NCBI GenBank assembly: GCA_002839825.1
Contig: PGYU01000006.1
Location: 1-64,000 of the forward strand
Direction of reading: 5' to 3'
Length of the DNA stretch: 64,000 nucleotides
Source of the DNA: Ignavibacteriae bacterium HGW-Ignavibacteriae-1
GTDB taxonomy: Bacteria; Bacteroidota; Ignavibacteria; Kapaibacteriales; UBA2268
The position numbers and the translations under genes were made by a program. Below are positions 1-64,000 of this stretch, piece by piece. The notes under the pieces were generated by a model. It searched no databases, was not told the DNA's origin, and saw only the letters and a program-made list of their open reading frames with translations. Each line of letters begins with the position of its first letter. The stretch's first letter is position 1.

Positions 1-2
1 GT

Positions 3-1178
3 ACTGCAGAAGTAGAAGGTTCGAGTATGCAACCTGCGACAGCCGTTACTTGTATTAATCGTCCGATTCTTATGAGAGCTTCGATTACTAACGAAGGTTC
101 CGAACCTCTTGACGTAACTGACTTGAAAATTGAAGATTCAGGTCAAAATCCTGGTGGAAGTATTCAAAACTTCGAAATTTTGACTGCTACTCCTTTTACT
201 TTAGCACCGGGTAATACAATGGAAATCGAAATTGTATTTACTCCAAATGCTGCTTACAACAATGGTGTATATTATTTAATAGCTACTACTTCTTCTACAA
301 CAAAACCTGAAGATGAAACAACATTGACAGTTACTGCTACAGCTGACGAACTCTTGAGCAGAGGCTTAATTTCAAGAGGTAACAATCAAGGTACTTTAAC
401 TGAAATCAATGTCGCTCCGGGTGATAAAGAAGCTATCGCATACTCTGTTTATATCCAAAGCGATAAAGCAGTACGCAGCAGTAATAATACAGAATTCACA
501 GTTGAAGTTAAATTCAATAAGGACTTCTTAGGAATTAACAAGCTCGGAAATCAAGAAGCAAATATTAAAGTTGGCGATGATTTTGCAGGCATGGGCTATG
601 TGATTACAGGTACAACGTACGCATTCGATCCTATTAGCAATCGTGAAACTGTTCGCATCACAATGCAAGGCACTCAAGATTTGTCAACTAACTTTAATCG
701 TGACCTCGAAATGATTCGCATTGTCTTTAACTCTTATTTACCAATTTACAAAGATAACGATGGTAACCTTGTAGTTAAGAATAAAGAAACAACTATCGAA
801 CATACTATCTCAGAAGATGACCATTGTGTAAGCTTCAATTATGCTTATAGCAAAGTCACTTTGGATGAAGTTTGTGTTGATTTCATGCGCCCAATCCAAA
901 TTTCAGCGACTAAATACAACTTGGGTCAAGTTAATCCTAACCCGGTTGGCGTTGAAGGCGCTGACATTGTATTCGCAGTAGGTGGACGCAATATCCCGAC
1001 TGAAATCAGATTGTACAATGCACAAAGCGAATTAGTATCAGTACCATTCTCAGGCGTTTTGAATAGCGGTGAATATACTGTTCGAATTCCGGTTGAAGAA
1101 CTTTCAAGTGGCGTTTACTTCTACGAAATGGTAAGCGGTCCATTCAAAGACACTAAGAAGATGATTATCGTTAAATAA
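3..1178 (+). CDS. C-terminal part of a secreted T9SS cargo protein
   Basis: The frame is open from the first complete codon at position 3, so the true start lies upstream of the window; an internal ATG at 27 is not the start. The first ~100 residues resemble the Ig-like/Hydin (choice-of-anchor) modules of FCB surface proteins ('GSEPLDVTDLKIEDSG', 'LAPGNTMEIEIVFTP'). The last ~90 residues have the shape of a Por secretion (T9SS type A) sorting domain: 'LGQVNPNPVG', a strand-rich stretch, 'LSSGVYFYEM', then a basic end 'KKMIIVK'. The protein is therefore expected to cross the outer membrane through the type IX system. Its function is unknown. A terminator follows directly. Confidence 0.8.
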   Translation, partial: TAEVEGSSMQPATAVTCINRPILMRASITNEGSEPLDVTDLKIEDSGQNPGGSIQNFEILTATPFTLAPGNTMEIEIVFTPNAAYNNGVYYLIATTSSTTKPEDETTLTVTATADELLSRGLISRGNNQGTLTEINVAPGDKEAIAYSVYIQSDKAVRSSNNTEFTVEVKFNKDFLGINKLGNQEANIKVGDDFAGMGYVITGTTYAFDPISNRETVRITMQGTQDLSTNFNRDLEMIRIVFNSYLPIYKDNDGNLVVKNKETTIEHTISEDDHCVSFNYAYSKVTLDEVCVDFMRPIQISATKYNLGQVNPNPVGVEGADIVFAVGGRNIPTEIRLYNAQSELVSVPFSGVLNSGEYTVRIPVEELSSGVYFYEMVSGPFKDTKKMIIVK

Positions 1179-1198
1179 TCTGCTTTTCTTAAATTTAT

Positions 1199-1232
1199 AA
1201 GCTGTCCCATTTTGTGGGACAGCTTTTTTTTT
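1199..1232 (+). terminator. Rho-independent terminator
   Basis: A perfect 9-bp stem (GCTGTCCCA at 1201-1209 with TGGGACAGC at 1215-1223), extended by an A-T pair on each side, has a 5-nt loop and is followed by a run of T. It ends the T9SS cargo gene 20 bases upstream. The stem resembles those at 32221 and 55076. Confidence 0.9.
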
Positions 1233-1306
1233 ATCAAAAATTTAAGATAAAAGCGACTTAGACCGTCAATAATATCAATAACTTAAAAAGAAAAGAATCT
1301 TAAGAT

Positions 1307-1337
1307 TTTGATTTTTCAGAAAATTAAACTATTTTTA
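1307..1337 (+). promoter_or_regulatory. Putative Bacteroidota-type promoter for the aminopeptidase
   Basis: TTTG at 1307-1310, a 19-base spacer, then TATTTTTA at 1330-1337 match the Bacteroidota housekeeping promoter TTTG-N19-TAnnTTTG in all but the last base. It lies 45 bases before the aminopeptidase start in a region with no gene. Confidence 0.45.
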
Positions 1338-1382
1338 TAGTTCTATATTGTCGAGAATTATGTTTATTTAATTTAGATTGTC

Positions 1383-3161
1383 ATGAAAATTACACAGAAA
1401 ATTGAAAAGTTACGGGAAAAAATGGCGGAATTAGGCATCAATGCTTATATTATTCCAAGTACCGATCCACACATCAGCGAATACGTTCCACAAAGATGGA
1501 CTTCAAGAGCTTGGATTTCCGGATTTACTGGTTCAGCCGGAACTATCGTCATAACAGACAAAGTTGCAGGATTATTTACAGATTCAAGATATTTTCTTCA
1601 AGCCACTCACGAATTGGAAGGTTCAGGAATAGAGCTTTTTAAAGTTGGTAATACAGGCGTTGAAGATTATCCCGATTGGATAAAATCGAATCTAAAAAGC
1701 GGTGACGTTCTCGGATTTGACGGTATGGTGGTTCAAGCAGCATTTGCGAAAGGAATTGTTGCGGACTTGAAGCAAAATGGTGTCGAGACATCTTTCGGTC
1801 ATGATTTGATAGAACAAATTTGGACAGACAGACCCTCAATTCCGGATAATAAAATTTTTGTTCATGAGTTGAAATACGCAGGTAAAAGTAGAGTCGAAAA
1901 AATAAATGATATCCGCACTAAAATGAAACAAAAGAATGTTGACACACATGTCGTTGCCACTTTAGATGACTTGTGTTGGATTTTCAACATTCGTGGCAAA
2001 GATGTTGCTTTCAACCCTGTTGCTGTTTGCTACGGTGTCATTACATTGCAAAAAGCACAACTGTACATATATGATAGCAAGCTTACTTCAGAAGTCAGAG
2101 CCGAACTAGAATCTGATGGCGTCGAAATTTGTAATTATGATGATTTGCTGACAGCGGTAAAAGGATTTTCAGCTTCGAGTCGCGTTTACATTGACCCCGC
2201 AAGAGTTAATTACGCTTTATATACAGCGATTCCTACAGAATGCACAAAAATAGAGGGAATGAATTTTTCAACCAATATGAAAGCTTGCAAAAACGATATC
2301 GAAATCCAAGGTGTCAAAAATGCAATGCGTCGCGATGCAGTTGCCATGTGCGAATTTATTCATTGGTTTGAAAATACTCTGGGCAAAGAAAAAATCACCG
2401 AAGTTTCCGCCGGTGAAAAATTGCGTCAAATTCGCTCCGAGAAAGAACTATTTTTTGGCGAAAGTTTCAATACTATCGCAGGTTATGCCGGAAATGGTGC
2501 TATTGTTCATTATGGCGCAACCCCCGAATCGGATACAGAAATCAAGGCTGAAGGATTCTTCCTGCTTGATTCCGGTGGTCAATATTTGGACGGCACGACA
2601 GACATTACGCGGATGTTTTGTTTGAGCGAACCCACAGACCAAATGATGATAGATTATACTTTGGTGCTCAAAGGGCATATTAATTTGTCATTGGCTAAAT
2701 ATCCCATCAATACACGCGGCTCACAACTTGACGTTTTAGCAAGAATTGAAATGTGGAATAGAGCCATGAATTACGGACATGGCACAGGACATGGAGTTGG
2801 TTGCTTTATGAACGTTCACGAAGGACCTCAAAATATTCGGATGAACGAAAACCCCGCTGTTCTCGAACCCGGTATGATTACTTCAAACGAGCCGGGATTA
2901 TACAGAGAAGGACAATATGGCATAAGAATTGAAAATTTAGTTCTGACAGTGCCTTTTACTGAAACTGAATTTGGAAAATTTTTACAATTTGTTAATTTGA
3001 CTCTTTGTCCGATAGATACTCGCGCTATAAAAGTATCAATGCTGACTCAAGATGAGCGGAATTGGTTTAACGAATATCATCAGTTAGTTTATGATGAAGT
3101 ATCACCTTTGTTGAATGATGAGTTGAAAAATTGGCTTAAAGAAAAGACAAAATCAATATAA
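1383..3161 (+). CDS. Xaa-Pro aminopeptidase (aminopeptidase P, M24B)
   Basis: The 592-residue protein has the three-domain layout of the long, eukaryote-like aminopeptidase P: two creatinase-like N-terminal domains (about 1-150 and 155-300) and a C-terminal pita-bread metallopeptidase domain. The dinuclear metal ligands can be placed in 'LLDSGGQYLDGTTDITR' (two Asp, about 395-407), 'GHGTGHGVG' (His, about 467-471), 'SNEPGLY' and 'IRIENL' (Glu). It removes N-terminal residues that precede proline, and without a signal peptide it is probably cytoplasmic. It opens a same-strand run that continues with the envelope genes 13 bases downstream, although a functional link is not evident. Confidence 0.95.
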   Translation: MKITQKIEKLREKMAELGINAYIIPSTDPHISEYVPQRWTSRAWISGFTGSAGTIVITDKVAGLFTDSRYFLQATHELEGSGIELFKVGNTGVEDYPDWIKSNLKSGDVLGFDGMVVQAAFAKGIVADLKQNGVETSFGHDLIEQIWTDRPSIPDNKIFVHELKYAGKSRVEKINDIRTKMKQKNVDTHVVATLDDLCWIFNIRGKDVAFNPVAVCYGVITLQKAQLYIYDSKLTSEVRAELESDGVEICNYDDLLTAVKGFSASSRVYIDPARVNYALYTAIPTECTKIEGMNFSTNMKACKNDIEIQGVKNAMRRDAVAMCEFIHWFENTLGKEKITEVSAGEKLRQIRSEKELFFGESFNTIAGYAGNGAIVHYGATPESDTEIKAEGFFLLDSGGQYLDGTTDITRMFCLSEPTDQMMIDYTLVLKGHINLSLAKYPINTRGSQLDVLARIEMWNRAMNYGHGTGHGVGCFMNVHEGPQNIRMNENPAVLEPGMITSNEPGLYREGQYGIRIENLVLTVPFTETEFGKFLQFVNLTLCPIDTRAIKVSMLTQDERNWFNEYHQLVYDEVSPLLNDELKNWLKEKTKSI

Positions 3162-3174
3162 TAAAGAATTTTAT

Positions 3175-3690
3175 ATGAATGAAACAAAGCAACCGTTCTA
3201 CAAGAACAAACAAATTGCAATTTGGTTGATAATTATATCCGCTACTTTGCTTTTGGTTGCGGCATTGTTGATATTTCTGGTAAAGGACACTACACCTTTT
3301 CAGAGCGTAACTGTGCCGGTTGAAGATAGCGAAGAACAGCTTGACCTTACTAAACCCGATGAGTTGAATGCTGATTTTTACCAAATCACTCTCAACGATT
3401 TCGCAAAGTTTTACAACGGAACTCGTGAGTCAATGGACGGCAGCATAGAGGCTGTGATGCTCGAAATCAAAAACATTGACCAAGACAATCTTTCTTACGA
3501 TTTTGTGTTGAACATCGGTGCAGGCAAAAAACTTCGCGGGGTTGGCTATATTGATTTGCAACTTCGCGAAATCAATGCCGATGCTCTCGGGATTTTGAAA
3601 TTCTCAGCCCGCAGAGATGGCAGGATTAGCCTTACGACTTCCGATTCGACTCGTGCAGTTAAGTATAATTTAATAGAGGAGAGTAAATGA
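3175..3690 (+). CDS. Hypothetical membrane-anchored protein
   Basis: This 171-residue protein has a short basic N-terminus, one hydrophobic segment at about 14-36 ('IAIWLIIISATLLLVAALL') and a soluble remainder. The topology suggests a periplasmic domain held in the inner membrane. I recognise no family. It starts 13 bases after the aminopeptidase stop, and its own stop overlaps the next gene's start as ATGA, so it is translationally coupled to the coiled-coil lipoprotein. Confidence 0.75.
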   Translation: MNETKQPFYKNKQIAIWLIIISATLLLVAALLIFLVKDTTPFQSVTVPVEDSEEQLDLTKPDELNADFYQITLNDFAKFYNGTRESMDGSIEAVMLEIKNIDQDNLSYDFVLNIGAGKKLRGVGYIDLQLREINADALGILKFSARRDGRISLTTSDSTRAVKYNLIEESK

Positions 3691-4550
3691 AAAAGTTCCT
3701 ACATCTTTTCATGATGTTAGTTATCTTTATAGTCTCATGCGACCAAAGTGGCGACAGACCAGAAGAGTCATTTTCTGATGAAATGAGCAAAGAAAAAGAG
3801 TTTTCTGCTGTCCAGGATAGTATTCTCAAAAACTATGCTTCAGCAGTTAGAATCATAAACCAAATTGATGACGAGTTAGCAAAACTTGCTCAAGTACCCA
3901 CAACATCCGAGTCGTACAATCTCGAGTCTGAGATAATGCAAAAAATCGAGTATCTATCGTTCCAATTGAAAAGTAAAAGCGAAGATATTGACAAACTCCA
4001 ATCTCAGCTTAAAAAACTTTCCGGCGAGAATAAAGTATTAGCTGAAAAATTAGCAGTTTTGGAAAATATAATTATTGAAAAAGACCGTGTAATTGAAAGC
4101 CAAAAGCAACGCCTCGCCGAATTGGAAACTGAAATTGCGATGGTTCGCGGCGAACGCGATGTTGCCATTGAAGACAAAGAACGTGCTGAACAATTTGCTG
4201 AAGAAACTGTAATCCAGAAGAACACAGCGTATTATACTTATGGTACTGAACGCGTTTTGAAAGAAAGAAGCGTCATTTTGATGGAAGGCGAAGGTTTCTT
4301 GGGCATTGGCGGCAAATATGTACCGAATGCAAATGCTAATCTGCTGGAATTCTACAAAATTGATATTATCAAGGATACTATTTTGCATTTCCCCAAAGGG
4401 CAAAAAATCAAGGAACTCGTTTCATCACATCCGAAAAGATTGATTGAACTTGTCGAAGAAGCCAGCGGCGATGTCTATCTCAAAATTAAAAGTCCCGAAA
4501 CCTTCTGGAAATCAGACAAGAGACTTATAATAATGATTGATGGAAAATAA
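3687..4550 (+). CDS. Coiled-coil lipoprotein
   Basis: The N-terminus is a lipoprotein signal with lipobox 'IVSC' (Cys18). Residues about 85-180 form a long heptad-like coiled coil rich in Glu, Lys and Leu. The C-terminal ~100 residues ('GEGFLGIGGKYVPNAN...') are compact and end in a strand-like segment. Its overlap with the upstream membrane protein and closeness to the DUF3078 gene suggest an envelope module. I cannot assign a biochemical role. A shared ATGA junction at 3687 supports the start. Confidence 0.75.
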   Translation: MKKFLHLFMMLVIFIVSCDQSGDRPEESFSDEMSKEKEFSAVQDSILKNYASAVRIINQIDDELAKLAQVPTTSESYNLESEIMQKIEYLSFQLKSKSEDIDKLQSQLKKLSGENKVLAEKLAVLENIIIEKDRVIESQKQRLAELETEIAMVRGERDVAIEDKERAEQFAEETVIQKNTAYYTYGTERVLKERSVILMEGEGFLGIGGKYVPNANANLLEFYKIDIIKDTILHFPKGQKIKELVSSHPKRLIELVEEASGDVYLKIKSPETFWKSDKRLIIMIDGK

Positions 4551-4578
4551 TATTTTTAACAACAAATATAATTGAGCT

Positions 4579-5478
4579 ATGCAGAAAATCTTATTAACAC
4601 TTTTAATCACTTTTTTGATTCTTACTAATTATGTTTACTCTCAAGATGCCGATGTGGCAGCCTCAGATTCTACTTGGGAAAAAGGAATGTTCTTTGGCTT
4701 AAATTTTTCAAATACAGGATTGAGCAATTGGGCAGGTGGCGGTCAAAATGCTATCAACGTTAGTAGCCTACTAAATCTTCATGCTAATATGAAAAAGGAA
4801 AATTCGAGCTTCCAAAATTCGCTCGAATTGGCTTATGGTATGACTAAATTAGGCAAATTGGGACTTCGTAAAAGCGATGATAGATTGATATTGGTGTCTA
4901 ATTACGGCTACAAAGCTGCAAAATCATTAGAATATAGTGCTCTACTCGACTTTAGGACGCAATTTACCAAAGGTTTCAACTACGACCAAACTGATACCAA
5001 TACGGGCGATTACTTATATATATCCAATTTCATGGCTCCGGCTTATCTAAATGTTGGGATTGGGATGAGCTACAAACCTGATGATTACTTTCAGTTGTAT
5101 CTTTCTCCAATTTCTAACCGTATAATCTTCGTTCTTGATGATACGCTTTCCGATAGGGGAGCTTATGGTGTAGAACCCGGCAAAAATATTAAAAGCGAAC
5201 TTGGTGCTACTATGGCTGCACAGTACGAAAGAGATGTTTATGAAAATATTCATTTCAAATCAAGAGTGACTGTATTTGCACCTTACGAACATTTCACCAC
5301 TATGGTAGTTAATTCTGAGACTATGATGACATTCAAAATCAACAAATATATGAATGCTTCTTTTTCGGTTGAAATGATTTATGACCACAATATAGACGTT
5401 ACAAGGGACAATGGTACGATTGGTCCCGCACTACAATTAAAACATGTTCTCGCTATTGGAATAGGATATAAAATTTAA
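4579..5478 (+). CDS. DUF3078-family outer-membrane protein
   Basis: A signal peptide (about 1-21, ending 'YVYSQ') is followed by a beta-rich sequence with the typical DUF3078 opening 'GLNFSNTGLSNWAGGGQNA'. Alternating aromatic strands run to a C-terminal 'AIGIGYKI', as in an outer-membrane barrel. DUF3078 is characteristic of the Bacteroidota group and its role is unknown. The gene lies 28 bases after the lipoprotein gene and only 5 bases before purM. Confidence 0.85.
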   Translation: MQKILLTLLITFLILTNYVYSQDADVAASDSTWEKGMFFGLNFSNTGLSNWAGGGQNAINVSSLLNLHANMKKENSSFQNSLELAYGMTKLGKLGLRKSDDRLILVSNYGYKAAKSLEYSALLDFRTQFTKGFNYDQTDTNTGDYLYISNFMAPAYLNVGIGMSYKPDDYFQLYLSPISNRIIFVLDDTLSDRGAYGVEPGKNIKSELGATMAAQYERDVYENIHFKSRVTVFAPYEHFTTMVVNSETMMTFKINKYMNASFSVEMIYDHNIDVTRDNGTIGPALQLKHVLAIGIGYKI

Positions 5479-5483
5479 GGAAA

Positions 5484-6473
5484 ATGGGATTTACTTATAA
5501 ACAGTCCGGCGTTGATATTGCCGCCGGCGAAGAAACAGTTGACAGAATAAAACCTCTCGTTCGATCTACTCACAATGAGAAAGTACTCTCGAACATTGGG
5601 CTTTTCGGTGGTTTTTATGATGCAAAATTTGATGAATTCGAGCATCCGATTTTGGTTGCGAGTACTGACGGTGTCGGTACAAAATTGAAAATAGCTTTTT
5701 TGACAGGTATTCATACTACTGTCGGACGTTGTTTGGTCAATCACTGTGTGAATGATATACTGTGTTGTGGCGCCAAACCTTTGTTTTTCCTTGATTATTT
5801 TGCAACAGGTAAATTAGAACCTGTGATTGCGGAGCAAGTAATTTCAGGATTTGTCACAAGTTGCCTCGAGAATAATTGCGCCCTAATCGGCGGCGAAACT
5901 GCAGAAATGCCCTCGCTCTACAATCCGGGCGAATATGATATTTCGGGCACTATTGTAGGCGTTGTGGACAAGAAGAAAATTGTCAATGGCACTAAAATCC
6001 AAAAAGGTGATGTTCTCATCGGGCTTACTTCATCAGGATTGCATACCAACGGTTACTCTCTTGCAAGGGCAGTGCTGTTCGACAAATTCAAGCACAATGA
6101 TTTTATTGATGAATTAGACACCACGATAGGTGAAGCTCTCTTAGCGGTTCACAAATCTTACCTTAATGAAGTCCTTCCACTTGTCGAATCCGAATCACTT
6201 ACAGGCATTTCGCACATTACAGGTGGCGGAATCGAAGGCAACACAAATAGAATCGTTCCCGAAGGCATGAAGCTCAAAATTGATTGGAATAGTTGGGAAA
6301 TTCCTCATATTTTCAAAATAATTCAACAATCAGGTAGCATTAGCAACGAAGAAATGAGAAAAGCCTTTAATATGGGAATCGGGATGATTTTGGTCGCAAG
6401 CAAAAATAATGCTCAAATAGTTTTAGACGCAGTTTCCAAGCATAATCCGATTATTATGGGCGAAATTGCATAA
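5484..6473 (+). CDS. purM: Phosphoribosylformylglycinamidine cyclo-ligase (AIR synthetase)
   Basis: It catalyses ATP-dependent ring closure of FGAM to aminoimidazole ribonucleotide in purine synthesis. The 329-residue protein is of family length. Hallmarks are 'YKQSGVDIAAGEE' at the N-terminus, 'ASTDGVGTKLKIA', 'HCVNDILCCGAKPLFFLDY', 'GGETAEMPSLY' and 'HITGGGIEGNTNR'. A GGA-containing ribosome site precedes the ATG. The gene overlaps the following methyltransferase by 8 bases if that gene starts at TTG 6466. Confidence 0.97.
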   Translation: MGFTYKQSGVDIAAGEETVDRIKPLVRSTHNEKVLSNIGLFGGFYDAKFDEFEHPILVASTDGVGTKLKIAFLTGIHTTVGRCLVNHCVNDILCCGAKPLFFLDYFATGKLEPVIAEQVISGFVTSCLENNCALIGGETAEMPSLYNPGEYDISGTIVGVVDKKKIVNGTKIQKGDVLIGLTSSGLHTNGYSLARAVLFDKFKHNDFIDELDTTIGEALLAVHKSYLNEVLPLVESESLTGISHITGGGIEGNTNRIVPEGMKLKIDWNSWEIPHIFKIIQQSGSISNEEMRKAFNMGIGMILVASKNNAQIVLDAVSKHNPIIMGEIA

Positions 6474-7488
6474 TTTTAAATTATTTAAAAGATATAACAA
6501 AATTTTTAAATTGAAAAAAATTCTCACAAAATCCAAAAATACGGCGATACGATTGATAGATTTAGTCATGTCGCCGTTTGCTTTTGTAGCAGCAAAATAT
6601 TTCTACTTTATCAGGACGAAAGGTGTAGCCAGAATGCCTATGAGCAGGTCAATTTTTCGCAAAGTGGGTATGTTTCCTGTCATTAATCACTATTACGAAC
6701 CGCTGCCAAATGTGCTCGAACTTAAATCTTTAGATGAGGCAAAGCCCAATTCGCATATTTCAATGAATATCCCCGATATTCTTAATTTCATAAGCGATTT
6801 GAAATATAAGGATGAAATTACCCAAATAGATTTCGAATCTTTGCTCAACGACGGCAGACCCGAGAGATTTCAGTTCTTTTTGCCACAAGAAGCCGAACTC
6901 TACTACCTTTTGATTCGGAACTTGAAACCGAAAACAGTGCTTGAAGTTGGCTCCGGATTTTCGAGTAAAGTGGCTCACTTAGCTATTCAAAAAAACAAAA
7001 ACGAGCAATCTGATTATTCAGGAAAATTGATTTGCATTGAGCCATTTGAAAATCAATGGCTCGAAAAAATGGGTATCGAGGTAATAAGAGAAAAAATCGA
7101 AGATTGCAAGCCTGATTTGTTTTCGAGCTTAAAAGCTAATGACATATTATTTATTGATTCATCGCACCAAATCAGACCCGAAGGCGACGTTTTGCACGAG
7201 TATCACCGTGTAATTCCTGCTTTGAATAGTGGCGTGTTTGTCCAAATTCATGACATTTTCTATCCGCGAAATTATCCTGCAAAGTGGCTTGTGGATGCAC
7301 ACTCATTTTGGAACGAACAGTATTTGCTCGAATCCTTCTTGATGTTCAACGATAAGTATGAAATCATGGTTCCGCAAAATCATCTGATGCGTGATTACGC
7401 AAAGGACATGACGAATTTACTTACTACACCGAATCTTTACGAGGAATTTAACCAATCTGCGTGCTCTTTCTGGTTCCAACGCAAATAA
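6466..7488 (+). CDS. Class I SAM-dependent methyltransferase
   Basis: A Rossmann-type motif I 'VLEVGSGFSSK' lies at about residues 157-167, followed by an acidic strand end 'LICIEPFE' and 'ILFIDSSHQ', as in the Methyltransf_24/FkbM-like group. The substrate cannot be told. The N-terminal ~60 residues are basic and hydrophobic ('LIDLVMSPFAFVAAKYFYF'), suggesting membrane association. The reading frame has no ATG before 6568, so translation either starts at TTG 6466 inside purM or at ATG 6568; the catalytic domain is the same either way. Confidence 0.8.
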   Translation: MHNFKLFKRYNKIFKLKKILTKSKNTAIRLIDLVMSPFAFVAAKYFYFIRTKGVARMPMSRSIFRKVGMFPVINHYYEPLPNVLELKSLDEAKPNSHISMNIPDILNFISDLKYKDEITQIDFESLLNDGRPERFQFFLPQEAELYYLLIRNLKPKTVLEVGSGFSSKVAHLAIQKNKNEQSDYSGKLICIEPFENQWLEKMGIEVIREKIEDCKPDLFSSLKANDILFIDSSHQIRPEGDVLHEYHRVIPALNSGVFVQIHDIFYPRNYPAKWLVDAHSFWNEQYLLESFLMFNDKYEIMVPQNHLMRDYAKDMTNLLTTPNLYEEFNQSACSFWFQRK

Positions 7489-7490
7489 AA

Positions 7491-7534
7491 AATGGTCGGC
7501 ATTCAAATGAATACCGACCATTGTAAGACTTTTT
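7491..7534. terminator. Bidirectional terminator between convergent genes
   Basis: AATGGTCGG (7491-7499) pairs with CCGACCATT (7514-7522); an inner ATTC/GAAT extends the stem beyond one mismatch. A run of A before the stem becomes a T-run on the minus strand, and TTTTT follows on the plus strand at 7530-7534. It can stop both the methyltransferase and the converging T9SS cargo gene. Confidence 0.85.
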
Positions 7535-7542
7535 AAATAAGA

Positions 7543-9843
7543 TTATTTGCTGATTACAATCGGAGTTACCATAATGCTTCCATTCAAATTAATTGTCAAG
7601 AAATAGATTCCTTGTGGGATATTTTTGATTGAATAGCTGATATTGTTTTGTCCGTCAATTGCTTGAAGTGATTCACTCAAATAAGTAGCACCTGTATATG
7701 CTGCAAGTTTGATATTTGCAACACCGGCGGCTGATTCAAATTGAATATTAAGCATCTCGCTAACAGGATTAGGGAATACTGTAGTTTCAATTTTGAAGAT
7801 TGTGCTTACGCTTGAAGTGGAAATAGGCGACATTTCGATTTCCTTGCTGAGGTCGTTGTTGTCCGTAGTTAAGTCAACTTCATAGCTAAATGGATGGAAT
7901 CCAACTTTGTCCAAAACGATTGTGTATTTGCCGTTCGGAATTTGGTTCAATTCAAAATTACCGTACTCATCAGTACTAATGCTTTTCACAGGATTATTCT
8001 GCATATCGAAAATATATACATTTGCTCCGTTTAGCCCTTTTGCACCTTGAAATTCGTCATCGCCGGATTTGATACTTCCTGTTCTTTCTCTGACGAATCC
8101 ATTTATTCTGCCGTTACCATGAACTTTTTCAAATATCGGAAGTGTCAAAGTATAAGGTCCGAAGACGCCTTCTTCTTCTACTTCAAACTCAGTAGCATCT
8201 TTCCACTTAGCTGATACTTCTTTGCCTTCTACATAGAATCCGGGCATATAGACTTTATCTCTCGTGTTAGCATATAAAATATAAGTGCCTGGCATTAAGT
8301 TTTCGATTTCGAAGTTGCCGTTTTCATCAGTCACAGCAGATTTGCTATAGAATCTGAATTTTCCGTTCTTATTTCCCGGGTCAGTGCAATATGCACTTAC
8401 AACTACATTTACGAGATTAATATCATCAACACTTACAACTTTACCTTTGATTGAATTCTCGTAAGTAGGAACTCTATCGAGTGCAAAGTCAATCTCCGAG
8501 ATGTTTTCATTGACTACAAGAATCGTTGCATCTTGGATATTGTTTGCCAATTTGTAATATTGAGGCAAATATTGATTTGTCATAGCACCTGAGTTAGGCT
8601 TCAGAGCATGAGCAAAAACAATGTATTCGGCTTCGGGCAATTTGATGGAATATTCGCCAAAATGGTCAGTAACGACTTCCAAATTGTAATTATGATTGCG
8701 ACTATCCAAACCGATAAACTTTACGTATGACCATTTGATTGGCTCAAGAGTTTCGGCATCAAGCACTTTACCCGATACTTTAAAGAATTCGGGTTCTTTG
8801 ACCGGTTCGACGACAAAATCGAAAGTATAAGTTTTTTCACATTCGATTTTTATAGGAGTTGCGTCCATATAGTTGGTAGCATTTTCGTACCATACCGGGT
8901 GATATGGTTTTTGATGTTTAGTGTAAGCACTAATTTGCAAATAATACTCTCCGGCATCAACGCCTTTGAATTCGTATTTACCTTCGACAATTCGTGCATC
9001 GTAAACACGATGCTTTGAGATGCCACCATCGTTAGAGCCGTCAGTCCAAAAGAGCATAGCAGTTCCAAATTCTACAAGTGTACCGTCTTCATCAATTACT
9101 TCGCCCGATACGACAGCAGGTACTTTGCAATGCATAACTTCAACAGCCCAAGTGAATTTGGCATTTACTTCACCATCTTCGGTAGTTGCTTTAGCCAAAA
9201 GAGTAAAAGTATAATTACCACCTTCGGTTGGAGTCCATTTTACGATCATATTTTCTACGTCAAGCACTGCACCTTCCGGAGAATGTTCTAACTTGATTTC
9301 TAAGTCTGTGTAATCAACATTTGCTTCGATTTCAAACTCAAATGTATATTCATCGCCAATTGTAGCTTTGTGTGCCGGTTTGCCCACAATCATGAATTTA
9401 TTGTGGTTTTGATTGTCTTTTTTCAAATTAACAATCTTAATATGGGAGCCTTCAGATTCATGTCCGCCGGCGTAAGCAGTAACGTAAAAAGACACCACTT
9501 TCGATTTGGTAACTAATTCACGAATCAGGTATTGGAAGTAATGCTTTTGATGGCTCAAATTTTCGTCGTCTAAATCTATTTTCTTGTATAATGTGAATTC
9601 ATGATAGTCTTTGCTTTCGCCGTAAAATATGTATAATCCAAATCCTTCAAGGTCCGGATTCTCGTCTACCCAGCCTAAGTTCAGTATTGCTGTGATAGTA
9701 TCATCAACTTCTTTGAATATTTTGCCGTCAGCATATTCAAATCGGGGCGCTTTCAAATCTTCCGCCTGTATTGTATTTATGTTGCCTAATGCAAATAATG
9801 CAATCGCAACTAAAACCGTAATTTTTTGGTAAAAAGATGACAT
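7543..9843 (-). CDS. Large T9SS cargo protein with carboxypeptidase-regulatory-like repeats
   Basis: A signal peptide (about 1-27, ending 'NTIQAED') leads into an N-terminal domain, a putative Ig (He_PIG-like) domain near 155-235 ('ATIGDEYTFEFEI', 'VKWTPTEGGNYTFTLLA'), then at least four carboxypeptidase-regulatory-like/CnaB-like modules with the recurrent 'DENGNFEIENLMPGTYILYA' pattern. The last ~75 residues are a T9SS type A sorting domain ('VFPNPVSEMLNIQF', 'IPQGIYFLTI', end 'TPIVISK'). The product should be exported and surface-attached, possibly as a stalk or adhesin. AGGAG lies just before the ATG on the minus strand. It is monocistronic between two terminator/intergenic regions. Confidence 0.85.
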   Translation of the reverse strand: MSSFYQKITVLVAIALFALGNINTIQAEDLKAPRFEYADGKIFKEVDDTITAILNLGWVDENPDLEGFGLYIFYGESKDYHEFTLYKKIDLDDENLSHQKHYFQYLIRELVTKSKVVSFYVTAYAGGHESEGSHIKIVNLKKDNQNHNKFMIVGKPAHKATIGDEYTFEFEIEANVDYTDLEIKLEHSPEGAVLDVENMIVKWTPTEGGNYTFTLLAKATTEDGEVNAKFTWAVEVMHCKVPAVVSGEVIDEDGTLVEFGTAMLFWTDGSNDGGISKHRVYDARIVEGKYEFKGVDAGEYYLQISAYTKHQKPYHPVWYENATNYMDATPIKIECEKTYTFDFVVEPVKEPEFFKVSGKVLDAETLEPIKWSYVKFIGLDSRNHNYNLEVVTDHFGEYSIKLPEAEYIVFAHALKPNSGAMTNQYLPQYYKLANNIQDATILVVNENISEIDFALDRVPTYENSIKGKVVSVDDINLVNVVVSAYCTDPGNKNGKFRFYSKSAVTDENGNFEIENLMPGTYILYANTRDKVYMPGFYVEGKEVSAKWKDATEFEVEEEGVFGPYTLTLPIFEKVHGNGRINGFVRERTGSIKSGDDEFQGAKGLNGANVYIFDMQNNPVKSISTDEYGNFELNQIPNGKYTIVLDKVGFHPFSYEVDLTTDNNDLSKEIEMSPISTSSVSTIFKIETTVFPNPVSEMLNIQFESAAGVANIKLAAYTGATYLSESLQAIDGQNNISYSIKNIPQGIYFLTINLNGSIMVTPIVISK

Positions 9844-9964
9844 TATAAATTCTCCTATATTATTAACAATATAATTATTGATTTCATTTTAAATACACAG
9901 CAAGTCAAAATTGGTTGCAAAAAAAAAATATTTTGCATTTTTACTAAAAAAAGTAAAAAAATAT

Positions 9965-9995
9965 TTTGCGATTCGATAAGTTCTTGTTATTTTTG
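9965..9995 (+). promoter_or_regulatory. Bacteroidota-type promoter of the ribosomal cluster
   Basis: TTTG at 9965-9968, exactly 19 bases, then TATTTTTG at 9988-9995 is a full match to TTTG-N19-TAnnTTTG. It stands 38 bases before the ATG of the 57-residue gene that heads the bL31-bS18 cluster. Confidence 0.65.
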
Positions 9996-10033
9996 TAGTT
10001 CTATAAACTTGATAAGTTCAAAGGACATAAAAA

Positions 10034-10207
10034 ATGGCTAAAGCACAAACATTCGGCGATAAGCTGAAGAAGAAAAAAGGCGAAGACAGACCTGTGGTTA
10101 AAGTAATCAAAGGTTACAAAGACCAAGACGGCTCCGTGAAGTTCATCGAACAATTCATGAAGGTTGATGACATTAATTCAGTAGATAAGTTAGACATAAG
10201 TAAATAA
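10034..10207 (+). CDS. 57-residue basic protein heading a ribosomal protein cluster (DUF4295/bL38-like?)
   Basis: This short gene reads ATG to TAA through 57 codons, starts 'MAKAQTFGDKLKKKKGEDRP' and continues 'VVKVIKGYKDQDGSVKFIEQ'. It is strongly basic at the N-terminus. A consensus promoter lies 38 bases upstream and bL31 begins 9 bases downstream. The 'MAK...VIK..K...G...F.E..' pattern recalls the DUF4295 family, which from memory was identified as a ribosomal protein (bL38) in Bacteroidota. That relation is by eye only. It is the first gene of what looks like a three-gene ribosomal operon. Confidence 0.65.
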   Translation: MAKAQTFGDKLKKKKGEDRPVVKVIKGYKDQDGSVKFIEQFMKVDDINSVDKLDISK

Positions 10208-10216
10208 GGTTAGACA

Positions 10217-10456
10217 ATGAAGAAAGGCATTCATCCCTTTTATCGCACAGTTGATATTCACATGACCGACGGCACAGTTTACCAAACTCGTGCTTGTTAC
10301 AAATCTGAAAAGATGGTCTTGGAAATTGACTCCAAATCACACCCCTTTTTCACCGGCAAACAAGTTCTTGTTGATACAGCCGGTCGCGTTGACAGATTTA
10401 ATAAGCGTATGTCACGTGCTCAAGAAATTATGGAAACAAAGAAGGTCAAGAAATGA
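10217..10456 (+). CDS. rpmE: Large-subunit ribosomal protein bL31 (zinc-free, type B-like)
   Basis: The 79-residue sequence carries the L31 signature: 'MKKGIHPFY' at the N-terminus and 'DSKSHPFFTGKQVLVDTAGRVDRF' split across residues about 37-60, ending in a basic tail. It binds the central protuberance and bridges to the small subunit. Only one cysteine is present, so the CxxC zinc pair of C+ forms is missing, as in B-type L31. Its stop overlaps the bS18 start by 4 bases (ATGA), indicating coupled translation. Confidence 0.93.
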   Translation: MKKGIHPFYRTVDIHMTDGTVYQTRACYKSEKMVLEIDSKSHPFFTGKQVLVDTAGRVDRFNKRMSRAQEIMETKKVKK

Positions 10457-10719
10457 ACGCTATTCACCCAATGCAAACAGGCTCCTCTTTTAAGCCGAAT
10501 AAGAAAACCGGTAAAAAGAAAATCAATCCTATGAAGGATTCTAAAGTAGTTGATTACTTAGACCCTAAGTTTTTGACTCGCTTTACTAACGACCAAGGCA
10601 AAATTTTGCCGCGTCGTATCACAGGATTGACTGCATATCAACAAAGAAAAATTGCAGCGGCTGTCAAATATGCTCGCCATTTGGCACTCGTGCCATTTGT
10701 CGCTCAAGATTTGGCATAA
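10453..10719 (+). CDS. rpsR: Small-subunit ribosomal protein bS18
   Basis: The 88-residue protein has the S18 core 'VDYLDPKFLTRFTNDQGKIL' followed by 'PRRITGLTAYQQRKIAAAVK' and 'YARHLALVPF'. It sits on the platform of the 30S subunit next to bS6. An N-terminal basic extension of about 30 residues precedes the core. The start overlaps the bL31 stop. Here rpsR is paired with bL31 rather than with rpsF/rplI, an arrangement different from many bacteria. A terminator follows. Confidence 0.95.
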   Translation: MNAIHPMQTGSSFKPNKKTGKKKINPMKDSKVVDYLDPKFLTRFTNDQGKILPRRITGLTAYQQRKIAAAVKYARHLALVPFVAQDLA

Positions 10720-10740
10720 TATACGTTTCGCGATATTTAA

Positions 10741-10775
10741 AAAGAGACTGTCTTAATTGGCAGTCTCTTTTTTTA
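10741..10775 (+). terminator. Rho-independent terminator
   Basis: AAAGAGACTG (10741-10750) pairs perfectly with CAGTCTCTTT (10761-10770) around a 10-nt loop, and a T-run follows. It ends the ribosomal cluster. Confidence 0.92.
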
Positions 10776-11067
10776 TACAAAAATTGTTAATATTATTACA
10801 AAATATTAATTCAAATTTCCAAGTTAAAAAGATTCCCCAATTAAGAATTACATATTCGCAACCCAAAATTCGAAAAATTTTGAAACTAACAAAAAAAAAG
10901 TATATCAGATTTGTTAATTTTTTCATAAGTTTGTTAAGGGAAAATATTAGTTTCTAATATATTAATTTTTAGTAATAATTAAAACTAAAAGAAAATTATA
11001 GGGAAAATTCATCTAAATCGTCTTTACATAAAGAAATGATAATGCAAATGATAGATGAATTGAATTA
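10776..11067. other. AT-rich gap without a convincing gene
   Basis: This stretch before the PAS kinase is very AT-rich. One open frame crosses it but has low-complexity Ile/Lys/Asn/Phe content and no ribosome site, so I do not call it. TAAGTTTG at 10926-10933 resembles a -7 element, but no TTTG stands at the right distance, so the kinase promoter is unplaced. Confidence 0.5.
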
Positions 11068-13620
11068 ATGAAAAGAAACGATAAGTTAGATAATGGTGGA
11101 AGTTTGGAAATCAATCGGAATGAAAATTCCGAGATGAGCAACTATTTGTTTGCTGATAACGATATTTTTCGTCAAATTGTGGAGCAAACTAACGAAGGTG
11201 TTCTATTAGCCGAAACAGATTCCGGCAATATCGTGTATGCAAGTAACACTGCTTGCTCGCTCTTTGGATATACCCATAAGCAATTCCTAAGCTTGAACTT
11301 CCAAGATATTCACCCTAAAGATTCATTAGAATTAGTCAGTAATGTTTTTCATGGTGTTTCAGACCGCAAGGATAAAGTAAGCCGAAGTATTCCGTGTTTG
11401 CATAGGAATGGTACGGTGTTTTACGTAGATATCCGCAGTTCTATAGTTAATATAAAAAACAGAGATTATAACATTGGATTTTTTACCAATGCTTACGATT
11501 ATTATAGAGAACATGTCCAACTGAAATCGCTCATAGACTATTCAGAAGAATTCATGGCGATGTCCCACGGCAATATAGATTATAAAAAGATTTTAGACAC
11601 AGCATTAGATATTTCAAAAGCTGATTTCGGGGTATTGAATCTCTTTAATAGTGACGGAAATTATTTTATCACTAAGGCTTTTGCAGGCTTTTCAGGATTA
11701 ATGGAAAAAATCAATTCTCTGCTTGGATTTGAATTAAAGAACAAGAAGTGGGATAATGATCCTGAAATGAATAAAAAAATAGAAAATTCTATTTTGACTA
11801 AATTTAATTCTATTTCTGAAATGAGTTCTAAGATTTTGCCCAAATCTGTTGCGTGGTCTATTCAAACCGCTTTTGGAATAGGAGAGATTTGGGTTGCTAA
11901 AATTCTCAAAGGTAATGTGTTGCTTGGGGATTTTGCTCTTATTTTCAAAAAAGGCAGGACTCTGGAAAATGCCGAAATGCTAAAAATTTATACCCGATTG
12001 ACCGGACTTGCACTATTAAGAGCACAAAGCGAATCCAAAGAAAAATCGTTACGCAACCGTTTCAGAGCAGTTCTTGATGCTGTACCAAACCTTGTTTTTG
12101 CCAAAGATTACAGTGGTATATACTTGATGTCCAATGAAGCATTCGCCAAAACTTATGGGATGAAGCCCAAAGACGTTGTTGGCAAAAATGATATGCAATT
12201 AGGATTTACGGAAGAAGAACAGAAGCTTTTCGTATCATTCGACCAACATGTGATTGATTCGGGCAAACCGAGAAGCATGGAAGTACATACAACCAATTCT
12301 ATTGACGGTAAAGTTTGGTATCAAGTATTAAAATCACCCTTCGATATGCCTGATGTGGAAGGTGGAGCCATTCTTGGCGTTGCAACTGACATTACTGAGA
12401 GTAAATTGTCAATAGATCAGTTGAAAATGCGAGATGATTTGCTTACCAAATTATCAAGACAGCTTCCGGGCGTGATTTACCAATTCAAGTTCAATACTGA
12501 TGGCAGCTCAAGTTTACCTTTTGCAAGCGAAAGTATTCATGATATTTTTGGAGTTAGCCCTGAAGAGGTAATCGAAAATTCGGAATATATCTTCGATAAA
12601 ATTCATCAAGAAGACCTCCCTCATGTTTACAAATCCATTATAAAATCTCGTGATACGCTCGAAGACTGGCGAATTGACTTTAGGATTAATCATCCCGAGA
12701 AAGGGCTTCGTTGGTTGAATGGTTTTGCGAGACCCGAAAAGCATGACCACGACAATGTTTTATGGCATGGATTTATTCATGATATTACTGATAGAAAAGC
12801 TTTAGAGGAAAGGCAGCATCAACTTCTCGATGAATTGACCGACACAAAACTGAATCTCGAAATAAATTTGAATCAGAAAAATGCTTTGATTGAAGAAATT
12901 ACCGAAACAAAAAATCAGTTAGAGCTATCAATTAAAGAAAAAGATAAATTTTTCTCGATTATTGCCCATGACCTGCGCTCACCATTTAACGGCTTTTTAG
13001 GGCTTACTAAGTTTTTAGCTGACGACCTGGAATTTCTTGCTCAAGAAGACTTGAAAGAACTCACTAAGACTATGAAACATTCGGCAGAGTCATTGTATAG
13101 TTTACTCGAAAATCTCTTAGAATGGTCACGAATTAAGCGAAATGACATCAAATTCAATCCGGCAACAACAAATTTCAGCTTACTTATTCAAAATAACATT
13201 AATATAATAAATGCAAATTTGAAAAATAAGGAGATTGTACTGACAAACAACGTCCCCGCTGAATTTATTGTTTATGCAGACACTAACATGCTCAATGCAG
13301 TATTGAGAAATTTACTCACCAATGCTCTGAAATTTTCACGCAGAGGCGGTCATATTACCATTTCGGCTGAAAAGGAATCTAAACATTCGGTGATTTCTAT
13401 TACTGACGTAGGTACAGGAATTAACAAAAATGACATTCCGAATCTGTTCGATATTACTAAGAAAATATCGAATCCGGGAACCGAAGGCGAAACAAGCTCA
13501 GGATTGGGGCTGATTCTTTGCAAAGAGTATATTGAGCAACATGGCGGTAAAATCTGGGTAAAAAGTGAAGTCAATGTCGGTTCGACTTTTTATTTTACTA
13601 TACCAAACAAGGAAGTATAG
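11068..13620 (+). CDS. Multi-PAS sensor histidine kinase
   Basis: The 850-residue protein has no membrane segment. A first PAS domain lies at about 30-145, an unassigned GAF-like region at 150-320, a second PAS at about 330-445 and a third at 455-585 ('WHGFIHDITDRK'), then a coiled coil. HisKA has 'FFSIIAHDLRSPFNG' with the phospho-acceptor His near 633. The ATPase domain shows the N box 'NLLTNALKF' and the G boxes 'DVGTGI' and 'SSGLGLILCKEY'. It is a cytoplasmic sensor of unknown signal. No response regulator is adjacent, so its partner is elsewhere. Confidence 0.93.
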   Translation: MKRNDKLDNGGSLEINRNENSEMSNYLFADNDIFRQIVEQTNEGVLLAETDSGNIVYASNTACSLFGYTHKQFLSLNFQDIHPKDSLELVSNVFHGVSDRKDKVSRSIPCLHRNGTVFYVDIRSSIVNIKNRDYNIGFFTNAYDYYREHVQLKSLIDYSEEFMAMSHGNIDYKKILDTALDISKADFGVLNLFNSDGNYFITKAFAGFSGLMEKINSLLGFELKNKKWDNDPEMNKKIENSILTKFNSISEMSSKILPKSVAWSIQTAFGIGEIWVAKILKGNVLLGDFALIFKKGRTLENAEMLKIYTRLTGLALLRAQSESKEKSLRNRFRAVLDAVPNLVFAKDYSGIYLMSNEAFAKTYGMKPKDVVGKNDMQLGFTEEEQKLFVSFDQHVIDSGKPRSMEVHTTNSIDGKVWYQVLKSPFDMPDVEGGAILGVATDITESKLSIDQLKMRDDLLTKLSRQLPGVIYQFKFNTDGSSSLPFASESIHDIFGVSPEEVIENSEYIFDKIHQEDLPHVYKSIIKSRDTLEDWRIDFRINHPEKGLRWLNGFARPEKHDHDNVLWHGFIHDITDRKALEERQHQLLDELTDTKLNLEINLNQKNALIEEITETKNQLELSIKEKDKFFSIIAHDLRSPFNGFLGLTKFLADDLEFLAQEDLKELTKTMKHSAESLYSLLENLLEWSRIKRNDIKFNPATTNFSLLIQNNINIINANLKNKEIVLTNNVPAEFIVYADTNMLNAVLRNLLTNALKFSRRGGHITISAEKESKHSVISITDVGTGINKNDIPNLFDITKKISNPGTEGETSSGLGLILCKEYIEQHGGKIWVKSEVNVGSTFYFTIPNKEV

Positions 13621-13636
13621 GCGTAAGCCCTTTGCT

Positions 13637-14779
13637 CTATAAGTCATCTCCTTTGAATTCTTTTGCCCAAACGACTTTATCACAATTCACATTCTTACCG
13701 TCAATGATATATTGATATGCTTTTGCAATTTTCCGGTATGCATGGTCTTTCAAGTGCATCTCATCAAACCAATCATCGCGAGATTCTGCTACCCCTCGAC
13801 AATCAATATGATAAACATTTTCGAATTCTTTTGCCAAATCTATGAAAATTTGATTGAATTCGTAGATAAAAGTGAACATAATTGCTTTTTGGGCATAGCG
13901 ATTTTTGATACCTTTAATCATCATTGGATTAAACAACCATTTGCCGCTTTGTATTAAATGATTTACAATCGGTTGGTAAGGATACTTGAAATCAAAGCCA
14001 AGCCTATTGCTCGGAATAGCATAATCATAGCCGTGCGTTATTGATATTACATTTTTATGTTTGTTGTTTTCAGCATATAAATTGCCAAAGAGGATTTTGT
14101 ACTGAGCTTTTATAACCCACAAATAAGCATAAAATTCCTTCGTGATAAATGGTTGAGCATCTATAACGATTTTTCTTTGGTCGTCAGTGATAGTGGGGTC
14201 TGCGATTTGACTGGAAATTGTATATCTGAGTGGTTGAGGCTTAGTAGATACCATACATGCAATTCTATCACTGCCTACCAAATCATTGCCACCACCGCTG
14301 ATTAAAAAATATGCGCTACCATAAGTGGACAATGCCGGGACAATTCGACTCTCGTAAAGAATATTAGTGAACCAATCTCCGGCAGATGATTCGCAATATA
14401 TCAAATAATCATCTCTGTCGTTTAGCCAATCTACCACATCTTTTACAAAATACGGAAATTGAAACCACGAATCACCTTCTGCGAATATATGTTTATAGTT
14501 AACTCCGCGATTTTGGCTTTCAATTCTTTTATAATATTTACTTTTTCTTGCTTTGTTGCTACTACGGTTTAAAATGCCAAGGAGACCTGTATTTGAAATG
14601 GATTCAGTTGATAACTGTTCATCATTCAAATCATAAATTCGTGTCAGACAATCGCGCAAATCATTAAAATTTAATCCGTGAGATATTAGCTTATCCAATT
14701 CAGCATCACTAAATGATAGAGGCTCTTTCAACATTTTGTCAATCAACTGGTCGAACACTTGCTCATCATTATCAATCAT
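13637..14779 (-). CDS. SGNH/GDSL-type hydrolase
   Basis: The SGNH blocks are visible: block I 'EGDSWFQF' with the nucleophile Ser104, a plausible Gly block around 'SSAGDW', block III 'GGGNDL' with Asn165, and block V 'DEMH' with Asp339 and His342. The first ~95 residues form an extra helical domain without a signal peptide, so the enzyme appears cytoplasmic, which is uncommon for this superfamily. The substrate (an ester of lipid, carbohydrate or similar) is not predictable. It converges on the kinase gene with only 16 bases between the two stops. Confidence 0.8.
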   Translation of the reverse strand: MIDNDEQVFDQLIDKMLKEPLSFSDAELDKLISHGLNFNDLRDCLTRIYDLNDEQLSTESISNTGLLGILNRSSNKARKSKYYKRIESQNRGVNYKHIFAEGDSWFQFPYFVKDVVDWLNDRDDYLIYCESSAGDWFTNILYESRIVPALSTYGSAYFLISGGGNDLVGSDRIACMVSTKPQPLRYTISSQIADPTITDDQRKIVIDAQPFITKEFYAYLWVIKAQYKILFGNLYAENNKHKNVISITHGYDYAIPSNRLGFDFKYPYQPIVNHLIQSGKWLFNPMMIKGIKNRYAQKAIMFTFIYEFNQIFIDLAKEFENVYHIDCRGVAESRDDWFDEMHLKDHAYRKIAKAYQYIIDGKNVNCDKVVWAKEFKGDDL

Positions 14780-14861
14780 AATTTTCTCCGAATTGAAATT
14801 GTAATTTCATAAAAATACAAACTATTCGGTATTGATAAAAATAAAATTTTGTTTGACTAAA

Positions 14862-16949
14862 TCAATTCTGGAATACTATATTTACACGCCGATTTTTTGC
14901 TCTGTTAGATTCCGAATCATTAGGAGCTATTGGATGCAATGCTCCGAAATAGACAACTGTAATGCGATTGGCGGCTATATTATTGGCAATTAGATACTGC
15001 TTTACCGCTTCGGCGCGTTGCTTTGATAATTCCAAATTCCGTTCGCTTGTACCCGTGTTGTCTGTATGCCCTTCAATTTTAATTTTCACTTGAATGTTCG
15101 AATTCAACAGCTTTATTAATCTGTTAAGCTCGGGAAATGATTCTTTTTTCAATTCGGCTTTGTCGAAATCGAAAAATATATTGTTGATTTGAATAGATTG
15201 CTTTTTCTGTTGAAGTTCTAACATCGAAGCCAAAACAATGTTTTCGTTGATTTCTGTAACTTCGGGATTGTTGCGCAAATCAATATGCTTAGATGATGAG
15301 TAATATCCCTGTTTTTCGGCGAAGTAACCGTATAATCTGCCGGGTTTGAGAGCAATGAAATAGTACCCGTCTCGTGGGTCGCTTCTCAAAGTTCCAACTA
15401 TTTCACCTGTTTCCAGGTCTTCCCACTTGATAATGCTGCTGATTGGGTTGTCTTCCAAATCCGTAACTTTCCCGCGAATTCTTACTACTTGCTCCGGTCG
15501 AGCCTTGTTTGGCAATGAAATTGAATAAATATCCCAACCGCCGTATCCAATCACATAATTATTCCCGGCAAAATAAGCAGTTTCGCCCGAAATATCAACT
15601 TCATAGCCCCAATCATCGTTTGCGCTGTTGATTTCCTTGCCCAAATTCACAGGTTCACTCCATTGAGTCCAAGATGTATCGCTCAATCTAACTGATTTGA
15701 ATACATCTAATCTGCCCAAACCAGGGTGCCCGTCCGAACTGAAATATAGAGTCTTCCCGTCAGGGTGCAAGAATACCGAGCGTTCTGCATATGGCGTATT
15801 GATAGTCGGTCCAAGATTAATTGGGGCGCCCCAAGAGCCATCATCTTGCTTTATAGACACATATATATCCATATTTCCCATCAAATTACCATGATAATAA
15901 CTATTGGAGATTGGGACAAATGGACCAATTCCGCCCGGTCTGTCACTTGTGAACAGCAATGCTTTGCCATCAGCAGTCAGACATCCTGATTCCTCATGAT
16001 ATTGTGTATTTATGGGATGAGGAAGATGTGTCAAGGATTTCCATTCGATAGAATCTTTTTCGGCAAGATAAATATCAAATTCGCCCAATGAACCTTGGAA
16101 ATTTCCCGAAAGTAAAAGTGTCGTTCCGTCAACAGTGACATTGTCAATAGTTTCGTCTCGATAACTATTAATGCTTTCGCCCAGATTTTTTGGCAATTGC
16201 CATTCACCGCGAACTTTTTCTGACACCCAAATATCAGCACGTCCCTTGCCGCCTTGCCTCGAGTCACCTGTGAAATATAGAAATCGTCCGTCGGGAGTAG
16301 GAGTTGGGTCCCACTCGTTGCCTCTGGTATTTATCATATTGCCCAGATTTTGCACGGCTAATTTTTCTAAAGGAGCTTTTAATATTTCAATTATTATTTC
16401 AAATCGCCTTGTTGAAATCGGGAAATAGGGACGATAATACTCGTAAACATAAACAGCCGAATCCCAAAATTTTCTGTGAATATAAGCATCTGTCATTCTT
16501 TGGACAGCAACAAAAGCATCATCAGAGGGAGCATTTTTTAAGATATAATTATGATAAATAGATTTTGTGTCAGGGTTTGGTTCCTGAGTCAGCATAACTT
16601 GCTCGCATATATAAATACGCGAATTGAAGATTGAATCCATTTCCGGGAATAACTCATGATATGATTCGTAGATGAATTTGGCTACTGCTGCTCGGTTGAT
16701 ATTATAATGTCGGCTTGCCATCTGAGTCACAACCAAAAAAGCACTATCAGCAGGAGCATAATCTTTGATATACTTGTCCCACAGCTTAAAAGTGTTGTCT
16801 GTAAGTGGTGCACCCAAATCAATTAGTTTCGGAATTTGTGTTCTTCCTAATTGTTGTCTCCGCAATTCAAGTGGGTTTTGAGCCATTGAAATCGAGACTG
16901 TCAAAAGCGATAAAGATAAAATTATAAAGAAATTGGTCTTGCTAAACAT
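14862..16949 (-). CDS. PorE-like OmpA-family protein with beta-propeller
   Basis: A signal peptide (about 1-23, ending 'SMAQ') is followed by a helical, TPR-like region (about 35-190), a PD40/WD40-type beta-propeller (about 215-480; 'TPDGRFLYFTGDSRQGGKG', 'HPDGKTLYFSSDGHPGLG'), a carboxypeptidase-regulatory-like domain (about 500-565) and an OmpA C-terminal domain ('NNIFFDFDKAELK', 'IEGHTDNTGTSERN', 'NRRVNIVF'). This TPR/propeller/CRD/OmpA order is that of PorE of the type IX secretion system, which tethers the machinery to peptidoglycan. Paralogues with the same layout exist, so PorE itself is a hypothesis. It is divergent from the next gene. Confidence 0.85.
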   Translation of the reverse strand: MFSKTNFFIILSLSLLTVSISMAQNPLELRRQQLGRTQIPKLIDLGAPLTDNTFKLWDKYIKDYAPADSAFLVVTQMASRHYNINRAAVAKFIYESYHELFPEMDSIFNSRIYICEQVMLTQEPNPDTKSIYHNYILKNAPSDDAFVAVQRMTDAYIHRKFWDSAVYVYEYYRPYFPISTRRFEIIIEILKAPLEKLAVQNLGNMINTRGNEWDPTPTPDGRFLYFTGDSRQGGKGRADIWVSEKVRGEWQLPKNLGESINSYRDETIDNVTVDGTTLLLSGNFQGSLGEFDIYLAEKDSIEWKSLTHLPHPINTQYHEESGCLTADGKALLFTSDRPGGIGPFVPISNSYYHGNLMGNMDIYVSIKQDDGSWGAPINLGPTINTPYAERSVFLHPDGKTLYFSSDGHPGLGRLDVFKSVRLSDTSWTQWSEPVNLGKEINSANDDWGYEVDISGETAYFAGNNYVIGYGGWDIYSISLPNKARPEQVVRIRGKVTDLEDNPISSIIKWEDLETGEIVGTLRSDPRDGYYFIALKPGRLYGYFAEKQGYYSSSKHIDLRNNPEVTEINENIVLASMLELQQKKQSIQINNIFFDFDKAELKKESFPELNRLIKLLNSNIQVKIKIEGHTDNTGTSERNLELSKQRAEAVKQYLIANNIAANRITVVYFGALHPIAPNDSESNRAKNRRVNIVFQN

Positions 16950-16978
16950 CTTTACTTGTAATTTTGTTTAATTATATT

Positions 16979-16988
16979 CGTTTAAACG
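16979..16988. promoter_or_regulatory. Possible operator palindrome between divergent genes
   Basis: CGTTTAAACG is a perfect 10-bp palindrome near the middle of the 75-base gap between the PorE-like gene and its divergent neighbour. It could be a shared regulatory site, but AT-rich palindromes of this size occur by chance. Confidence 0.25.
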
Positions 16989-17024
16989 TATATAATTGTT
17001 CAATGTTTACCACAGGATTTGTGA

Positions 17025-17678
17025 ATGGCAAATAAATTTATACTTTTGATTTTAGGCATAGTAATTTTTGCCTTCGTAACTAATGAAGCTAATGCAAGAA
17101 ATTTCACTCATATTCTTGTCAAAGGACAAATATTTGATGAAACTACAAAAAAACCAATGGGCGTAGATATTGAATTCCGTGATGCTCAAGGTAAAAAAAT
17201 CAAATGCCAATCAAACAGTATCTCCGGAGAATTTCAACAAGTGCTGAATTCAAGCACTCAATATACAGTAATATTGAATAATAGTGATATTTTGCGCCGC
17301 GAATTCAAATTCAAAACCTTAGAAACAAATGATTATGCCGAACAAAGTGAAGAGTGGAGCGTAGTTGTTCCAAAGCCGGGAACAGTAATTTATAAGGGAC
17401 AAATTTATGATTCTAACAATGACAATTTCAGTTCAACCGGTACTGAAAAGTTAGAAGAATTACAAATGTTATTGAGATTCAATCGCGAGTTGCACGTCGA
17501 ATTTGTTGTAAATTCGCTGAACTCTGTTTCCCAAGGCGGCAGAATTCAAAATTTGGAGCAGCTCGTCAATCGGTGGACTCGTGAAAATCCCAGAATTACA
17601 ATCCGTCAATCAAAATCCAAATCCGATAATGATTTAGTTGTCGTTATCACCAAAGTCAAAGATTTTATCAAAGAATAA
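17025..17678 (+). CDS. Secreted protein with CRD-like and degenerate OmpA-like halves
   Basis: A signal peptide (about 1-24, ending 'ANARN') precedes an N-terminal beta domain resembling a carboxypeptidase-regulatory-like fold ('VKGQIFDETTKKPMGVDIEF', about 30-110). The C-terminal half has the rhythm of an OmpA peptidoglycan-binding domain ('IYDSNNDNFSSTGTEKLEEL', then 'HVEFVVNSL'), but the GHTD motif and conserved Arg are absent. It may therefore not bind peptidoglycan. Its domain parallels with the PorE-like protein and its divergent position suggest an envelope partner. I do not recognise a named family. Confidence 0.7.
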   Translation: MANKFILLILGIVIFAFVTNEANARNFTHILVKGQIFDETTKKPMGVDIEFRDAQGKKIKCQSNSISGEFQQVLNSSTQYTVILNNSDILRREFKFKTLETNDYAEQSEEWSVVVPKPGTVIYKGQIYDSNNDNFSSTGTEKLEELQMLLRFNRELHVEFVVNSLNSVSQGGRIQNLEQLVNRWTRENPRITIRQSKSKSDNDLVVVITKVKDFIKE

Positions 17679-17705
17679 GTTTGTTTGCGATGTGAATTCT
17701 ACAAA

Positions 17706-17735
17706 AATGATTTAGCAGTTTTTGGTTAAATCATT
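17706..17735 (+). repeat. Hairpin downstream of the secreted protein gene
   Basis: AATGATTTA (17706-17714) pairs with TAAATCATT (17727-17735) around a 12-nt loop. No T-run follows; instead the CAAAG repeat begins, so it may be part of that repeat rather than a terminator. Confidence 0.4.
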
Positions 17736-17736
17736 G

Positions 17737-17776
17737 CTTTGTGTTCTTTGCGACTTCTTTGTGTTCTTTGTGGTTA
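17737..17776 (-). repeat. CAAAG-rich dispersed repeat, copy in minus orientation
   Basis: On the minus strand this reads TAACCACAAAGAACACAAAG followed by a second CGCAAAGAACACAAAG unit. It matches the copy at 32403-32445 in the opposite orientation. It fills most of the gap between the secreted protein gene and ricT. Confidence 0.6.
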
Positions 17777-17815
17777 AATGTATTTTGTTAATTAATTGAA
17801 ACAACCGTTACTTAT

Positions 17816-18916
17816 CTAATCTTCGAGGAATTTCAACTCTTCGTCAAAGTGATTTTTGTGATGATGTGTTTCAGCATATTTCACTTTACCTTGCTTGATA
17901 TATTCTTCTAATTCAACCGACGAAATTTTGCAGTAACTTCCTTTGTCTGTTACATACAAGGTAACAATATCATTGAATATATCAATTTTGGCAATTTTCG
18001 CTATTCCGTCCTCTGTATTAACTATTGAATGAATCGGTGGGTATTTTTCTGCAGCAATTGCATAGGCTTCATACTCAAATTTGATGCAACATTTCAATCT
18101 GCCGCAATTCCCCGATAGTTTAGATATATTGTTGGATAGGTGTTGGGCGCGTGCATGGTCGAGCGTTACATGCGCGAAGTTGCATAAAAATGACGAACAA
18201 CACAACTCCCGACCACATGGACCAACAAATGAACCTAATCTTTTTGCTTCATCTCGGGAACTGATTTGCCTCAACTCAATTCGTGTTTTGAAATTTTTTG
18301 CCAATTCCTTGACCAATTCTCGAAAATCAATTCTCTGGGGTGCAGTGAAGAATATTGTCAGGCGCTGACGGTCATACTGCCAATAAGCTTCGGTCACTTT
18401 CATGTCCAAATTGCTGGAATTCACAATCTCTCGGCATTTACTGACAACATTTCGCTCATCTTCAATTTTTCGATTGAAATATCTCAGGTCAGCCTTGGAA
18501 GCCTTACGTACCAATTGCTGAAAGTTGGACTCGTCTGAAATTAGATTCTTATATTTTTGGGTGTTATCGCAAAAGTTCACTACTCTCCCCAAATCAAAGC
18601 CGCCGTCACATTCTACTACGACTAATTCATCATATCGCAATTCAAACATGTTTGCGTTGATAAATAATTTTTTGTGGTTGCCTTTGAAAACAACTTCGAT
18701 ATATTCAGCGGAATAGTGTTTAGAGTACTTTTCGCCATTGCTAAGGAGGTAATCAATTTGGGATAATCCCGATTTTGGGATGTCATTGATATATTCGAAT
18801 TCTGCCAAATAGCCATCGCTTCTTGCTCCGAATGCTTCCAATTTGGATTTCGGGAATAAGGCATCGTCTAATTTGTACGAGATACCAACATCTATTATAT
18901 TTATATGTGAATTCAT
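17816..18916 (-). CDS. ricT: RicT/YaaT-like PSP1-domain protein
   Basis: The PSP1 C-terminal domain is clear in the centre: 'GPCGRELCCSSFLC' and 'SGNCGRLKCCIKFEYEAY', whose cysteines coordinate an iron-sulfur cluster with RicA and RicF in Bacillus, where the complex acts in RNA maturation through RNase Y. Whether that role holds here is unknown, since no RicA/RicF-like gene is nearby. The C-terminus is His/Glu rich. It lies 112 bases downstream of holB on the same strand, the same order as holB-ricT in Firmicutes. Confidence 0.88.
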   Translation of the reverse strand: MNSHINIIDVGISYKLDDALFPKSKLEAFGARSDGYLAEFEYINDIPKSGLSQIDYLLSNGEKYSKHYSAEYIEVVFKGNHKKLFINANMFELRYDELVVVECDGGFDLGRVVNFCDNTQKYKNLISDESNFQQLVRKASKADLRYFNRKIEDERNVVSKCREIVNSSNLDMKVTEAYWQYDRQRLTIFFTAPQRIDFRELVKELAKNFKTRIELRQISSRDEAKRLGSFVGPCGRELCCSSFLCNFAHVTLDHARAQHLSNNISKLSGNCGRLKCCIKFEYEAYAIAAEKYPPIHSIVNTEDGIAKIAKIDIFNDIVTLYVTDKGSYCKISSVELEEYIKQGKVKYAETHHHKNHFDEELKFLED

Positions 18917-19028
18917 AACAAGTTTTCAAGATTTTATCTTGCATATCTATGTCAACAAATCTATCTATTAAAAGAAAATAATGTAAAAAAAATGCATTTA
19001 TCGTATGCAATTTAATCAATTATTCTCA

Positions 19029-20165
19029 TTAAACAAGAAAAATTTCCCTTAATTTGAAAAACAATTTATAAAGTATCAATTGTGGATTTACATTTCTATG
19101 CACAAGAGCCATAGAAGCGTCCACTTCCTCAATTGCTTTCAGTATGTTTTTATCACGGAAAGCACTGTCAAATTTGATGATTGTAAGCGCATCATCAGAA
19201 TTGAACAGGTTCGCACCGCCGCCGTATCTATTGGCAGAAACGTCTCTCAACCACAGTTGGAAAAGCTTCAAATCATTGAATAATTTATTTTTATCTTTCG
19301 TCGCTACAAGTTCCTCCACAGCTGCAGATAAGTTCAACTGAAAATCTTTGCGTTTGAGGCTTTGCCTGAGCATATTCACCATCGCATTACGAGACGCCGC
19401 CAAATCCGAGCTTTCAAATTGTAATGCTCGCACAGGCGAACCACCCGAAAATAATGACGCAGTGTGAGCAGATTCCTCGTCGAATCCGTAATTTTCAATC
19501 AGTTCCTTTTTGATTTGCCCCGCTTCTACCGGCGAAAATTGCACTTTTCGGCATCGCGACATTATCGTCGGCAACATGCCTTCAGCTTTCGATGAAGTCA
19601 GGACTATCGTCACGTCGTTATGAGGTTCTTCTAAAGTTTTCAAGAAAGCATTTGCCGATTCTACATTCATTTCGTCTGCTCGGCTGACAAGTATGAATCT
19701 TCGACCCGGAACACTATTCGAGAGCAAAAGTTTACGCTTTACAAATCTTATAAATGATACTCGAATGAAATTCGCGCCCTTGATTTCCATTCTGTGATAA
19801 TGGTTTTCCGATTTCGACTGAAGCTCGCGTCTAACTTCGGCGAATTGCTCGTTATCGAGCTTTTCGAATGGCGATTCACTATCTCCGGGTTTGCCCGTCG
19901 GCAGCGAAAAAATCAATTCAAAGTTGGGATGACTCAAACTATCGAATTGCTGACAACTTTTGCAAACTCCGCACGCATCTACAGTATTATTTTCATGTAC
20001 AGCTTGCTTACAATTCATCACCTTTGCGAATGCAATTGCCATCGCATCTTTACCGATTCCTTCCGGACCTACAAAACAATAAGCATTTGCAATTGAATTA
20101 TTTAGTATATCATTTTGCAATATTCTTTTGATTTTTTCGTGTCCGATTATTTTATTCCATGACAT
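19029..20165 (-). CDS. holB: DNA polymerase III delta-prime subunit
   Basis: This is an AAA+ clamp-loader subunit. Walker A-like 'GPEGIGKDA' lies at 33-41, a zinc module uses Cys52, Cys65, Cys68 and Cys71, and 'NAFLKTLEEPH' plus sensor-type 'IMSRCRKVQF' follow. The whole 378 residues fit DnaX/HolB. The SRC motif with an unusual GKD in place of GKT is typical of delta-prime, which does not hydrolyse ATP itself. The gene is divergent from the E1 dehydrogenase and leads into ricT. Confidence 0.92.
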   Translation of the reverse strand: MSWNKIIGHEKIKRILQNDILNNSIANAYCFVGPEGIGKDAMAIAFAKVMNCKQAVHENNTVDACGVCKSCQQFDSLSHPNFELIFSLPTGKPGDSESPFEKLDNEQFAEVRRELQSKSENHYHRMEIKGANFIRVSFIRFVKRKLLLSNSVPGRRFILVSRADEMNVESANAFLKTLEEPHNDVTIVLTSSKAEGMLPTIMSRCRKVQFSPVEAGQIKKELIENYGFDEESAHTASLFSGGSPVRALQFESSDLAASRNAMVNMLRQSLKRKDFQLNLSAAVEELVATKDKNKLFNDLKLFQLWLRDVSANRYGGGANLFNSDDALTIIKFDSAFRDKNILKAIEEVDASMALVHRNVNPQLILYKLFFKLREIFLV

Positions 20166-20231
20166 TGATATTCTACTCTAGATTTGAAAATGAAAAATAT
20201 TGTTAAACCCCATTTTTACTAATACACAAAT

Positions 20232-22457
20232 ATGGCAAAAAAAACTAATCCCGAAACCACTGAACCAAAAATAAACAATACAGAATCAACTACAAAATCG
20301 AATGGAAAAAAAGTTGAAGCTTACGAACGTATAATCAAAATTGACGTTCTACCGGAGCAGGTCGGCTCATCATGCCACCACGGACGTGGCGATGATTGCA
20401 GCGTTGACCGCAGAAAACTTGACCGTTCCGAGCCGCCTCATATTTCTTTGAACTTAGACAAAGCGCATCTGATGAGAGCTTTGAAAAATATGATGCAATC
20501 ACGCCATACTGACGAGAAGCATTTGATTCTTGTCAAACAAGGCAAATCATTTTTCCATATCGGTTGTAGCGGTCACGAAGCCACACAAACAGCTATTGCA
20601 TTTGCGATGGAATCCGGCAAAGACTGGGGATGGACATATTATCGTGATATGGCTTTTTCTTTCGGAATGGGATTCAGCCTTAGGGATTATTTCTTGCTCG
20701 CATTGCACAAAGCGGAAGACCCTGCGACAGGCGGCAGACAAATGCCCGGTCACTACGGTCACCCAAGGCTCAATCTACCCACTCAATCATCACCCACAGG
20801 CACTCAATTCTTGAATGCCACAGGTTGCGCCCTCGCTTCCAAAAAACTCGGAGCAGATGAAGTTACTTATGTAGCATCCGGCGAAGGTACCACAAGTCAA
20901 GGCGAATTTTACGAAGCAGTCAATTGGGCTACTCGTGAAAAATTGCCTGTGATGTTCCATATTCAGGACAATGGCTACGCAATTTCCGTTCCCAAAGCAG
21001 ACCAATCTATGGGCGGAAGCGTGGTTTATTCATTCTGCTGCTATCCAAATTTGTTGATGAAAGAATATGATGGGACTGATTATTTTGAATCGGTCAAAGC
21101 TGCTCGCGATGCAGTCGAATATATCAGAGCAGGTCGCGGTCCGGCACTTATGCACGCAGTCGTCGAAAGACTGCTTCCGCACTCGTCGTCGGATGACCAC
21201 AGAAAATATCGTTCCGAAGAGGAACTTGCAGCCGGAAAATCAAAACGCGATTGTATCGCAATTTTGTCCGACTATATGATTCAACACGAATTGACAACAT
21301 TGGACGAAATCGAAGCTCTACGCGCCGAAGTTATAAACGAAATTAATGAAGCAATCGCATGGGCAGAAGGTCGCCCGGACGTTGTAGCAGAAGATTCTAC
21401 AAAACATGTTTTTGCAGATGAATCAACACGAATGTTGGATTACTCTACATCAGAACCCAAAGAGGGCAACCCTGCAGTACTCGTTGACGCTGTCAATCAT
21501 GCCATGATGGAAGAAATGAGATTCAATGACAAAATGGTGATTTTCGGCGAAGACGTTGCCGACCCCAAAGGCGGAGTTTTTACCGCTACACGTGGGCTCA
21601 GCAATGAATACGGCGAAGAGCGCGTGTTCAATTCACCTCTTGCCGAAGCATCAATCGTTGGTGTGGCTCTCGGTTTAGCCGTTCGCGGATTTAAGCCCGT
21701 CATCGAAATTCAGTTTGGTGATTACATTTGGCCCGCATTTATGCAATACAAAAACGAAATTTCCACAATGCGCTTCCGTTCAAACGGAGGTTTTAAAGCT
21801 CCCGTCGTCACTCGCGTGGCTGTTGGCGGCTATATTCACGGCGGATTGTGCCACTCACAAAATATCGAAGCTATTTTTGCTCATATTCCGGGCATCATGA
21901 TTGCTTACCCGAGCAATGCTGCAGATGCAAAGGGCTTGCTCAAGACTGCTTGCAGATTGGACGACCCCGTTATTTTCTGCGAACACAAGGGCATGTATCG
22001 TTTGCCATTTGCACGTACAATCGAACCGGACGAAAATTATCTCATTCCGTTCGGAGTTGGCAAAACCGTCAAATCCGGCGATAGTGCTACGATTGTTACA
22101 TATGGAATGGGTGTCAAAGATTCGGTCAATGCCGTAAAACGCTTTGAAAAGGAATTTAACAAATCAATCGAAATCATTGATTTGCGGACTATTATTCCTT
22201 GGGACAAAGAGTTGGTGCTCGAATCAGTCAAACGCACCGGACGCGTCATGATAGTGCACGAAGACACAATGACAGCCGGTTTCGGAGCCGAAATTTCAGC
22301 AACAATCTCCCAAAATGCTTTCCCGTGGCTCGATGCACCGGTAATGCGTCTCGCAGCAAAAGATTCGCATATCCCATACGCCCCCGTTTACGAGGAGGAC
22401 GTACTCCCCAACGAAAACAAGGTGCTGGACATGCTCAAGCAACTTATCGCCTTCTAA
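20232..22457 (+). CDS. Fused E1 alpha-beta 2-oxoacid dehydrogenase (TPP-dependent)
   Basis: The 741 residues join an E1 alpha part (about 70-390) to an E1 beta part (about 415-741). The thiamine diphosphate motif appears as 'SGEGTTSQGEFYEA' ending at 'DNGYAIS'. The beta half shows 'FGEDVADPKGGVFTATRGL', 'FNSPLAEASIVG' and 'HEDTMTAGFGAEI'. The enzyme decarboxylates a 2-oxoacid (branched-chain or pyruvate) and passes the acyl group to lipoyl-E2. E2 and E3 genes are not in the window. The fusion is common in Bacteroidota. The substrate cannot be decided from sequence by eye. A terminator follows directly. Confidence 0.92.
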   Translation: MAKKTNPETTEPKINNTESTTKSNGKKVEAYERIIKIDVLPEQVGSSCHHGRGDDCSVDRRKLDRSEPPHISLNLDKAHLMRALKNMMQSRHTDEKHLILVKQGKSFFHIGCSGHEATQTAIAFAMESGKDWGWTYYRDMAFSFGMGFSLRDYFLLALHKAEDPATGGRQMPGHYGHPRLNLPTQSSPTGTQFLNATGCALASKKLGADEVTYVASGEGTTSQGEFYEAVNWATREKLPVMFHIQDNGYAISVPKADQSMGGSVVYSFCCYPNLLMKEYDGTDYFESVKAARDAVEYIRAGRGPALMHAVVERLLPHSSSDDHRKYRSEEELAAGKSKRDCIAILSDYMIQHELTTLDEIEALRAEVINEINEAIAWAEGRPDVVAEDSTKHVFADESTRMLDYSTSEPKEGNPAVLVDAVNHAMMEEMRFNDKMVIFGEDVADPKGGVFTATRGLSNEYGEERVFNSPLAEASIVGVALGLAVRGFKPVIEIQFGDYIWPAFMQYKNEISTMRFRSNGGFKAPVVTRVAVGGYIHGGLCHSQNIEAIFAHIPGIMIAYPSNAADAKGLLKTACRLDDPVIFCEHKGMYRLPFARTIEPDENYLIPFGVGKTVKSGDSATIVTYGMGVKDSVNAVKRFEKEFNKSIEIIDLRTIIPWDKELVLESVKRTGRVMIVHEDTMTAGFGAEISATISQNAFPWLDAPVMRLAAKDSHIPYAPVYEEDVLPNENKVLDMLKQLIAF

Positions 22458-22460
22458 ACA

Positions 22461-22493
22461 AAAAGCTCCGCAATTATGTGGAGCTTTTTTTTT
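22461..22493 (+). terminator. Rho-independent terminator
   Basis: AAAAGCTCC (22461-22469) pairs with GGAGCTTTT (22480-22488), and the T-run extends to 22493. Its tail overlaps the TTTG element of the next promoter. Confidence 0.9.
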
Positions 22494-22522
22494 GTGGATG
22501 ATAGACTTTTTTTATATCTTTG
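22491..22522 (+). promoter_or_regulatory. Bacteroidota-type promoter of the AlbA_2 gene
   Basis: TTTG at 22491-22494, a 20-base spacer and TATCTTTG at 22515-22522 give a full match to the Bacteroidota consensus, 28 bases before the ATG at 22551. The upstream element is the last part of the preceding terminator's T-tract. Confidence 0.6.
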
Positions 22523-22550
22523 CATATTAGATTAACATGATTGTATTGAA

Positions 22551-24227
22551 ATGACAGATCCTGATTTACATGAATTGCTTAACGACCTTTGTAGCTATCC
22601 TAAAGAGCAGCCATGGTTAGAGTTTAAGTTAAACAAAGGTAGCATTTCTAATGAACAACTTGGTGAATATATCAGTGCTCTAAGCAATGGCGCAACTATT
22701 TCCAACAAGCCATTTGGTTATTTAGTGTGGGGAGTAGAAGATGAAACATTAACTATAAAAGGAACAAATTTTACTTTTGTAAATGCAAAACAAGGCAATC
22801 AAGATTTAGAATTTTGGATACTGAATTTTTTGCATCCAAAAATCAATTTTGAAATTTTCGAGTTTGACTACAAAGGAAAACATGTTGTTTTGATTCGTAT
22901 TCCATCAGCTAAAGGAGAACCAACGAATTTTCAGAAAAAATCATTTATTAGGATAGGGAGCAACAAAACTGATTTAAAAAATTTTCCAGATTACAAACGT
23001 ATCATTTACAATTCGCAAGAAGATTGGAGTGCTAAAATAATTGACCAAGCAAGCATTAATGATCTAGACAAAGACGCATTAAAAGTGGCTAAAGAAAAAT
23101 TTAAAGAAAGAAGTTCAAGTTCATCTTACTACTCTGAAATTGATAATTGGGACGAGCTTACTTTTTTAGACAAAGCAAAAATTACAATCAATGGTAAAAT
23201 AACCAACACTGCTATAATTCTTTTAGGCAAAGAAGAATCTTCACACTTTTTATTACCATATATTGCTGAGATAACATGGAAGCTGGAAACTGAAGAAAAA
23301 GCTTATGAACATTTAGGAACTCCTTTATTTTTAAATACAACTAAAGTATTACAAAATATTAGAAATATAAATTATAAGTTTTTCCCGGACAATGAGTTAC
23401 TTTCAACAACAGTTAACAAATACGATACACGTTCTATTTTAGAGGCGATACATAATTGTATTGCTCACCAAAATTATTCATTACATAGCCGAATATTGGT
23501 CACCGAAAAAATTGACAAATTAATTTTTTCAAACGCAGGTAGTTTTTTTGAAGGATTCCCTGAAGAATATTCAAATGGTGAAAAAACACCTGAACGATAT
23601 CGTAACCAATGGCTTGCAAATGCAATGGTAAACTTAGGGATGATTGATCGATTAGGATATGGTATTCATACAATGTATTTAGCCCAACGAAATCGATTTT
23701 TCCCATTACCCGATTACATATTATCAGAACCTCAAAAAGTTGTTTTGCAAATTTATGGTCACGCTATTGATGAAAACTACTCTAAAATTCTTATCGAACG
23801 TAAAGACTTAACTTTGTCACAAGTTGTGTTGCTTGACAGGGTTCAGAAAAAAATGCCAGTAAGTGATACAGCCGCAGCATCATTAAAGAAGGAAAGATTA
23901 ATTGAAGGTCGCAAACCCAATTATTATGTAGCTGCCTCTGTTGCAGCTATTACAGACGACAAAGTGTCTTATATTAAAAACAAAGCCTTCGACAAATCAT
24001 ACTACAAAAAATTAGTAATTGAATTTTTGACAAAGTATAAACAAGCTACAAGAGCCGAACTTGACGATTTGTTAATGGACAAATTATCTAATGTTCTTTC
24101 GACAGATCAAAAAAGAACTAAAATCCGAAATTTGCTATACGATATGTCAAAAAAGGAAAATCTAATTCAAAATAGTAGCAAATCTACGGCATCCCCAATT
24201 TGGATATTAAAGACCAAAAACAAATAA
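22551..24227 (+). CDS. AlbA_2 (Schlafen-like) domain protein, COG2865 type
   Basis: The N-terminal ~130 residues are an AlbA_2 domain: 'EQPWLEFKLNKGSISNEQLG', 'FGYLVWGVED', 'SFIRIGSNK'. The middle has a GHKL-like segment 'ILEAIHNCIAHQNYS' and 'LIFSNAGSFFEG', as in the RecG-like/HATPase_c_4 proteins. The end has winged-helix features. Such proteins are annotated as putative transcription regulators or helicase-related and are common in accessory and defence regions. TTA/ATA-rich codons and lower GC than the adjacent E1 gene suggest recent acquisition. It has its own promoter and stands alone between terminators. Function is unknown. Confidence 0.85.
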   Translation: MTDPDLHELLNDLCSYPKEQPWLEFKLNKGSISNEQLGEYISALSNGATISNKPFGYLVWGVEDETLTIKGTNFTFVNAKQGNQDLEFWILNFLHPKINFEIFEFDYKGKHVVLIRIPSAKGEPTNFQKKSFIRIGSNKTDLKNFPDYKRIIYNSQEDWSAKIIDQASINDLDKDALKVAKEKFKERSSSSSYYSEIDNWDELTFLDKAKITINGKITNTAIILLGKEESSHFLLPYIAEITWKLETEEKAYEHLGTPLFLNTTKVLQNIRNINYKFFPDNELLSTTVNKYDTRSILEAIHNCIAHQNYSLHSRILVTEKIDKLIFSNAGSFFEGFPEEYSNGEKTPERYRNQWLANAMVNLGMIDRLGYGIHTMYLAQRNRFFPLPDYILSEPQKVVLQIYGHAIDENYSKILIERKDLTLSQVVLLDRVQKKMPVSDTAAASLKKERLIEGRKPNYYVAASVAAITDDKVSYIKNKAFDKSYYKKLVIEFLTKYKQATRAELDDLLMDKLSNVLSTDQKRTKIRNLLYDMSKKENLIQNSSKSTASPIWILKTKNK

Positions 24228-24436
24228 GATAGCCAAAGATAGCAATTAAGATAAGATAGAGAGGATTGAAACGGCGTAACTCTTTGAATTTTAAGAATGA
24301 AAATAAAAATAAATTAAGATAGGAAAAGACATAAATTGAAGAAGACGAGCCTAAATTTCTATCCAATCGTCAAGTACAACTTATACATTTCTCCCCATCC
24401 CATAAACCTAATAATCCTGACATCAACACAAAAAAA

Positions 24437-24459
24437 AAAGCCCCATATTACGGGGCTTT
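24437..24459 (-). terminator. Rho-independent terminator
   Basis: AAAGCCCC (24437-24444) pairs with GGGGCTTT (24452-24459). The long A-run at 24430-24439 becomes the T-run on the minus strand, so it ends the M16 protease gene. A T-run on the plus side (24461-24465) may also stop readthrough from the AlbA_2 gene. Confidence 0.9.
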
Positions 24460-24485
24460 CTTTTTGTTTGAAGCAATAGCGTGAA

Positions 24486-27305
24486 TTAATCTTCGGGGTA
24501 GAGGATGAATTCTTTCCATTGGCTCATGTCGAGATATTTGTTGGCAGCGGATTTGACGTCTGCCAAAGTGATTGAGTCAACGTATTTTTGGTAGTTCACA
24601 ACGTAGTCGAAATCTTCATTGTTGAATGTATAGTTATAAAGCACATTCATCCAATAGCCGTTGTCTTTTAGTCTGATTTCGTGCTCGCGTTTCATGATTT
24701 CTTTAGCATTTTCTACGTATGATTCTTCGAGTTTACCGGCTTTGAAATCTGTGATTACGCGTTTGATTTCGGTGATTAACTCTTCAGTACGTTCAACCGA
24801 TGTGCCAAAAACGATATTAACTTTGTAGCTTGGTTTTGGATATTGATTGATTTGTGGATATGCTCCGATACCGTAAACTCCGCCCAAGTCTTCACGAATA
24901 ACTTCTCTCAATCTGACGCTTAGGATTTCCATCATCGAAGTGAATGCATGAATATTTTTGCGATTGTAATCAAAGTCGCCGTTGATAATCAGTCTGACTG
25001 ATGTCTTTGGTTCGATACCTTTGTAGATGTTCTTGCGGAAACTACCTTTTGGTGCTTTGATTCCGACATCTTTCCATTTGTCGGCTTTTCCGGATGACGG
25101 CAAGCTTGCAATGTAAGTTCTGATATAGTCCTCGAGTTCTACTTCGTCATAATTACCCACGAAGAAGAATGTGAAATCTGATGCATCTGAGAATCTTTGT
25201 TTGTAAAATTCATATGATTTTGCCAAGTCAATATCATTCAAAGTTGCTTCAGTCATTGGCATAGCACGTTTGTGGTAGCCACCCATGATAGCGGAAATCG
25301 AATCATTGAACACGCTGTTCGGGTTTGATTGCGAGTTGCGAATGAATTCGCCCATACGACTTGCGAATGATTTGTATGCGTCTTCGTCTTTGCGTGGTTG
25401 AGTGAAGTAAAGATATAGTAATTGGAACATTGTTTCAGTGTCGCGTGGGACGCTTCCGCCGTAAAATCCTTCAGTCAATTCTCCGATTACCGGGCTAAGG
25501 CTGACTTGTTTGCCTGAAAGCATTTTTTCTAAAGTTGATTGATTGAATTCGCCAATGCCGGATTCTTCCATTATGCTTGAAGTCATCATTGCTGAGTTGT
25601 AATCAGCATCAGAAGCTACAGAAGTACCGCCATTACTGAAAGCACGCATCATAATTTGGTCATTTTTGAAATCTGTCTTCTTAGCCATTACTGTAGCGCC
25701 ATTCGAGAGTTTGTACTCTTTGACACCCATGTTTTTGATTTCTTTAGTTGATGTGATTTTGCCGGCAGTAGGAATCGTTGCCATCAAAGGTTTGCTCAGG
25801 TCATCTTCTTCCATAGCTGCGATATCCATGTTTTTGACTTTATTATATACTGCCAATATTTCATCTTTTGTAGGTACAACTTCATCTTTACCGGAAAATG
25901 ATGCCATTATTACAAGACCTTCATCGGTAATGTAGTTTTTATAATATTGGTTCAATTCTTCGATAGTCATAGCATTTAAGAAGTCTTTTGTCATTTGGTT
26001 TTCTAATTCGATTCCGGGTACACTTTCGCCTTCGTAGAAGTGACGGAATAATTCACGTGCAAATCCTGCTGATTCGGTTTTGTCTTTTTCGTTCAAAGCA
26101 GATTCCATTGCTGCTAACATTTGTGATTTTGCTCTTGCAAATTCTGAGTTAGTCACTCCATTACGGAATGCACGGAATGCTTCGATTAGGAATTCTTCGT
26201 AACCTAACAAAAAGTTTTCTTTCTTAGGAACAGCAATTATTGTAGTTGCATTGATATTACCCAATGGGAATCTTGAATGATTTGCCATTCCAAAAAGAAG
26301 TTTGCCGTCCGGTTTGCGTGAATATTCTTGCATCCTTTCTGTAAACACATTGGTAAATACACCATCCATAAGGTTTTCTTTGTATTCGCCATAAGTGCCG
26401 CGTTGGCGTTCGGGATGTTTGTATATCATTTGTATCGAAGAAAATTGATTTTCAGGGTCAACTGCAATACTTACTTTTGTATCTTTATGAATCGGGAAAT
26501 CGTTTTCTTCTCTGACACGTGGATTAGCAGGGTTTTTGACATCACTGAAATTTTGGATAATTTTCTTTTCAATCATAGCAACATCGAAATCGCCAACTGC
26601 AATGATTGCAGCTAAGTTCGGGCGATACCAATCTTTGTAGTATCGAACGAAGACTTCTCTTGGAGCGTTACGCAATATGGTAGTATCTCCAATGATGTCT
26701 CTATCCGGATATTTGGTACCGAAGCCAAGTGAAGGCATGTGTTGGCGGAATGTGCGAGTTTGAGCATTATTTCTAACTCTATATTCCTCGATTACTACAC
26801 CGCGTTCTTTGTCAATTTCTTCAGGGTCGAATGATACGTTAGAAAGCCAATCTTCGAGTACAAGTAAGCCTTTGTCCAACAATCCATCTTTGTCCAATGG
26901 AATTGTCAACATATAGTAAGTTCTGTCGTAAGCAGTGTTTGCATTGATATCTGCACCAAAACGAACACCGGTTGCTTCCAAAAACTTAATCAAGTCATTT
27001 TTGGGGAAGTTCTTAGTACCGTTGAAACACATGTGCTCTATGAAGTGAGCCAATCCATTTTGGTCGTCATCTTCTTGGAGTGAACCTCCCAATACGACAA
27101 GTTGAAGTTCGGCGCGATTTTCAGGCTTTTTGTTATTCATAATGAAATAAGTCAAGCCATTGTCGAGTACACCTTGTTTAACTGCAGGATTCATAGGTAT
27201 TGGACTATTGAGAGCGTATCCCGAAGCGGATTTTTGAGCACTTGCAACTGAGATTATCGCAAGAACCATAATAAGAGAAGAGATTAGAACTTTTAGTTTC
27301 CTCAT
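24486..27305 (-). CDS. Periplasmic M16-family zinc metalloprotease
   Basis: A signal peptide (about 1-23, ending 'SVASAQ') precedes a two-half M16 (insulinase/pitrilysin) protein of 939 residues. The inverted zinc motif HxxEH is 'HFIEH' (His87, Glu90, His91), with the downstream Glu in 'GVVIEEYRVR'. The second half, from about residue 500, repeats the fold without the motif ('KNMGVKEYKLSNGATVMAKK'), as expected. It resembles the PqqL-type exported peptidases that degrade peptides in the periplasm. It is monocistronic, with its own terminator. Confidence 0.93.
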   Translation of the reverse strand: MRKLKVLISSLIMVLAIISVASAQKSASGYALNSPIPMNPAVKQGVLDNGLTYFIMNNKKPENRAELQLVVLGGSLQEDDDQNGLAHFIEHMCFNGTKNFPKNDLIKFLEATGVRFGADINANTAYDRTYYMLTIPLDKDGLLDKGLLVLEDWLSNVSFDPEEIDKERGVVIEEYRVRNNAQTRTFRQHMPSLGFGTKYPDRDIIGDTTILRNAPREVFVRYYKDWYRPNLAAIIAVGDFDVAMIEKKIIQNFSDVKNPANPRVREENDFPIHKDTKVSIAVDPENQFSSIQMIYKHPERQRGTYGEYKENLMDGVFTNVFTERMQEYSRKPDGKLLFGMANHSRFPLGNINATTIIAVPKKENFLLGYEEFLIEAFRAFRNGVTNSEFARAKSQMLAAMESALNEKDKTESAGFARELFRHFYEGESVPGIELENQMTKDFLNAMTIEELNQYYKNYITDEGLVIMASFSGKDEVVPTKDEILAVYNKVKNMDIAAMEEDDLSKPLMATIPTAGKITSTKEIKNMGVKEYKLSNGATVMAKKTDFKNDQIMMRAFSNGGTSVASDADYNSAMMTSSIMEESGIGEFNQSTLEKMLSGKQVSLSPVIGELTEGFYGGSVPRDTETMFQLLYLYFTQPRKDEDAYKSFASRMGEFIRNSQSNPNSVFNDSISAIMGGYHKRAMPMTEATLNDIDLAKSYEFYKQRFSDASDFTFFFVGNYDEVELEDYIRTYIASLPSSGKADKWKDVGIKAPKGSFRKNIYKGIEPKTSVRLIINGDFDYNRKNIHAFTSMMEILSVRLREVIREDLGGVYGIGAYPQINQYPKPSYKVNIVFGTSVERTEELITEIKRVITDFKAGKLEESYVENAKEIMKREHEIRLKDNGYWMNVLYNYTFNNEDFDYVVNYQKYVDSITLADVKSAANKYLDMSQWKEFILYPED

Positions 27306-27507
27306 ATTTACACCAGTTTGTTAATTTGAAACATTAATTTATAGTTATACGATTTTTGTAAAACTTTGTTTCGTAAAATTAATAAAAATTTTGCATTAAT
27401 GTACTCATTCATCGCAAAATACTATGATTGTATTAGCGTCGTATTGGAAATTAATTCTTTCTCAGGAAGGGATTGTTTTTTGTTTTTAGAAAATCATTGG
27501 AATTGAT

Positions 27508-30500
27508 ATGTATAAGGCACTGCCTGAAAAGTTCACATATCCTCAACTCGAAGAAGAAGTGTTGAAATATTGGGACGACAATAAAATATTCGACAAATCG
27601 CTTGAATGGCGAGAGTCCAACCCTTACTACAGCTTTTACGAGGGTCCTCCGACGGTGAACGGCAAACCCGGTGTGCACCATCTAATCGCACGCGCCATCA
27701 AAGATACTATTTGCCGCTACAAAACTATGCAAGGATTTTATGTTCGACGTCAAGCCGGTTGGGATACTCATGGGCTGCCCGTCGAAATTGCAATGGAAAA
27801 AGAATTAGGACTGAAAGACAAATCTGATATTGAAAAATTCGGAATTGAAAAATTCAACAAAGAATGCAAAGCATTAGTCTATAAAAATATCGAAATGGAC
27901 GATGGTTGGAGCTATCTCACTAAACGTATGGGTTACTGGGTGGACCTCGACCAAGCTTATATAACTTGCACTAATAACTATATCGAATCTTTGTGGTGGG
28001 CTTTGAAGCAATTCTACGAAAAAGGATATATTTATCGCGGATTCAAAGTTGTGCCCCAATCTCCGACAATCGAAACTCCACTTAGCTCGCATGAGCTATC
28101 ATTGGGCTACAAAGATGTCCAAGACCCGAATTGCTATTTAAAATTAAAAATTGTAAATGCGGCAAAAGCAAGTTTTGCTAATGCACAGATTATGGTTTGG
28201 ACGACTACTCCATGGACTTTACTCGCAAACGTGGCACTTGCTGTGGGCAAGGACATTGACTACGTTCACGTGCGTAACATTCGCAAACAAAAAGAAGATG
28301 TTTTGACTGATGAATTAATTCTTGCCAAAGCCAGACTGAATGTATTAGAAGGGGAAGTTGAAATACTTGATGAATTCAAAGGCTCCGAACTAATTGGTAC
28401 TGTTTATGAGCAAATTTTCCCTTATGTCAATATTGATAGAAGCGAATTTCCTAACGCTCTGACCGTGCTTCCGGGCGATTTCGTTTCTACCGAAGACGGT
28501 TCGGGCATCGTTCACCTTGCTCCTGCATTTGGCGAAGATGATTATCAAATGTCAAAAACGCACAAATTGCCTTTTGCTCAACCGGTAACTCCCAACGGGC
28601 ATTTTACTGACGATATGGGACCATTTGCCGGTAGAGCTATTAAGACTTTTGTTTATAAAGAACACACTGAAGAAGGCTCTGACAAAGACATTATTATCGC
28701 ACTCAAATATGCCGATAAGATTTACCGTTCAACTAATGATTACGTTCACAGCTATCCGCATTGCTGGCGCACAGGTAACCCGATTATGTATTATGCTCGT
28801 GAATCGTGGTTCATCAAATCGCCCGAATACAAGCAACAAATGGTTGACAGGAACAAGGAAATCAATTGGCAACCACCCGAAATTGGTAGCGGAAGATTCG
28901 GAAATTGGCTCGAAGATGTCAAAGAATGGTCACTGTCGCGTGATAGATATTGGGGTACGCCTCTTCCGATTTGGGTAAATGAAAACGACAAAAGCGATTA
29001 TTTCGCAGTTGGTTCGATAGCCGAATTGAACGAAGGAAAGTACGAAATGCCTGACGGTCAGCGTGTTTCTTTAGACCAATGCGGTCAAGAAATTGATTTG
29101 CACCGTCCATTTGTAGATAGTGTTGTCTTCGAGAAGAACGGCACTACATATCGCAGAGTTCATGAAGTGATTGACGTATGGTTCGATTCAGGTGCTATGC
29201 CTTTTGCCCAATTGCACTATCCTTTTGAAAATAAAGATATTTTCGACAAGATTTTCCCGGGCGATTTTATTGCCGAAGGAATTGACCAAACAAGAGGCTG
29301 GTTCTATACATTGCATAATATTGCAGTCGCATTATTCGACAAACCGGCATTCAAAAATATTGTCGTCAATGAATTGATATTGGATAAAAATGGCGTCAAA
29401 ATGTCTAAAAGACTCGGTAATACGGTTGACCCATTCGCTCTGATGAATAATTATGGTGCCGATGCCGTCAGATGGTATTTGTTCACTAATAATCCACCAT
29501 GGAAAACTACAAAATTTAACGAAGAAGACATCGCCAAAACTGTTATTTCCGATTTCTTGCGCTCGTTGACTAATACTTATGCCTTTTTTGCTCTTTATTC
29601 GAATATTGATGAATTTGACGGAACTGAATCTTTCATTCCTGTGCAAGAACGTCCGGAAATTGACAGATGGATTATCTCGAGACTTAATACTTTAGTCAAA
29701 GAATATCGCTTTTTGATGGACAATTACGAAATGACCAAAGCGCCTCGTGCCTTGCAGTCATTTGTGATTGACGAATTATCAAATTGGTATATCAGACGCA
29801 ATAGACGTAGATTCTGGAAAGGTGAAAAAGATGCCGATAAAATTGCTGCATATCAAACTTTGCGCGAAGTCTTAGTGACTATAGCAAAATTGATGTCGCC
29901 CGTAGCACCATTTATCAGCGATTATTTGTATTTGAGATTACGTGCTGATGCTGACCCAATCTCTGTGCATTTGAATGATTTGCCTGAAGTAAAAGAAGAG
30001 TTGATTGATTCGGACTTGGAAACAAGAATGAATGCTGCCCAAATCATCACTTCGCTTGCAAGGTTCTTACGCGAAAAAGCAAATATCCGCGTACGTCAGC
30101 CATTACGCAGGATTCTTATTCCGGTGAATTCTCCTCAACAACGTCGAGATATTCAGTCAGTTGAGAGCATTATCAAAGAAGAAATCAATATTAAAGCTAT
30201 AGAATACGTTTCAGCCGAGGAAACAAGTATCGTCAAAAAATCGGCGAAACCGAATTTCAAAGTTATTGGTAAGAAATTTGGCAAACAAGTTCAATTTGTT
30301 GCAAATTCAATCAAAGCCTTGACTGATGATGAAATCAAAGAATTGGAACATAATAATAAGCTTTCAATTCAAACTGAAGCCGGTGCTTTTGAAATCGTGA
30401 CCGAGGATGTTGAAATCAGCAGCCAAGATATAGAAGGTTGGTTGGTAGCATCGGAAAGTAACCTTACAGTTGCTATTGACACAACACTTGACGAAGAATT

Positions 30501-30759
30501 GATTTTTGAAGGTTTATCTCGCGAATTTGTAAGCAAAATTCAAAAGATTCGTAAGGATAGTGGCTTTGAAGTTACCGATAGAATCATAATCGGCTACAAT
30601 TCGAGCGATGAAATCCGAAAAGCGGTAGAAATGAAAATAGATTATATTTTGGGTGAGACATTAGCCGATAGTATCAGCTTTGATGCAGCTACTGACGGAT
30701 ATGATGATGTAGAAATTCTTGATGAAATGATTAAAATCATAATAAAAAAAAGCAAATAA
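27508..30759 (+). CDS. ileS: Isoleucyl-tRNA synthetase
   Basis: The 1083-residue class I synthetase has the HIGH-equivalent 'GKPGVHHL' at 52-59, the long editing (CP1) domain ('WTTTPWTLLANVALAVGKD', 'YCHW'-like 'SYPHCWRTGNP') and 'KMSKRLGN' near residue 631. The PGVHH variant and the C-terminal tail with no zinc-binding cysteine cluster fit the eukaryote-like type 2 IleRS, whose members are often mupirocin resistant. The resistance is inferred from the family. It charges tRNA-Ile in the cytoplasm. No T-box is visible upstream. Confidence 0.97.
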   Translation: MYKALPEKFTYPQLEEEVLKYWDDNKIFDKSLEWRESNPYYSFYEGPPTVNGKPGVHHLIARAIKDTICRYKTMQGFYVRRQAGWDTHGLPVEIAMEKELGLKDKSDIEKFGIEKFNKECKALVYKNIEMDDGWSYLTKRMGYWVDLDQAYITCTNNYIESLWWALKQFYEKGYIYRGFKVVPQSPTIETPLSSHELSLGYKDVQDPNCYLKLKIVNAAKASFANAQIMVWTTTPWTLLANVALAVGKDIDYVHVRNIRKQKEDVLTDELILAKARLNVLEGEVEILDEFKGSELIGTVYEQIFPYVNIDRSEFPNALTVLPGDFVSTEDGSGIVHLAPAFGEDDYQMSKTHKLPFAQPVTPNGHFTDDMGPFAGRAIKTFVYKEHTEEGSDKDIIIALKYADKIYRSTNDYVHSYPHCWRTGNPIMYYARESWFIKSPEYKQQMVDRNKEINWQPPEIGSGRFGNWLEDVKEWSLSRDRYWGTPLPIWVNENDKSDYFAVGSIAELNEGKYEMPDGQRVSLDQCGQEIDLHRPFVDSVVFEKNGTTYRRVHEVIDVWFDSGAMPFAQLHYPFENKDIFDKIFPGDFIAEGIDQTRGWFYTLHNIAVALFDKPAFKNIVVNELILDKNGVKMSKRLGNTVDPFALMNNYGADAVRWYLFTNNPPWKTTKFNEEDIAKTVISDFLRSLTNTYAFFALYSNIDEFDGTESFIPVQERPEIDRWIISRLNTLVKEYRFLMDNYEMTKAPRALQSFVIDELSNWYIRRNRRRFWKGEKDADKIAAYQTLREVLVTIAKLMSPVAPFISDYLYLRLRADADPISVHLNDLPEVKEELIDSDLETRMNAAQIITSLARFLREKANIRVRQPLRRILIPVNSPQQRRDIQSVESIIKEEINIKAIEYVSAEETSIVKKSAKPNFKVIGKKFGKQVQFVANSIKALTDDEIKELEHNNKLSIQTEAGAFEIVTEDVEISSQDIEGWLVASESNLTVAIDTTLDEELIFEGLSREFVSKIQKIRKDSGFEVTDRIIIGYNSSDEIRKAVEMKIDYILGETLADSISFDAATDGYDDVEILDEMIKIIIKKSK

Positions 30760-30868
30760 ATAAAAAAGTTCTTGTTTATTAAGGCGCAATATCTTAATAT
30801 TGCCAAATTATTTTCTGCAATATGAAATAATATGCTTTTGGTGTACAAACAATTTTTGGAGTTTTAAA

Positions 30869-32197
30869 ATGGCAAAGAAAAATACTAAAACTGACAATCT
30901 TGCAACTAAAGAGATTGCGACTGATAAAAAGACAATCAATAAAGTGAAAACTGAAGTTGCTACTAAGAGCGTTGCATCCAAGAAGGATGTAGGAAAATCA
31001 AGTTCTGCCCCAAAAGCCGCAGCGAAGCCCGTAGCTAAGAAGGAGGTCGCAAAAGCTGTACCAAAAGCAGCAGCGAAACCCGTAGCTAAGAAAGAAGTTG
31101 CAAAGCCTGCTCCAAAAGCAGCCGCCAAACCTGCTGCTAAGAAGGAAGTCGCAAAACCGACTCCAAAAGCAGCCGCAAAACCCGTTGCTAAGAAGGAAGT
31201 CGCAAAAGCTGCACCAAAAGCCGCTGCAAAGCCCGTAGCTAAGAAGGAAGTGGCAAAGCCGGCACCAAAAGCTGCCACAAAGCCCGTTGCTAAGAAGGAA
31301 GTCGCAAAAGCTTCACCAAAAGCTTCCTCAAAACCCGCAGCGAAACCTGTAGTTAAGAAGGAAGCACCAAAAGCTGCACCAAAAGCCGCAGCTAAGAAAG
31401 AGGTCGCAAAAGCAGCACCAAAAGCTGCCGCTAAGCCTATAGCTAAGAAAGAGGTTGCAAAAGCAGCACCAAAAGCAGCAGCGAAGCCCGTAGCTAAGGT
31501 AGAAGAAAAACCTGTAGCCAAAGTAACCGCTAAAAGCACTGCTAAAAAGACTACTAAAGTTGCAGCCAAGAAAGCAGCACCAAAATCAACGAAGTCAATT
31601 GTTTCGATTCCTTCAAAAGCAAAGCAAGCTGATGTAGTTGAAATGACTGAAGCTGAAAAAAAAGCAGAAGCGAAAAAGAAAGCAAAGAAGAGTTTAGTTG
31701 ACGAAACCGGCGAACACACCTTAACTTATGTTAGAGAGAAACCTGAAGAAATCGGTGCCTTTGCACCGGCTGTAACTGTTCGCTATTCTGATGATGATTT
31801 GTCAATGTTCGAAAGTGTCGTGAATCAATCCAAAGCAGAAGCTATGGACGAAATGCGAATGTTGAAGGAAAGACTTGATGATTTGACAAGCTTTGATATG
31901 GCTGAAGAAAGCATGATTTATTCGATGCATATGGCTGAACAAGGCTCGGAAGCTCAAGAGAAAGAAAAAACATACTCGCAAATCCAAAGAATTCACGAAT
32001 ATATCAAAAAACTCGACGAAGCTTTGGATAGAATTCGCAACAAATCATACGGTATTTGCCGTGTTTGTAACTGCCTCATAGCCAAAGAACGCTTACTTGC
32101 AGTTCCCGTTACAACATTATCTGCATCTTACAAGATACACCAAAGATGCCCCGAAGACGGACTCGACAAAATCGAACCGGTTAAGAACCAAGCATAA
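30869..32197 (+). CDS. DksA/TraR-like protein with a histone H1-like Lys/Ala repeat tail
   Basis: The start is taken at ATG 30869, preceded by GGAG at 30858-30861, rather than an in-frame upstream codon. Residues about 45-215 are tandem ~17-residue repeats of the type 'PKAAAKPVAKKEVAKAA', highly basic like histone H1 tails. The C-terminal ~130 residues form a coiled coil and a DksA/TraR finger region ('YGICRVCNCLIAKERLLAVP'). The second zinc CxxC of DksA is replaced ('TLSASYKI'), as in many Bacteroidota members. The architecture suggests a nucleoid- or RNA polymerase-associated protein. The exact role is unknown. A terminator follows. Confidence 0.85.
   Translation: MAKKNTKTDNLATKEIATDKKTINKVKTEVATKSVASKKDVGKSSSAPKAAAKPVAKKEVAKAVPKAAAKPVAKKEVAKPAPKAAAKPAAKKEVAKPTPKAAAKPVAKKEVAKAAPKAAAKPVAKKEVAKPAPKAATKPVAKKEVAKASPKASSKPAAKPVVKKEAPKAAPKAAAKKEVAKAAPKAAAKPIAKKEVAKAAPKAAAKPVAKVEEKPVAKVTAKSTAKKTTKVAAKKAAPKSTKSIVSIPSKAKQADVVEMTEAEKKAEAKKKAKKSLVDETGEHTLTYVREKPEEIGAFAPAVTVRYSDDDLSMFESVVNQSKAEAMDEMRMLKERLDDLTSFDMAEESMIYSMHMAEQGSEAQEKEKTYSQIQRIHEYIKKLDEALDRIRNKSYGICRVCNCLIAKERLLAVPVTTLSASYKIHQRCPEDGLDKIEPVKNQA
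31009..31500 (+). repeat. In-frame tandem repeat (about 51-bp unit) encoding Lys/Ala tail
   Basis: About nine degenerate units of roughly 51 bases encode PKAAAKPVAKKEVAKxA. Codon choices vary between units, so the repeats are old or under purifying selection at protein level. Slippage could change their number. Confidence 0.85.
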
Positions 32198-32220
32198 TAA
32201 AGCATCATAAATAAAAATCC

Positions 32221-32250
32221 TAGCTGTCCAAATGGGCAGCTATTTTTTTT
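32221..32250 (+). terminator. Rho-independent terminator
   Basis: TAGCTGTCC (32221-32229) pairs with GGGCAGCTA (32234-32242) apart from one T/G position, and eight T follow. The 20-base core AGCTGTCCAAATGGGCAGCT recurs exactly in reverse orientation at 55076-55095. Confidence 0.9.
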
Positions 32251-32260
32251 GGGCAAAATG

Positions 32261-32318
32261 TCTTGTGCCCCCTCTTTCAAGAGGGGGTTAGGGGGTGTTA
32301 CGAAATTATTTTAGGACT
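32261..32318 (+). repeat. G-rich dispersed repeat, copy 1
   Basis: It begins TCTTGTGCCCCCTCTTTCAA, makes a hairpin (CCCCCTCTT with AAGAGGGGG), then GGGGGTGTTACGAA and ATTTTAGGAC. It is one of three copies (others at 48903 and 50351). It lies directly after a terminator at the start of the repeat-rich region. Confidence 0.8.
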
Positions 32319-32344
32319 AGCTAAACCCATTCATTAAGCACATC

Positions 32345-32388
32345 TTGAACAGGATTATCAAGATTACATGATGGACAGGATTAAAATC
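32345..32388 (+). repeat. Fragment of a GGATTA-type dispersed repeat
   Basis: The sequence TTGAACAGGATTATCAAGAT followed by ACATGATGGACAGGATTAAA has the CAGGATTA periodicity seen in dispersed repeats of many environmental genomes. Only one copy is in the window, so the assignment rests on resemblance. Confidence 0.35.
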
Positions 32389-32402
32389 AAAACTAATACA
32401 TC

Positions 32403-32445
32403 TAACCGCAAAGGACGCAAAGAAAGAACCGCAAAGAACGCAAAG
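32403..32445 (+). repeat. CAAAG-rich dispersed repeat, plus orientation
   Basis: TAACCGCAAAGGACGCAAAG is followed by a second AACCGCAAAGAACGCAAAG unit. It matches the element at 17737-17776 on the other strand. It is the third repeat packed in the 376-base gap before the T9SS cargo genes. Confidence 0.6.
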
Positions 32446-32573
32446 TCAGGACAAGACTTAAGGAAGAACAATTTTTACTTTATAAATTGGGAATTCTGTA
32501 ACTTTAATTGCAAAATTGTGTTTAGTTTGATATTAAGACAAAATCTTGATTAAGAATAAAAAGTGAGGTATTT

Positions 32574-33908
32574 ATGAATTCCAATTTTTTTTATATTTTT
32601 TGTTACTTTTTCATTATATCTACTTTCGAATGCTTCGCTCAAACCGGAAAATGGGAAGTGGTTGCAGATATGTATATAAAAGGTAGCGGTGATAGTTATT
32701 GGGCTTGTCAGATGATTGACATTGTATCACCAAACGGGAAAGACATTATGGTGGTCGGGAATGTTAATTTTAATAGTCCCCACATATTGCAAAGTTCTGA
32801 TTCGGGCAAAAGCTATAACTATACTTTAAAAACTCCACCAAGCGTTTATGAATCCCAAGCAAACGCAATTAGCTATCCTGATACTTCGCTTGCAATATTT
32901 GTATGCGATTCCGGGTACTATTACCGCACGACCGATAATGGCAAAAATTGGAATAAGCATCAGTTTGAAAATAAAGAAAAGTCATATTTAATTGAATTTT
33001 GGGATAATAAAAATGGAATTGTTTTTCAGAATAATCAAATAATTCTCCGAACAACAGACGGTGGCGAAACATGGATTGATTTCCCCAAAGTTCCTGTTAT
33101 CAATATGATTCAAGCATCACATCTCATATTATTTGACAAATATTCAGCATATTTTATTGAGGCGGACACAAAAATTGATTCAATTTTTTATTTTCATAAA
33201 ACAACGGATTTCGGTACAACATGGGAAACATATCCGGGTACGGAATATCCGCCTGGGGGAAGTTTTCATTTTGTAAATGAAAATCTCGGCTTTAATTATG
33301 GAGGAATAAGCAGGGGACAATTTAAGGGTAATAGGAAATTTATTCGTAAAACTACCGATGGGGGTAGAAGTTGGAAATTTGTTTTTGATCATGAGGTATC
33401 CCCACACGACCGTGTGGTTTCACTACACTTCGCCGATTCTTTGCATGGCATAGCAACTACTTTAGCCTATGTATATCAAACAACCGATGGTGGAGAAACT
33501 TGGGAGTGGGACCCGAGTTTCACAACTGCCGAATTTTATGAACGAATTAGTACTGTTATAATGCTTGACCAAAACAGTGCTGCGGCATTGGCAATGAATA
33601 CTTGGAGAAATATTTACAGGTACTCAAGATTTGGAGTTTCGGACATTAACGATTTCGAGTTTAATTCTGAAAATCAATTTTCTATTTATCCAAATTCGGC
33701 AACGGAAGATATTACAATCCAAACTTCGAAAGGTTTCAAAACTTCCGAAGTTTACGGTATCAAAATTTTCAATACGCTTGGGGAATTAGTAATGTCCGTA
33801 GAGACACGGCATGCCGTGTCTTTGCCAAGAATTGATATTTCGCAACTCCCTCGTGGCGTATTTTACCTCCGCATCGGCAGCCAAACGCAGATGTTTGTGA
33901 AGATGTAA
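32574..33908 (+). CDS. T9SS cargo protein with BNR/YCF48-like propeller
   Basis: A signal peptide (about 1-23, ending 'CFAQ') leads into a propeller with repeated Asp-box-like turns 'TTDNGKNW', 'TTDGGETWIDF', 'TTDGGRSWKF' and 'TTDGGETWEWD'. The C-terminal ~80 residues are a type A sorting domain ('FSIYPNSATEDITIQ', 'KIFNTLGELVMSV', 'LPRGVFYLRIGSQTQMFVKM'). A 20-bp perfect palindrome lies in frame inside the sorting-domain coding region, coding 'ETRHAVSL'. The last ~60 bases are nearly identical to the end of the next gene. Function is unknown. Confidence 0.82.
   Translation: MNSNFFYIFCYFFIISTFECFAQTGKWEVVADMYIKGSGDSYWACQMIDIVSPNGKDIMVVGNVNFNSPHILQSSDSGKSYNYTLKTPPSVYESQANAISYPDTSLAIFVCDSGYYYRTTDNGKNWNKHQFENKEKSYLIEFWDNKNGIVFQNNQIILRTTDGGETWIDFPKVPVINMIQASHLILFDKYSAYFIEADTKIDSIFYFHKTTDFGTTWETYPGTEYPPGGSFHFVNENLGFNYGGISRGQFKGNRKFIRKTTDGGRSWKFVFDHEVSPHDRVVSLHFADSLHGIATTLAYVYQTTDGGETWEWDPSFTTAEFYERISTVIMLDQNSAAALAMNTWRNIYRYSRFGVSDINDFEFNSENQFSIYPNSATEDITIQTSKGFKTSEVYGIKIFNTLGELVMSVETRHAVSLPRIDISQLPRGVFYLRIGSQTQMFVKM
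33802..33821. repeat. 20-bp perfect palindrome inside T9SS sorting-domain coding sequence
   Basis: AGACACGGCATGCCGTGTCT is its own reverse complement. It is preceded by GTAG and followed by TT. It lies in frame between the codons for 'LVMSV' and the 'LPRGVFYLRIG' strand and codes for a loop insertion in the sorting domain. Confidence 0.9.
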
Positions 33909-33917
33909 ATATCGTAG

Positions 33918-33938
33918 GGACAGAACAGCGTTCTGTCC
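33918..33938. repeat. Palindromic element after the T9SS gene
   Basis: GGACAGAAC (33918-33926) and GTTCTGTCC (33930-33938) are perfect inverted arms around AGC. The GTAG at 33914-33917 before it echoes the GTAG before the palindrome at 33802. No T-run follows, so it is a weak terminator at best. Confidence 0.75.
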
Positions 33939-34007
33939 AAACAGTTTCGTTCTGAATTTCAAGGATTTTTTTTTAATGTGCTTATGTATTATAAAATGGA
34001 GAAAATT

Positions 34008-35279
34008 ATGAGAAAATATTTAATACTTGTAGTTATCATGTGCTACTCATTTGTACATGTAAATGCTTCAAACCCTGAATGGGTGAAGATTAATGATTTG
34101 AGAACGTATAATGTTACATTTTTGGACGGAAACATTTGGTATGGGAACGAAAAAAATGGTTTGACAAAGATAAATCTTGAATCCGGGACTAGTACAATTT
34201 TTAACTCTTCGAACTCGCCTATTCCTAATGGTGTAAGTCGTTTTGCATTTGATGAATTTAAAAATATTTGGCTCCCACGAGATTCTTTTTTCTTAGTTTA
34301 TGACAATCAAAATTGGACAAAAGTAAATTATGACTTTTACAATTTGATTGAAAATGATTACGATTTTTTTGCTGAATCTTTTTCGATTGATAAATATAAT
34401 AATAAATGGCTCGGCAGCCAATATACCGGTCTATTTAAATTTAATGATACAGAGTGGAAACGATATAGTGCCTCAAATTCGGAATTGAACGGTAATTGGG
34501 TGAGGAGGTTATTTCCAGATGGGAATGATTTGTGGATAAATGCCAATGATAAATTGGTTATCATGGATATCATTACTGAAGAATTTACTACAATTCTTAC
34601 ATTGACTTATGATGATTACGATATTTCAATTCGGATGCCGGAAATATTTTGCAAGGATACAGAAGGAAAAATTTGGATTTTAAATCCTTCGACTTATTTT
34701 TTAATTTATGATGGCGAGAATTGGGATTTTCTTAGACCTGAATTAGATATACCAATCAAAAATCCTTATTTGAGGTCAATGGCAATAGATAAAAACAATA
34801 AGATTTGGGGCGGCGTATCGGCAGCTACTGACAATAGTGGAATAATAATGTATGATGGTATGGACTGGAATTTCTTTAAATATGATGTTGAAAAATTTTG
34901 GGTATATTCAATTGCAGTAGATGATAATAATAATAAATGGTTTGAGACAGCAATTGGGCTTTATGTTTATCGCGAGGGTGGCGTCAGCAATGATATTCTT
35001 TCTCTCACAAGCGTAGATGATGCATTAGTTCCTAAATCAAATGGGATTTTACTTTCTCCCAACCCCGCAAGCGAATATATCACAATTTCGAAACCTTCCG
35101 AAGGTTTCGAACCTTCGGAAGGTTCAGACATCAAAATCTTCAATACATTGGGCGAATGCGTGCTAAACGAATCAATTCATCCGATGACTCCCAGTCATCG
35201 GATGAATGTAGAATCTCTGACTCGCGGCGTGTATTACATCCGCATTGGCAACCAAACGCAGATGTTTGTGAAGATGTAG
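34008..35279 (+). CDS. T9SS cargo protein with Reg_prop-like propeller
   Basis: I place the start at ATG 34008, because GGAG at 33998-34001 is 6 bases upstream and a signal peptide (ending 'VHVNAS') follows; in-frame ATGs at 33978-33996 are less likely. The body has repeats like those of two-component-regulator propellers ('NNKWLGSQYTGLFKFNDTEW', 'NNKIWGGVSA', 'NNNKWFETAIGLYVY'). The type A sorting domain ends 'RGVYYIRIGNQTQMFVKM'. Two palindromic insertions are read in frame in the sorting region ('KPSEGFEPSEGS' and 'SIHPMTPSHRM'). The cargo role is unknown. It was probably duplicated or gene-converted with its neighbour at the 3' end. Confidence 0.82.
   Translation: MRKYLILVVIMCYSFVHVNASNPEWVKINDLRTYNVTFLDGNIWYGNEKNGLTKINLESGTSTIFNSSNSPIPNGVSRFAFDEFKNIWLPRDSFFLVYDNQNWTKVNYDFYNLIENDYDFFAESFSIDKYNNKWLGSQYTGLFKFNDTEWKRYSASNSELNGNWVRRLFPDGNDLWINANDKLVIMDIITEEFTTILTLTYDDYDISIRMPEIFCKDTEGKIWILNPSTYFLIYDGENWDFLRPELDIPIKNPYLRSMAIDKNNKIWGGVSAATDNSGIIMYDGMDWNFFKYDVEKFWVYSIAVDDNNNKWFETAIGLYVYREGGVSNDILSLTSVDDALVPKSNGILLSPNPASEYITISKPSEGFEPSEGSDIKIFNTLGECVLNESIHPMTPSHRMNVESLTRGVYYIRIGNQTQMFVKM
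35091..35125. repeat. Two tandem 17-bp palindromes inside the sorting-domain region
   Basis: AAACCTTC-C-GAAGGTTT (35091-35107) is followed by GAACCTTC-G-GAAGGTTC (35109-35125). They are read in frame as Lys-Pro-Ser-Glu-Gly-Phe-Glu-Pro-Ser-Glu-Gly. The preceding gene carries a related AAAGGTTTCAAAACTTCCGA stretch at the equivalent site (33728 onward). Confidence 0.85.
35175..35207. repeat. Perfect inverted repeat (15-bp arms) inside the sorting-domain coding sequence
   Basis: ATTCATCCGATGACT (35175-35189) and AGTCATCGGATGAAT (35193-35207) are perfect arms around CCC. They lie in the same place relative to the sorting domain as the 20-bp palindrome of the preceding gene, although the sequence is unrelated. 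Confidence 0.9.
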
Positions 35280-35282
35280 CCT

Positions 35283-35390
35283 GTCTGAACTATGATTTTT
35301 TTGATTTGAATGATTTGTGTGATTATATTATGAGTTTATATTTATATTCATCATCTTAATCACAAAAATCACATAAATCATAGTTCAGAC
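35283..35390. repeat. Large imperfect inverted repeat
   Basis: GTCTGAACTATGATTT (35283-35298) is mirrored by AAATCATAGTTCAGAC (35375-35390). The interior is partly complementary too (TGATTTGTGTGATTA with TAATCACAAAAATCA). It begins 3 bases after the T9SS gene stop and its right arm is reused as the left edge of the tandem duplication. Confidence 0.8.
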
Positions 35391-35404
35391 AATTTGCTAC
35401 TGTA

Positions 35405-35498
35405 CCGTCAGTTGTTCCAAAGTTAGTGTATCATCTTTGTTACAACTAACGACTATACTACAGATTTATCACTATCCGTAAATTATAACAACTGACGG
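35405..35498 (+). mobile_element. MITE-like element with 12-bp terminal inverted repeats, copy A
   Basis: CCGTCAGTTGTT (35405-35416) is the exact inverse of AACAACTGACGG (35487-35498). The 94-bp element has no coding capacity, and the interior contains a second short inverted pair (GTTAGTG... with ...ACAACTAAC). Copies B and C follow the same pattern. It is consistent with a miniature transposable element or a structured RNA-like repeat. Confidence 0.7.
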
Positions 35499-35535
35499 GA
35501 CATGAAAATCATAGTTCAGACAATTTGCAACTGTA

Positions 35536-35629
35536 CCGTCAGTTGTTCCAAAGTTTGTGTATCATCTTTGTTACAACTAACGACTATACTACAGATTTAT
35601 CCCTATCCGTAAATTATAACAACTGACGG
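35536..35629 (+). mobile_element. MITE-like element, copy B
   Basis: Same length and terminal repeats as copy A (CCGTCAGTTGTT at 35536-35547, AACAACTGACGG at 35618-35629), with a handful of substitutions. It arose with copy A through the 131-bp tandem duplication. Confidence 0.7.
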
Positions 35630-35720
35630 CACATGAAATATTTTGCTCAATTTGAAACTTTTTGATACGTGTTTCCGTATCACCTCCGTATTTAATAATT
35701 TCTTAACATGAGGTTTTATA

Positions 35721-36365
35721 ATGAAAAAATTTGTTTTTGTCACACTTGCATTTTTCTTTATTGTTTGTATGAAGACTTTTTCCGACGATAGACAGGAAAC
35801 GATTTTTGGTGGCGATTCGGTCACTTGGGGTGGTTTTGGTGCTCCGGAATTCAAATTATCCGAAGTTAACGGCGAATTTGCTTTGTATCTTGGCGGACGC
35901 GGTGGTGTTATTATCAATAACAGCCTTATTATCGGTTTAGCCGGTTATGGAGTGGTCACAAGCCACGAATTGGAAAATTATCATATCTCAGGTTATGCAG
36001 ATTCGAGTGCTTATTTGCGAGTCGGATACGGCGGGCTTTATATCGGATATACCGTTAATCCCCATAAAGTGGTTCATATCACAACCGGTCTGATTATTGG
36101 CGGCGGTGGCGCATTATACACAAGAGCTTATACACATCATGAAGATGACAATGAATATCGGGACAGACAAAAGTTCACTTACGAAAGCTCGCCATTTATG
36201 GTTCTTGAACCATCAATCGGTGCTGAGCTAAATATCACAAAATTTATGCGTTTTGAAGTTGGTGCATCCTACAAAATTATATCATACGTAGAACTGCCCA
36301 CAACCAAAAATAGCGATATTTCAGGTCTATCGGGTTATGTTACATTCAAATTCGGTAAATTCTAA
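35721..36365 (+). CDS. Hypothetical outer-membrane beta-barrel protein
   Basis: A signal peptide (about 1-21, ending 'MKTFSD') precedes a Gly/Tyr-rich, strand-alternating sequence ('LYLGGRGGVIINNSLIIGLA', 'YLRVGYGGLYIGYTV', 'GASYKIISYV') and a C-terminal 'GYVTFKFGKF' ending in Phe, typical of outer-membrane barrels. The family is not recognised. It stands alone: repeat elements upstream and a terminator downstream. Confidence 0.7.
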   Translation: MKKFVFVTLAFFFIVCMKTFSDDRQETIFGGDSVTWGGFGAPEFKLSEVNGEFALYLGGRGGVIINNSLIIGLAGYGVVTSHELENYHISGYADSSAYLRVGYGGLYIGYTVNPHKVVHITTGLIIGGGGALYTRAYTHHEDDNEYRDRQKFTYESSPFMVLEPSIGAELNITKFMRFEVGASYKIISYVELPTTKNSDISGLSGYVTFKFGKF

Positions 36366-36420
36366 TTTCTCTTAATGGCTAAAAACAATATTGAAAATGC
36401 CTCAATGAAGAGGTTCCCAA

Positions 36421-36457
36421 AACTCATACGTTGATTTTTTCGCGTATGAGTTTTTTT
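36421..36457 (+). terminator. Rho-independent terminator
   Basis: AACTCATACG (36421-36430) pairs with CGTATGAGTT (36443-36452) around a 12-nt loop and runs into a T-tract. Confidence 0.9.
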
Positions 36458-36564
36458 ATTAGTCAAAATTTATTATGCACCAATTAGGAATGCAATATTA
36501 CTGTATTTTCAATTCAATATTATAAATTTCCAAGCGTAAGTATAATTATTACAAATGAAAAATT

Positions 36565-37074
36565 ATGATTTACACTATCAGATTTGACACGAAATTGGGT
36601 GAAATGTTAGCATGTGCTACTGCTGACGGGCTATGTTTGTTAGAATTTACTGACCGCAGAATACTTGAGTGGGAATTTATTGATATATCCAAAAGGTTGA
36701 ATGATGCGATTGAACCCGGCGAAAATGAACATCTCAAACAAATTCGTGCTGAAATAGCTGAATATATGGATGGCAATCGGAAAGTCTTCAATGTCCCTTT
36801 AGTGCCTCTTGGAACTGAATTCCAACAATCGGTTTGGAAGGTTTTGCAACAAATTCCATATGGTGATACTTGGAGTTATCTCCAACTCGCCAATAAAATT
36901 TCTAATGCGAATGCTGTCAGAGCTGTTGCTTCTGCAAATGGCTTTAACAAAATTGGGATTGTAATTCCTTGCCACCGTGTAATTGGTAGCAATGGTAAAT
37001 TGACAGGTTATGGTGGAGGATTGGAACGCAAAAAATGGCTTCTGGATTTAGAATCTCACAATGCTTTATTCTAA
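36565..37074 (+). CDS. ogt: Methylated-DNA-protein-cysteine methyltransferase
   Basis: This DNA repair protein transfers alkyl groups from O6-alkylguanine to its own cysteine. The active-site motif is 'VIPCHRV' with Cys136. The helix-turn-helix 'TWSYLQLANKISNANAVRAV' with its Arg finger precedes it, and 'GYGGGLERKKWLL' follows. At 169 residues it is an Ogt/MGMT type without an Ada domain. It opens a same-strand run of small repair and stress genes. Confidence 0.95.
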   Translation: MIYTIRFDTKLGEMLACATADGLCLLEFTDRRILEWEFIDISKRLNDAIEPGENEHLKQIRAEIAEYMDGNRKVFNVPLVPLGTEFQQSVWKVLQQIPYGDTWSYLQLANKISNANAVRAVASANGFNKIGIVIPCHRVIGSNGKLTGYGGGLERKKWLLDLESHNALF

Positions 37075-37151
37075 ATTTTGCCCTTATCGTTCTTATAAAC
37101 TTAACAAAGTATTTTATCGTTGAAAAATCGAACAATAATTAGGAGAAATTT

Positions 37152-37649
37152 TTGGAAATAAGAATAGCAAACATCAGTGATTTGGGTTCAATAACCGAAA
37201 TTTATAATCAGGCAATTCTCACCAAGAATGCGACTGCTGACATATACCCTGTCGAAACTGAAAGCCGTATAAATTGGTTCAATGAACATACACCTGATAA
37301 ATACCCGATTTTTGTCGCTGTTATTGATGATAAAGTCGTTGGGTGGATTTCGCTAAGTCCATACCGGCAGGGCAGAGCAGCATTGCGTTACACAGCCGAG
37401 GTGAGCTATTACCTTCATACTGATTTTCAGGGTCGAAAAATAGGCAGCCAATTGTTAGAATTTGTGATAAATGAATGTCCAAATTATCAAATCAAAACAT
37501 TATTCTCAATCATACTCGAGCATAATATCGTTAGTATCAAATTAATGAAAAAATTCGGCTTTGAGCAGTGGGCTTATTTGCCGAATGTAGCCGATTTCGA
37601 TGGTGTGGAATATGGGCAGGTCTATTATGGAAGACGGGTATATGAATAG
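37152..37649 (+). CDS. GNAT acetyltransferase, phosphinothricin-acetyltransferase-like
   Basis: Translation starts at TTG 37152, with AGGAG at 37141-37145 placed correctly and no better ATG. The GNAT fold is seen in 'MEIRIANISDLGSITEIYNQ', 'AEVSYYLHTDFQGRKIGSQL' (acetyl-CoA loop) and 'NIVSIKLMKKFGFEQWAYLP'. The Pat/MddA-like group acetylates phosphinothricin or methionine derivatives. The substrate here is not determined. Confidence 0.9.
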   Translation: MEIRIANISDLGSITEIYNQAILTKNATADIYPVETESRINWFNEHTPDKYPIFVAVIDDKVVGWISLSPYRQGRAALRYTAEVSYYLHTDFQGRKIGSQLLEFVINECPNYQIKTLFSIILEHNIVSIKLMKKFGFEQWAYLPNVADFDGVEYGQVYYGRRVYE

Positions 37650-37670
37650 AGAAACCTTAATAACAAAATA

Positions 37671-38141
37671 ATGAAAAAACATACTTATAAATTGAGCCTC
37701 AATTGGGTTGGAAATTTAGGCTCCGGAACGAGTGATTACCGTGCTTACAGTAGAAATCATGTCATACAAGCTGAGTCAAAATCGGAAATATTGGCTTCGT
37801 CAGACCCTGCATTTCGTGGTGACAGCACAAGGTATAATCCGGAAGTACTTTTGCTTGCTTCATTGTCAAGTTGCCATATGCTTTGGTTTCTTCATCTATG
37901 TGCCGATAGCGGTGTTATTGTTGTCCAATATTTCGATAATCCTGAAGGCATTATGTTAGAAAGTGAAAATGGCGCCGGACGCTTCGAATCGGTAACTCTG
38001 AATCCAATTGTAACAGTTGCAGAATCAAGTATGTTAGACAAATTGGACCCAATTCACGAAAAAGCCAACTCGCTATGTTTCATTGCCAATTCAGTAAATT
38101 TCCCTGTGAAGCACAATCCTACTTGCAAAGTGCCAAACTAA
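37671..38141 (+). CDS. OsmC-family peroxide-detoxification protein
   Basis: The OsmC/Ohr fold is indicated by 'GDSTRYNPEVLLLASLSSCH' with the first redox cysteine and 'HEKANSLCFIANSV' with the second. Such proteins reduce organic hydroperoxides. Trp-rich strands at the N-terminus ('YKLSLNWVGNLGSGT') fit the family. It is 21 bases after the GNAT gene. Confidence 0.9.
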   Translation: MKKHTYKLSLNWVGNLGSGTSDYRAYSRNHVIQAESKSEILASSDPAFRGDSTRYNPEVLLLASLSSCHMLWFLHLCADSGVIVVQYFDNPEGIMLESENGAGRFESVTLNPIVTVAESSMLDKLDPIHEKANSLCFIANSVNFPVKHNPTCKVPN

Positions 38142-38203
38142 TTATTTTTTTATTTCGTTTGGTGTTTCTGATTGTCATTTTGAAAAACTTAACAAATTCG
38201 ATT

Positions 38204-38656
38204 ATGAGAGTAATATACATATATTTAGTAATTTTCCTGATTGTCTTTTCCACCTCCAATCTGTATTCACAAACTGTATTCCCGGACTTTTTACATGGTA
38301 CTTGGAAAATGGAGAATCAAGAAATCTACGAGCATTGGGATATCCTGTCCGAAGGGAAAATGAAGGGATTCTCCTACAAAATGGAGAATAACAAAATGGT
38401 AGTTTCCGAGTACTTGGATATATTCACCCAAGGTTCAGACATAATTTATACAGCTTCGGTGTTGAAGCAAAACAAAGGTGTTGGCATTGATTTTCGAATG
38501 ACACAATCCGACAGCCTATTTGTTTTCGAGAATCCCAATCACGATTTTCCCAAAAAAATTAGCTATCAAAAACGTTCAGAAACGGAAATATTTGTTCAAG
38601 TATCTGACGGCAAAGAAAAGGGATTTTCATATACTATGCACAAAATTATTGATTAA
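38204..38656 (+). CDS. Secreted DUF6265-like protein
   Basis: The start is set at ATG 38204, where a signal peptide (about 1-22, ending 'SNLYSQ') begins; an earlier in-frame start would put it inside the preceding gene. The mature 128 residues carry the 'GTWKMENQEIYEHWDILSEG', 'GFSYKM' and 'FENPNHDFPKKISYQ' pattern of DUF6265, a lipocalin-like domain of unknown role in Bacteroidota. Confidence 0.8.
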   Translation: MRVIYIYLVIFLIVFSTSNLYSQTVFPDFLHGTWKMENQEIYEHWDILSEGKMKGFSYKMENNKMVVSEYLDIFTQGSDIIYTASVLKQNKGVGIDFRMTQSDSLFVFENPNHDFPKKISYQKRSETEIFVQVSDGKEKGFSYTMHKIID

Positions 38657-38671
38657 ACTAAGGAGTACATT

Positions 38672-38728
38672 ATGGATAAAGCAGAATTGACAATGGTTGA
38701 AAAAAACTATAAACTATTTTCTTTATAG
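38672..38728 (+). CDS. Possible 18-codon peptide or gene remnant
   Basis: AGGAG at 38661-38665 sits before an ATG that opens 18 codons ('MDKAELTMVEKNYKLFSL') and a TAG. The strong ribosome site makes it either a tiny peptide or the surviving 5' end of a deleted gene. There is no other evidence. Confidence 0.25.
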   Translation: MDKAELTMVEKNYKLFSL

Positions 38729-38775
38729 TTTCGTTTGGGCGAATATATTTATTTTATTTCATTTTTAGCTACCAA

Positions 38776-39237
38776 ATGATTAAGTCAATAATTACTCTGA
38801 TACTGTTTATGTCTGCTTTTGTTGTCATTCGGGCGCAAAGCGTGAACCCAAATTACGATTCTACATTGGCAAAATCATTGCAAGCCGATGATTACGGTAT
38901 GAAATCCTATATTCTGGCTATACTGAAATCCGGTCCCAACAAATCGGCTGATAAGTCTATGATTGACAGTTGCTTCAGAGGGCATATGAGTAACATCAAA
39001 CGCTTGGTTGACGATGAAAAATTAATCGTTGCAGGACCTCTCGGCAAAAATGATAATTCGTATCGCGGTATATTTATTCTAAACGTTCAATCAATCGAAG
39101 AAGCTGAAGAATTGCTCCAAACTGACCCTGCAATCACGGAAAAGTTGTTGCAAGCAGATTTGTATAAATGGTATGGCTCGGCAGCCTTACCCAAATATCT
39201 CGAATCATCCGACAAAATTTGGAAAATAAGCCCCTAA
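38776..39237 (+). CDS. Exported YciI-like (DGPF) protein
   Basis: A signal peptide (about 1-20, ending 'VIRAQS') precedes a YciI-like domain: 'YILAILKSGPN', 'HMSNIKRLVDDEKLIVAGPL', 'FILNVQSIEEAEELLQTDPA', 'LYKWYG'. YciI proteins form dimeric ferredoxin-like barrels of unclear activity. An exported form is common in Bacteroidota. Confidence 0.85.
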   Translation: MIKSIITLILFMSAFVVIRAQSVNPNYDSTLAKSLQADDYGMKSYILAILKSGPNKSADKSMIDSCFRGHMSNIKRLVDDEKLIVAGPLGKNDNSYRGIFILNVQSIEEAEELLQTDPAITEKLLQADLYKWYGSAALPKYLESSDKIWKISP

Positions 39238-39272
39238 TTCAATTTTTAATTAATTATATATAGGATTAAATT

Positions 39273-39665
39273 ATGTCTATGCAATCAAACCCCGTAAATT
39301 GGTTCGAAATTTACGTTCAAGATATTAAGAGAGCTCAAAAGTTTTATCAAACAGTTTTAAATGTAGAGATGATTAAGTTGGACGTCCCAACTGAGGGTGA
39401 CGAAGTCTTTCAAATGGTTTCTTTCCCATATGTAGAAAATGGTTCCAATGCGACCGGTGCACTTGTCCAATTTGCGGGAGTCCCATCCGGTGGCAATAGC
39501 ACTATGGTTTACTTCACTTGCGAAGATTGTGCTACCGAACAAAGTCGCGTCGAAGGTGCAGGTGGTCAAATCATGAAAGAAAAATTTGCGATAGGACCAC
39601 ACGGTTTTTGTTCTATTTGCATTGATACCGAAGGAAACGCTTTTGGCTTACACTCAATGAAATAA
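39273..39665 (+). CDS. VOC-family (glyoxalase-like) protein
   Basis: The 130 residues show the paired beta-alpha-beta-beta-beta modules of the VOC superfamily: 'NWFEIYVQDIKRAQKFYQTV' and 'IGPHGFCSICIDTEGNAFGL'. The metal-binding Glu at the end of the second half is replaced by 'LHSMK', so the activity is uncertain. It lies within the stress-gene run. Confidence 0.88.
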   Translation: MSMQSNPVNWFEIYVQDIKRAQKFYQTVLNVEMIKLDVPTEGDEVFQMVSFPYVENGSNATGALVQFAGVPSGGNSTMVYFTCEDCATEQSRVEGAGGQIMKEKFAIGPHGFCSICIDTEGNAFGLHSMK

Positions 39666-39680
39666 TTTTTTGGAGAATCA

Positions 39681-40190
39681 ATGAATAAGTATAAAATTGA
39701 ATTGAAATGGGCAATCATTTATAGTGTGATGGTACTTTTGTGGATGACTATGGAAGTATTGCTCGGGCTGCATGGTGAGCATATTGACTTACATATGGTT
39801 ACAACTATGTTCTTTTTGGTACCGATGATAATTTTATACATTTATGCATTGCTCGACAAAAAGAAAAATTATTACGCCGGTACTATGAATTACATGCAGG
39901 GTTTTGTAACAGGGGTTATTCTTACAGTAATTATTGCACTTATCAGCCCTCTTACGCAGTATATTACTTCCGAGTTTATTACACCCGATTTCTTCGCTAA
40001 TGCTAAGGAATACGCAACTTCTACGGATAAGATGACTCAAGAACAAGCCCAATCGCACTTTAATTTGTCGAACTATATGATACAGGGCTTTTTCGGTTCA
40101 TTAATAGTTGGTATTGTTTTCAGTGCTATAATTGCCATATTTACCCGTTCCAAAGCAAAAACAAATGTTGAAAATATTTCTGACAATTAA
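39681..40190 (+). CDS. DUF4199 integral membrane protein
   Basis: Four hydrophobic segments lie at about 10-28, 37-57, 72-95 and 130-152, with an extracytoplasmic loop between the third and fourth ('YITSEFITPDFFANAKEY'). The length and pattern match DUF4199, a Bacteroidota family of unknown function. It is 15 bases after the VOC gene, with GGAGAATCA ahead of the start. Confidence 0.85.
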   Translation: MNKYKIELKWAIIYSVMVLLWMTMEVLLGLHGEHIDLHMVTTMFFLVPMIILYIYALLDKKKNYYAGTMNYMQGFVTGVILTVIIALISPLTQYITSEFITPDFFANAKEYATSTDKMTQEQAQSHFNLSNYMIQGFFGSLIVGIVFSAIIAIFTRSKAKTNVENISDN

Positions 40191-40222
40191 ACTTTTTTTT
40201 AACTTTATTAGGAATTATTGAT

Positions 40223-40666
40223 ATGACTGTAATAAACGTTTACCTTAACTTTAAGGGAAATTGCGAGGAAGCTTTCAATTTCTACAAGTCAGTTCTCGGC
40301 GGCGAATTTTCTTATGTCGGCAGATTCGGTGAAATGCCGCCACAGGAAGGAATGCCTCCAATGCCACCCGAAATGGCTAAGCAAATTATGCACATTTCAT
40401 TGCCTATCAGCAAGGAAACAACCTTGATGGGTAGTGACACAGGTGGTGAATGGGCTCCACATTTTAAACAAGGAAATAATTTCTCTGTTTCAATCACTAC
40501 TGACAATAAATCCGAAGCAGACCGCTTATTCAATGGGCTTTCAGCCGATGGACAAGTTGTTATGCCGATGGCAGATACATTCTGGGGTGATTATTTCGGT
40601 ATGTTTACCGACAAATTCGGTGTAAATTGGATGATTAGTTTCAACGCGGAATATAGTGGCAATTAA
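40223..40666 (+). CDS. VOC-family PhnB/YjdN-like protein
   Basis: The family pattern is 'VYLNFKGNCEEAFNFYKSVL', 'MGSDTGGEW', 'DTFWGDYFGMFTDKFGVNWM'. A Met/Pro-rich loop ('EMPPQEGMPPMPPEMAKQ') is inserted as in YjdN proteins. The function of these DUF/PhnB-like members is unknown. It ends the run of small genes at a terminator. Confidence 0.9.
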   Translation: MTVINVYLNFKGNCEEAFNFYKSVLGGEFSYVGRFGEMPPQEGMPPMPPEMAKQIMHISLPISKETTLMGSDTGGEWAPHFKQGNNFSVSITTDNKSEADRLFNGLSADGQVVMPMADTFWGDYFGMFTDKFGVNWMISFNAEYSGN

Positions 40667-40690
40667 TCACTGCGTACATAATTTTCAAGC

Positions 40691-40722
40691 AAAAGTGCAT
40701 CACGATATGGTGCACTTTTTTT
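40691..40722 (+). terminator. Rho-independent terminator
   Basis: AAAAGTGCA (40691-40699) pairs with TGCACTTTT (40711-40719) and a T-run follows. It ends the stress-gene run. Confidence 0.88.
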
Positions 40723-41010
40723 ATGCAAGAAATCTCAATCACGAATTGGAGATTCCGAGAATTTCATTTTTTTATTCACTAATGAATCTTGCTTATAGTG
40801 CATGATTTGAGCACTTCAAACCTATAATCTGCTTGTCTTGAATAAACTAATACATAATTTACATCGTGTAAAATTTACATGTATTCGTTTGTGAGATTGC
40901 ACACGGTGCAAATTTATTTGTCAGAAAAATATGAATTTTTAGAAAAAATCGGGATTAATTATGATAGCATTACTACCAAATAATGAGAACAGAACAAGTA
41001 TTCCAGCCTG
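40723..41010. other. Gap without a gene
   Basis: Only small inverted repeats are visible: AATCTC/GAGATT near 40732-40753 and TTTACA-TCG-TGTAAA at 40858-40872. The latter could be an operator for the transporter operon, but there is no other support. No promoter match of the TTTG/TAnnTTTG kind is seen. Confidence 0.4.
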
Positions 41011-42450
41011 ATGAGTTTAATTGATATTTTCATTTTTATTGTTTACTTCGCCATAATGCTCGGAGTAGGCATCTATTTTTTCAAAAAGAACAAAAACGTC
41101 GAAGACTACTATGTGGGCGGTCGCTCTCTTGGTAGTTGGCACATTGGGCTGTCAGTAGTCGCCACAGATGTTGGCGGCGGATTTTCAATCGGGCTTGGCG
41201 GTTTAGGCTTTGCGATTGGTTTAGCAGGCTCGTGGATGCTTTTTACCGGATTAATCGGTGCTTGGCTCAGTGCTATTTTCTTAATTCCAATCATTAGCAA
41301 AATTTCTGTTAAACATAATTTTTTCACCTTACCACAAATTTTCGAGTATTTTTACAACAGTAAGGTAGCAATGATTGCAGGGATAATTTCTGCCATCGGA
41401 TATATCGGCTTCACAAGTTCGCAATTATTAGCCGGAGCAAAGTTAGCTTCTGCCACATTTGTGGAAATTGATTTAGTAACTGCCCTAATTATTATGGGAG
41501 TAATTGCGGTTGTTTACACAGGAATCGGTGGCTTGAAAGCCGTGATTTATACCGATACAATTCAATGGATTATCCTTATGAGCGGATTGATTTTAATCGG
41601 AATCCCGATTGCATATAATGCTATTGGTGGTTTTGATGCAATCAGGTCAACTCTCGGTGGGGAATTTTTGTCATTTTCTAATATTACATGGCAACAAATT
41701 GTCAATTGGGGAATTACAATTATCCCGATTTGGTTTGTCGGTATGACGCTATACCAAAGGATATTTGCCTCCAGAAGCGAAAAAGAAGCAAAGAAAGCCT
41801 GGTTTATTGCGGGGTTATTCGAATGGCCCATAATGGCATTTATGGGTGTAACGCTTGGATTATTTTCTCGAGTAGCCTTCGAAAACGGAATGTTTGCCGA
41901 ACTTGGTTATGCGGCTGGCTCAGTTATGGATGCCGAAATGGGATTGCCGATTTTGTTGAACACAGTTTTGCCGGTCGGGCTTTTGGGTATTATGCTGTCG
42001 GCGTATTTTTCAGCAATATTGTCAACTGCCGATAGTTGTCTAATGGCTGCTTCCGGGAATGTTCAAACTGATATTTTAGGCAAACTCTTCAATTTCAAAA
42101 CTGACACGAAATCGCATTTGCGCTCCTCGCAATTTATTACGATTGGTATCGGTGTGTTGGCTTTGTTGCTTGCATCGGTAATGACAAATGTGCTTGAATT
42201 AATGCTGTATTCGTACGCTTTTATGGTGTCGGGGTTGTTTGTCCCTATTTTAGTTGGATTATACGGAAGTAAACCAAACCCCAACGCAGCTATTGCGGCA
42301 ATGATTCTTGGTGGCAGCACGACTGTTGCTTTGGTGATTGCCAATATAAAATTACCTTTCGATTTAGATGCCAATATTTTCGGGATTCTAACTTCAGCTA
42401 TAATATATTTTGGAGTGGATTCTCTTTATAAAAATAATAATGAAAAATAA
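41011..42450 (+). CDS. Sodium:solute symporter (SSS family)
   Basis: The 479-residue protein has about 13 hydrophobic segments. Family marks are 'VEDYYVGGRSLGSWHIGLSV' near the N-terminus, 'GFTSSQLLAGAKLAS', 'AVVYTGIGGLKAVIYTDTIQ' and the Na-site region 'SAYFSAILSTADSCLMAASG'. The substrate is not predictable by eye, but the following amidohydrolase and alanine racemase point to amino acids or acyl-amino acids. It overlaps the amidohydrolase gene by 11 bases. Confidence 0.92.
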   Translation: MSLIDIFIFIVYFAIMLGVGIYFFKKNKNVEDYYVGGRSLGSWHIGLSVVATDVGGGFSIGLGGLGFAIGLAGSWMLFTGLIGAWLSAIFLIPIISKISVKHNFFTLPQIFEYFYNSKVAMIAGIISAIGYIGFTSSQLLAGAKLASATFVEIDLVTALIIMGVIAVVYTGIGGLKAVIYTDTIQWIILMSGLILIGIPIAYNAIGGFDAIRSTLGGEFLSFSNITWQQIVNWGITIIPIWFVGMTLYQRIFASRSEKEAKKAWFIAGLFEWPIMAFMGVTLGLFSRVAFENGMFAELGYAAGSVMDAEMGLPILLNTVLPVGLLGIMLSAYFSAILSTADSCLMAASGNVQTDILGKLFNFKTDTKSHLRSSQFITIGIGVLALLLASVMTNVLELMLYSYAFMVSGLFVPILVGLYGSKPNPNAAIAAMILGGSTTVALVIANIKLPFDLDANIFGILTSAIIYFGVDSLYKNNNEK

Positions 42451-43570
42451 AAAAATAACAGACTTGAGACATGAGCTTCACAAGCATCCTGAGCTTTCAC
42501 ATAAGGAATTCCAAACTGTTGAGCGTATTTCCGATTTTATATATGCTGCCTCGCCCGATAAAGTTATTGCACTTGGCTCCACAGGAAAAGCATTTGTATT
42601 CAATGGCAAGGAAAAGGGCAAAACCCTGATGTTCAGGGCCGAACTTGATGCCTTACCCATCACAGAAGATTCATCGCTCGAGTATGCCTCTCAAAATCCC
42701 AATGTTGCACATTCTTGCGGGCATGACGGACACATGGCTATAATCGCCGGACTTGCTTTGAAAATCGCAGAAAAACGACCCGAAAAGGGGAGAGTTGTCT
42801 TGCTTTTTCAACCCGCTGAAGAAGTTGGGGAAGGTGCTCGTGGAATTGTCGAAGACCCTGCTTTCAATGCTATCGCACCTGATTATATCTTTGCATTGCA
42901 CAATATTCCGGGTGTCGAGGCAAATCATATTCTGCTCAAATCGGATACATTTGCAGCTGCATCAAAAGGGATGACTGTAAAACTTTTCGGGAAAACTTCT
43001 CATGCAGCAGAACCTGAAAACGGCATTAGCCCTGTTTATGCAATTCAGCACATAATAAAAAATCTTTCCGAATTAGCCTCAGACAAAAGTCTATTTCGTG
43101 ACATGATTTTGCTTACATTTATTCACATTCGGATGGGCGAAATCGCTTTCGGGACAAGTCCCGGCTATGCTGAAATCATGATTACTTTACGCGCTTTTGA
43201 TAATGATGATATGGATTTTTTGACCCGCCAATCTGAGCAAATTATCTCGAAAATAACTCAAGATGAAAAACTCAAGTTTGAGATTTCATATAGCGAAGTG
43301 TTTCCGGCTGTTGTCAATCAAGAAGATTGTGTGAAATTAGTCGTCCAAGCTGCTAAGGAGAATAATCTTGTTATAAAAAATCTAAAAACGCCTTTCAAAT
43401 GGTCGGAAGATTTCTCATATTTCACACAAAATCATCACGGTTGTATGTTTGGCTTAGGTGCCGGAGTTAATCAACCACAGCTTCATAACAGCGATTACGA
43501 CTTCCCTGACGAATTATTAGAATCGGGAATTAACATGTTTTTCTCGATTTACAACAAAATAAATTTTTAA
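42440..43570 (+). CDS. M20-family amidohydrolase
   Basis: The start at ATG 42440 overlaps the transporter stop; an upstream in-frame codon would lie deep inside the transporter. Zinc-site motifs are 'ELDALPI', 'HSCGHDGHMA' (about 89-98) and 'QPAEEVGEGARG'; a dimerisation lid region ('GKTSHAAEPENGISPVYAI') follows. Members hydrolyse N-acyl amino acids, hippurate or IAA conjugates. With the transporter and racemase it may form a scavenging route. Confidence 0.9.
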   Translation: MKNKKITDLRHELHKHPELSHKEFQTVERISDFIYAASPDKVIALGSTGKAFVFNGKEKGKTLMFRAELDALPITEDSSLEYASQNPNVAHSCGHDGHMAIIAGLALKIAEKRPEKGRVVLLFQPAEEVGEGARGIVEDPAFNAIAPDYIFALHNIPGVEANHILLKSDTFAAASKGMTVKLFGKTSHAAEPENGISPVYAIQHIIKNLSELASDKSLFRDMILLTFIHIRMGEIAFGTSPGYAEIMITLRAFDNDDMDFLTRQSEQIISKITQDEKLKFEISYSEVFPAVVNQEDCVKLVVQAAKENNLVIKNLKTPFKWSEDFSYFTQNHHGCMFGLGAGVNQPQLHNSDYDFPDELLESGINMFFSIYNKINF

Positions 43571-43573
43571 GCA

Positions 43574-44728
43574 ATGCAAGAAAGCTCACTTATAACGTTA
43601 AAAGAAAAATCCGTAGAAAATAACATCAATTTTTTGAGAAAAAAACTTGGGAAAAAAGTCAAAATATCGGCTGTAGTCAAAGCCAATGCCTACGGACACG
43701 GAATTGAACACATAGTACCATTGTTTGAAAAGCATGGTATTGACCATTATTCAGTATTTTATTACCAAGAAGCTGTTCGTGTTTCCGACAGTTTGTCCGG
43801 CGAAGCTGCTATTATGATTATGGGCTGGATAGCGGATAATGATATGCGCGATACAATCCAAAAAGGCTTTGAATTCTATATTTTCAACGTTGAACGATTA
43901 AAAACCGCATTGGAAATTGCTCAACAACTCGGATTAAGAGCCAAAATCCATCTTGAAGCCGAAACAGGAATGAATCGTACAGGATTGAATTTGGATGAGT
44001 TCAATGAATCAATCCGTTTGATTAAAGAGAACCCCGACTATGTCGAAGTTGTGGGCTTTTGCACTCATCTTGCAGGTGCCGAAAGCATCTCAAATCATTA
44101 TAGAATTCAAAAACAATTGAAAAAATATTTCAAATTGCTGGATGTGCTGGAATCGAATGAAATTAAACCAAAATTCAAACATGTTGCCAATTCTGCTGCT
44201 GCATTTGTATATCCTGCAGCAAGGTTAGATTTGGTCAGAATTGGGATTATGATTTACGGCTTTTGGTCGAGCACAGAAACATTCATCCAATATCTTGACA
44301 AAAAAGTGAACAAAAATGACCCTTTGGACAGAATACTCGGATGGAAAACTCAAATCATGGCAACGAAAAAAATCAAAGCCGGTGAGTTTGTAAGTTACGG
44401 AATTTCGTACCTTGCCCAAAACGACATTGTAACTGCTGTTTTGCCAATCGGTTACGCCGGTGGATATATCCGTTCCTTGAGTAACAAAGGGCAAGTGCTG
44501 CTTCATGGTCAATTATGCAGAGTCATTGGTGTGGTAAATATGAATATGATAATTATTGATATTACTCATATTTCGGATGTCGAAATTGGAGACGAAGTGG
44601 TTATCATCGGTCGTCAAGGTGAATTGGAGATTAAGGTTGGTGCATTCAGTGATATCAGTAACAAACTTAATTATGAAGTTTTGGCAAATTTGCCACCAAA
44701 CATTGACAGAAAGATTTTGAGCATATAA
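43574..44728 (+). CDS. alr: Alanine racemase (PLP-dependent)
   Basis: It interconverts L- and D-alanine for peptidoglycan. The PLP lysine is Lys36 in 'AVVKANAYGHG', the opposing catalytic tyrosine lies in 'VSYGISYLAQ' (about 272-281), and 'MNRTGLNLDEF' and 'GVVNMNMIIID' are family motifs. The usual 'GEvVTLIG' end is present as 'GDEVVIIGRQG'. The start is 3 bases after the amidohydrolase stop, so it is the last gene of a three-gene operon. Confidence 0.95.
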   Translation: MQESSLITLKEKSVENNINFLRKKLGKKVKISAVVKANAYGHGIEHIVPLFEKHGIDHYSVFYYQEAVRVSDSLSGEAAIMIMGWIADNDMRDTIQKGFEFYIFNVERLKTALEIAQQLGLRAKIHLEAETGMNRTGLNLDEFNESIRLIKENPDYVEVVGFCTHLAGAESISNHYRIQKQLKKYFKLLDVLESNEIKPKFKHVANSAAAFVYPAARLDLVRIGIMIYGFWSSTETFIQYLDKKVNKNDPLDRILGWKTQIMATKKIKAGEFVSYGISYLAQNDIVTAVLPIGYAGGYIRSLSNKGQVLLHGQLCRVIGVVNMNMIIIDITHISDVEIGDEVVIIGRQGELEIKVGAFSDISNKLNYEVLANLPPNIDRKILSI

Positions 44729-44790
44729 ACTTTCACCTTATCAATAGATTTATACTTAATACCACTCGAAAATATCGTTTTAATTCACAT

Positions 44791-44824
44791 TTTGTTAATA
44801 ATTCCTTAATTTTTCGTACTTTTA
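44791..44824 (+). promoter_or_regulatory. Possible promoter of the methyltransferase-like gene
   Basis: TTTG at 44791-44794, a 22-base spacer and TACTTTTA at 44817-44824 match the Bacteroidota pattern except for the last base, 28 bases before ATG 44853. Confidence 0.35.
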
Positions 44825-44852
44825 TAGAATTACATAACATTATTGATTGAAT

Positions 44853-45605
44853 ATGGCGTTGAAGTTAGAATTTGAAGAACAAGGTTTGTGGCTTTTTAAG
44901 TACAGAGGCATTTTGCCGATTGCTCTTTTGTTTTTAGGATTAGCACTGTACCTGAAAACGGTCGTCTATCCCGAGACATTCATCCTGCGAGGGACTTTGT
45001 ACGAAGAATACTATGTCTATTTTTGCCTATTAATTAGTTTAATCGGCTTGGCAATTAGGGTCTATACCGTTGGCTTCACGCCCAAAAATACTTCGGGTCG
45101 CAATGTGGACGAGCAAGTCGCCGATACTTTGAATACTACGGGAATCTATTCAATCGTCAGACATCCATTGTATTTGGGCAATTTATTAATGTGGCTTGGT
45201 CCGGCTTTGTTGACGGGACAATTTTGGTTCGTTATCGCGTTCGGATTGTTTTATTGGATCTATTACGAGAGAATAATGTTTGCCGAAGAACAATTTCTTA
45301 CCCGCAAATTCGGCAATATTTATACAGATTGGGCAGACAAAGTTCCGGCATTCATCCCCAATTTTAGCAATTTCCGCCATTCAAATTTATCATTTAGCTG
45401 GAAAAAGGTACTCAAACAAGAGAAAAACGGATTGGTTGCAGTCTTTTTGATTTTTGCAATTTTCGACGTTTCAGGTCAACTTGTCAATGGCACAAGCGAT
45501 TTCAACTACTTTTTATTAGCCGCTTTAGTTGCAACGGGTATCTTATACCTTGTATTGCGATATTTGAAAAACAACACTTCAGTGCTAAACGAAACGGGAA
45601 GATAA
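44853..45605 (+). CDS. Membrane methyltransferase of the isoprenylcysteine/phospholipid N-methyltransferase type
   Basis: The start is taken at ATG 44853 (TTG two codons earlier is possible). There are two N-terminal membrane segments, then 'TTGIYSIVRHPLYLGNLLMW' containing the RHPxYxG motif and 'YYERIMFAEEQFLTRKFG' with the conserved Glu pair, as in ICMT/PEMT-like enzymes. Two more membrane segments form a C-terminal extension. It likely uses SAM at the membrane; the substrate is unknown. Confidence 0.85.
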   Translation: MALKLEFEEQGLWLFKYRGILPIALLFLGLALYLKTVVYPETFILRGTLYEEYYVYFCLLISLIGLAIRVYTVGFTPKNTSGRNVDEQVADTLNTTGIYSIVRHPLYLGNLLMWLGPALLTGQFWFVIAFGLFYWIYYERIMFAEEQFLTRKFGNIYTDWADKVPAFIPNFSNFRHSNLSFSWKKVLKQEKNGLVAVFLIFAIFDVSGQLVNGTSDFNYFLLAALVATGILYLVLRYLKNNTSVLNETGR

Positions 45606-45614
45606 AGTACAAAA

Positions 45615-47570
45615 TTACTTAACTAACCATGGAGCTTCATAGTTCGGTGGTCTATAGATGATTTCAGGTGTATTGGGTCTGAACTGAATATCAATATTTT
45701 CGATTTTTCCATCTTCGATTTTGTATAATAAGGATTGGTAAGGTCGGAAAATAAGTTCAATTTCGTAATGCGAACCCTCGTAGTTGATTTTCACAGGCAA
45801 AGTTTCTGTCTCGGTTTCAAAAGATTGACCATATTCCATCGGGAATTTTATCCTGTCAGCCTTCGGATTTGCAAAGAAAATATATAGAGTGGCACCATCT
45901 TTTCTGCACCAATGTCGTGGAATTTTTTTGCCGGTTATAAATGGTTTTAGGAAATCGGGTATTTCCTTGAAAAAATATTTGTCAAAATCCGGAATTGGTC
46001 GAGCGCTTATAACATTAAACAATTTTTCGTATCCAGGTTGCTCGGTAACATTTTTCATAATAACTGTCAATCCTTCCCATGAGAATTTTTGTAACAATGC
46101 CTTTGTATCGTATTCTAAGTAATTTACATCTACATACAGGAATTCGAATTGTTCATTACCAACGTGCAATAAATAGTCTTTCACATATGCTTTGGACAAA
46201 AATTCATGATTAATCCAAACCGGATTGTAGCCGTCCAATTCTTCGGGAAAATATACATAACGCATCTCGTAAAAGCCCCAAGCCCATTTGAATTGCTTAT
46301 CCTTTGGCATAATACCGGCTTTCCACGCATCTTCTGTCGGCAAATAAACTGCGACGTCCGAATAAGTAGTACCTTTCCGCATGTAACCCTGAACAGTTTC
46401 CAAATACTTATTGAATTCCTTAATCTCATCGGCGAGCATCCCATCATCGCCAATATGAGTTGTAGCGTAGAAATTTACTGAGTCCACATCCTTGGGATTA
46501 TGTGCTTTGCCATGCCAAATTACATGGTTAATTCCATTAGCGAATAAAGCATCGGCGACCAATTTCAAATCAGCCGTTTGCTCTTTGCGGATGTAATCTC
46601 GGGGCCAGCCATAAATGCAAGTGAAAGTCTCAGACGATGTTATGCTTTTGCCCGAAAGCAAAGTCGCTGATGAAGGTATGGCGCAAAATTCGGGTTCAAA
46701 TAACATTGATTCACCTTCCGGAATATCCATCAAAGCATATCCCGAAATCAAATCGCATGGTGCTCCCGAGACTTGACCACGTGACTTAATGCCAACAGAA
46801 TTAAGCGTGGAATCGAAATCGCGATAGAATCTCAAGACTTTATCGGAGATTAATTTCATATAATCGTATAAATATTCGCTATTTTGCGGCTCGTATATTT
46901 CATTCATATATGGTTTAATATCATAGTTGAATTTCTTTTGGAAATCCGTGTCAAAGTCTTTGCACCAAAGTTTATCGGTTTCAACTTCCCAACTGTCAAT
47001 GAAATATGAGTTTGTGAATTGCGTTTTAGGTCGTGGAAAAGCTTTCAAAAGCCTGTCAAAATAAGGCAAATAATGCTCCGGCGTCAAATGGTCTATTACG
47101 TACCCGACTTTAGGGTGTTCCCAAGATAATCTAATTTGTTGCCGCCAATCAGGCTCGCCGTATCGTTGAGTGGCTTGCTCGAATGTAGTTTTTGTATCGC
47201 CGAAGGGCCACAAAGTCCCAAAAGTCATATCGCAACCCAAACCGATAGATTCGGAATATTTGGCTGTAAATTCGACGATTTCTTGCCATTCCGGGCTTAG
47301 CCATTCTTGTCGGGGAGTATATGATGTGTCCGCGGGATTAAAGCGATTCAATGGATAAACCCAAGCTAGCTCCACACCGCCAAAGCCATGCTCTTTGAGC
47401 CAATCAAAGTTGAAACGTACATCGTCCTTTTGAATCATCGAAGCAAACCACCAATATCGCGCATATGGTTTGGAATTAATTTTGAGTTCATGCTCGGACG
47501 TTACAGCATCCTCTTGTGCATAAACAGTATTCAAGGCTATCGCAAATATAGCGAGAAAGATTATTTTCAT
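45615..47570 (-). CDS. Secreted GH106-like glycoside hydrolase
   Basis: A signal peptide (about 1-18, ending 'NTVYAQ') precedes a (beta/alpha)-barrel-like protein of 651 residues. 'FDWLKEHGFGGVELAWVYPL' near residues 53-72 and 'FIDSWEVETDKLWCKDFD' near 195 resemble the GH106 alpha-L-rhamnosidase group. It is shorter than typical GH106 enzymes, so the C-terminal modules may be reduced. No polysaccharide-utilisation genes (SusC/D) are adjacent, so it stands alone. The substrate assignment is tentative. Confidence 0.7.
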   Translation of the reverse strand: MKIIFLAIFAIALNTVYAQEDAVTSEHELKINSKPYARYWWFASMIQKDDVRFNFDWLKEHGFGGVELAWVYPLNRFNPADTSYTPRQEWLSPEWQEIVEFTAKYSESIGLGCDMTFGTLWPFGDTKTTFEQATQRYGEPDWRQQIRLSWEHPKVGYVIDHLTPEHYLPYFDRLLKAFPRPKTQFTNSYFIDSWEVETDKLWCKDFDTDFQKKFNYDIKPYMNEIYEPQNSEYLYDYMKLISDKVLRFYRDFDSTLNSVGIKSRGQVSGAPCDLISGYALMDIPEGESMLFEPEFCAIPSSATLLSGKSITSSETFTCIYGWPRDYIRKEQTADLKLVADALFANGINHVIWHGKAHNPKDVDSVNFYATTHIGDDGMLADEIKEFNKYLETVQGYMRKGTTYSDVAVYLPTEDAWKAGIMPKDKQFKWAWGFYEMRYVYFPEELDGYNPVWINHEFLSKAYVKDYLLHVGNEQFEFLYVDVNYLEYDTKALLQKFSWEGLTVIMKNVTEQPGYEKLFNVISARPIPDFDKYFFKEIPDFLKPFITGKKIPRHWCRKDGATLYIFFANPKADRIKFPMEYGQSFETETETLPVKINYEGSHYEIELIFRPYQSLLYKIEDGKIENIDIQFRPNTPEIIYRPPNYEAPWLVK

Positions 47571-47718
47571 TTAATTACTCTGATTAAGTCCGACAAACTT
47601 AGTGAAATTGAAATTAGCTACCAAATGTTTTGATATAATTTTAAAGAACTTCGAACTTGTAAATAAAAGAGCACCAAAAGCGTTTGAACATTATTAGAAA
47701 TGTATAAAATGGATTTGT

Positions 47719-48225
47719 ATGGAGCCCCAGATATTATTCTCGGAAAATCAGAAATTCACTCAATGGTGGATTTGGGGGATTATGTTGCTGATTAACTCAA
47801 TCTGGATAGTTGCGATCTTTGTCCAATTAATCGGCGGGACTCCCTTTGGCAACAACCCAATGAGCGATGTGGGTATCATTATCACAGCGATTCTAACGAT
47901 TTTGCTCACAGTATTCCTGAGGTCAATTCGATTAGATACTCAAATTCGTGAGGACGGGATATATGTAAAATTTTTCCCCTTATATCTCAATTTCAAAAAA
48001 TACTTTTGGTACGAAATTTCCAAATGCTATTTGCGAGAATACCAACCGATTAAAGAGTATGGCGGCTGGGGTTTGCGCGGATTCATAAAAAATAGAGCTT
48101 TAAATGTATCAGGCAACCAAGGGCTTCAACTGATTTTCACCGACAACAAAAAACTTCTCATCGGCACAAACAAACCCGATGAAATGAAACTTGCATTGAT
48201 GAATTTAGGAAAGTTGACGGAATGA
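47719..48225 (+). CDS. Small membrane protein, DUF6141-like
   Basis: Two hydrophobic segments at about 17-38 and 50-68 precede a cytoplasmic beta domain ('TQIREDGIYVKFFPLYLNFK', 'GNQGLQLIFTDNKKLLIGTN') that looks like a bacterial PH domain. It matches my recollection of DUF6141. The function is unknown. It converges with higA, 16 bases away. Confidence 0.7.
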   Translation: MEPQILFSENQKFTQWWIWGIMLLINSIWIVAIFVQLIGGTPFGNNPMSDVGIIITAILTILLTVFLRSIRLDTQIREDGIYVKFFPLYLNFKKYFWYEISKCYLREYQPIKEYGGWGLRGFIKNRALNVSGNQGLQLIFTDNKKLLIGTNKPDEMKLALMNLGKLTE

Positions 48226-48241
48226 GATGGAACATAGATGT

Positions 48242-48541
48242 TTAGCTCGCAAAAACTTCCGCTTTTTTGATACTGTCCAAAGTAGTACCTAAGGCTTGGC
48301 TTTCTACCTCCAAATCATAATCGTTCTGGAGACCTAACCAAAATTTTGCCGAATTACCGAAAAAGCGACTTAGTCTGAGTGCAGTTTCGGCTGTTATTCT
48401 GCGTCTGCCTTTGATTATTTCCGAAATACGAGTCTGAGGGATATGAGTCTCTTTTGACAGTCTATATGCTGTCAAATTCATAGGAATCAAAAATTCTTCA
48501 TTTAGAATTTCGCCCGGGTGTATATTTTCTAACTTTTCCAT
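48242..48541 (-). CDS. higA: HigA-family antitoxin
   Basis: The 99-residue Xre-type protein begins 'MEKLENIHPGEILNEEFLIP' and carries a helix-turn-helix 'LSKETHIPQTRISEIIKGRR', the classic HigA pattern. It neutralises HigB and represses the operon. It is translated after higB, 5 bases downstream, so this is the inverted toxin-first order of hig loci. Confidence 0.93.
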   Translation of the reverse strand: MEKLENIHPGEILNEEFLIPMNLTAYRLSKETHIPQTRISEIIKGRRRITAETALRLSRFFGNSAKFWLGLQNDYDLEVESQALGTTLDSIKKAEVFAS

Positions 48542-48546
48542 ATTTA

Positions 48547-48831
48547 TTATTTGTGATAGTCCATAATTTTAACTTCTTTAACATGACCGTGGTTCCATCG
48601 AAAAACTATTCGCCATTGGTCATTAATTCTTATGCTGTAATAGTCTTTCATAGTACCTAATAATTTTTCGAGACGATTTGACGGCGGTATCATCAAGTCA
48701 ATTAAATCAACCGAGTTATTCAGCATTCTTAATTTTCTCCGCCCAATTTTCTGAATATTCAATGGTAAATTTGGCACCCTTTCACCATTCCATATTTTTT
48801 CCGTATCTTTTGAACCAAATGAAATAATCAT
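48547..48831 (-). CDS. higB: HigB-family RelE/ParE toxin
   Basis: At 94 residues it matches HigB: 'MIISFGSKDTEKIWNGERVP', 'IQKIGRRKLRMLNNSVDLID' and the end 'YSIRINDQWRIVFRWNHGHV'. This ribosome-dependent mRNA endonuclease class halts translation. The conserved basic residues of the active region (Arg in 'INDQWRIVFRW') are present, so the toxin looks intact. A G-rich repeat lies 72 bases upstream on the other side of the gene start. Confidence 0.93.
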   Translation of the reverse strand: MIISFGSKDTEKIWNGERVPNLPLNIQKIGRRKLRMLNNSVDLIDLMIPPSNRLEKLLGTMKDYYSIRINDQWRIVFRWNHGHVKEVKIMDYHK

Positions 48832-48902
48832 ATAGTATCGTCTCTTAATAGTAACGTCAAAAGTAAGTAATTATTTTTAGAATTCAAAAAATAAATGAGA
48901 GT

Positions 48903-48964
48903 GTCTTGTCCCCCCTCTTCTCAAGAGGGGGTTAGGGGGTGTTACGAATATTTTTTAGGACGAA
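48903..48964 (+). repeat. G-rich dispersed repeat, copy 2
   Basis: TCTTGTCCCCCCTCTTCTCA begins the copy, which then reads AAGAGGGGG, TTAGGGGGTGTTACGAA and TTTTTTAGGACGAACTAA. It matches copy 1 at 32261 closely across about 58 bases. It lies between higB and the propeller gene. Confidence 0.85.
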
Positions 48965-48984
48965 CTAATGCAATTTTACCGCGT

Positions 48985-50256
48985 TTAATTCACCACCAAA
49001 AATTTACTAACATATTCCTTACCACCATCCTTTATATGTAAAAAGTATGTTCCACTTATTAGTTTAAAGGGTATGCGAACATCTCCTGTTGTCAAGTACA
49101 AATCAAAAGTGCGAATTATCCTACCATTTATATCCGTTATACTGCAATTAACTGAATTTGTTACTAATCTAAAATCGCTTAATATAAGAGTATTATTGAG
49201 ATATTCAATCGTGAAAGGATTTGGGTGTTCAGGCTCAATACTTGTACCTGAAAGAATTTTTTCAAAATCGAAACGATGGATATAAACTCTCAGCACAATA
49301 AGTGAGTTATTAAAGGCATTATATTCTGCAAGTCCTGTAAAATCATTCCTTTTATAAATAGTTAATTCATTATTTAAGTTGATAATTTCAAAATTTTGTT
49401 GATCAAATCTTTCACTTCCAACAGCGATAAAATCATTAGTAATAAAACCAAAGCTCATAACGCCATTCAATATGTTACTATTTCCATAATTCTTATAAAG
49501 ACTATAATCATCAGTTTTGTAAATATACAAATCATTTGGATACACCCCAAAACCCACCAATCTTGAATCGGGTGAGAACTTGATTGAGCGAACAGGTTGA
49601 TAGCTTTCAAATTCTTTTAAATACTTGATTGGTGCAAGCGTTTCAGAATCCCATAAAATTAACTCTGTATAACCATTTTCATCAGAATCAAAATTTCTAC
49701 CACTTGTGGCGATAAACCTACCGTCAGGCGATACTGCTATTGTTCCTGTTGTTGTATTTTGTATAAAATTTGCACTTGACTTGTATTTTTTTGTATCAAT
49801 ATTGTACGATTGCAGTTTCAAATTCCCCTTTAAACCAGATATTGGTTCATTCACAAAGTAAACTAATGTTCTGCTGTCAGGCATAAATTTAGGTTTGGTG
49901 TGTAGATTGGTAAATTGGTGTATGACTTCTCCTGTCTCATAGTCTATAACACACTTCCAATTATTTGCATCATTGGCAGCAATGTACTTCCCATCAGGGC
50001 TTATGTCATAAAAGATAACGGGAGATGCAAATTCTCTAATTCTCATTCCTGTATTGCCGTCAAGTTCACATTCTGTACTTCCTTCTTCAACTACCTGTCC
50101 TTTTCCTGCAAGAATATTTCCATTGGGGTGAACAAGGAATCTGATGTATCCTTGCTCCGTCACCCAAAGCAGGTTTGGGTCGGGGTCAGGCTCTTGAGCC
50201 AGTGAGAAACTGCAATATAACATAGCAACTGCGAATAAAAAAAATGCTCGTTTCAT
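48985..50256 (-). CDS. T9SS cargo protein with WD40/PD40-like propeller
   Basis: A signal peptide (about 1-20, ending 'FSLAQEP') is followed by propeller blades marked 'ISPDGKYIAANDANNW', 'AVSPDGRFIATSGRNF' and 'KFSPDSRLVGFGVYP'. The end is a type A sorting-domain variant ('NCSITDINGRIIRTFDLYL', 'ISGTYFLHIKDGGKEYVSKF'). The product is expected at or outside the cell surface. The gene lies between inverted copies of the G-rich repeat. Function is unknown. Confidence 0.8.
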   Translation of the reverse strand: MKRAFFLFAVAMLYCSFSLAQEPDPDPNLLWVTEQGYIRFLVHPNGNILAGKGQVVEEGSTECELDGNTGMRIREFASPVIFYDISPDGKYIAANDANNWKCVIDYETGEVIHQFTNLHTKPKFMPDSRTLVYFVNEPISGLKGNLKLQSYNIDTKKYKSSANFIQNTTTGTIAVSPDGRFIATSGRNFDSDENGYTELILWDSETLAPIKYLKEFESYQPVRSIKFSPDSRLVGFGVYPNDLYIYKTDDYSLYKNYGNSNILNGVMSFGFITNDFIAVGSERFDQQNFEIINLNNELTIYKRNDFTGLAEYNAFNNSLIVLRVYIHRFDFEKILSGTSIEPEHPNPFTIEYLNNTLILSDFRLVTNSVNCSITDINGRIIRTFDLYLTTGDVRIPFKLISGTYFLHIKDGGKEYVSKFLVVN

Positions 50257-50350
50257 AAAAATTCTCCCTGAAATACATGTTCCTTATATATACTATGACA
50301 CATGAATGAGTGATTTATCTCAAAATTAGGGAAAAAAATCCATTTCTGTC

Positions 50351-50415
50351 AACATATTTTAGGACTTGAAAAGACAACACACCCCCTAACCCCCTCTTGA
50401 TAGAGGGGGCACGGG
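50351..50415 (-). repeat. G-rich dispersed repeat, copy 3 (inverted)
   Basis: On the plus strand it reads ACACCCCCTAACCCCCTCTT, GATAGAGGGGGCACGGG; on the minus strand this is the same core as copies 1 and 2. The short TATTTTAGGAC that follows copies 1 and 2 stands on the other side here in unchanged orientation, at 50354-50364, so the core seems to have flipped relative to it. Confidence 0.75.
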
Positions 50416-50563
50416 TTTTGGGGTATTTTTGAATTTTTCCCACGGTTGAAACCAGGTTAAGTTGACAATACCTTAGCTCTTTAGATAAGTTTGAAAATAA
50501 TTGTGTATAATGAATAAATATATTATATTTACAAATGTATTAAATAACAATTTGGACTTAGTT

Positions 50564-50971
50564 ATGAAGAATTTAAAAGTTTTTCCTAAGTTGTTTATCT
50601 CAGGCTTCATTCTAGCGTTTATGATGTCATTGTTGACTCATTGCCCTGAAAGCAATCCTGTGATACCGGTTGATGAAACCGCTGTAGAAACCCCCGCCCT
50701 GAAACAGTTAAGTGACGAAGTAATCAATGCTTTCAAAAGTGGAAGCAAGGATGCCGTGCTTAATTTGCTTTATGATGATTACAAGTTTATTTATGACGAC
50801 TTTGATGCTACTACCGAACAAATGCAAAAATTTGCTGAAGCTATCAACAAGCGGAAGATAATTTTTGCCAACGAGTTATACGCAGAATACGAAATCACAA
50901 TTGACGAACAAACTTACACGATAGCATATTCCAATTTTGGTGATGGTAACTGGGTTCTGCAAAGATTTTAA
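50564..50971 (+). CDS. Small lipoprotein-like protein, NTF2-like in outline
   Basis: I prefer ATG 50564 over in-frame codons from 50501, because a signal segment ('LFISGFILAFMMSLLTHC') starts there. The lipobox 'LTHC' is weak. The mature ~110 residues ('SDEVINAFKSGSKDAVLNLL', 'DYKFIYDDFDATTEQMQKFA') have the helical start and strand-rich end of NTF2/SnoaL-like proteins. It is the first gene of a four-gene operon and is separated by 13 bases from the next. Confidence 0.65.
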   Translation: MKNLKVFPKLFISGFILAFMMSLLTHCPESNPVIPVDETAVETPALKQLSDEVINAFKSGSKDAVLNLLYDDYKFIYDDFDATTEQMQKFAEAINKRKIIFANELYAEYEITIDEQTYTIAYSNFGDGNWVLQRF

Positions 50972-50984
50972 AGGAGCTGGTATT

Positions 50985-52835
50985 ATGAAAGTAAGAAATT
51001 TACTTTTTTTGCTATTAGGATTTATATCCTATTTCGTACTACAGTATGTAGTAGTTAGCTATGACCACACTAAATCTCACAAATCTTTTAATTTGGCTAT
51101 GGTATATAGATTTGAAGAATATTTCAAAGGTGGTACAAATGACGAAAAATTCAAGAATTATCAGTTTGTATTTACTGATAATTCGGCAATTGGAACTTCA
51201 GACAAGCATAAACTGACAGGTCTGGCATTAACTAACTCCGGATATTTTGAATCTACAATTGAAAATACGAATTTATCTATGTTGCCACGGGAATGGATCG
51301 AACATGGTGGCTATTCTGCTGATGAGCCTCAAGTGCCCTCTGCAACAAAACATTTCTACGACCCCGTTGCATTAAGTGGCGTTCATTATCTTACAAATCG
51401 TGGAACTTATTGGGAAGGGCTTTATCCAAATCCAGGAATCAATGCAATCGAATGGGCTCTTGGCGATACACCTAAAGGCTCGGGAAATAGCTGGAGTTTA
51501 GACAGAGGTAAGCTATATATGGAACTTGCTTTGATTGAAAAAGATTCAATTGAAAGAAACAAGTACTTTGCGAATGCCTATCGTTGCCTTGGTGAAGTTT
51601 TGCATAATACAGCTGATATGGGATTGCCTTCTCATGTGCGTAATGACAGCCACGCCGCTCCGGTAGGATTAACATTGGGTAAGCTCTCAAATTTCGGAAG
51701 TCCCGACCCACACGAGGAACAATTTGCTCCATACTTAGTCGAAAGATTTATGAACGATAATCCTGACCCCGGTTTGTCAGATATTTTTAATAATGCTCAA
51801 TCAATCAGAACAATTAATGAATCACTTGCTAAATTTACAAACAAATATTTTTTCACAAACGAGACAATAAACGGCATACAATTATTGAGCAATGGCAAAA
51901 CCAAAACAATAACGCCTATTAACGGTGCCGATGGTTTATACCCCGAACCACGAATTGAAAATGTCAACTATGATGTTAATAATTATAGTTATTCTAAAGT
52001 GTTTCCAAGTGGCAGGACAGTGATTTTAGCTCGTGACAGATGGTATTTTGGTATGGGACAAAGCTATCCTTTCGTAGATAAAGTATCTACAATATCGCAG
52101 TCTTCCGAACTTGTTCCGAATATTATTCACGCCGGAATAAATGTTATCCGACTTTTCATTCCTCACCTTAAGGTAGAAATGGAAAATATTGATGATTTGT
52201 CGGATAGTGTTAATATTAAAGTTACACACATTCCTGATTCTGAATACAAAAGTGAGTTCTCCTATAGTGGACCTGTGCGTTTCATGGTCAATAACAAACT
52301 TAATGATTCAATTTTATATATTGAACATGGCGAATTTAAGGGTGTATTGCCCTTCCAAATTAAAAACGGTGATAAGATTAAAGCCTTCTTGGATTTACCG
52401 GGCTTTGTTGTTAATGCCGAAAAAGAAACTGTAATTAAAATGAATCCACTTTGGGGAATTTGGTATATTCGTGAGGTGCTTGATTCATCTGATGACCCGG
52501 CAGCACCTGCGAAAGGCACTGTATTTACAGGGACCAAATTTTATACAGTTTTGCCAAATGGTATGGTTAGAATTACAAATCTTGATGGCTCAAAATTAAT
52601 GCAGCTTAAACTCGAAAATACAGGTTTAGAATTTTTGATTACCGGAAGTTCGGCAACTCAGTCGTATTATCAAGCCGGTAATTTGAATTCAAATCAAGAA
52701 AATTGGTCAGCATATACTGTAAGCGAATACAAACAAGGAAATGTTATTTATAACAGGAAATATAATACCACAGGCAGCCGTAAGCCGATTAGTTCAAAAG
52801 TATATCAGAATCTTGACTCAGACGAAATTTTTTGA
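50985..52835 (+). CDS. Exported protein with zinc-dependent phospholipase C-like domain
   Basis: AAGGAG just after the previous stop supports ATG 50985. A hydrophobic N-terminal segment (about 5-25) exports or anchors the protein. Around residue 200, 'LGEVLHNTADMGLPSHVRND' followed by Ser-His resembles the metal-ligand helix of the zinc phospholipase C/S1 nuclease fold, and His/Asp residues at the N-terminal part ('HFYDPVALSGVHYL') may complete the site. The C-terminal ~200 residues are beta-rich and of unknown type. Lipase, nuclease or a non-enzymatic role cannot be told apart. Confidence 0.65.
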   Translation: MKVRNLLFLLLGFISYFVLQYVVVSYDHTKSHKSFNLAMVYRFEEYFKGGTNDEKFKNYQFVFTDNSAIGTSDKHKLTGLALTNSGYFESTIENTNLSMLPREWIEHGGYSADEPQVPSATKHFYDPVALSGVHYLTNRGTYWEGLYPNPGINAIEWALGDTPKGSGNSWSLDRGKLYMELALIEKDSIERNKYFANAYRCLGEVLHNTADMGLPSHVRNDSHAAPVGLTLGKLSNFGSPDPHEEQFAPYLVERFMNDNPDPGLSDIFNNAQSIRTINESLAKFTNKYFFTNETINGIQLLSNGKTKTITPINGADGLYPEPRIENVNYDVNNYSYSKVFPSGRTVILARDRWYFGMGQSYPFVDKVSTISQSSELVPNIIHAGINVIRLFIPHLKVEMENIDDLSDSVNIKVTHIPDSEYKSEFSYSGPVRFMVNNKLNDSILYIEHGEFKGVLPFQIKNGDKIKAFLDLPGFVVNAEKETVIKMNPLWGIWYIREVLDSSDDPAAPAKGTVFTGTKFYTVLPNGMVRITNLDGSKLMQLKLENTGLEFLITGSSATQSYYQAGNLNSNQENWSAYTVSEYKQGNVIYNRKYNTTGSRKPISSKVYQNLDSDEIF

Positions 52836-52868
52836 TTTTAATCAATTTTTCTTTAAATGAGGTGAATT

Positions 52869-53957
52869 ATGAAAAAAGTATTCTTCATTTTAGCATGCTT
52901 ACTAATTTTAGCATCCTGCGATGAGATTGATAAAGTATTCAATCCATCAACAGACGATTATTTGATAAACAAAACGATTCAAGCAAGTACAGAAGAACAG
53001 ATTATTGAATCAGGCAGCGATTTCAAAATGATTTTTCCCGCAAATTCAATTTCAGGCGAACTGGAAGTCAAAGTAAAAAAAGAAAGTTCTGTGCCTGATA
53101 TGAATATTCCAAATCAAAAGCCCGGCAAAAACTTTTTCAAAATCAAATTCAGCGGTGATACAGAATTTCTTCATCCTGTCAAGCTCATTATCAATTACGA
53201 TAAAGCATCTATTCCAACCGGGCAAACTGCAACTGAAACAGTTAAAGGCTTTATTTATTCTCAAGGAGTATGGAAACTTGCCGACTATCAACTTGATGAG
53301 CCAAACGGAAAAATCATCATAAGCATATCAAGTATTTCAGGTAAAACTTATAAAGATGAACCAATTTTACTTGATGACGCAGAAATTATTATTGGTGACG
53401 CTTATACAACAACAGATACCGGACAGGATGACAATTTGCTAAAAGTACTGCATACTTGCCAAGTTACAATTTATAGTAACAAATATTCTAGGAACTTCAT
53501 GATTTTTAAAAATGCAGAAGTAACTGACAAGAGCACAAATCCATTTTCTTTTTCAGGTGATAATTTTGATGTTGATTATATTTCAAGAGATGATATTGAC
53601 CCTGATAACATGAATCCGGGTAATACTTTTTGGTTTGATTACTTAAAGTATAAAGCTTCCGGACAAGTCAAAAATAATTCTCACTCCGTATTGACTAAAT
53701 TTAATGTTCAGGATTACAGGCAATTTCATGTCTCACAAATTGATTGGTATGATATAAATATAGATTTCAGACTTTCGGATGTGAAATTAACTTATCAAAG
53801 CAAAGAAAATGATACACTAATTTATTACTTAGATAAGAATGAAGTCAACAGATGCTTGAATTCATTATACTATAACAACAATCACATTTGGGAGGAAACC
53901 GTTTATTCACAAACTGCATCAGATGTTGATGTCTTAATTTTAAGGTTTACAAAATGA
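52869..53957 (+). CDS. Lipoprotein with ZU5-like N-terminal domain, C-terminal type 1
   Basis: A lipoprotein signal has lipobox 'LASC' (Cys17). Residues about 17-185 form a beta-rich domain ('SGSDFKMIFPANSISGELEV', 'FFKIKFSGDTEFLHPVKLII') that recalls ZU5 domains. After 'IIGDAYTTTDTG' the sequence changes to an unrelated ~175-residue domain ('LKVLHTCQVTIYSNKYSRNF' onward). The next gene carries the same first part and a different end. The stop overlaps the next start by 4 bases. Function is unknown. Confidence 0.7.
   Translation: MKKVFFILACLLILASCDEIDKVFNPSTDDYLINKTIQASTEEQIIESGSDFKMIFPANSISGELEVKVKKESSVPDMNIPNQKPGKNFFKIKFSGDTEFLHPVKLIINYDKASIPTGQTATETVKGFIYSQGVWKLADYQLDEPNGKIIISISSISGKTYKDEPILLDDAEIIIGDAYTTTDTGQDDNLLKVLHTCQVTIYSNKYSRNFMIFKNAEVTDKSTNPFSFSGDNFDVDYISRDDIDPDNMNPGNTFWFDYLKYKASGQVKNNSHSVLTKFNVQDYRQFHVSQIDWYDINIDFRLSDVKLTYQSKENDTLIYYLDKNEVNRCLNSLYYNNNHIWEETVYSQTASDVDVLILRFTK
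52911..53417 (+). repeat. Direct repeat 1 of a duplicated lipoprotein N-terminal region
   Basis: The block from GCATCCTGCGATGAGATTGA to GGTGACGCTTATACAACAAC recurs at 54014-54520 with a constant offset of 1103 bases and no gaps that I can see. It codes for the lipobox and the ZU5-like domain. Confidence 0.85.
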
Positions 53958-55051
53958 AAACATTCGTTGATTTTCGTATTTTCTTAATAGTTGTCGTTGT
54001 AGTCATCTTACTAGCATCCTGCGATGAGATTGATAAAGTATTCAATCCATCATCAGATGATTATTTGATAAACAAAACTATTCAAGCAAGTTCAGAAGAA
54101 CAGATTATTGAATCAGGCAGCGATTTCAAAATGATATTCCCTGCAAATTATATTTCAGGCGACCTGGAAGTCAAAGTAAAAAAAGAAAGTTCAGCGCCGG
54201 ATATGAATAATCCTAATCAGAAGCCCGGCAAAAACTTTTTCAAAATCAAATTCAGCGGTGAAACTGAATTTCTTCATCCCGTTAAGCTCATTATCAATTA
54301 TGATAAGTCTTCTATCCCAACAGGTAAAACAGCTCAGGAGTCAGTATTCGGCTACATTTATTCATCCGGCTCCTGGAAACTTGCAGATTATCAACTCGAT
54401 GAACCAAACGGAAAAATCATCATAAGCATATCCAGTATTTTAGATAAAATCAATAAAGATGAACCTATTTTGCTTGATGAAGTAGAAACTATAATTGGTG
54501 ACGCTTATACAACAACAGATGAAGGACAGAAAGATGAGTTCACATGCGACTGTGGTTGGGAAGTTGATTACTCGAAACTAAAGATGAAGCAGGAACGAGT
54601 TTATTTTTGGGGTTGGGTTGTTTATTATGTCAATGAAAAAGGTATTAGACATGGACCTGAAATTTGTTGGTATGATGAAGAAAAAACACAATTGCAAGAG
54701 GAAAAATGCAATTATGATTTCAATGGCAAATCAAAACCACATGGTAGAGCCGTAGGTTATTTTAAAGATGGACAAATTTTTTCAAAACATTATTTCAAAG
54801 AGGGCAACCTGCACGGCAAACGTGAAGTATGGTGGGAAAACGGTACAAAAAGTTCTGAATCTAATTTTTTTGAAGGCAAATACCATGGAAAGCATGTTAA
54901 ATGGGAGAGAAATGGGACACTAAAAGAAGAGGGGCAATATACTTATGGTGACCGAACCGGAGTCTGGTGGTTTTATAACTATGGTGTGTGTTCGTATGGC
55001 GCAAATTATCGCGACGGCACCGGCGAAATAGAATATCTTGACTGTAATTAA
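53954..55051 (+). CDS. Lipoprotein with ZU5-like N-terminal domain and MORN-type C-terminus
   Basis: The lipobox 'LASC' places Cys at 23. The N-terminal ~165 mature residues nearly duplicate the preceding gene. After 'IIGDAYTTTDEG' the protein instead has a set of MORN/YwqK-like repeats ('RHGPEICWYDEEK', 'GYFKDGQIFSKHYFKEGNLH', 'GKREVWWENGTKSSESNFFE', 'GKYHGKHVKWERNGTLKEEG'). Such repeats are found in YwqK-type immunity proteins and surface proteins. It is the last gene of the operon. Confidence 0.75.
   Translation: MKTFVDFRIFLIVVVVVILLASCDEIDKVFNPSSDDYLINKTIQASSEEQIIESGSDFKMIFPANYISGDLEVKVKKESSAPDMNNPNQKPGKNFFKIKFSGETEFLHPVKLIINYDKSSIPTGKTAQESVFGYIYSSGSWKLADYQLDEPNGKIIISISSILDKINKDEPILLDEVETIIGDAYTTTDEGQKDEFTCDCGWEVDYSKLKMKQERVYFWGWVVYYVNEKGIRHGPEICWYDEEKTQLQEEKCNYDFNGKSKPHGRAVGYFKDGQIFSKHYFKEGNLHGKREVWWENGTKSSESNFFEGKYHGKHVKWERNGTLKEEGQYTYGDRTGVWWFYNYGVCSYGANYRDGTGEIEYLDCN
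54014..54520 (+). repeat. Direct repeat 2 of the duplicated lipoprotein N-terminal region
   Basis: This is the second copy of the block at 52911-53417. The similarity drops off abruptly just after the codons for 'AYTTTDEG', where the C-terminal domains diverge. Confidence 0.85.
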
Positions 55052-55072
55052 AAATTGTATAGTACTAAAAAT

Positions 55073-55097
55073 AGAAGCTGCCCATTTGGACAGCTTC
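55073..55097 (-). terminator. Terminator-like hairpin
   Basis: AGAAGCTGCCC and the matching GGACAGCTTCT flank ATTT; the minus strand runs into ATTTTTAG, so it can stop transcription from the NTF2-like gene. The core AGCTGCCCATTTGGACAGCT is the exact reverse complement of the terminator core at 32222. Confidence 0.7.
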
Positions 55098-55115
55098 TGA
55101 AAATCTCATCCCGTC

Positions 55116-55210
55116 CCGTCAGTTGTTCTAAAGTTAGTGTACCGTCAATAATTACAACAGACGACTATAATTCAGATTCATCCCTATCCGTCAATTATAA
55201 CAAGTGACGG
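55116..55210 (+). mobile_element. MITE-like element, copy C
   Basis: CCGTCAGTTGTT (55116-55127) and AACAAGTGACGG (55199-55210) match the terminal repeats of copies A and B with one mismatch. The inverted repeat extends to GTCCCGTCAG (55113) and TGACGGGAC (to 55213). The interior matches copies A and B at about three of four bases. It sits 9 bases beyond the stop codon of the minus-strand NTF2-like gene. Confidence 0.75.
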
Positions 55211-55219
55211 GACATGAAT

Positions 55220-55579
55220 TTATGCGTAAAGTTGCGAAACGTCCAAGAAGATTTCGTAATCTTTGACTTTGTCGTCCACCAAACCCAACACGTTGCAGAA
55301 TCCTACTGTGAGTTGCGTGTCATTGTGCCTTGTGTAGGTCACTTTCCCTTTGGAGATTACTGTGTTGCCGTCTTGAAAAACTGACAATTCTGAATGTTGG
55401 AGCCCTTTGATTGAATCGAAAAAGCCGCCTACAGCTTGCTCGACATTGTCTTTGCCTTCAACAGGAGGGAAATTGCCCATAGTAAAGGTTACGTCTTCAG
55501 CTAAAAATGATGCGAATGATTTGGCATCTCTGCCATCTATTGCTTTGAACAGGTCGTCAGACCAATCTTGATAATTCAT
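55220..55579 (-). CDS. NTF2-like (SnoaL-type) protein
   Basis: The 119-residue protein shows the NTF2/SnoaL cone fold: 'WSDDLFKAIDGRDAKSFASF', 'EDVTFTMGNFPPVEGKDNVE' and 'LSVFQDGNTVISKGKVTYTR'. No signal peptide is present. Functions of such proteins range from isomerases to polyketide cyclases, so none can be assigned. It is monocistronic, with the TIR element and terminator-like hairpin at its 3' side. Confidence 0.85.
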   Translation of the reverse strand: MNYQDWSDDLFKAIDGRDAKSFASFLAEDVTFTMGNFPPVEGKDNVEQAVGGFFDSIKGLQHSELSVFQDGNTVISKGKVTYTRHNDTQLTVGFCNVLGLVDDKVKDYEIFLDVSQLYA

Positions 55580-55697
55580 AATTATAATTATTTTGTAAAA
55601 TGAAACATAAACTCACACTTAAACGCAATAACGAAATTAATAGTTTATGCTAATTTAAAAATGTAAAATAATTAATATTATCTTAGCCTAATGCATT

Positions 55698-56648
55698 CTA
55701 AAATACTCGGTCAGCTTTTGATAGAAGGCTGTCCGGAATGCTCAGACCTTGCTCTTGAGCGGTCTTTTTATTGATGTAAAATGTGTATTTTACGATGGGT
55801 TTCATCCCAAAGTCAGTGGTCTTTTTGCCTGATAGGATTTCTGCCGCTATTTTGCCCGATTCCAAGCCCCAGAAATCATAGTCAACACCAAATCCAATTG
55901 CCGCGCCTTTTTCGACTTGTAGCGGGTCGGTAACGAAAACGGGGATTTTCTTTTCGCCGGCAATCTTCGAAATATATGGCAAACCGAGATAGACTGTGTT
56001 ATCCGCCGATGCGATTATGACTTGGGCATCTTTCGAAACTATTGTCTGGATTGCTTGGGCGATGTCGTTTGAATTGTAAACAGGCAGGTCAATCACTTTT
56101 ATATTTCGTCGCGTGAATTCTTTAATCAATTGATTTGCAGAAAATTGGGCGTTAGGCTCGGAAATGCTGTACGGCAGACCCACAATTTGCAAATCCGGCA
56201 CGAAACTCAAGACCAAGTCAACGAATTCGACTATCTTGAATGGGTCATAAACTCCGGCTAAATTCGCGGGTGAGGACGTCATTCCGGCTTGTTCCGGACT
56301 GAATGTAACTGTCGCCACAACGGGTATGTTTTTGATTTTTTGTGCGGCTGCCACCATACACGGAGTCGAATTTGTGATTATCATATCGGCATTTGCCATT
56401 TCGAATGCACTCAGGATTTGCACGATATTGCCGATTTCGCTTTGAGCGTTTTTGTAGTCAATTTTTATGTTTTCGCCATCTCGGTATCCTGCATCTTCGA
56501 GCGATTTAATCACCCCCAATCGTGCTTGGTCTAATGCGGGGTCTTCGGATATTTGCACTATGCCGATGTAGAGTTTGCCATCTTTTTTGTTGCAAGCGTT
56601 AATTAAAACAGAAGCTAAAATTATAAGAAAAACAAAGTAAATTTTCAT
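55698..56648 (-). CDS. ABC transporter substrate-binding lipoprotein, TrpX-like
   Basis: The start is set at the codon for 'MKIYFVFLIILASVLINAC' (ATG, with an alternative four codons earlier at 56660); the lipobox is 'INAC'. The mature part is a two-lobe periplasmic binding protein: 'IGIVQISEDPALDQARLGVI', 'GENIKIDYKNAQSEIGNIVQ' and 'DYDFWGLESGKIAAEILSGK' are typical of the TrpX/ABC_sub_bind family for aromatic amino acids. No permease or ATPase gene is adjacent, so it is an orphan component or has a signalling role. Confidence 0.85.
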   Translation of the reverse strand: MKIYFVFLIILASVLINACNKKDGKLYIGIVQISEDPALDQARLGVIKSLEDAGYRDGENIKIDYKNAQSEIGNIVQILSAFEMANADMIITNSTPCMVAAAQKIKNIPVVATVTFSPEQAGMTSSPANLAGVYDPFKIVEFVDLVLSFVPDLQIVGLPYSISEPNAQFSANQLIKEFTRRNIKVIDLPVYNSNDIAQAIQTIVSKDAQVIIASADNTVYLGLPYISKIAGEKKIPVFVTDPLQVEKGAAIGFGVDYDFWGLESGKIAAEILSGKKTTDFGMKPIVKYTFYINKKTAQEQGLSIPDSLLSKADRVF

Positions 56649-56764
56649 AATAACATCCATTCATTTTGACAAATTTATAAGTTTAAATATAATAAATTCA
56701 ATCTTAAGGTAGTCTAATTCTAAGTTAAGTTTCAAATTAAAATTTTATATTCATAAGGAGTATT

Positions 56765-57127
56765 ATGTATTTACTGACAATTGGTCTCGGAGCGGTATTA
56801 GTTTTGTTGGGTTTGGGAAGTTATGTTGGTTCAGGAGCTCAAAGTGTAACGGCATTGATTCCGGCATTTATCGGGTTGCCAATTCTGATTCTCGGTTTAA
56901 TTGCCAGAAATGAGGGGCGTCGTAAAATTGCAATTCATATTGCTATCGTATTGGTTCTGCTCGGATTTATCGGGACTGTTCCGGGTGTGTTCAAATTATT
57001 CAGTCATTTGGGTGGTGCAGAAATAGAGCGTCTTGCAGCAGTTTATGTGCAATCTATTATGGCTGTTCTGTGTTTTATTTATTTGATTTTTGCGGTCAAA
57101 TCATTTGTAGATGCACGTCGCAAATAA
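56765..57127 (+). CDS. Small four-helix membrane protein
   Basis: The 120 residues contain four hydrophobic segments (about 5-22, 27-45, 55-75, 92-112) separated by short basic loops ('RNEGRRK', 'DARRK'). AAGGAG at 56755-56760 and the ATG at 56765 make a good start. I recognise no family. It converges on the second PAS kinase with 2 bases between stops. Confidence 0.7.
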   Translation: MYLLTIGLGAVLVLLGLGSYVGSGAQSVTALIPAFIGLPILILGLIARNEGRRKIAIHIAIVLVLLGFIGTVPGVFKLFSHLGGAEIERLAAVYVQSIMAVLCFIYLIFAVKSFVDARRK

Positions 57128-57129
57128 TA

Positions 57130-58815
57130 TCAGCGATAATTAATTTCGATTACAGGTAAAATTAACGTGAAAGTACTTCCAACATCGGGAGTACTTTCTA
57201 CGATTATATCGCCACCATTCATAGAGGCAAATTCTTTACTCAACAATAATCCCAATCCCGTACCTTTTTCGCCTTCTGTACCCAATCTGGCATGAGAATT
57301 TGCAATTTTGAATAAATTTTCCAATGATGCTTTGTCCATTCCAATTCCGGTATCTTTGACGGAAACAATTACATGGTCATCGTGACTTTCGCAATTTAAT
57401 GTGACATTGCCGTTTGTGGGTGTGAATTTTATCGCATTACTCAACAGATTTCTCAAAATTGTTTTTATCATTTCAATATCTCCGTAAATGATAAAATCGA
57501 GCTCACAAATTAGATTTAAATCAATGTTTTTGCGTTGAGCATTTTCCATGTTCAGTCTGAATGAGCTTTCAATTACTTCGCTAATTTGGAAGTATTGGGG
57601 TCTTGGCACTAATTTATTAGTTTGAGACATTGACCATTGCAACAAATTTTCGAGCAGATTGAATAGTGCCGATGATGCTTCTTTCAGATTGATTGTATAT
57701 TCTTTGATTTGATTTGTAGGTAATGCGTCAAAATTGTCTGCCAAGTCTTTCAGCATCATCATAATTCCGGTCAATGGACTTCGGAGATCATGAGCAATAA
57801 TATTGAAGAATGTATCCTTATCGGTATTCAATTCTTTGAGTAATTGCTGGGTTTCTTCCTGCTTGTGCTCCATTTCTTTGCGAGCAGTAATGTCGGAATA
57901 GCTCCCTACAGCCACTCGAGTGCCATTGAACAAAGTGTGTTTGACCGAACGCTCGTTTATCCAAATATAGTTTCCGTTTGGATGCAACCACCGATATTCT
58001 ACAATGTACGGTTTGTTAGTATCAAACAGTGCATCAAATTCAATATCAACTCTATCTTTATCACTAGGATGAATTCTATCAAACCAAATTGCTTTACTGT
58101 TTGTGATTATTTCACTTGGTGTAAAACCTGTGATATTATATATATTCGGACTGACATAGTAGGTATGTCCATTTCTATCCAAAATCCATGTTGCATCAGG
58201 AATGTTTTCCACAAGCAGCTTGTATCGCTCTTCGCTATCAGCTAATTTGGCGAGTGTTAACTCTCTTTCTTTTTCGGACGAAATTTGTTGGCTGATATCA
58301 ACTGCAATTCCAATGACAAATTCCATATTATACTCGGTGAATTTAACCTTGGTTATAGTCAAATCGCACCACACGAAGTGTCCGTCTTTATGCAAATAAG
58401 GCTTTTCAAATCTATGAGTATTGATTCCTTTTTCGCTAAATTCTTTCACTAATTCAATTTCAGCCTCATAAACTTCTTTCTCCGATAAATCAGACAAATG
58501 TAATTTGAGGAATTCTTCTTGAGTATAGCCCAATAGCTTACAAAAGGCATTGTTTACGTCAAGTATGATCATGTTTTCGACATCAAAAATCACTATGCCT
58601 GCGGGTGTATGGTCGAATATACTACGGAAAAAGAAGTCGCTCTCGAGTTTTTGCTCGAGCACATCTTGTATGTCTGATTTATGTTCGGTCAATTTCGAAC
58701 CGATTTCATCAGCAATAATTTTTTTCAGATATCTATTCTCAGACTTTAGTCTTTCGATTGTACCAATTAATGTTTTTATGTCGTTTTGGACATTTAGCAT
58801 ACTATAATTAATCAT
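57130..58815 (-). CDS. PAS sensor histidine kinase
   Basis: The 561-residue protein has no membrane segment. A short coiled coil precedes two PAS domains ('FFRSIFDHTPAGIVIFDVEN' and 'DATWILDRNGHTYYVSPNIY'; the second ends 'RVAVGSYSDITARK'). HisKA shows 'FFNIIAHDLRSPLTGIM' and the ATPase domain 'NLLSNAIKF', 'DTGIGM' and 'GTGLGLLLSKEF'. The kinase core closely resembles that of the 11068 kinase. No response regulator is adjacent. The signal is unknown. Confidence 0.93.
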   Translation of the reverse strand: MINYSMLNVQNDIKTLIGTIERLKSENRYLKKIIADEIGSKLTEHKSDIQDVLEQKLESDFFFRSIFDHTPAGIVIFDVENMIILDVNNAFCKLLGYTQEEFLKLHLSDLSEKEVYEAEIELVKEFSEKGINTHRFEKPYLHKDGHFVWCDLTITKVKFTEYNMEFVIGIAVDISQQISSEKERELTLAKLADSEERYKLLVENIPDATWILDRNGHTYYVSPNIYNITGFTPSEIITNSKAIWFDRIHPSDKDRVDIEFDALFDTNKPYIVEYRWLHPNGNYIWINERSVKHTLFNGTRVAVGSYSDITARKEMEHKQEETQQLLKELNTDKDTFFNIIAHDLRSPLTGIMMMLKDLADNFDALPTNQIKEYTINLKEASSALFNLLENLLQWSMSQTNKLVPRPQYFQISEVIESSFRLNMENAQRKNIDLNLICELDFIIYGDIEMIKTILRNLLSNAIKFTPTNGNVTLNCESHDDHVIVSVKDTGIGMDKASLENLFKIANSHARLGTEGEKGTGLGLLLSKEFASMNGGDIIVESTPDVGSTFTLILPVIEINYR

Positions 58816-58891
58816 TTTTTATATAGATAATCGCCAAAGTAACTACAAAAATCTAATAATCAAAATAATTTTTATTAATTTATTAATTTTT

Positions 58892-59641
58892 CTATACTTT
58901 ATATCGTTCCAACTTGAAAGTTTCGCCTAAATATCTTTTGCGTACTTCCTCGTTATCGGCTATCTCAGCGGCTGTTCCGGAGATATAAATTGTACCGTCA
59001 ATTAATATATATGCGCGGTCTGTTATTGATAAAGTTTCATGAACATTATGGTCTGTAATTAAAACTCCAATATTTTGCTCCTTTAGTTTGGAAACCATTT
59101 TCATGATGTCTTCGACTGCAATTGGGTCAATCCCGGCAAAAGGTTCGTCTAAAAGTACGAATTTCGGTTCAGATGCCAGCGTTCGAGCTATTTCGCAACG
59201 GCGTCTTTCCCCGCCGGATAGCATGTAGCCGGTAGATTTGCGGATGTGTTGAATGCCGAATTCATTTATTAATCGTTCGAGTTTTTCTTTCCGTTGGCTT
59301 GCGGTAAATCTTTGCATCTGCAAAATCGCCCGAATATTATTCTCCACCGACATTTTCCTGAATACTGAGGGCTCTTGCGGTAGATAGCTCAATCCCAGTC
59401 GAGACCTTCGATACATCGGTTTGCCTGTAATATCATTTCCATCTAACTTGACTATGCCACTATTTGGCTTAATCATACCTACAATCATGTAGAATGTGGT
59501 AGTTTTTCCGGCTCCGTTTGGACCCAGCAATCCTACCACTTCACCTTGTTTAATGTTGATTGAAACGTTGTTTACTACTACGCGTTTTTTGTAACGTTTT
59601 ACTAAATTCTCGGCTGACAATTCACTTTGTTGAGTTTCCAA
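58892..59641 (-). CDS. lptB: LPS export ABC transporter ATPase
   Basis: The ATPase powers extraction of lipopolysaccharide from the inner membrane via LptFG. Walker A is 'GPNGAGKTT' (40-48), the Q-loop '[17 protein letters not shown]' is the LptB type, the signature 'LSGGERRR' and Walker B '[13 protein letters not shown]' follow. At 249 residues it matches LptB. Its start is 5 bases after the htrA stop, so they share a transcript. lptA, lptC, lptF and lptG are not in the window. Confidence 0.95.
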
Positions 59642-59646
59642 TTTTT

Positions 59647-60843
59647 TTACCTTCGAGGTCTTTGTTCTAATTTTAAATTAACAGAATGTTCTTTTCCGTC
59701 CCTTAATACCTTGAAATTCAGAGTCTGTCCTGTAACTGCATCGCCTGTTGCTATCAAATAGTCCTCGAGACGGAGAATTTTATATCCGTCAATCTCGGAA
59801 ACTACGTCACCAAGTTTTACGCCGGATTTTTCTGCCGGTGAATTATTCAGCATCCCAAATACCACAACTCCTTCTTGCAAATTCGAGCCAATGTATCTCG
59901 CTAACTGTTCGTCCAATTCTCGAGGTTCAATTCCTGTGTAATAGTCTCTGTCAATTTGGCTTTTGCTCTTCAATAATTCGACAATTTTCTTTACTCTATC
60001 AATAGGAATAGAAAATCCTATGCCAATACTACCCGCACCCTGTCTATTTTGCGAGGTAGAATAAATTATCGTATTCATGGCAATAACTTCGCCCAGCGAG
60101 TTGACTAATGGTCCGCCGGAATTCCCCGAACTAATGGCAGCATCAGTTTGTAACATTCCCCTATATACACGGTTGTACGGTGAATCTTCGTGTAACATAT
60201 TAATATTATTATTCGAAACTACTCCAACAGTTACTGTGGGTTTTGCATTACGGTCGAAAAGTCCGAACGGATTGCCAAATGCGATGACCCATTCACCGAT
60301 TATTGCATCACTTGAAGTGCCCAATTTGAGATAGGGCAAATTATTTCCCTTTATTTTAAGCAAAGCGACATCGGTCACCATGTCCGAGCCGATTATTTCA
60401 GCTTCGTGCTTTGTGCCGTCAGTCATTGTAACGATGATTTTTGAGGCATTTCCGGCTACGTGATGATTAGATAAAATATAGCCGTCTGGTGAGATGATGA
60501 ATCCGGAACCTAAGCCTTGGACTTCGTATTCTTGGACTCTGCTGCCACTATTCCCGAAAAAGCGTCTGAACATCGGGTCATCTAAAAATGGATGCCGATA
60601 GACCACTTGACGGACTTCTGTAACGTTTATACCGACAATTGCAGGGCTGCAAATTGCAATTGCATCTGTGATGGCATTTCTGCGCGAATTGCTAATGTCA
60701 TTGTTAGTTGTTGATAATTTTTCAACCCTATTTTCATTGAGCGCCAAGTCGTTTTTCTTGTTAGATTCGTTATTACTCTGTGCTTCGCACGATATTAGAA
60801 AGGCAATTATTAATGTTGCTGCAAATATTGTTCTGTATATCAT
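59647..60843 (-). CDS. HtrA/DegP-type serine protease with lipoprotein signal
   Basis: A lipobox 'LISC' (Cys19) replaces the usual cleavable signal. The trypsin-like domain has His128 in 'SNHHVAG', Asp158 in 'TDVALLK' and Ser242 in 'SGNSGGP'. A single PDZ domain follows (about 305-390, '[20 protein letters not shown]'), so the protein is DegS-like in layout, but anchored by lipid. It would degrade misfolded envelope proteins. Cotranscription with lptB fits a role in envelope integrity. Confidence 0.92.
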
Positions 60844-60958
60844 ACCCTTACTTTACAAATATTTTTATAAATTTGTGAATAACTTATATTTTTTATTTTA
60901 TAAATCATAGTTGTTTTACGATTTTTTGTTAGATAAATTTTAGACGATTAAATTAAGA

Positions 60959-63466
60959 ATGAGTAAACTTGTAAAAGTTGCGTTGCCGATTCCGACAAAC
61001 CAACTGTTCACATATAAATTGCCCGAATCCGACACTAATGCTGTCGGCAAACGAGCTATTGTACCACTTATGAATAGGGAAGTGACGGGAATAATCGTCG
61101 AATTTGACGACTCGGACTACAAATCTGAAATCAAAGATGTTTTGGATATACCGGACAAATTGCCGATTTTCAGCGAAAATATGCTGAAATTTACTCGCTG
61201 GATGTCCGAATATTACATGACATCGTGGGGCGAGACGCTCAAAATTGCTCTACCTCCGGGATTTTTTGTCCAAAGCACCACAAAATTCAAATTATCAGAC
61301 CTTGCGGCTGCAAACCCTACTCTATTGCAAAGCATCAGAGGTCCGCGTCAAGCCGAAATCGTTAATTTATTGAGCGAACATAATTCATACGTTACGGTAG
61401 CATACATTGAAAAAAAATTAGGTACAAAAATTTCTGCATCGCAACTTAATGCCCTCGAGAGCGCCGGAATCATTGAAATCGAAGATAGCAAAATCAGAGC
61501 TAAAAGTGCCAAAAAAGTAAAAATGCTTGCGATTTCGGAAAAATATTTGAATGATGAAATTGAAGTAAAAATATTTCTTATAAATTCAGAATCGAAAAAG
61601 CCTTCCTATGGGCGGATTTTCAGCCTCTTGTATTTGCAGCATATGAATGGAATCAAAGGCATTCCTTCCAAAAATGCTCTCGATGAATCGAAAGTATCTA
61701 GGTCGGTCGTTAATACTCTTATCAAAAAAGGTGTAGTTTACGAATATGAAATCGAATCCGCATATGTGCCGGTAACCGCACTGACGCCATTAGCCACAAA
61801 AGATGAAATCAATGCAGTGCTTTCCGATGAGCAAAATGAATGCGTAACCCAAATTTGCGATGCCATTGATAAGAACAATCATGAGCCTATACTTTTGCAT
61901 GGTGTCACAGGTAGCGGCAAAACGTTGGTTTATATGCAAGCAGTCCGAAAAGTGCTTGATATGGGCAAAACTGCACTTCTGCTCGTGCCCGAAATTGCCC
62001 TAACGCCACAGTTAATTGACAGATTTCGAAAAGTATTCAGCAACCAATTAGCCGTTTTGCATAGCGGAATGAAGGATAGCGAAAGATTCGAATCATGGAA
62101 TGCTCTCAAAAAGGGCGAATATCGTATAGCTTTGGGTGCTCGCTCTGCATTATTTGCACCAATTGACAATCTGGGAATTATCATAGTTGACGAAGAGCAC
62201 GACAGTTCCTACAAGCAAGACTCGCCGTCGCCGCGTTACCAAGCTCGCGATAGTGCCGTGATGAGAGCGAAAATCGAAGATTGCCTTTGTGTTTTGGGTT
62301 CGGCTACTCCTTCAATCGAGAGCATGTACAATACAACCTCAAAATATAAAATTGCTCAAATAAAAAACCGAGCTGATGGCGCCGAAATGCCTGAAGTCAC
62401 TTTGCTTGATACAATTTCTGCGACAAAAAATAACCAAATGATTGGCTCCTTCAGCCGATTGCTTTTGGATAAAATTGTGCAAAAAGTCAATCGGAAAGAA
62501 GGTGTTATTATTTTGCAAAACAGGCGCGGCTTTGCATCTGTCGTGTGTTGCAACGAATGCGGCTTCATTCCCGAATGCAGCCACTGTTCTGTCAAACTTA
62601 CCTACCACAAACCCAAAGAAGCGCTCATATGCCATTATTGCGGTTATTCCGAGAAAATGATAACACATTGCAAAGCCTGCGATACGGATTCACTTGCCCT
62701 AATCGGCACCGGTACACAAAGAATTGAAGCAGAATTGGCATCGCTATTGAGTGAAAGAGGCGTCAAACATGTTATCAAACGAATGGATTCAGATTCGGTA
62801 AAGCAGCCGGGCTCGCTTCGAAGAATTTTGACTTCATTCGCCAAAGGAGATACGGACATTCTCGTTGGGACGCAGATGTTGGCTAAGGGTATTGATATTG
62901 ACAGGGTGACGCTCATAGGCGTCATCAATGCAGATTTGCAATTGCTATTTCCTGATTTTCGCTCTGCCGAGCGCACTTTTCAGTTGTTGACCCAAATTTC
63001 GGGCAGAGCCGGCAGACAAAGAGATTTCCGTGGCGAAGTGATTTTGCAAAGTTTCAACCCAACTCATTATGCCGTCAAACTTGCCTCTACGGCAGATTAT
63101 GATGCTTTCTATGCTCACGAAATCGAATTACGACGCGAAGTTTTTTATCCTCCATATGTCCGATTTATCGCCGTAGAATTTTATGGTGGCGACGAAACTA
63201 AAGTAATCAGCTATGCCAAAAGATTTGCATCATTATTCCCCAAAAGTGCTGCCATTCATGAAATTATGGGTCCGGTGATACCGACGATTGCCAGAATCAG
63301 CAACAACTACAGACGAGTAATTTACATCAAGGGCAATAAATCTAAAGACCCTTCAGGAGCTATTACCCGGGCAGTAATACGCGACGTTTTGAAAAGATTC
63401 GAGCTCCCTTTTTCAAAAAATGTTGTCATGATAAAAATAGATATTGATTCTTACTCGTCATTGTGA
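60959..63466 (+). CDS. priA: Primosomal helicase PriA
   Basis: PriA restarts stalled replication forks. The N-terminal DNA-binding region ('VALPIPTNQLFTYKLPES', 'MNREVTGIIVEF', 'WMSEYYMTSWGETLKIALPP') precedes the helicase: 'HGVTGSGKTLVYMQ' (Walker A, about 313-325), 'VDEEHDSSYKQDSP', 'LGSATPSIESM'. Eight zinc cysteines are in 'CCNECGFIPECSHC' and 'CHYCGYSEKMITHCKAC'. 'GTQMLAKGIDIDRVTLIG' and 'RTFQLLTQISGRAGRQ' complete the motif set. It is of standard length, with no fusion. Confidence 0.97.
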   Translation: MSKLVKVALPIPTNQLFTYKLPESDTNAVGKRAIVPLMNREVTGIIVEFDDSDYKSEIKDVLDIPDKLPIFSENMLKFTRWMSEYYMTSWGETLKIALPPGFFVQSTTKFKLSDLAAANPTLLQSIRGPRQAEIVNLLSEHNSYVTVAYIEKKLGTKISASQLNALESAGIIEIEDSKIRAKSAKKVKMLAISEKYLNDEIEVKIFLINSESKKPSYGRIFSLLYLQHMNGIKGIPSKNALDESKVSRSVVNTLIKKGVVYEYEIESAYVPVTALTPLATKDEINAVLSDEQNECVTQICDAIDKNNHEPILLHGVTGSGKTLVYMQAVRKVLDMGKTALLLVPEIALTPQLIDRFRKVFSNQLAVLHSGMKDSERFESWNALKKGEYRIALGARSALFAPIDNLGIIIVDEEHDSSYKQDSPSPRYQARDSAVMRAKIEDCLCVLGSATPSIESMYNTTSKYKIAQIKNRADGAEMPEVTLLDTISATKNNQMIGSFSRLLLDKIVQKVNRKEGVIILQNRRGFASVVCCNECGFIPECSHCSVKLTYHKPKEALICHYCGYSEKMITHCKACDTDSLALIGTGTQRIEAELASLLSERGVKHVIKRMDSDSVKQPGSLRRILTSFAKGDTDILVGTQMLAKGIDIDRVTLIGVINADLQLLFPDFRSAERTFQLLTQISGRAGRQRDFRGEVILQSFNPTHYAVKLASTADYDAFYAHEIELRREVFYPPYVRFIAVEFYGGDETKVISYAKRFASLFPKSAAIHEIMGPVIPTIARISNNYRRVIYIKGNKSKDPSGAITRAVIRDVLKRFELPFSKNVVMIKIDIDSYSSL

Positions 63467-63514
63467 TACATTAACATATTAACATGTATTAAATTATTAA
63501 TGAAAGGGTTTTTG

Positions 63515-64000
63515 ATGACAAGAATTATATTTTCTCTGGCGATTGTATTGCTTACGATATTGCCTCGTGCAAATTCAAACGAATTGACTGACGGATGGAA
63601 ACTGAACGGCTACGTGCAAACCATTCCATTCCTTGACGGACGTGATTTTTCCAACAAAACTTATATGCCAATTTACACTTCAATGAAACTTCGGCTCGGA
63701 GTTGAAAAAAGTGTTGGCGATTATCTCGATTTTAATGTCCAATTCCAAAATTCTCGTGTTTTCGGGCAAGAAGGGGCAATCACTACAAACAATTCCCATA
63801 TTTTCATGATTCAAGGCTATCTCGAATTTAAAAATATTCTAAATCAACCGCTATCTTTAAAAGTCGGCAGGTATCAATCTGATTACGGCACAGGCAGGTT
63901 TATCAGTGTCAGCCCATGGAATTATGTCGAGCGAGCCTTCGACGGTTTCAAGTTGAAGTATGACAATAAAGACCTGATGCTCGAAGCCTTTTATGCCAAG
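63515..64000 (+). CDS. N-terminal part of a porin-like outer-membrane protein
   Basis: AAAGGG at 63503-63508 sits before ATG 63515, which opens a signal peptide (about 1-21, 'LPRANS'); an in-frame ATG at 63500 lacks such a site. The mature start 'LTDGWKLNGYVQTIPFLDGR' and strands ending 'VGRYQSDYGTGRF', 'FDGFKLKYDNKDLMLEAFYA' recall alginate-export-type porins. The frame is open to the window end, so the C-terminus is missing. Confidence 0.75.
   Translation, partial: MTRIIFSLAIVLLTILPRANSNELTDGWKLNGYVQTIPFLDGRDFSNKTYMPIYTSMKLRLGVEKSVGDYLDFNVQFQNSRVFGQEGAITTNNSHIFMIQGYLEFKNILNQPLSLKVGRYQSDYGTGRFISVSPWNYVERAFDGFKLKYDNKDLMLEAFYAK

Follow-up and report, generated by a model that had tools for sequence, protein, structure and literature searches.

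In-frame palindromic elements in two loops of a T9SS sorting domain, and their differences between orthologs

Why should two adjacent T9SS cargo genes carry long palindromes inside the domain that tags their products for export? The window, that is, the whole stretch of 64,000 nucleotides analyzed here, contains such a pair of genes. A sequence-only reading had proposed that one loop of their C-terminal sorting domain (CTD) tolerates or attracts in-frame palindromic elements, which might vary the export of surface proteins or drive gene conversion of sorting domains.

Palindromic elements of the two window genes

The relevant features of the locus are as follows:
32574..33908, + strand: T9SS cargo gene 1 (444-aa ORF from the ORF list, with a C-terminal sorting domain)
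33684..33905, + strand: gene 1 sorting domain (PF18962 profile match at 33684-33902, 44.5 bits)
33721..33753, + strand: C-type palindrome, decayed, of the gene 1 s2-s3 loop (imperfect inverted repeat whose 16-nt arms are 88% complementary)
33798..33825, + strand: a-type (GTAG-type) element of the gene 1 s4-s5 loop, with its perfect core at 33802-33821
33918..33938, no strand assigned: palindrome GGACAGAACAGCGTTCTGTCC, immediately 3′ of the gene 1 stop codon
33978..35279, + strand: T9SS cargo gene 2 (from the ORF list; its true start is likely the ATG at 34008)
35052..35276, + strand: gene 2 sorting domain (PF18962 match at 35058-35270, 45.4 bits; predicted seven-strand sandwich)
35092..35124, + strand: A-type element of gene 2 (two inverted 15-bp units, 3-nt spacer; encodes model residues 17-28 in the s2-s3 loop)
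35175..35207, + strand: c-type element of gene 2 (15-bp arms, 3-nt spacer; encodes residues 45-55 in loop s4-s5 and strand s5)
35282..35391, no strand assigned: MITE-like imperfect hairpin with ends TGTCTGAACTATGATTT (arms 35302-35325 and 35357-35380), directly 3′ of the gene 2 stop codon

Both CTDs are members of PF18962 by profile, lying at the C terminus and scoring above the curated cut-off of 27 bits. The predicted structure of the gene 2 CTD (seven strands, mean pLDDT 84.6) has a fold like that of solved CTDs, the closest being 8qb1 (Foldseek E 1e-3, TM 0.76) and 8glk (E 3.7e-3, TM 0.69; TM values normalized by query length). A single further PF18962 domain was listed for the window, on the minus strand at 7555-7779; it contains no palindrome with arms of at least 8 bp.

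The perfect 20-bp palindrome reported at 33802-33821 is present, but the element to which it belongs is longer (28 bp, 33798-33825) and has eroded at one end, the palindrome being its intact core. The two 17-bp palindromes of gene 2 (35091-35107 and 35109-35125) are likewise real and jointly form one 33-bp inverted repeat (35092-35124). The inverted repeat at 35175-35207 was recovered as described (15-bp arms, 3-nt spacer) and occupies the same loop, s4-s5, as 33802-33821. The notion of a single receptive loop thus holds for s4-s5 but is incomplete, as a second socket, s2-s3, holds 35092-35124. The s2-s3 loop of gene 1 contains a decayed element (33721-33753) which had been missed; its intact relative reads AAACTTCGGAAGTTT-nnn-AAACTTCCGAAGTTT, and the right half, AAACTTCCGAAGTTT, is found at 33739-33753.

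Enrichment in two loops of the sorting domain

Within the window, three palindromes with arms of at least 12 bp (two of them overlapping) were observed, all in the gene 2 CTD, versus 0.2 expected per copy when the window was simulated ten times with a third-order Markov model. At arms of at least 10 bp, 7 were observed versus 1.5 expected, which makes gene 1's 20-bp palindrome, with its 10-bp arms, unremarkable in the window alone; its significance derives from the host genome, which contains eight exact copies, all within CTDs.

PF18962 sorting domains occur at 150 places in the host genome, 31 of which carry palindromes with arms of at least 10 bp, all in frames free of internal stops. After merging, 47 palindromes were counted in 33,231 b of CTD versus 7 in the rest of the coding DNA fetched (407,818 b), an 82-fold enrichment (Fisher p 2e-45). 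Segmentation placed 42 of the 47 (the other five fall outside it): 22 in loop 1 (s2-s3), 20 in loop 2 (s4-s5), and none elsewhere. The proposal that the sorting domain attracts or tolerates in-frame palindromes is thus borne out by strong enrichment over other coding DNA.

The same two sites are occupied in two genomes of the same genus and in five other genera of the family. From the relatives, part of the listed matches was sampled, the best ones first (20 stretches each from G001 and G002; 15 from G006, G009, G011, G012, G015, and G017); in this best-match sample, 39 of 70 CTDs read had palindromes with arms of at least 10 bp, and all 44 placeable palindromes were in the two loops (seven lay outside the segmentation). 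An identical 20-mer was found, in the same frame and in loop s2-s3, in CTDs of four Neomarinimicrobiota contigs; the exact 20-mer had no match in viral contigs.

Element families and their copies

The elements, mostly 28-33 bp long, could be grouped by eye into approximately ten or more families, with A, B, C, D, and others in s2-s3 and a, b, c, and others in s4-s5, in many combinations. Five families were counted across the whole genome, allowing up to three mismatches (two for the GTAG pattern). All copies of B (15/15) and b (9/9) reside in CTDs or a CTD fragment. For the GTAG-type (11/18 in CTDs, one extra match having been discarded as chance), A (11/30), and c (4/18), the remaining copies lie outside CTDs and are partly intergenic. 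The non-CTD copies of A (19/19), the GTAG-type (7/7), and c (6/14) were viewed; among those of A, five overlap stop-to-stop frames, as do some others, and these frames were judged either to be spurious or to lie before the true start. For none of the five families was a convincing coding copy seen beyond the two CTD loops (for c, among the 6 of 14 non-CTD copies viewed).

These families resemble REPs in being short (28-33 bp), palindromic, and multicopy (9 to 30 places each). A has the layout of a REPIN-like inverted doublet, AACCTTCCGAAGGTT nnn AACCTTCGGAAGGTT, which it shares with C. Assignment of the a-type to the GTAG-tagged REPs was rejected, because its GTAG is base-paired to a CTAC within the stem and is not an unpaired tag.

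Differences between orthologs

All reciprocal ortholog pairs with a cargo identity of at least 70% were collected, 28 in total; segmentation succeeded for 27, the palindrome-free pair G0_30/G1_L286 being left out. With a changed loop defined as one of less than 75% nucleotide identity (a threshold set by us), five pairs keep both loops, 12 change one, and 10 change two, so that at least one loop differs in 22 of 27. Backbone identity minus cargo identity came to +2.8 points where both loops were kept, −6.2 where one had changed, and −10.8 where two had (Mann-Whitney p 0.008, which is indicative because pairs share genes). These figures replace those from 22 earlier, hand-picked pairs (17/22 changed, p 0.003). 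In eight of the 22 changed-loop pairs, the backbone either exceeds the cargo in identity or trails it by less than three points. Neither of the two conditions named as refuting the earlier proposal (palindromes equally frequent in other coding sequence, loops conserved across species as ordinary protein sequence) was borne out in the fetched DNA and the relatives, and the sorting domains behave as recombining, gene-conversion-like patches.

Gene 1 of the window illustrates such a patch. Compared with its ortholog, the cargo is 89% identical and the downstream DNA 91%, versus 73-79% for the CTD strands; the replacement is confined to the CTD. In two other pairs only the loop was replaced, between flanks of 92-100% identity. 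Compared with a same-genus genome, the loop-2 types of the two window neighbors are swapped (the window pair has a and c, the other genome c and a′).

As controls, nine ortholog pairs without such elements were taken from a list of 17 (of the remainder, six fall in the palindromic subfamily; G0_16/L375 and G0_135/L382 were excluded for having an element in one or both members); all nine hold 91-97% CTD identity. In the palindromic pair L382/G0_135, the element was kept along with 92% of the CTD. Downstream DNA that is unrelated or poorly alike (65, 67, and 71%) also occurs in the palindrome-free pair G0_30/G1_L286 and in two of the nine controls. Among 28 CTDs, nearest-paralog backbones had a median identity of 84% and did not exceed 92%, for which reason donors of the patches are not visible, and whole-CTD copying from a nameable donor was dismissed. 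All genomes compared are drafts, and repeats can mislead assemblers.

A RAYT-like gene and the DNA behind the CTD genes

The host genome has a lone RAYT-like (Y1_Tnp) gene, on contig C31, flanked by REPIN-like repeats of similar design. These flanks consist of AGACTTCCGAAGTCT units; 16 of 23 exact AGACTTCCGAAGTCT units are arranged in doublets 64-65 bp apart. The outer bases differ (AGACTTC... versus AACCTTC... in A), and the layout is like that of A and C. No RAYT was found for the other element families, and Y1_Tnp had no match in G001, yet many elements occur there. Neither a transposition event nor a target duplication nor a clean-ended empty/filled pair was seen in the compared loci; the nearest to such a pair is L375 versus G0_16, where a worn half-element was exchanged for another element.

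Behind the CTD genes, motif GAACTATGATT is found no more than 140 nt from the stop codon in 12 of 33 CTDs of the palindromic subfamily versus 2 of 116 others, and REP doublets immediately follow the stop codon of five CTD genes. Orphan tails left by CTD replacement were considered and not upheld as a general rule, nhmmer having yielded one clear case (C26:13994-13948, behind the REP doublet after CTD 64).

Origin and maintenance of the elements

We consider it probable that REP/REPIN-like elements have been captured in two tolerant loops and reshuffled between CTDs by recombination. This reading starts from what was observed, namely, the location and enrichment of the elements, their third-position conservation (see below), their combinations, the differences between orthologs, and the CTD-limited replacement in gene 1. 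Loops s2-s3 and s4-s5 of one T9SS sorting-domain subfamily would serve as landing and holding sites, in which palindromes are held in frame and translated as short peptides. First entry may have required a transposition-like step of the REP/RAYT kind, whereas spread over ∼30 to 40 paralogous cargo genes within a genome would proceed via ectopic homologous recombination between CTDs; between related species, exchange would often take the form of a CTD-wide recombination patch and sometimes involve the loop alone. The last two CTD strands are the reported carriers of the export signal, and the sorting domain is cleaved off after export. Retention could thus be favored by loops that are sequence-tolerant and distant from the last two strands, in a domain that is removed after export.

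A more far-reaching version, which we hold only tentatively and regard as doubtful, makes the palindromic sockets a recombination device through which dozens of surface-protein genes trade export tags by targeted gene conversion. If so, cargo and sorting domain (with the repeat-laden DNA behind it) would be continually reassorted, and the loop-2 swap between the window neighbors and the CTD-limited replacement in gene 1 would be its trace. The palindromes may, however, merely ride along with CTD conversion rather than drive it.

Alternatively, the palindromes might have been positioned by selection for a task at the DNA or RNA level, either as cruciform-prone or shared sites that initiate breaks and direct the exchange of sorting domains or as gene-end mRNA hairpins affecting translation or stability. 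Two-sided changes that leave the palindrome intact were counted in 8/14 pairs and in 0 of 500 shuffles, a result that also counts toward the capture reading, and the B variant TCAACCATACGG...CCGTATGGTTGA in L303 carries a double change that keeps the palindrome and alters residues. The presence of two sockets in each domain, the recurrence in Neomarinimicrobiota, the doublets behind the five stop codons, and the lower CTD backbone identity accompanying loop turnover also fit such a task. Yet decayed copies exist (33721-33753 in the window; L383), and 119 of the 150 CTDs, presumably functional, lack a palindrome with 10-bp arms. Quasipalindrome correction is a mechanism able to restore palindromy; it, or replacement by a pristine copy, would equally explain the compensated changes. 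We regard selection for a DNA or RNA task as unlikely.

Simple descent from one ancestral CTD, with copying by gene or domain duplication and no mobility, would account for the single reading frame of each of five types inside CTDs and for the confinement of B and b to CTDs or a CTD fragment. Against it, third codon positions of same-type elements in genome G000 agree at 87-100%, whereas those of the neighboring strands agree at 47-67% (types were set at a 75% match, so the C-type loops of G0_67 and G0_23 counted as A). Moreover, orthologs with cargo proteins up to 96% identical hold different types, many unrelated families occupy the same loops, and A, c, and the GTAG-type have intergenic copies. 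Pure descent by duplication was thus rejected, and we deem any such origin very unlikely.

It is highly improbable that selection acts on the peptides as functional motifs (in binding the carrier PorV, for instance), with the palindromes as a by-product. Each element is read in one frame, across phyla too for VETRHAVS, and the CTD makes large translocon contacts according to the excerpted text of PMC10994853; that same text describes the contact surfaces as poorly conserved and the pocket as plastic. Furthermore, orthologs have unrelated peptides in place of one another at a given loop, the near-invariance of third positions is limited to the element, and the double change in L303 alters residues. 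Chance or an assembly artifact is scarcely credible, for although the genomes are drafts and some CTDs lie close to contig ends, chance palindromes are rejected by the Markov copies and the 82-fold genome-wide enrichment, and the pattern recurs in separately assembled genomes as well as in public, named contigs from a different phylum.

Comparison with known systems

Rickettsia palindromic elements are inserted in frame within protein genes, retained there, and scattered over unrelated genes. By mode of action, they may be likened to the CTD elements, as in-frame insertion leaves the gene open; they differ in that here one domain with two sockets is used and orthologs differ. Among the titles and abstract openings listed by literature searches, none ties palindromes or gene conversion to T9SS tags in the manner described here. 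A study of P. gingivalis (PMC5266723) reportedly deals with domain rearrangement and allelic exchange.

The Rickettsia elements are mentioned in the excerpted text of a survey of REPs and GTAG-tagged repeats (Di Nocera et al, 2013; PMC3733652), which describes 20-40 bp palindromes of many families, mostly at gene 3′ ends, with intragenic copies adding short peptides and RAYT genes as presumed mobilizers. In size, number of families, and occurrence within ORFs as short peptides, these REPs resemble the CTD elements. They differ, as far as that text goes, in that intragenic copies are spread over a variety of genes, many of them DNA repair genes, and sit mostly at differing sites except in recB, whereas here two loops of one domain are used; the GTAG-tagged superfamily also has its GTAG unpaired at one end. 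REPINs are inverted REP doublets that form hairpins (Bertels & Rainey, 2011; PMC3116915). The doublet layout of A and C and the RAYT-like gene flanked by such units recall them, but REPINs are extragenic in the text available from that source, and the doublet-like elements here are coding. With the T9SS type A sorting domain, as excerpted from PMC4804311 and PMC10994853, the window CTDs share the PF18962 family and the predicted seven-strand fold; the comparison concerns family and fold, not the designation type A. In Nematomorpha mitochondria, perfect inverted repeats of up to 284 bp lie inside coding genes (excerpt of PMC6649704); those are long repeats of organelle genes, whereas the CTD elements form short, dispersed families in the export tag of a bacterium.

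In-gene palindromic repeats have hitherto been found mostly scattered over varied genes; here, they are concentrated in one domain, where they occupy two structural loops in many paralogs. This holds for several genera, and one of the two loops is also used in another phylum. As the in-frame elements of these two loops differ between related species, the export tag appears as a hotspot for small repeats and recombination, which bears on how surface-protein repertoires change in T9SS bacteria. For annotation, the tag loops in this group should be treated as mobile-type DNA and not as lineage-specific motifs. This concentration offers a natural experiment on a fold's acceptance of foreign DNA and a ready system in which to ask if gene conversion is promoted by REP-like elements.

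Palindromic elements occupy two loops of one sorting-domain subfamily

The palindromic features that the sequence-only reading had located in two adjacent T9SS cargo genes, gene 1 (32574..33908, plus strand) and gene 2 (33978..35279, plus strand), were confirmed on the window sequence at the positions given. Inverted repeats with arms of at least 12 bp occurred three times in the window versus 0.2 expected from ten third-order Markov copies, all in the C-terminal sorting domain (CTD; PF18962) of gene 2, where two overlap; with arms of at least 10 bp, seven were seen and 1.5 expected. The elements delimited in gene 1 were:

33721-33753, second element, decayed
33798-33825, 28-bp element with a worn right end; its core is the 20-bp palindrome

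Behind gene 2 (35400-35640), two near-identical units with the ends CCGTCAGTTGTT and AACAACTGACGG lie ∼131 bp apart. In the protein encoded at 30800-32197, presumably DksA/TraR-like, the N-terminal part includes a long repeat of the KPAAKKEVAK type.

The window's genome (3,227,209 bases, 43 contigs) contains at least 150 PF18962 places, each above the cut-off (150 of 216 candidates were scored), and the DNA around all 150 was fetched and translated. One CTD subfamily carried near-perfect inverted repeats at two loops, between strands s2 and s3 (loop 1) and between s4 and s5 (loop 2). Under a uniform rule (arms of at least 10 bp, spacer of at most 6, overlaps merged), 47 palindromes were counted in 33,231 bases of CTD DNA, spread over 31 of the 150 CTDs, versus 7 in 407,818 bases of other coding DNA from the fetched stretches. 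The suspected enrichment over other coding DNA was substantial (odds ratio 82; Fisher p 2e-45). The figure for non-coding DNA (43 in 74,372 bases) is biased, as the stretches surround CTD genes. Loop 1 held 22 of the 47 palindromes, loop 2 held 20 and the strands none; five were in CTDs without parsed segmentation.

Element types in the two loops
Loop 1: A KPSEGFEPSEG; B INPTVNRRVDE; C TSEVLETSEV; D KGLQPL; a few others
Loop 2: a VETRHAVSLQ (GTAG-type); b DVQHLGDVGHL; c IHPMTPSHRMN; d PSTGSGS (imperfect); others

Six combinations of loop 1 and loop 2 types occurred (Ba 7, Aa 4, Ac 3, Bb 3, Ab 2, and Bc 1), and ten CTDs had a single typed loop. Contigs C28 (46045-46203), C7 (3863-4051), and C38 (46878-47066) each carry a partial CTD of this palindromic subfamily within a short frame, one of them with an in-frame stop.

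The elements are conserved as DNA

Among CTDs of this genome sharing an element type, third codon positions within the element agreed to 98.6% for B (n = 14), 91.7% for A (n = 12), 86.5% for a (n = 11), 100% for b (n = 7), and 93.9% for c (n = 4), and those of the flanking strands to only 47-67%; by eye, the element edges appeared sharp. In same-type elements, DNA, not protein, is the conserved level. In 14 distinct GTAG-type elements, a set partly derived from a pattern with fixed palindromic outer bases and therefore not an unbiased sample, 96.9% of cells pair and 8 of 14 pairs have both-sided changes. None of 500 shuffles reached the observed values, and the signal was lost when partners were slid. 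This shows that the elements have stayed palindromic while their sequence changed, chiefly in the free 12-bp core.

In whole-genome pattern searches, all 15 places of B were in CTDs, as were eight of nine for b, the ninth being in a CTD fragment. The exact 20-mer AGACACGGCATGCCGTGTCT occurred eight times, always in CTDs; one to three mismatches added two places in CTDs and four outside. For the GTAG-type (19 places, one discarded as chance), 11 of 18 were in CTDs and 7 between genes. Of the 30 places of A, 19 were outside CTDs, none of them convincingly within another gene, and the other 11 were in CTDs (one a fragment); c had 18, 4 in CTDs and 14 outside, of which the 6 inspected were between genes. 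Three families (A, c, and GTAG-type) therefore also occur as dispersed intergenic repeats. Among the copies inspected (for c, 6 of the 14 outside CTDs), none of the five families had a convincing coding copy beyond CTDs.

Distribution among relatives and in another phylum

A profile of ten CTDs (threshold 1e-12) matched 13 of 30 genomes, the own one included. The two other genomes of the genus had 30 and 36 matches; matches also came from ten of the 15 further genera in the family and, at this threshold, from none of 12 genomes from other families of the order. Palindromes with arms of at least 10 bp were present in 39 of 70 relatives' CTDs read, which were mostly best matches and hence biased towards the subfamily. 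A position could be assigned to 44 of these palindromes, in every case within one of the two loops; for 7, segmentation was not possible. The palindrome-bearing other genera were those of G006, G011, G012, G015, and G017; G009 had just one case, with 8-bp arms. Types besides A, B, C, D, a, b, and c also occurred.

Examples of further element types in relatives
G001 (same genus): GTAGAGACAATTCATGAATTGTCTCTAC
G006: GGGCGAACGGCCGTTCGCCC
G012: AAATCCTCCCCACTGGGGAGGATTT
G017: GAACAAGGGAGCATGCTCCCTTGTTC
G011: AGACTTCCGAAGTCTTGAAGACTTCGGAAGTCT

In G011, the C-type was present in either loop, which speaks for separate entries.

Named genomes also contained the exact 20-mer, in 67 stretches, most of which bore the labels Chloroflexi, Dehalococcoidia, Neomarinimicrobiota, and Bacteroidetes. 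Four of its 73 places were in T9SS-type CTDs (L140, L145, L150, and L196; E 9e-18 to 1e-23 with a profile of the genome's CTDs), namely in four of the eight Neomarinimicrobiota stretches, from three isolates, and in all four it occupied loop s2-s3 in the frame VETRHAVS. Neither the other 65 places, from Chloroflexi to Bacteroidetes, nor the remaining ones gave a CTD match with that profile. Judged against the general consensus of such domains, the four loops are not obviously lengthened by the element; replacement rather than insertion is therefore possible. In another Neomarinimicrobiota stretch (L147, minus strand near 1868), the 20-mer lies in a 193-aa frame behind NHIHGIIEI, presumably a RAYT-like motif.

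Loops and, often, domain backbones differ between orthologs

Orthologs mostly differed at the loops. Among all segmentable reciprocal pairs with cargo identity of at least 70% (n = 27; cargo parts paired between genomes), 5 kept both loops, 12 changed one, and 10 changed both. Backbone identity minus that of the last 300 nt of cargo was +2.8, −6.2, and −10.8 points, respectively (p 0.008); in 14 of the 22 changed pairs, the backbone fell short of the cargo by 3 points or more, and in 8 it did not. The 300 nt downstream were at most 70% identical in 21 of 27 subfamily pairs (random pairs: average 61, 95th percentile 67). In nine control pairs with CTDs lacking these elements, CTD identity was 91-97%, and downstream DNA was at least 88% identical in seven.

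Gene 1 is the cleanest case: compared with its G001 ortholog, the cargo is 89% identical, the CTD strands 77, 79, and 73%, and the downstream DNA 91%. Gene 2 adjoins it in G001 as well, and the loop 2 types of the two neighbours are swapped between the genomes (a and c in the window, c and a′ in G001); over the loop 2 segment, gene 2 shares 58% identity with its own ortholog in G001 and 94% with the other gene there. In two pairs, the loop was replaced between conserved strands (G0_16/L375, 92 and 100% beside loop 1; G0_40/L383, 97 and 93%). No donor sequence was visible for the exchanged CTDs in these draft genomes.

Predicted fold and probable tolerance of the loops

An AlphaFold2 model of the gene 2 CTD, computed with five other sequences, has seven strands and a mean pLDDT of 84.6; its best fold matches include the T9SS CTDs 8qb1, 8glk, 8glj, and 7pq4, at modest E-values (1e-3 to 1e-2). 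In this model, A encodes residues 17-28, which link the strands at 12-16 and 29-33 (residues 21-30 have a mean pLDDT of 62), and c encodes residues 45-55, the s4-s5 loop plus strand s5. According to the parts of the literature consulted, the primary recognition signal sits in the last two strands of the CTD, which is removed by PorU (PMC4804311), and the translocon-contacting surfaces are poorly conserved (PMC10994853). Both the signal position and the poor conservation fit a tolerance of change in both loops.

A possible mobiliser and mechanism

One match to Y1_Tnp, RAYT-like and thus a possible mobiliser of short palindromic repeats (REPs), was found in the genome (209-aa frame, 27 bits; contig C31, 26142-26480, minus strand; L236). 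It has 15-bp REP units AGACTTCCGAAGTCT or the complement on both sides, six in total. Of 23 exact units in the genome, 16 are in doublets, 64-65 bp apart. Five doublets start 11 bp past the end of a CTD match, each a palindromic CTD (one a fragment):

C7:4062
C12:121415
C26:13999
C40:553577
C43:68598

A unit lay within 140 nt of the stop in 4 of 33 subfamily CTDs versus 0 of 116 others. Directly past the C26 doublet, which follows a complete CTD, is a truncated second CTD tail (YVRIGSRTKMFVKI*; 13994-13948, minus strand); it resembles the left-over of a replaced end. In the same-genus genome G002, a Y1_Tnp gene (C5:269580-269924; L406) lies 0.6 kb from a CTD (C5:270523-270741; L375) with the B-type variant CCATACGGTTAACCGTATGG in its loop 1 (L406:2590-2609). 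The profile search gave no Y1_Tnp match in G001; the elements of that genome therefore need not be mobilised at present by an enzyme of this kind.

That the palindromes themselves drive conversion, the stronger idea of the sequence-only reading, is possible. The simplest account of the pattern is that REP-like elements would enter at gene 3′ ends, be retained where the fold allows, and then spread among CTDs by recombination.
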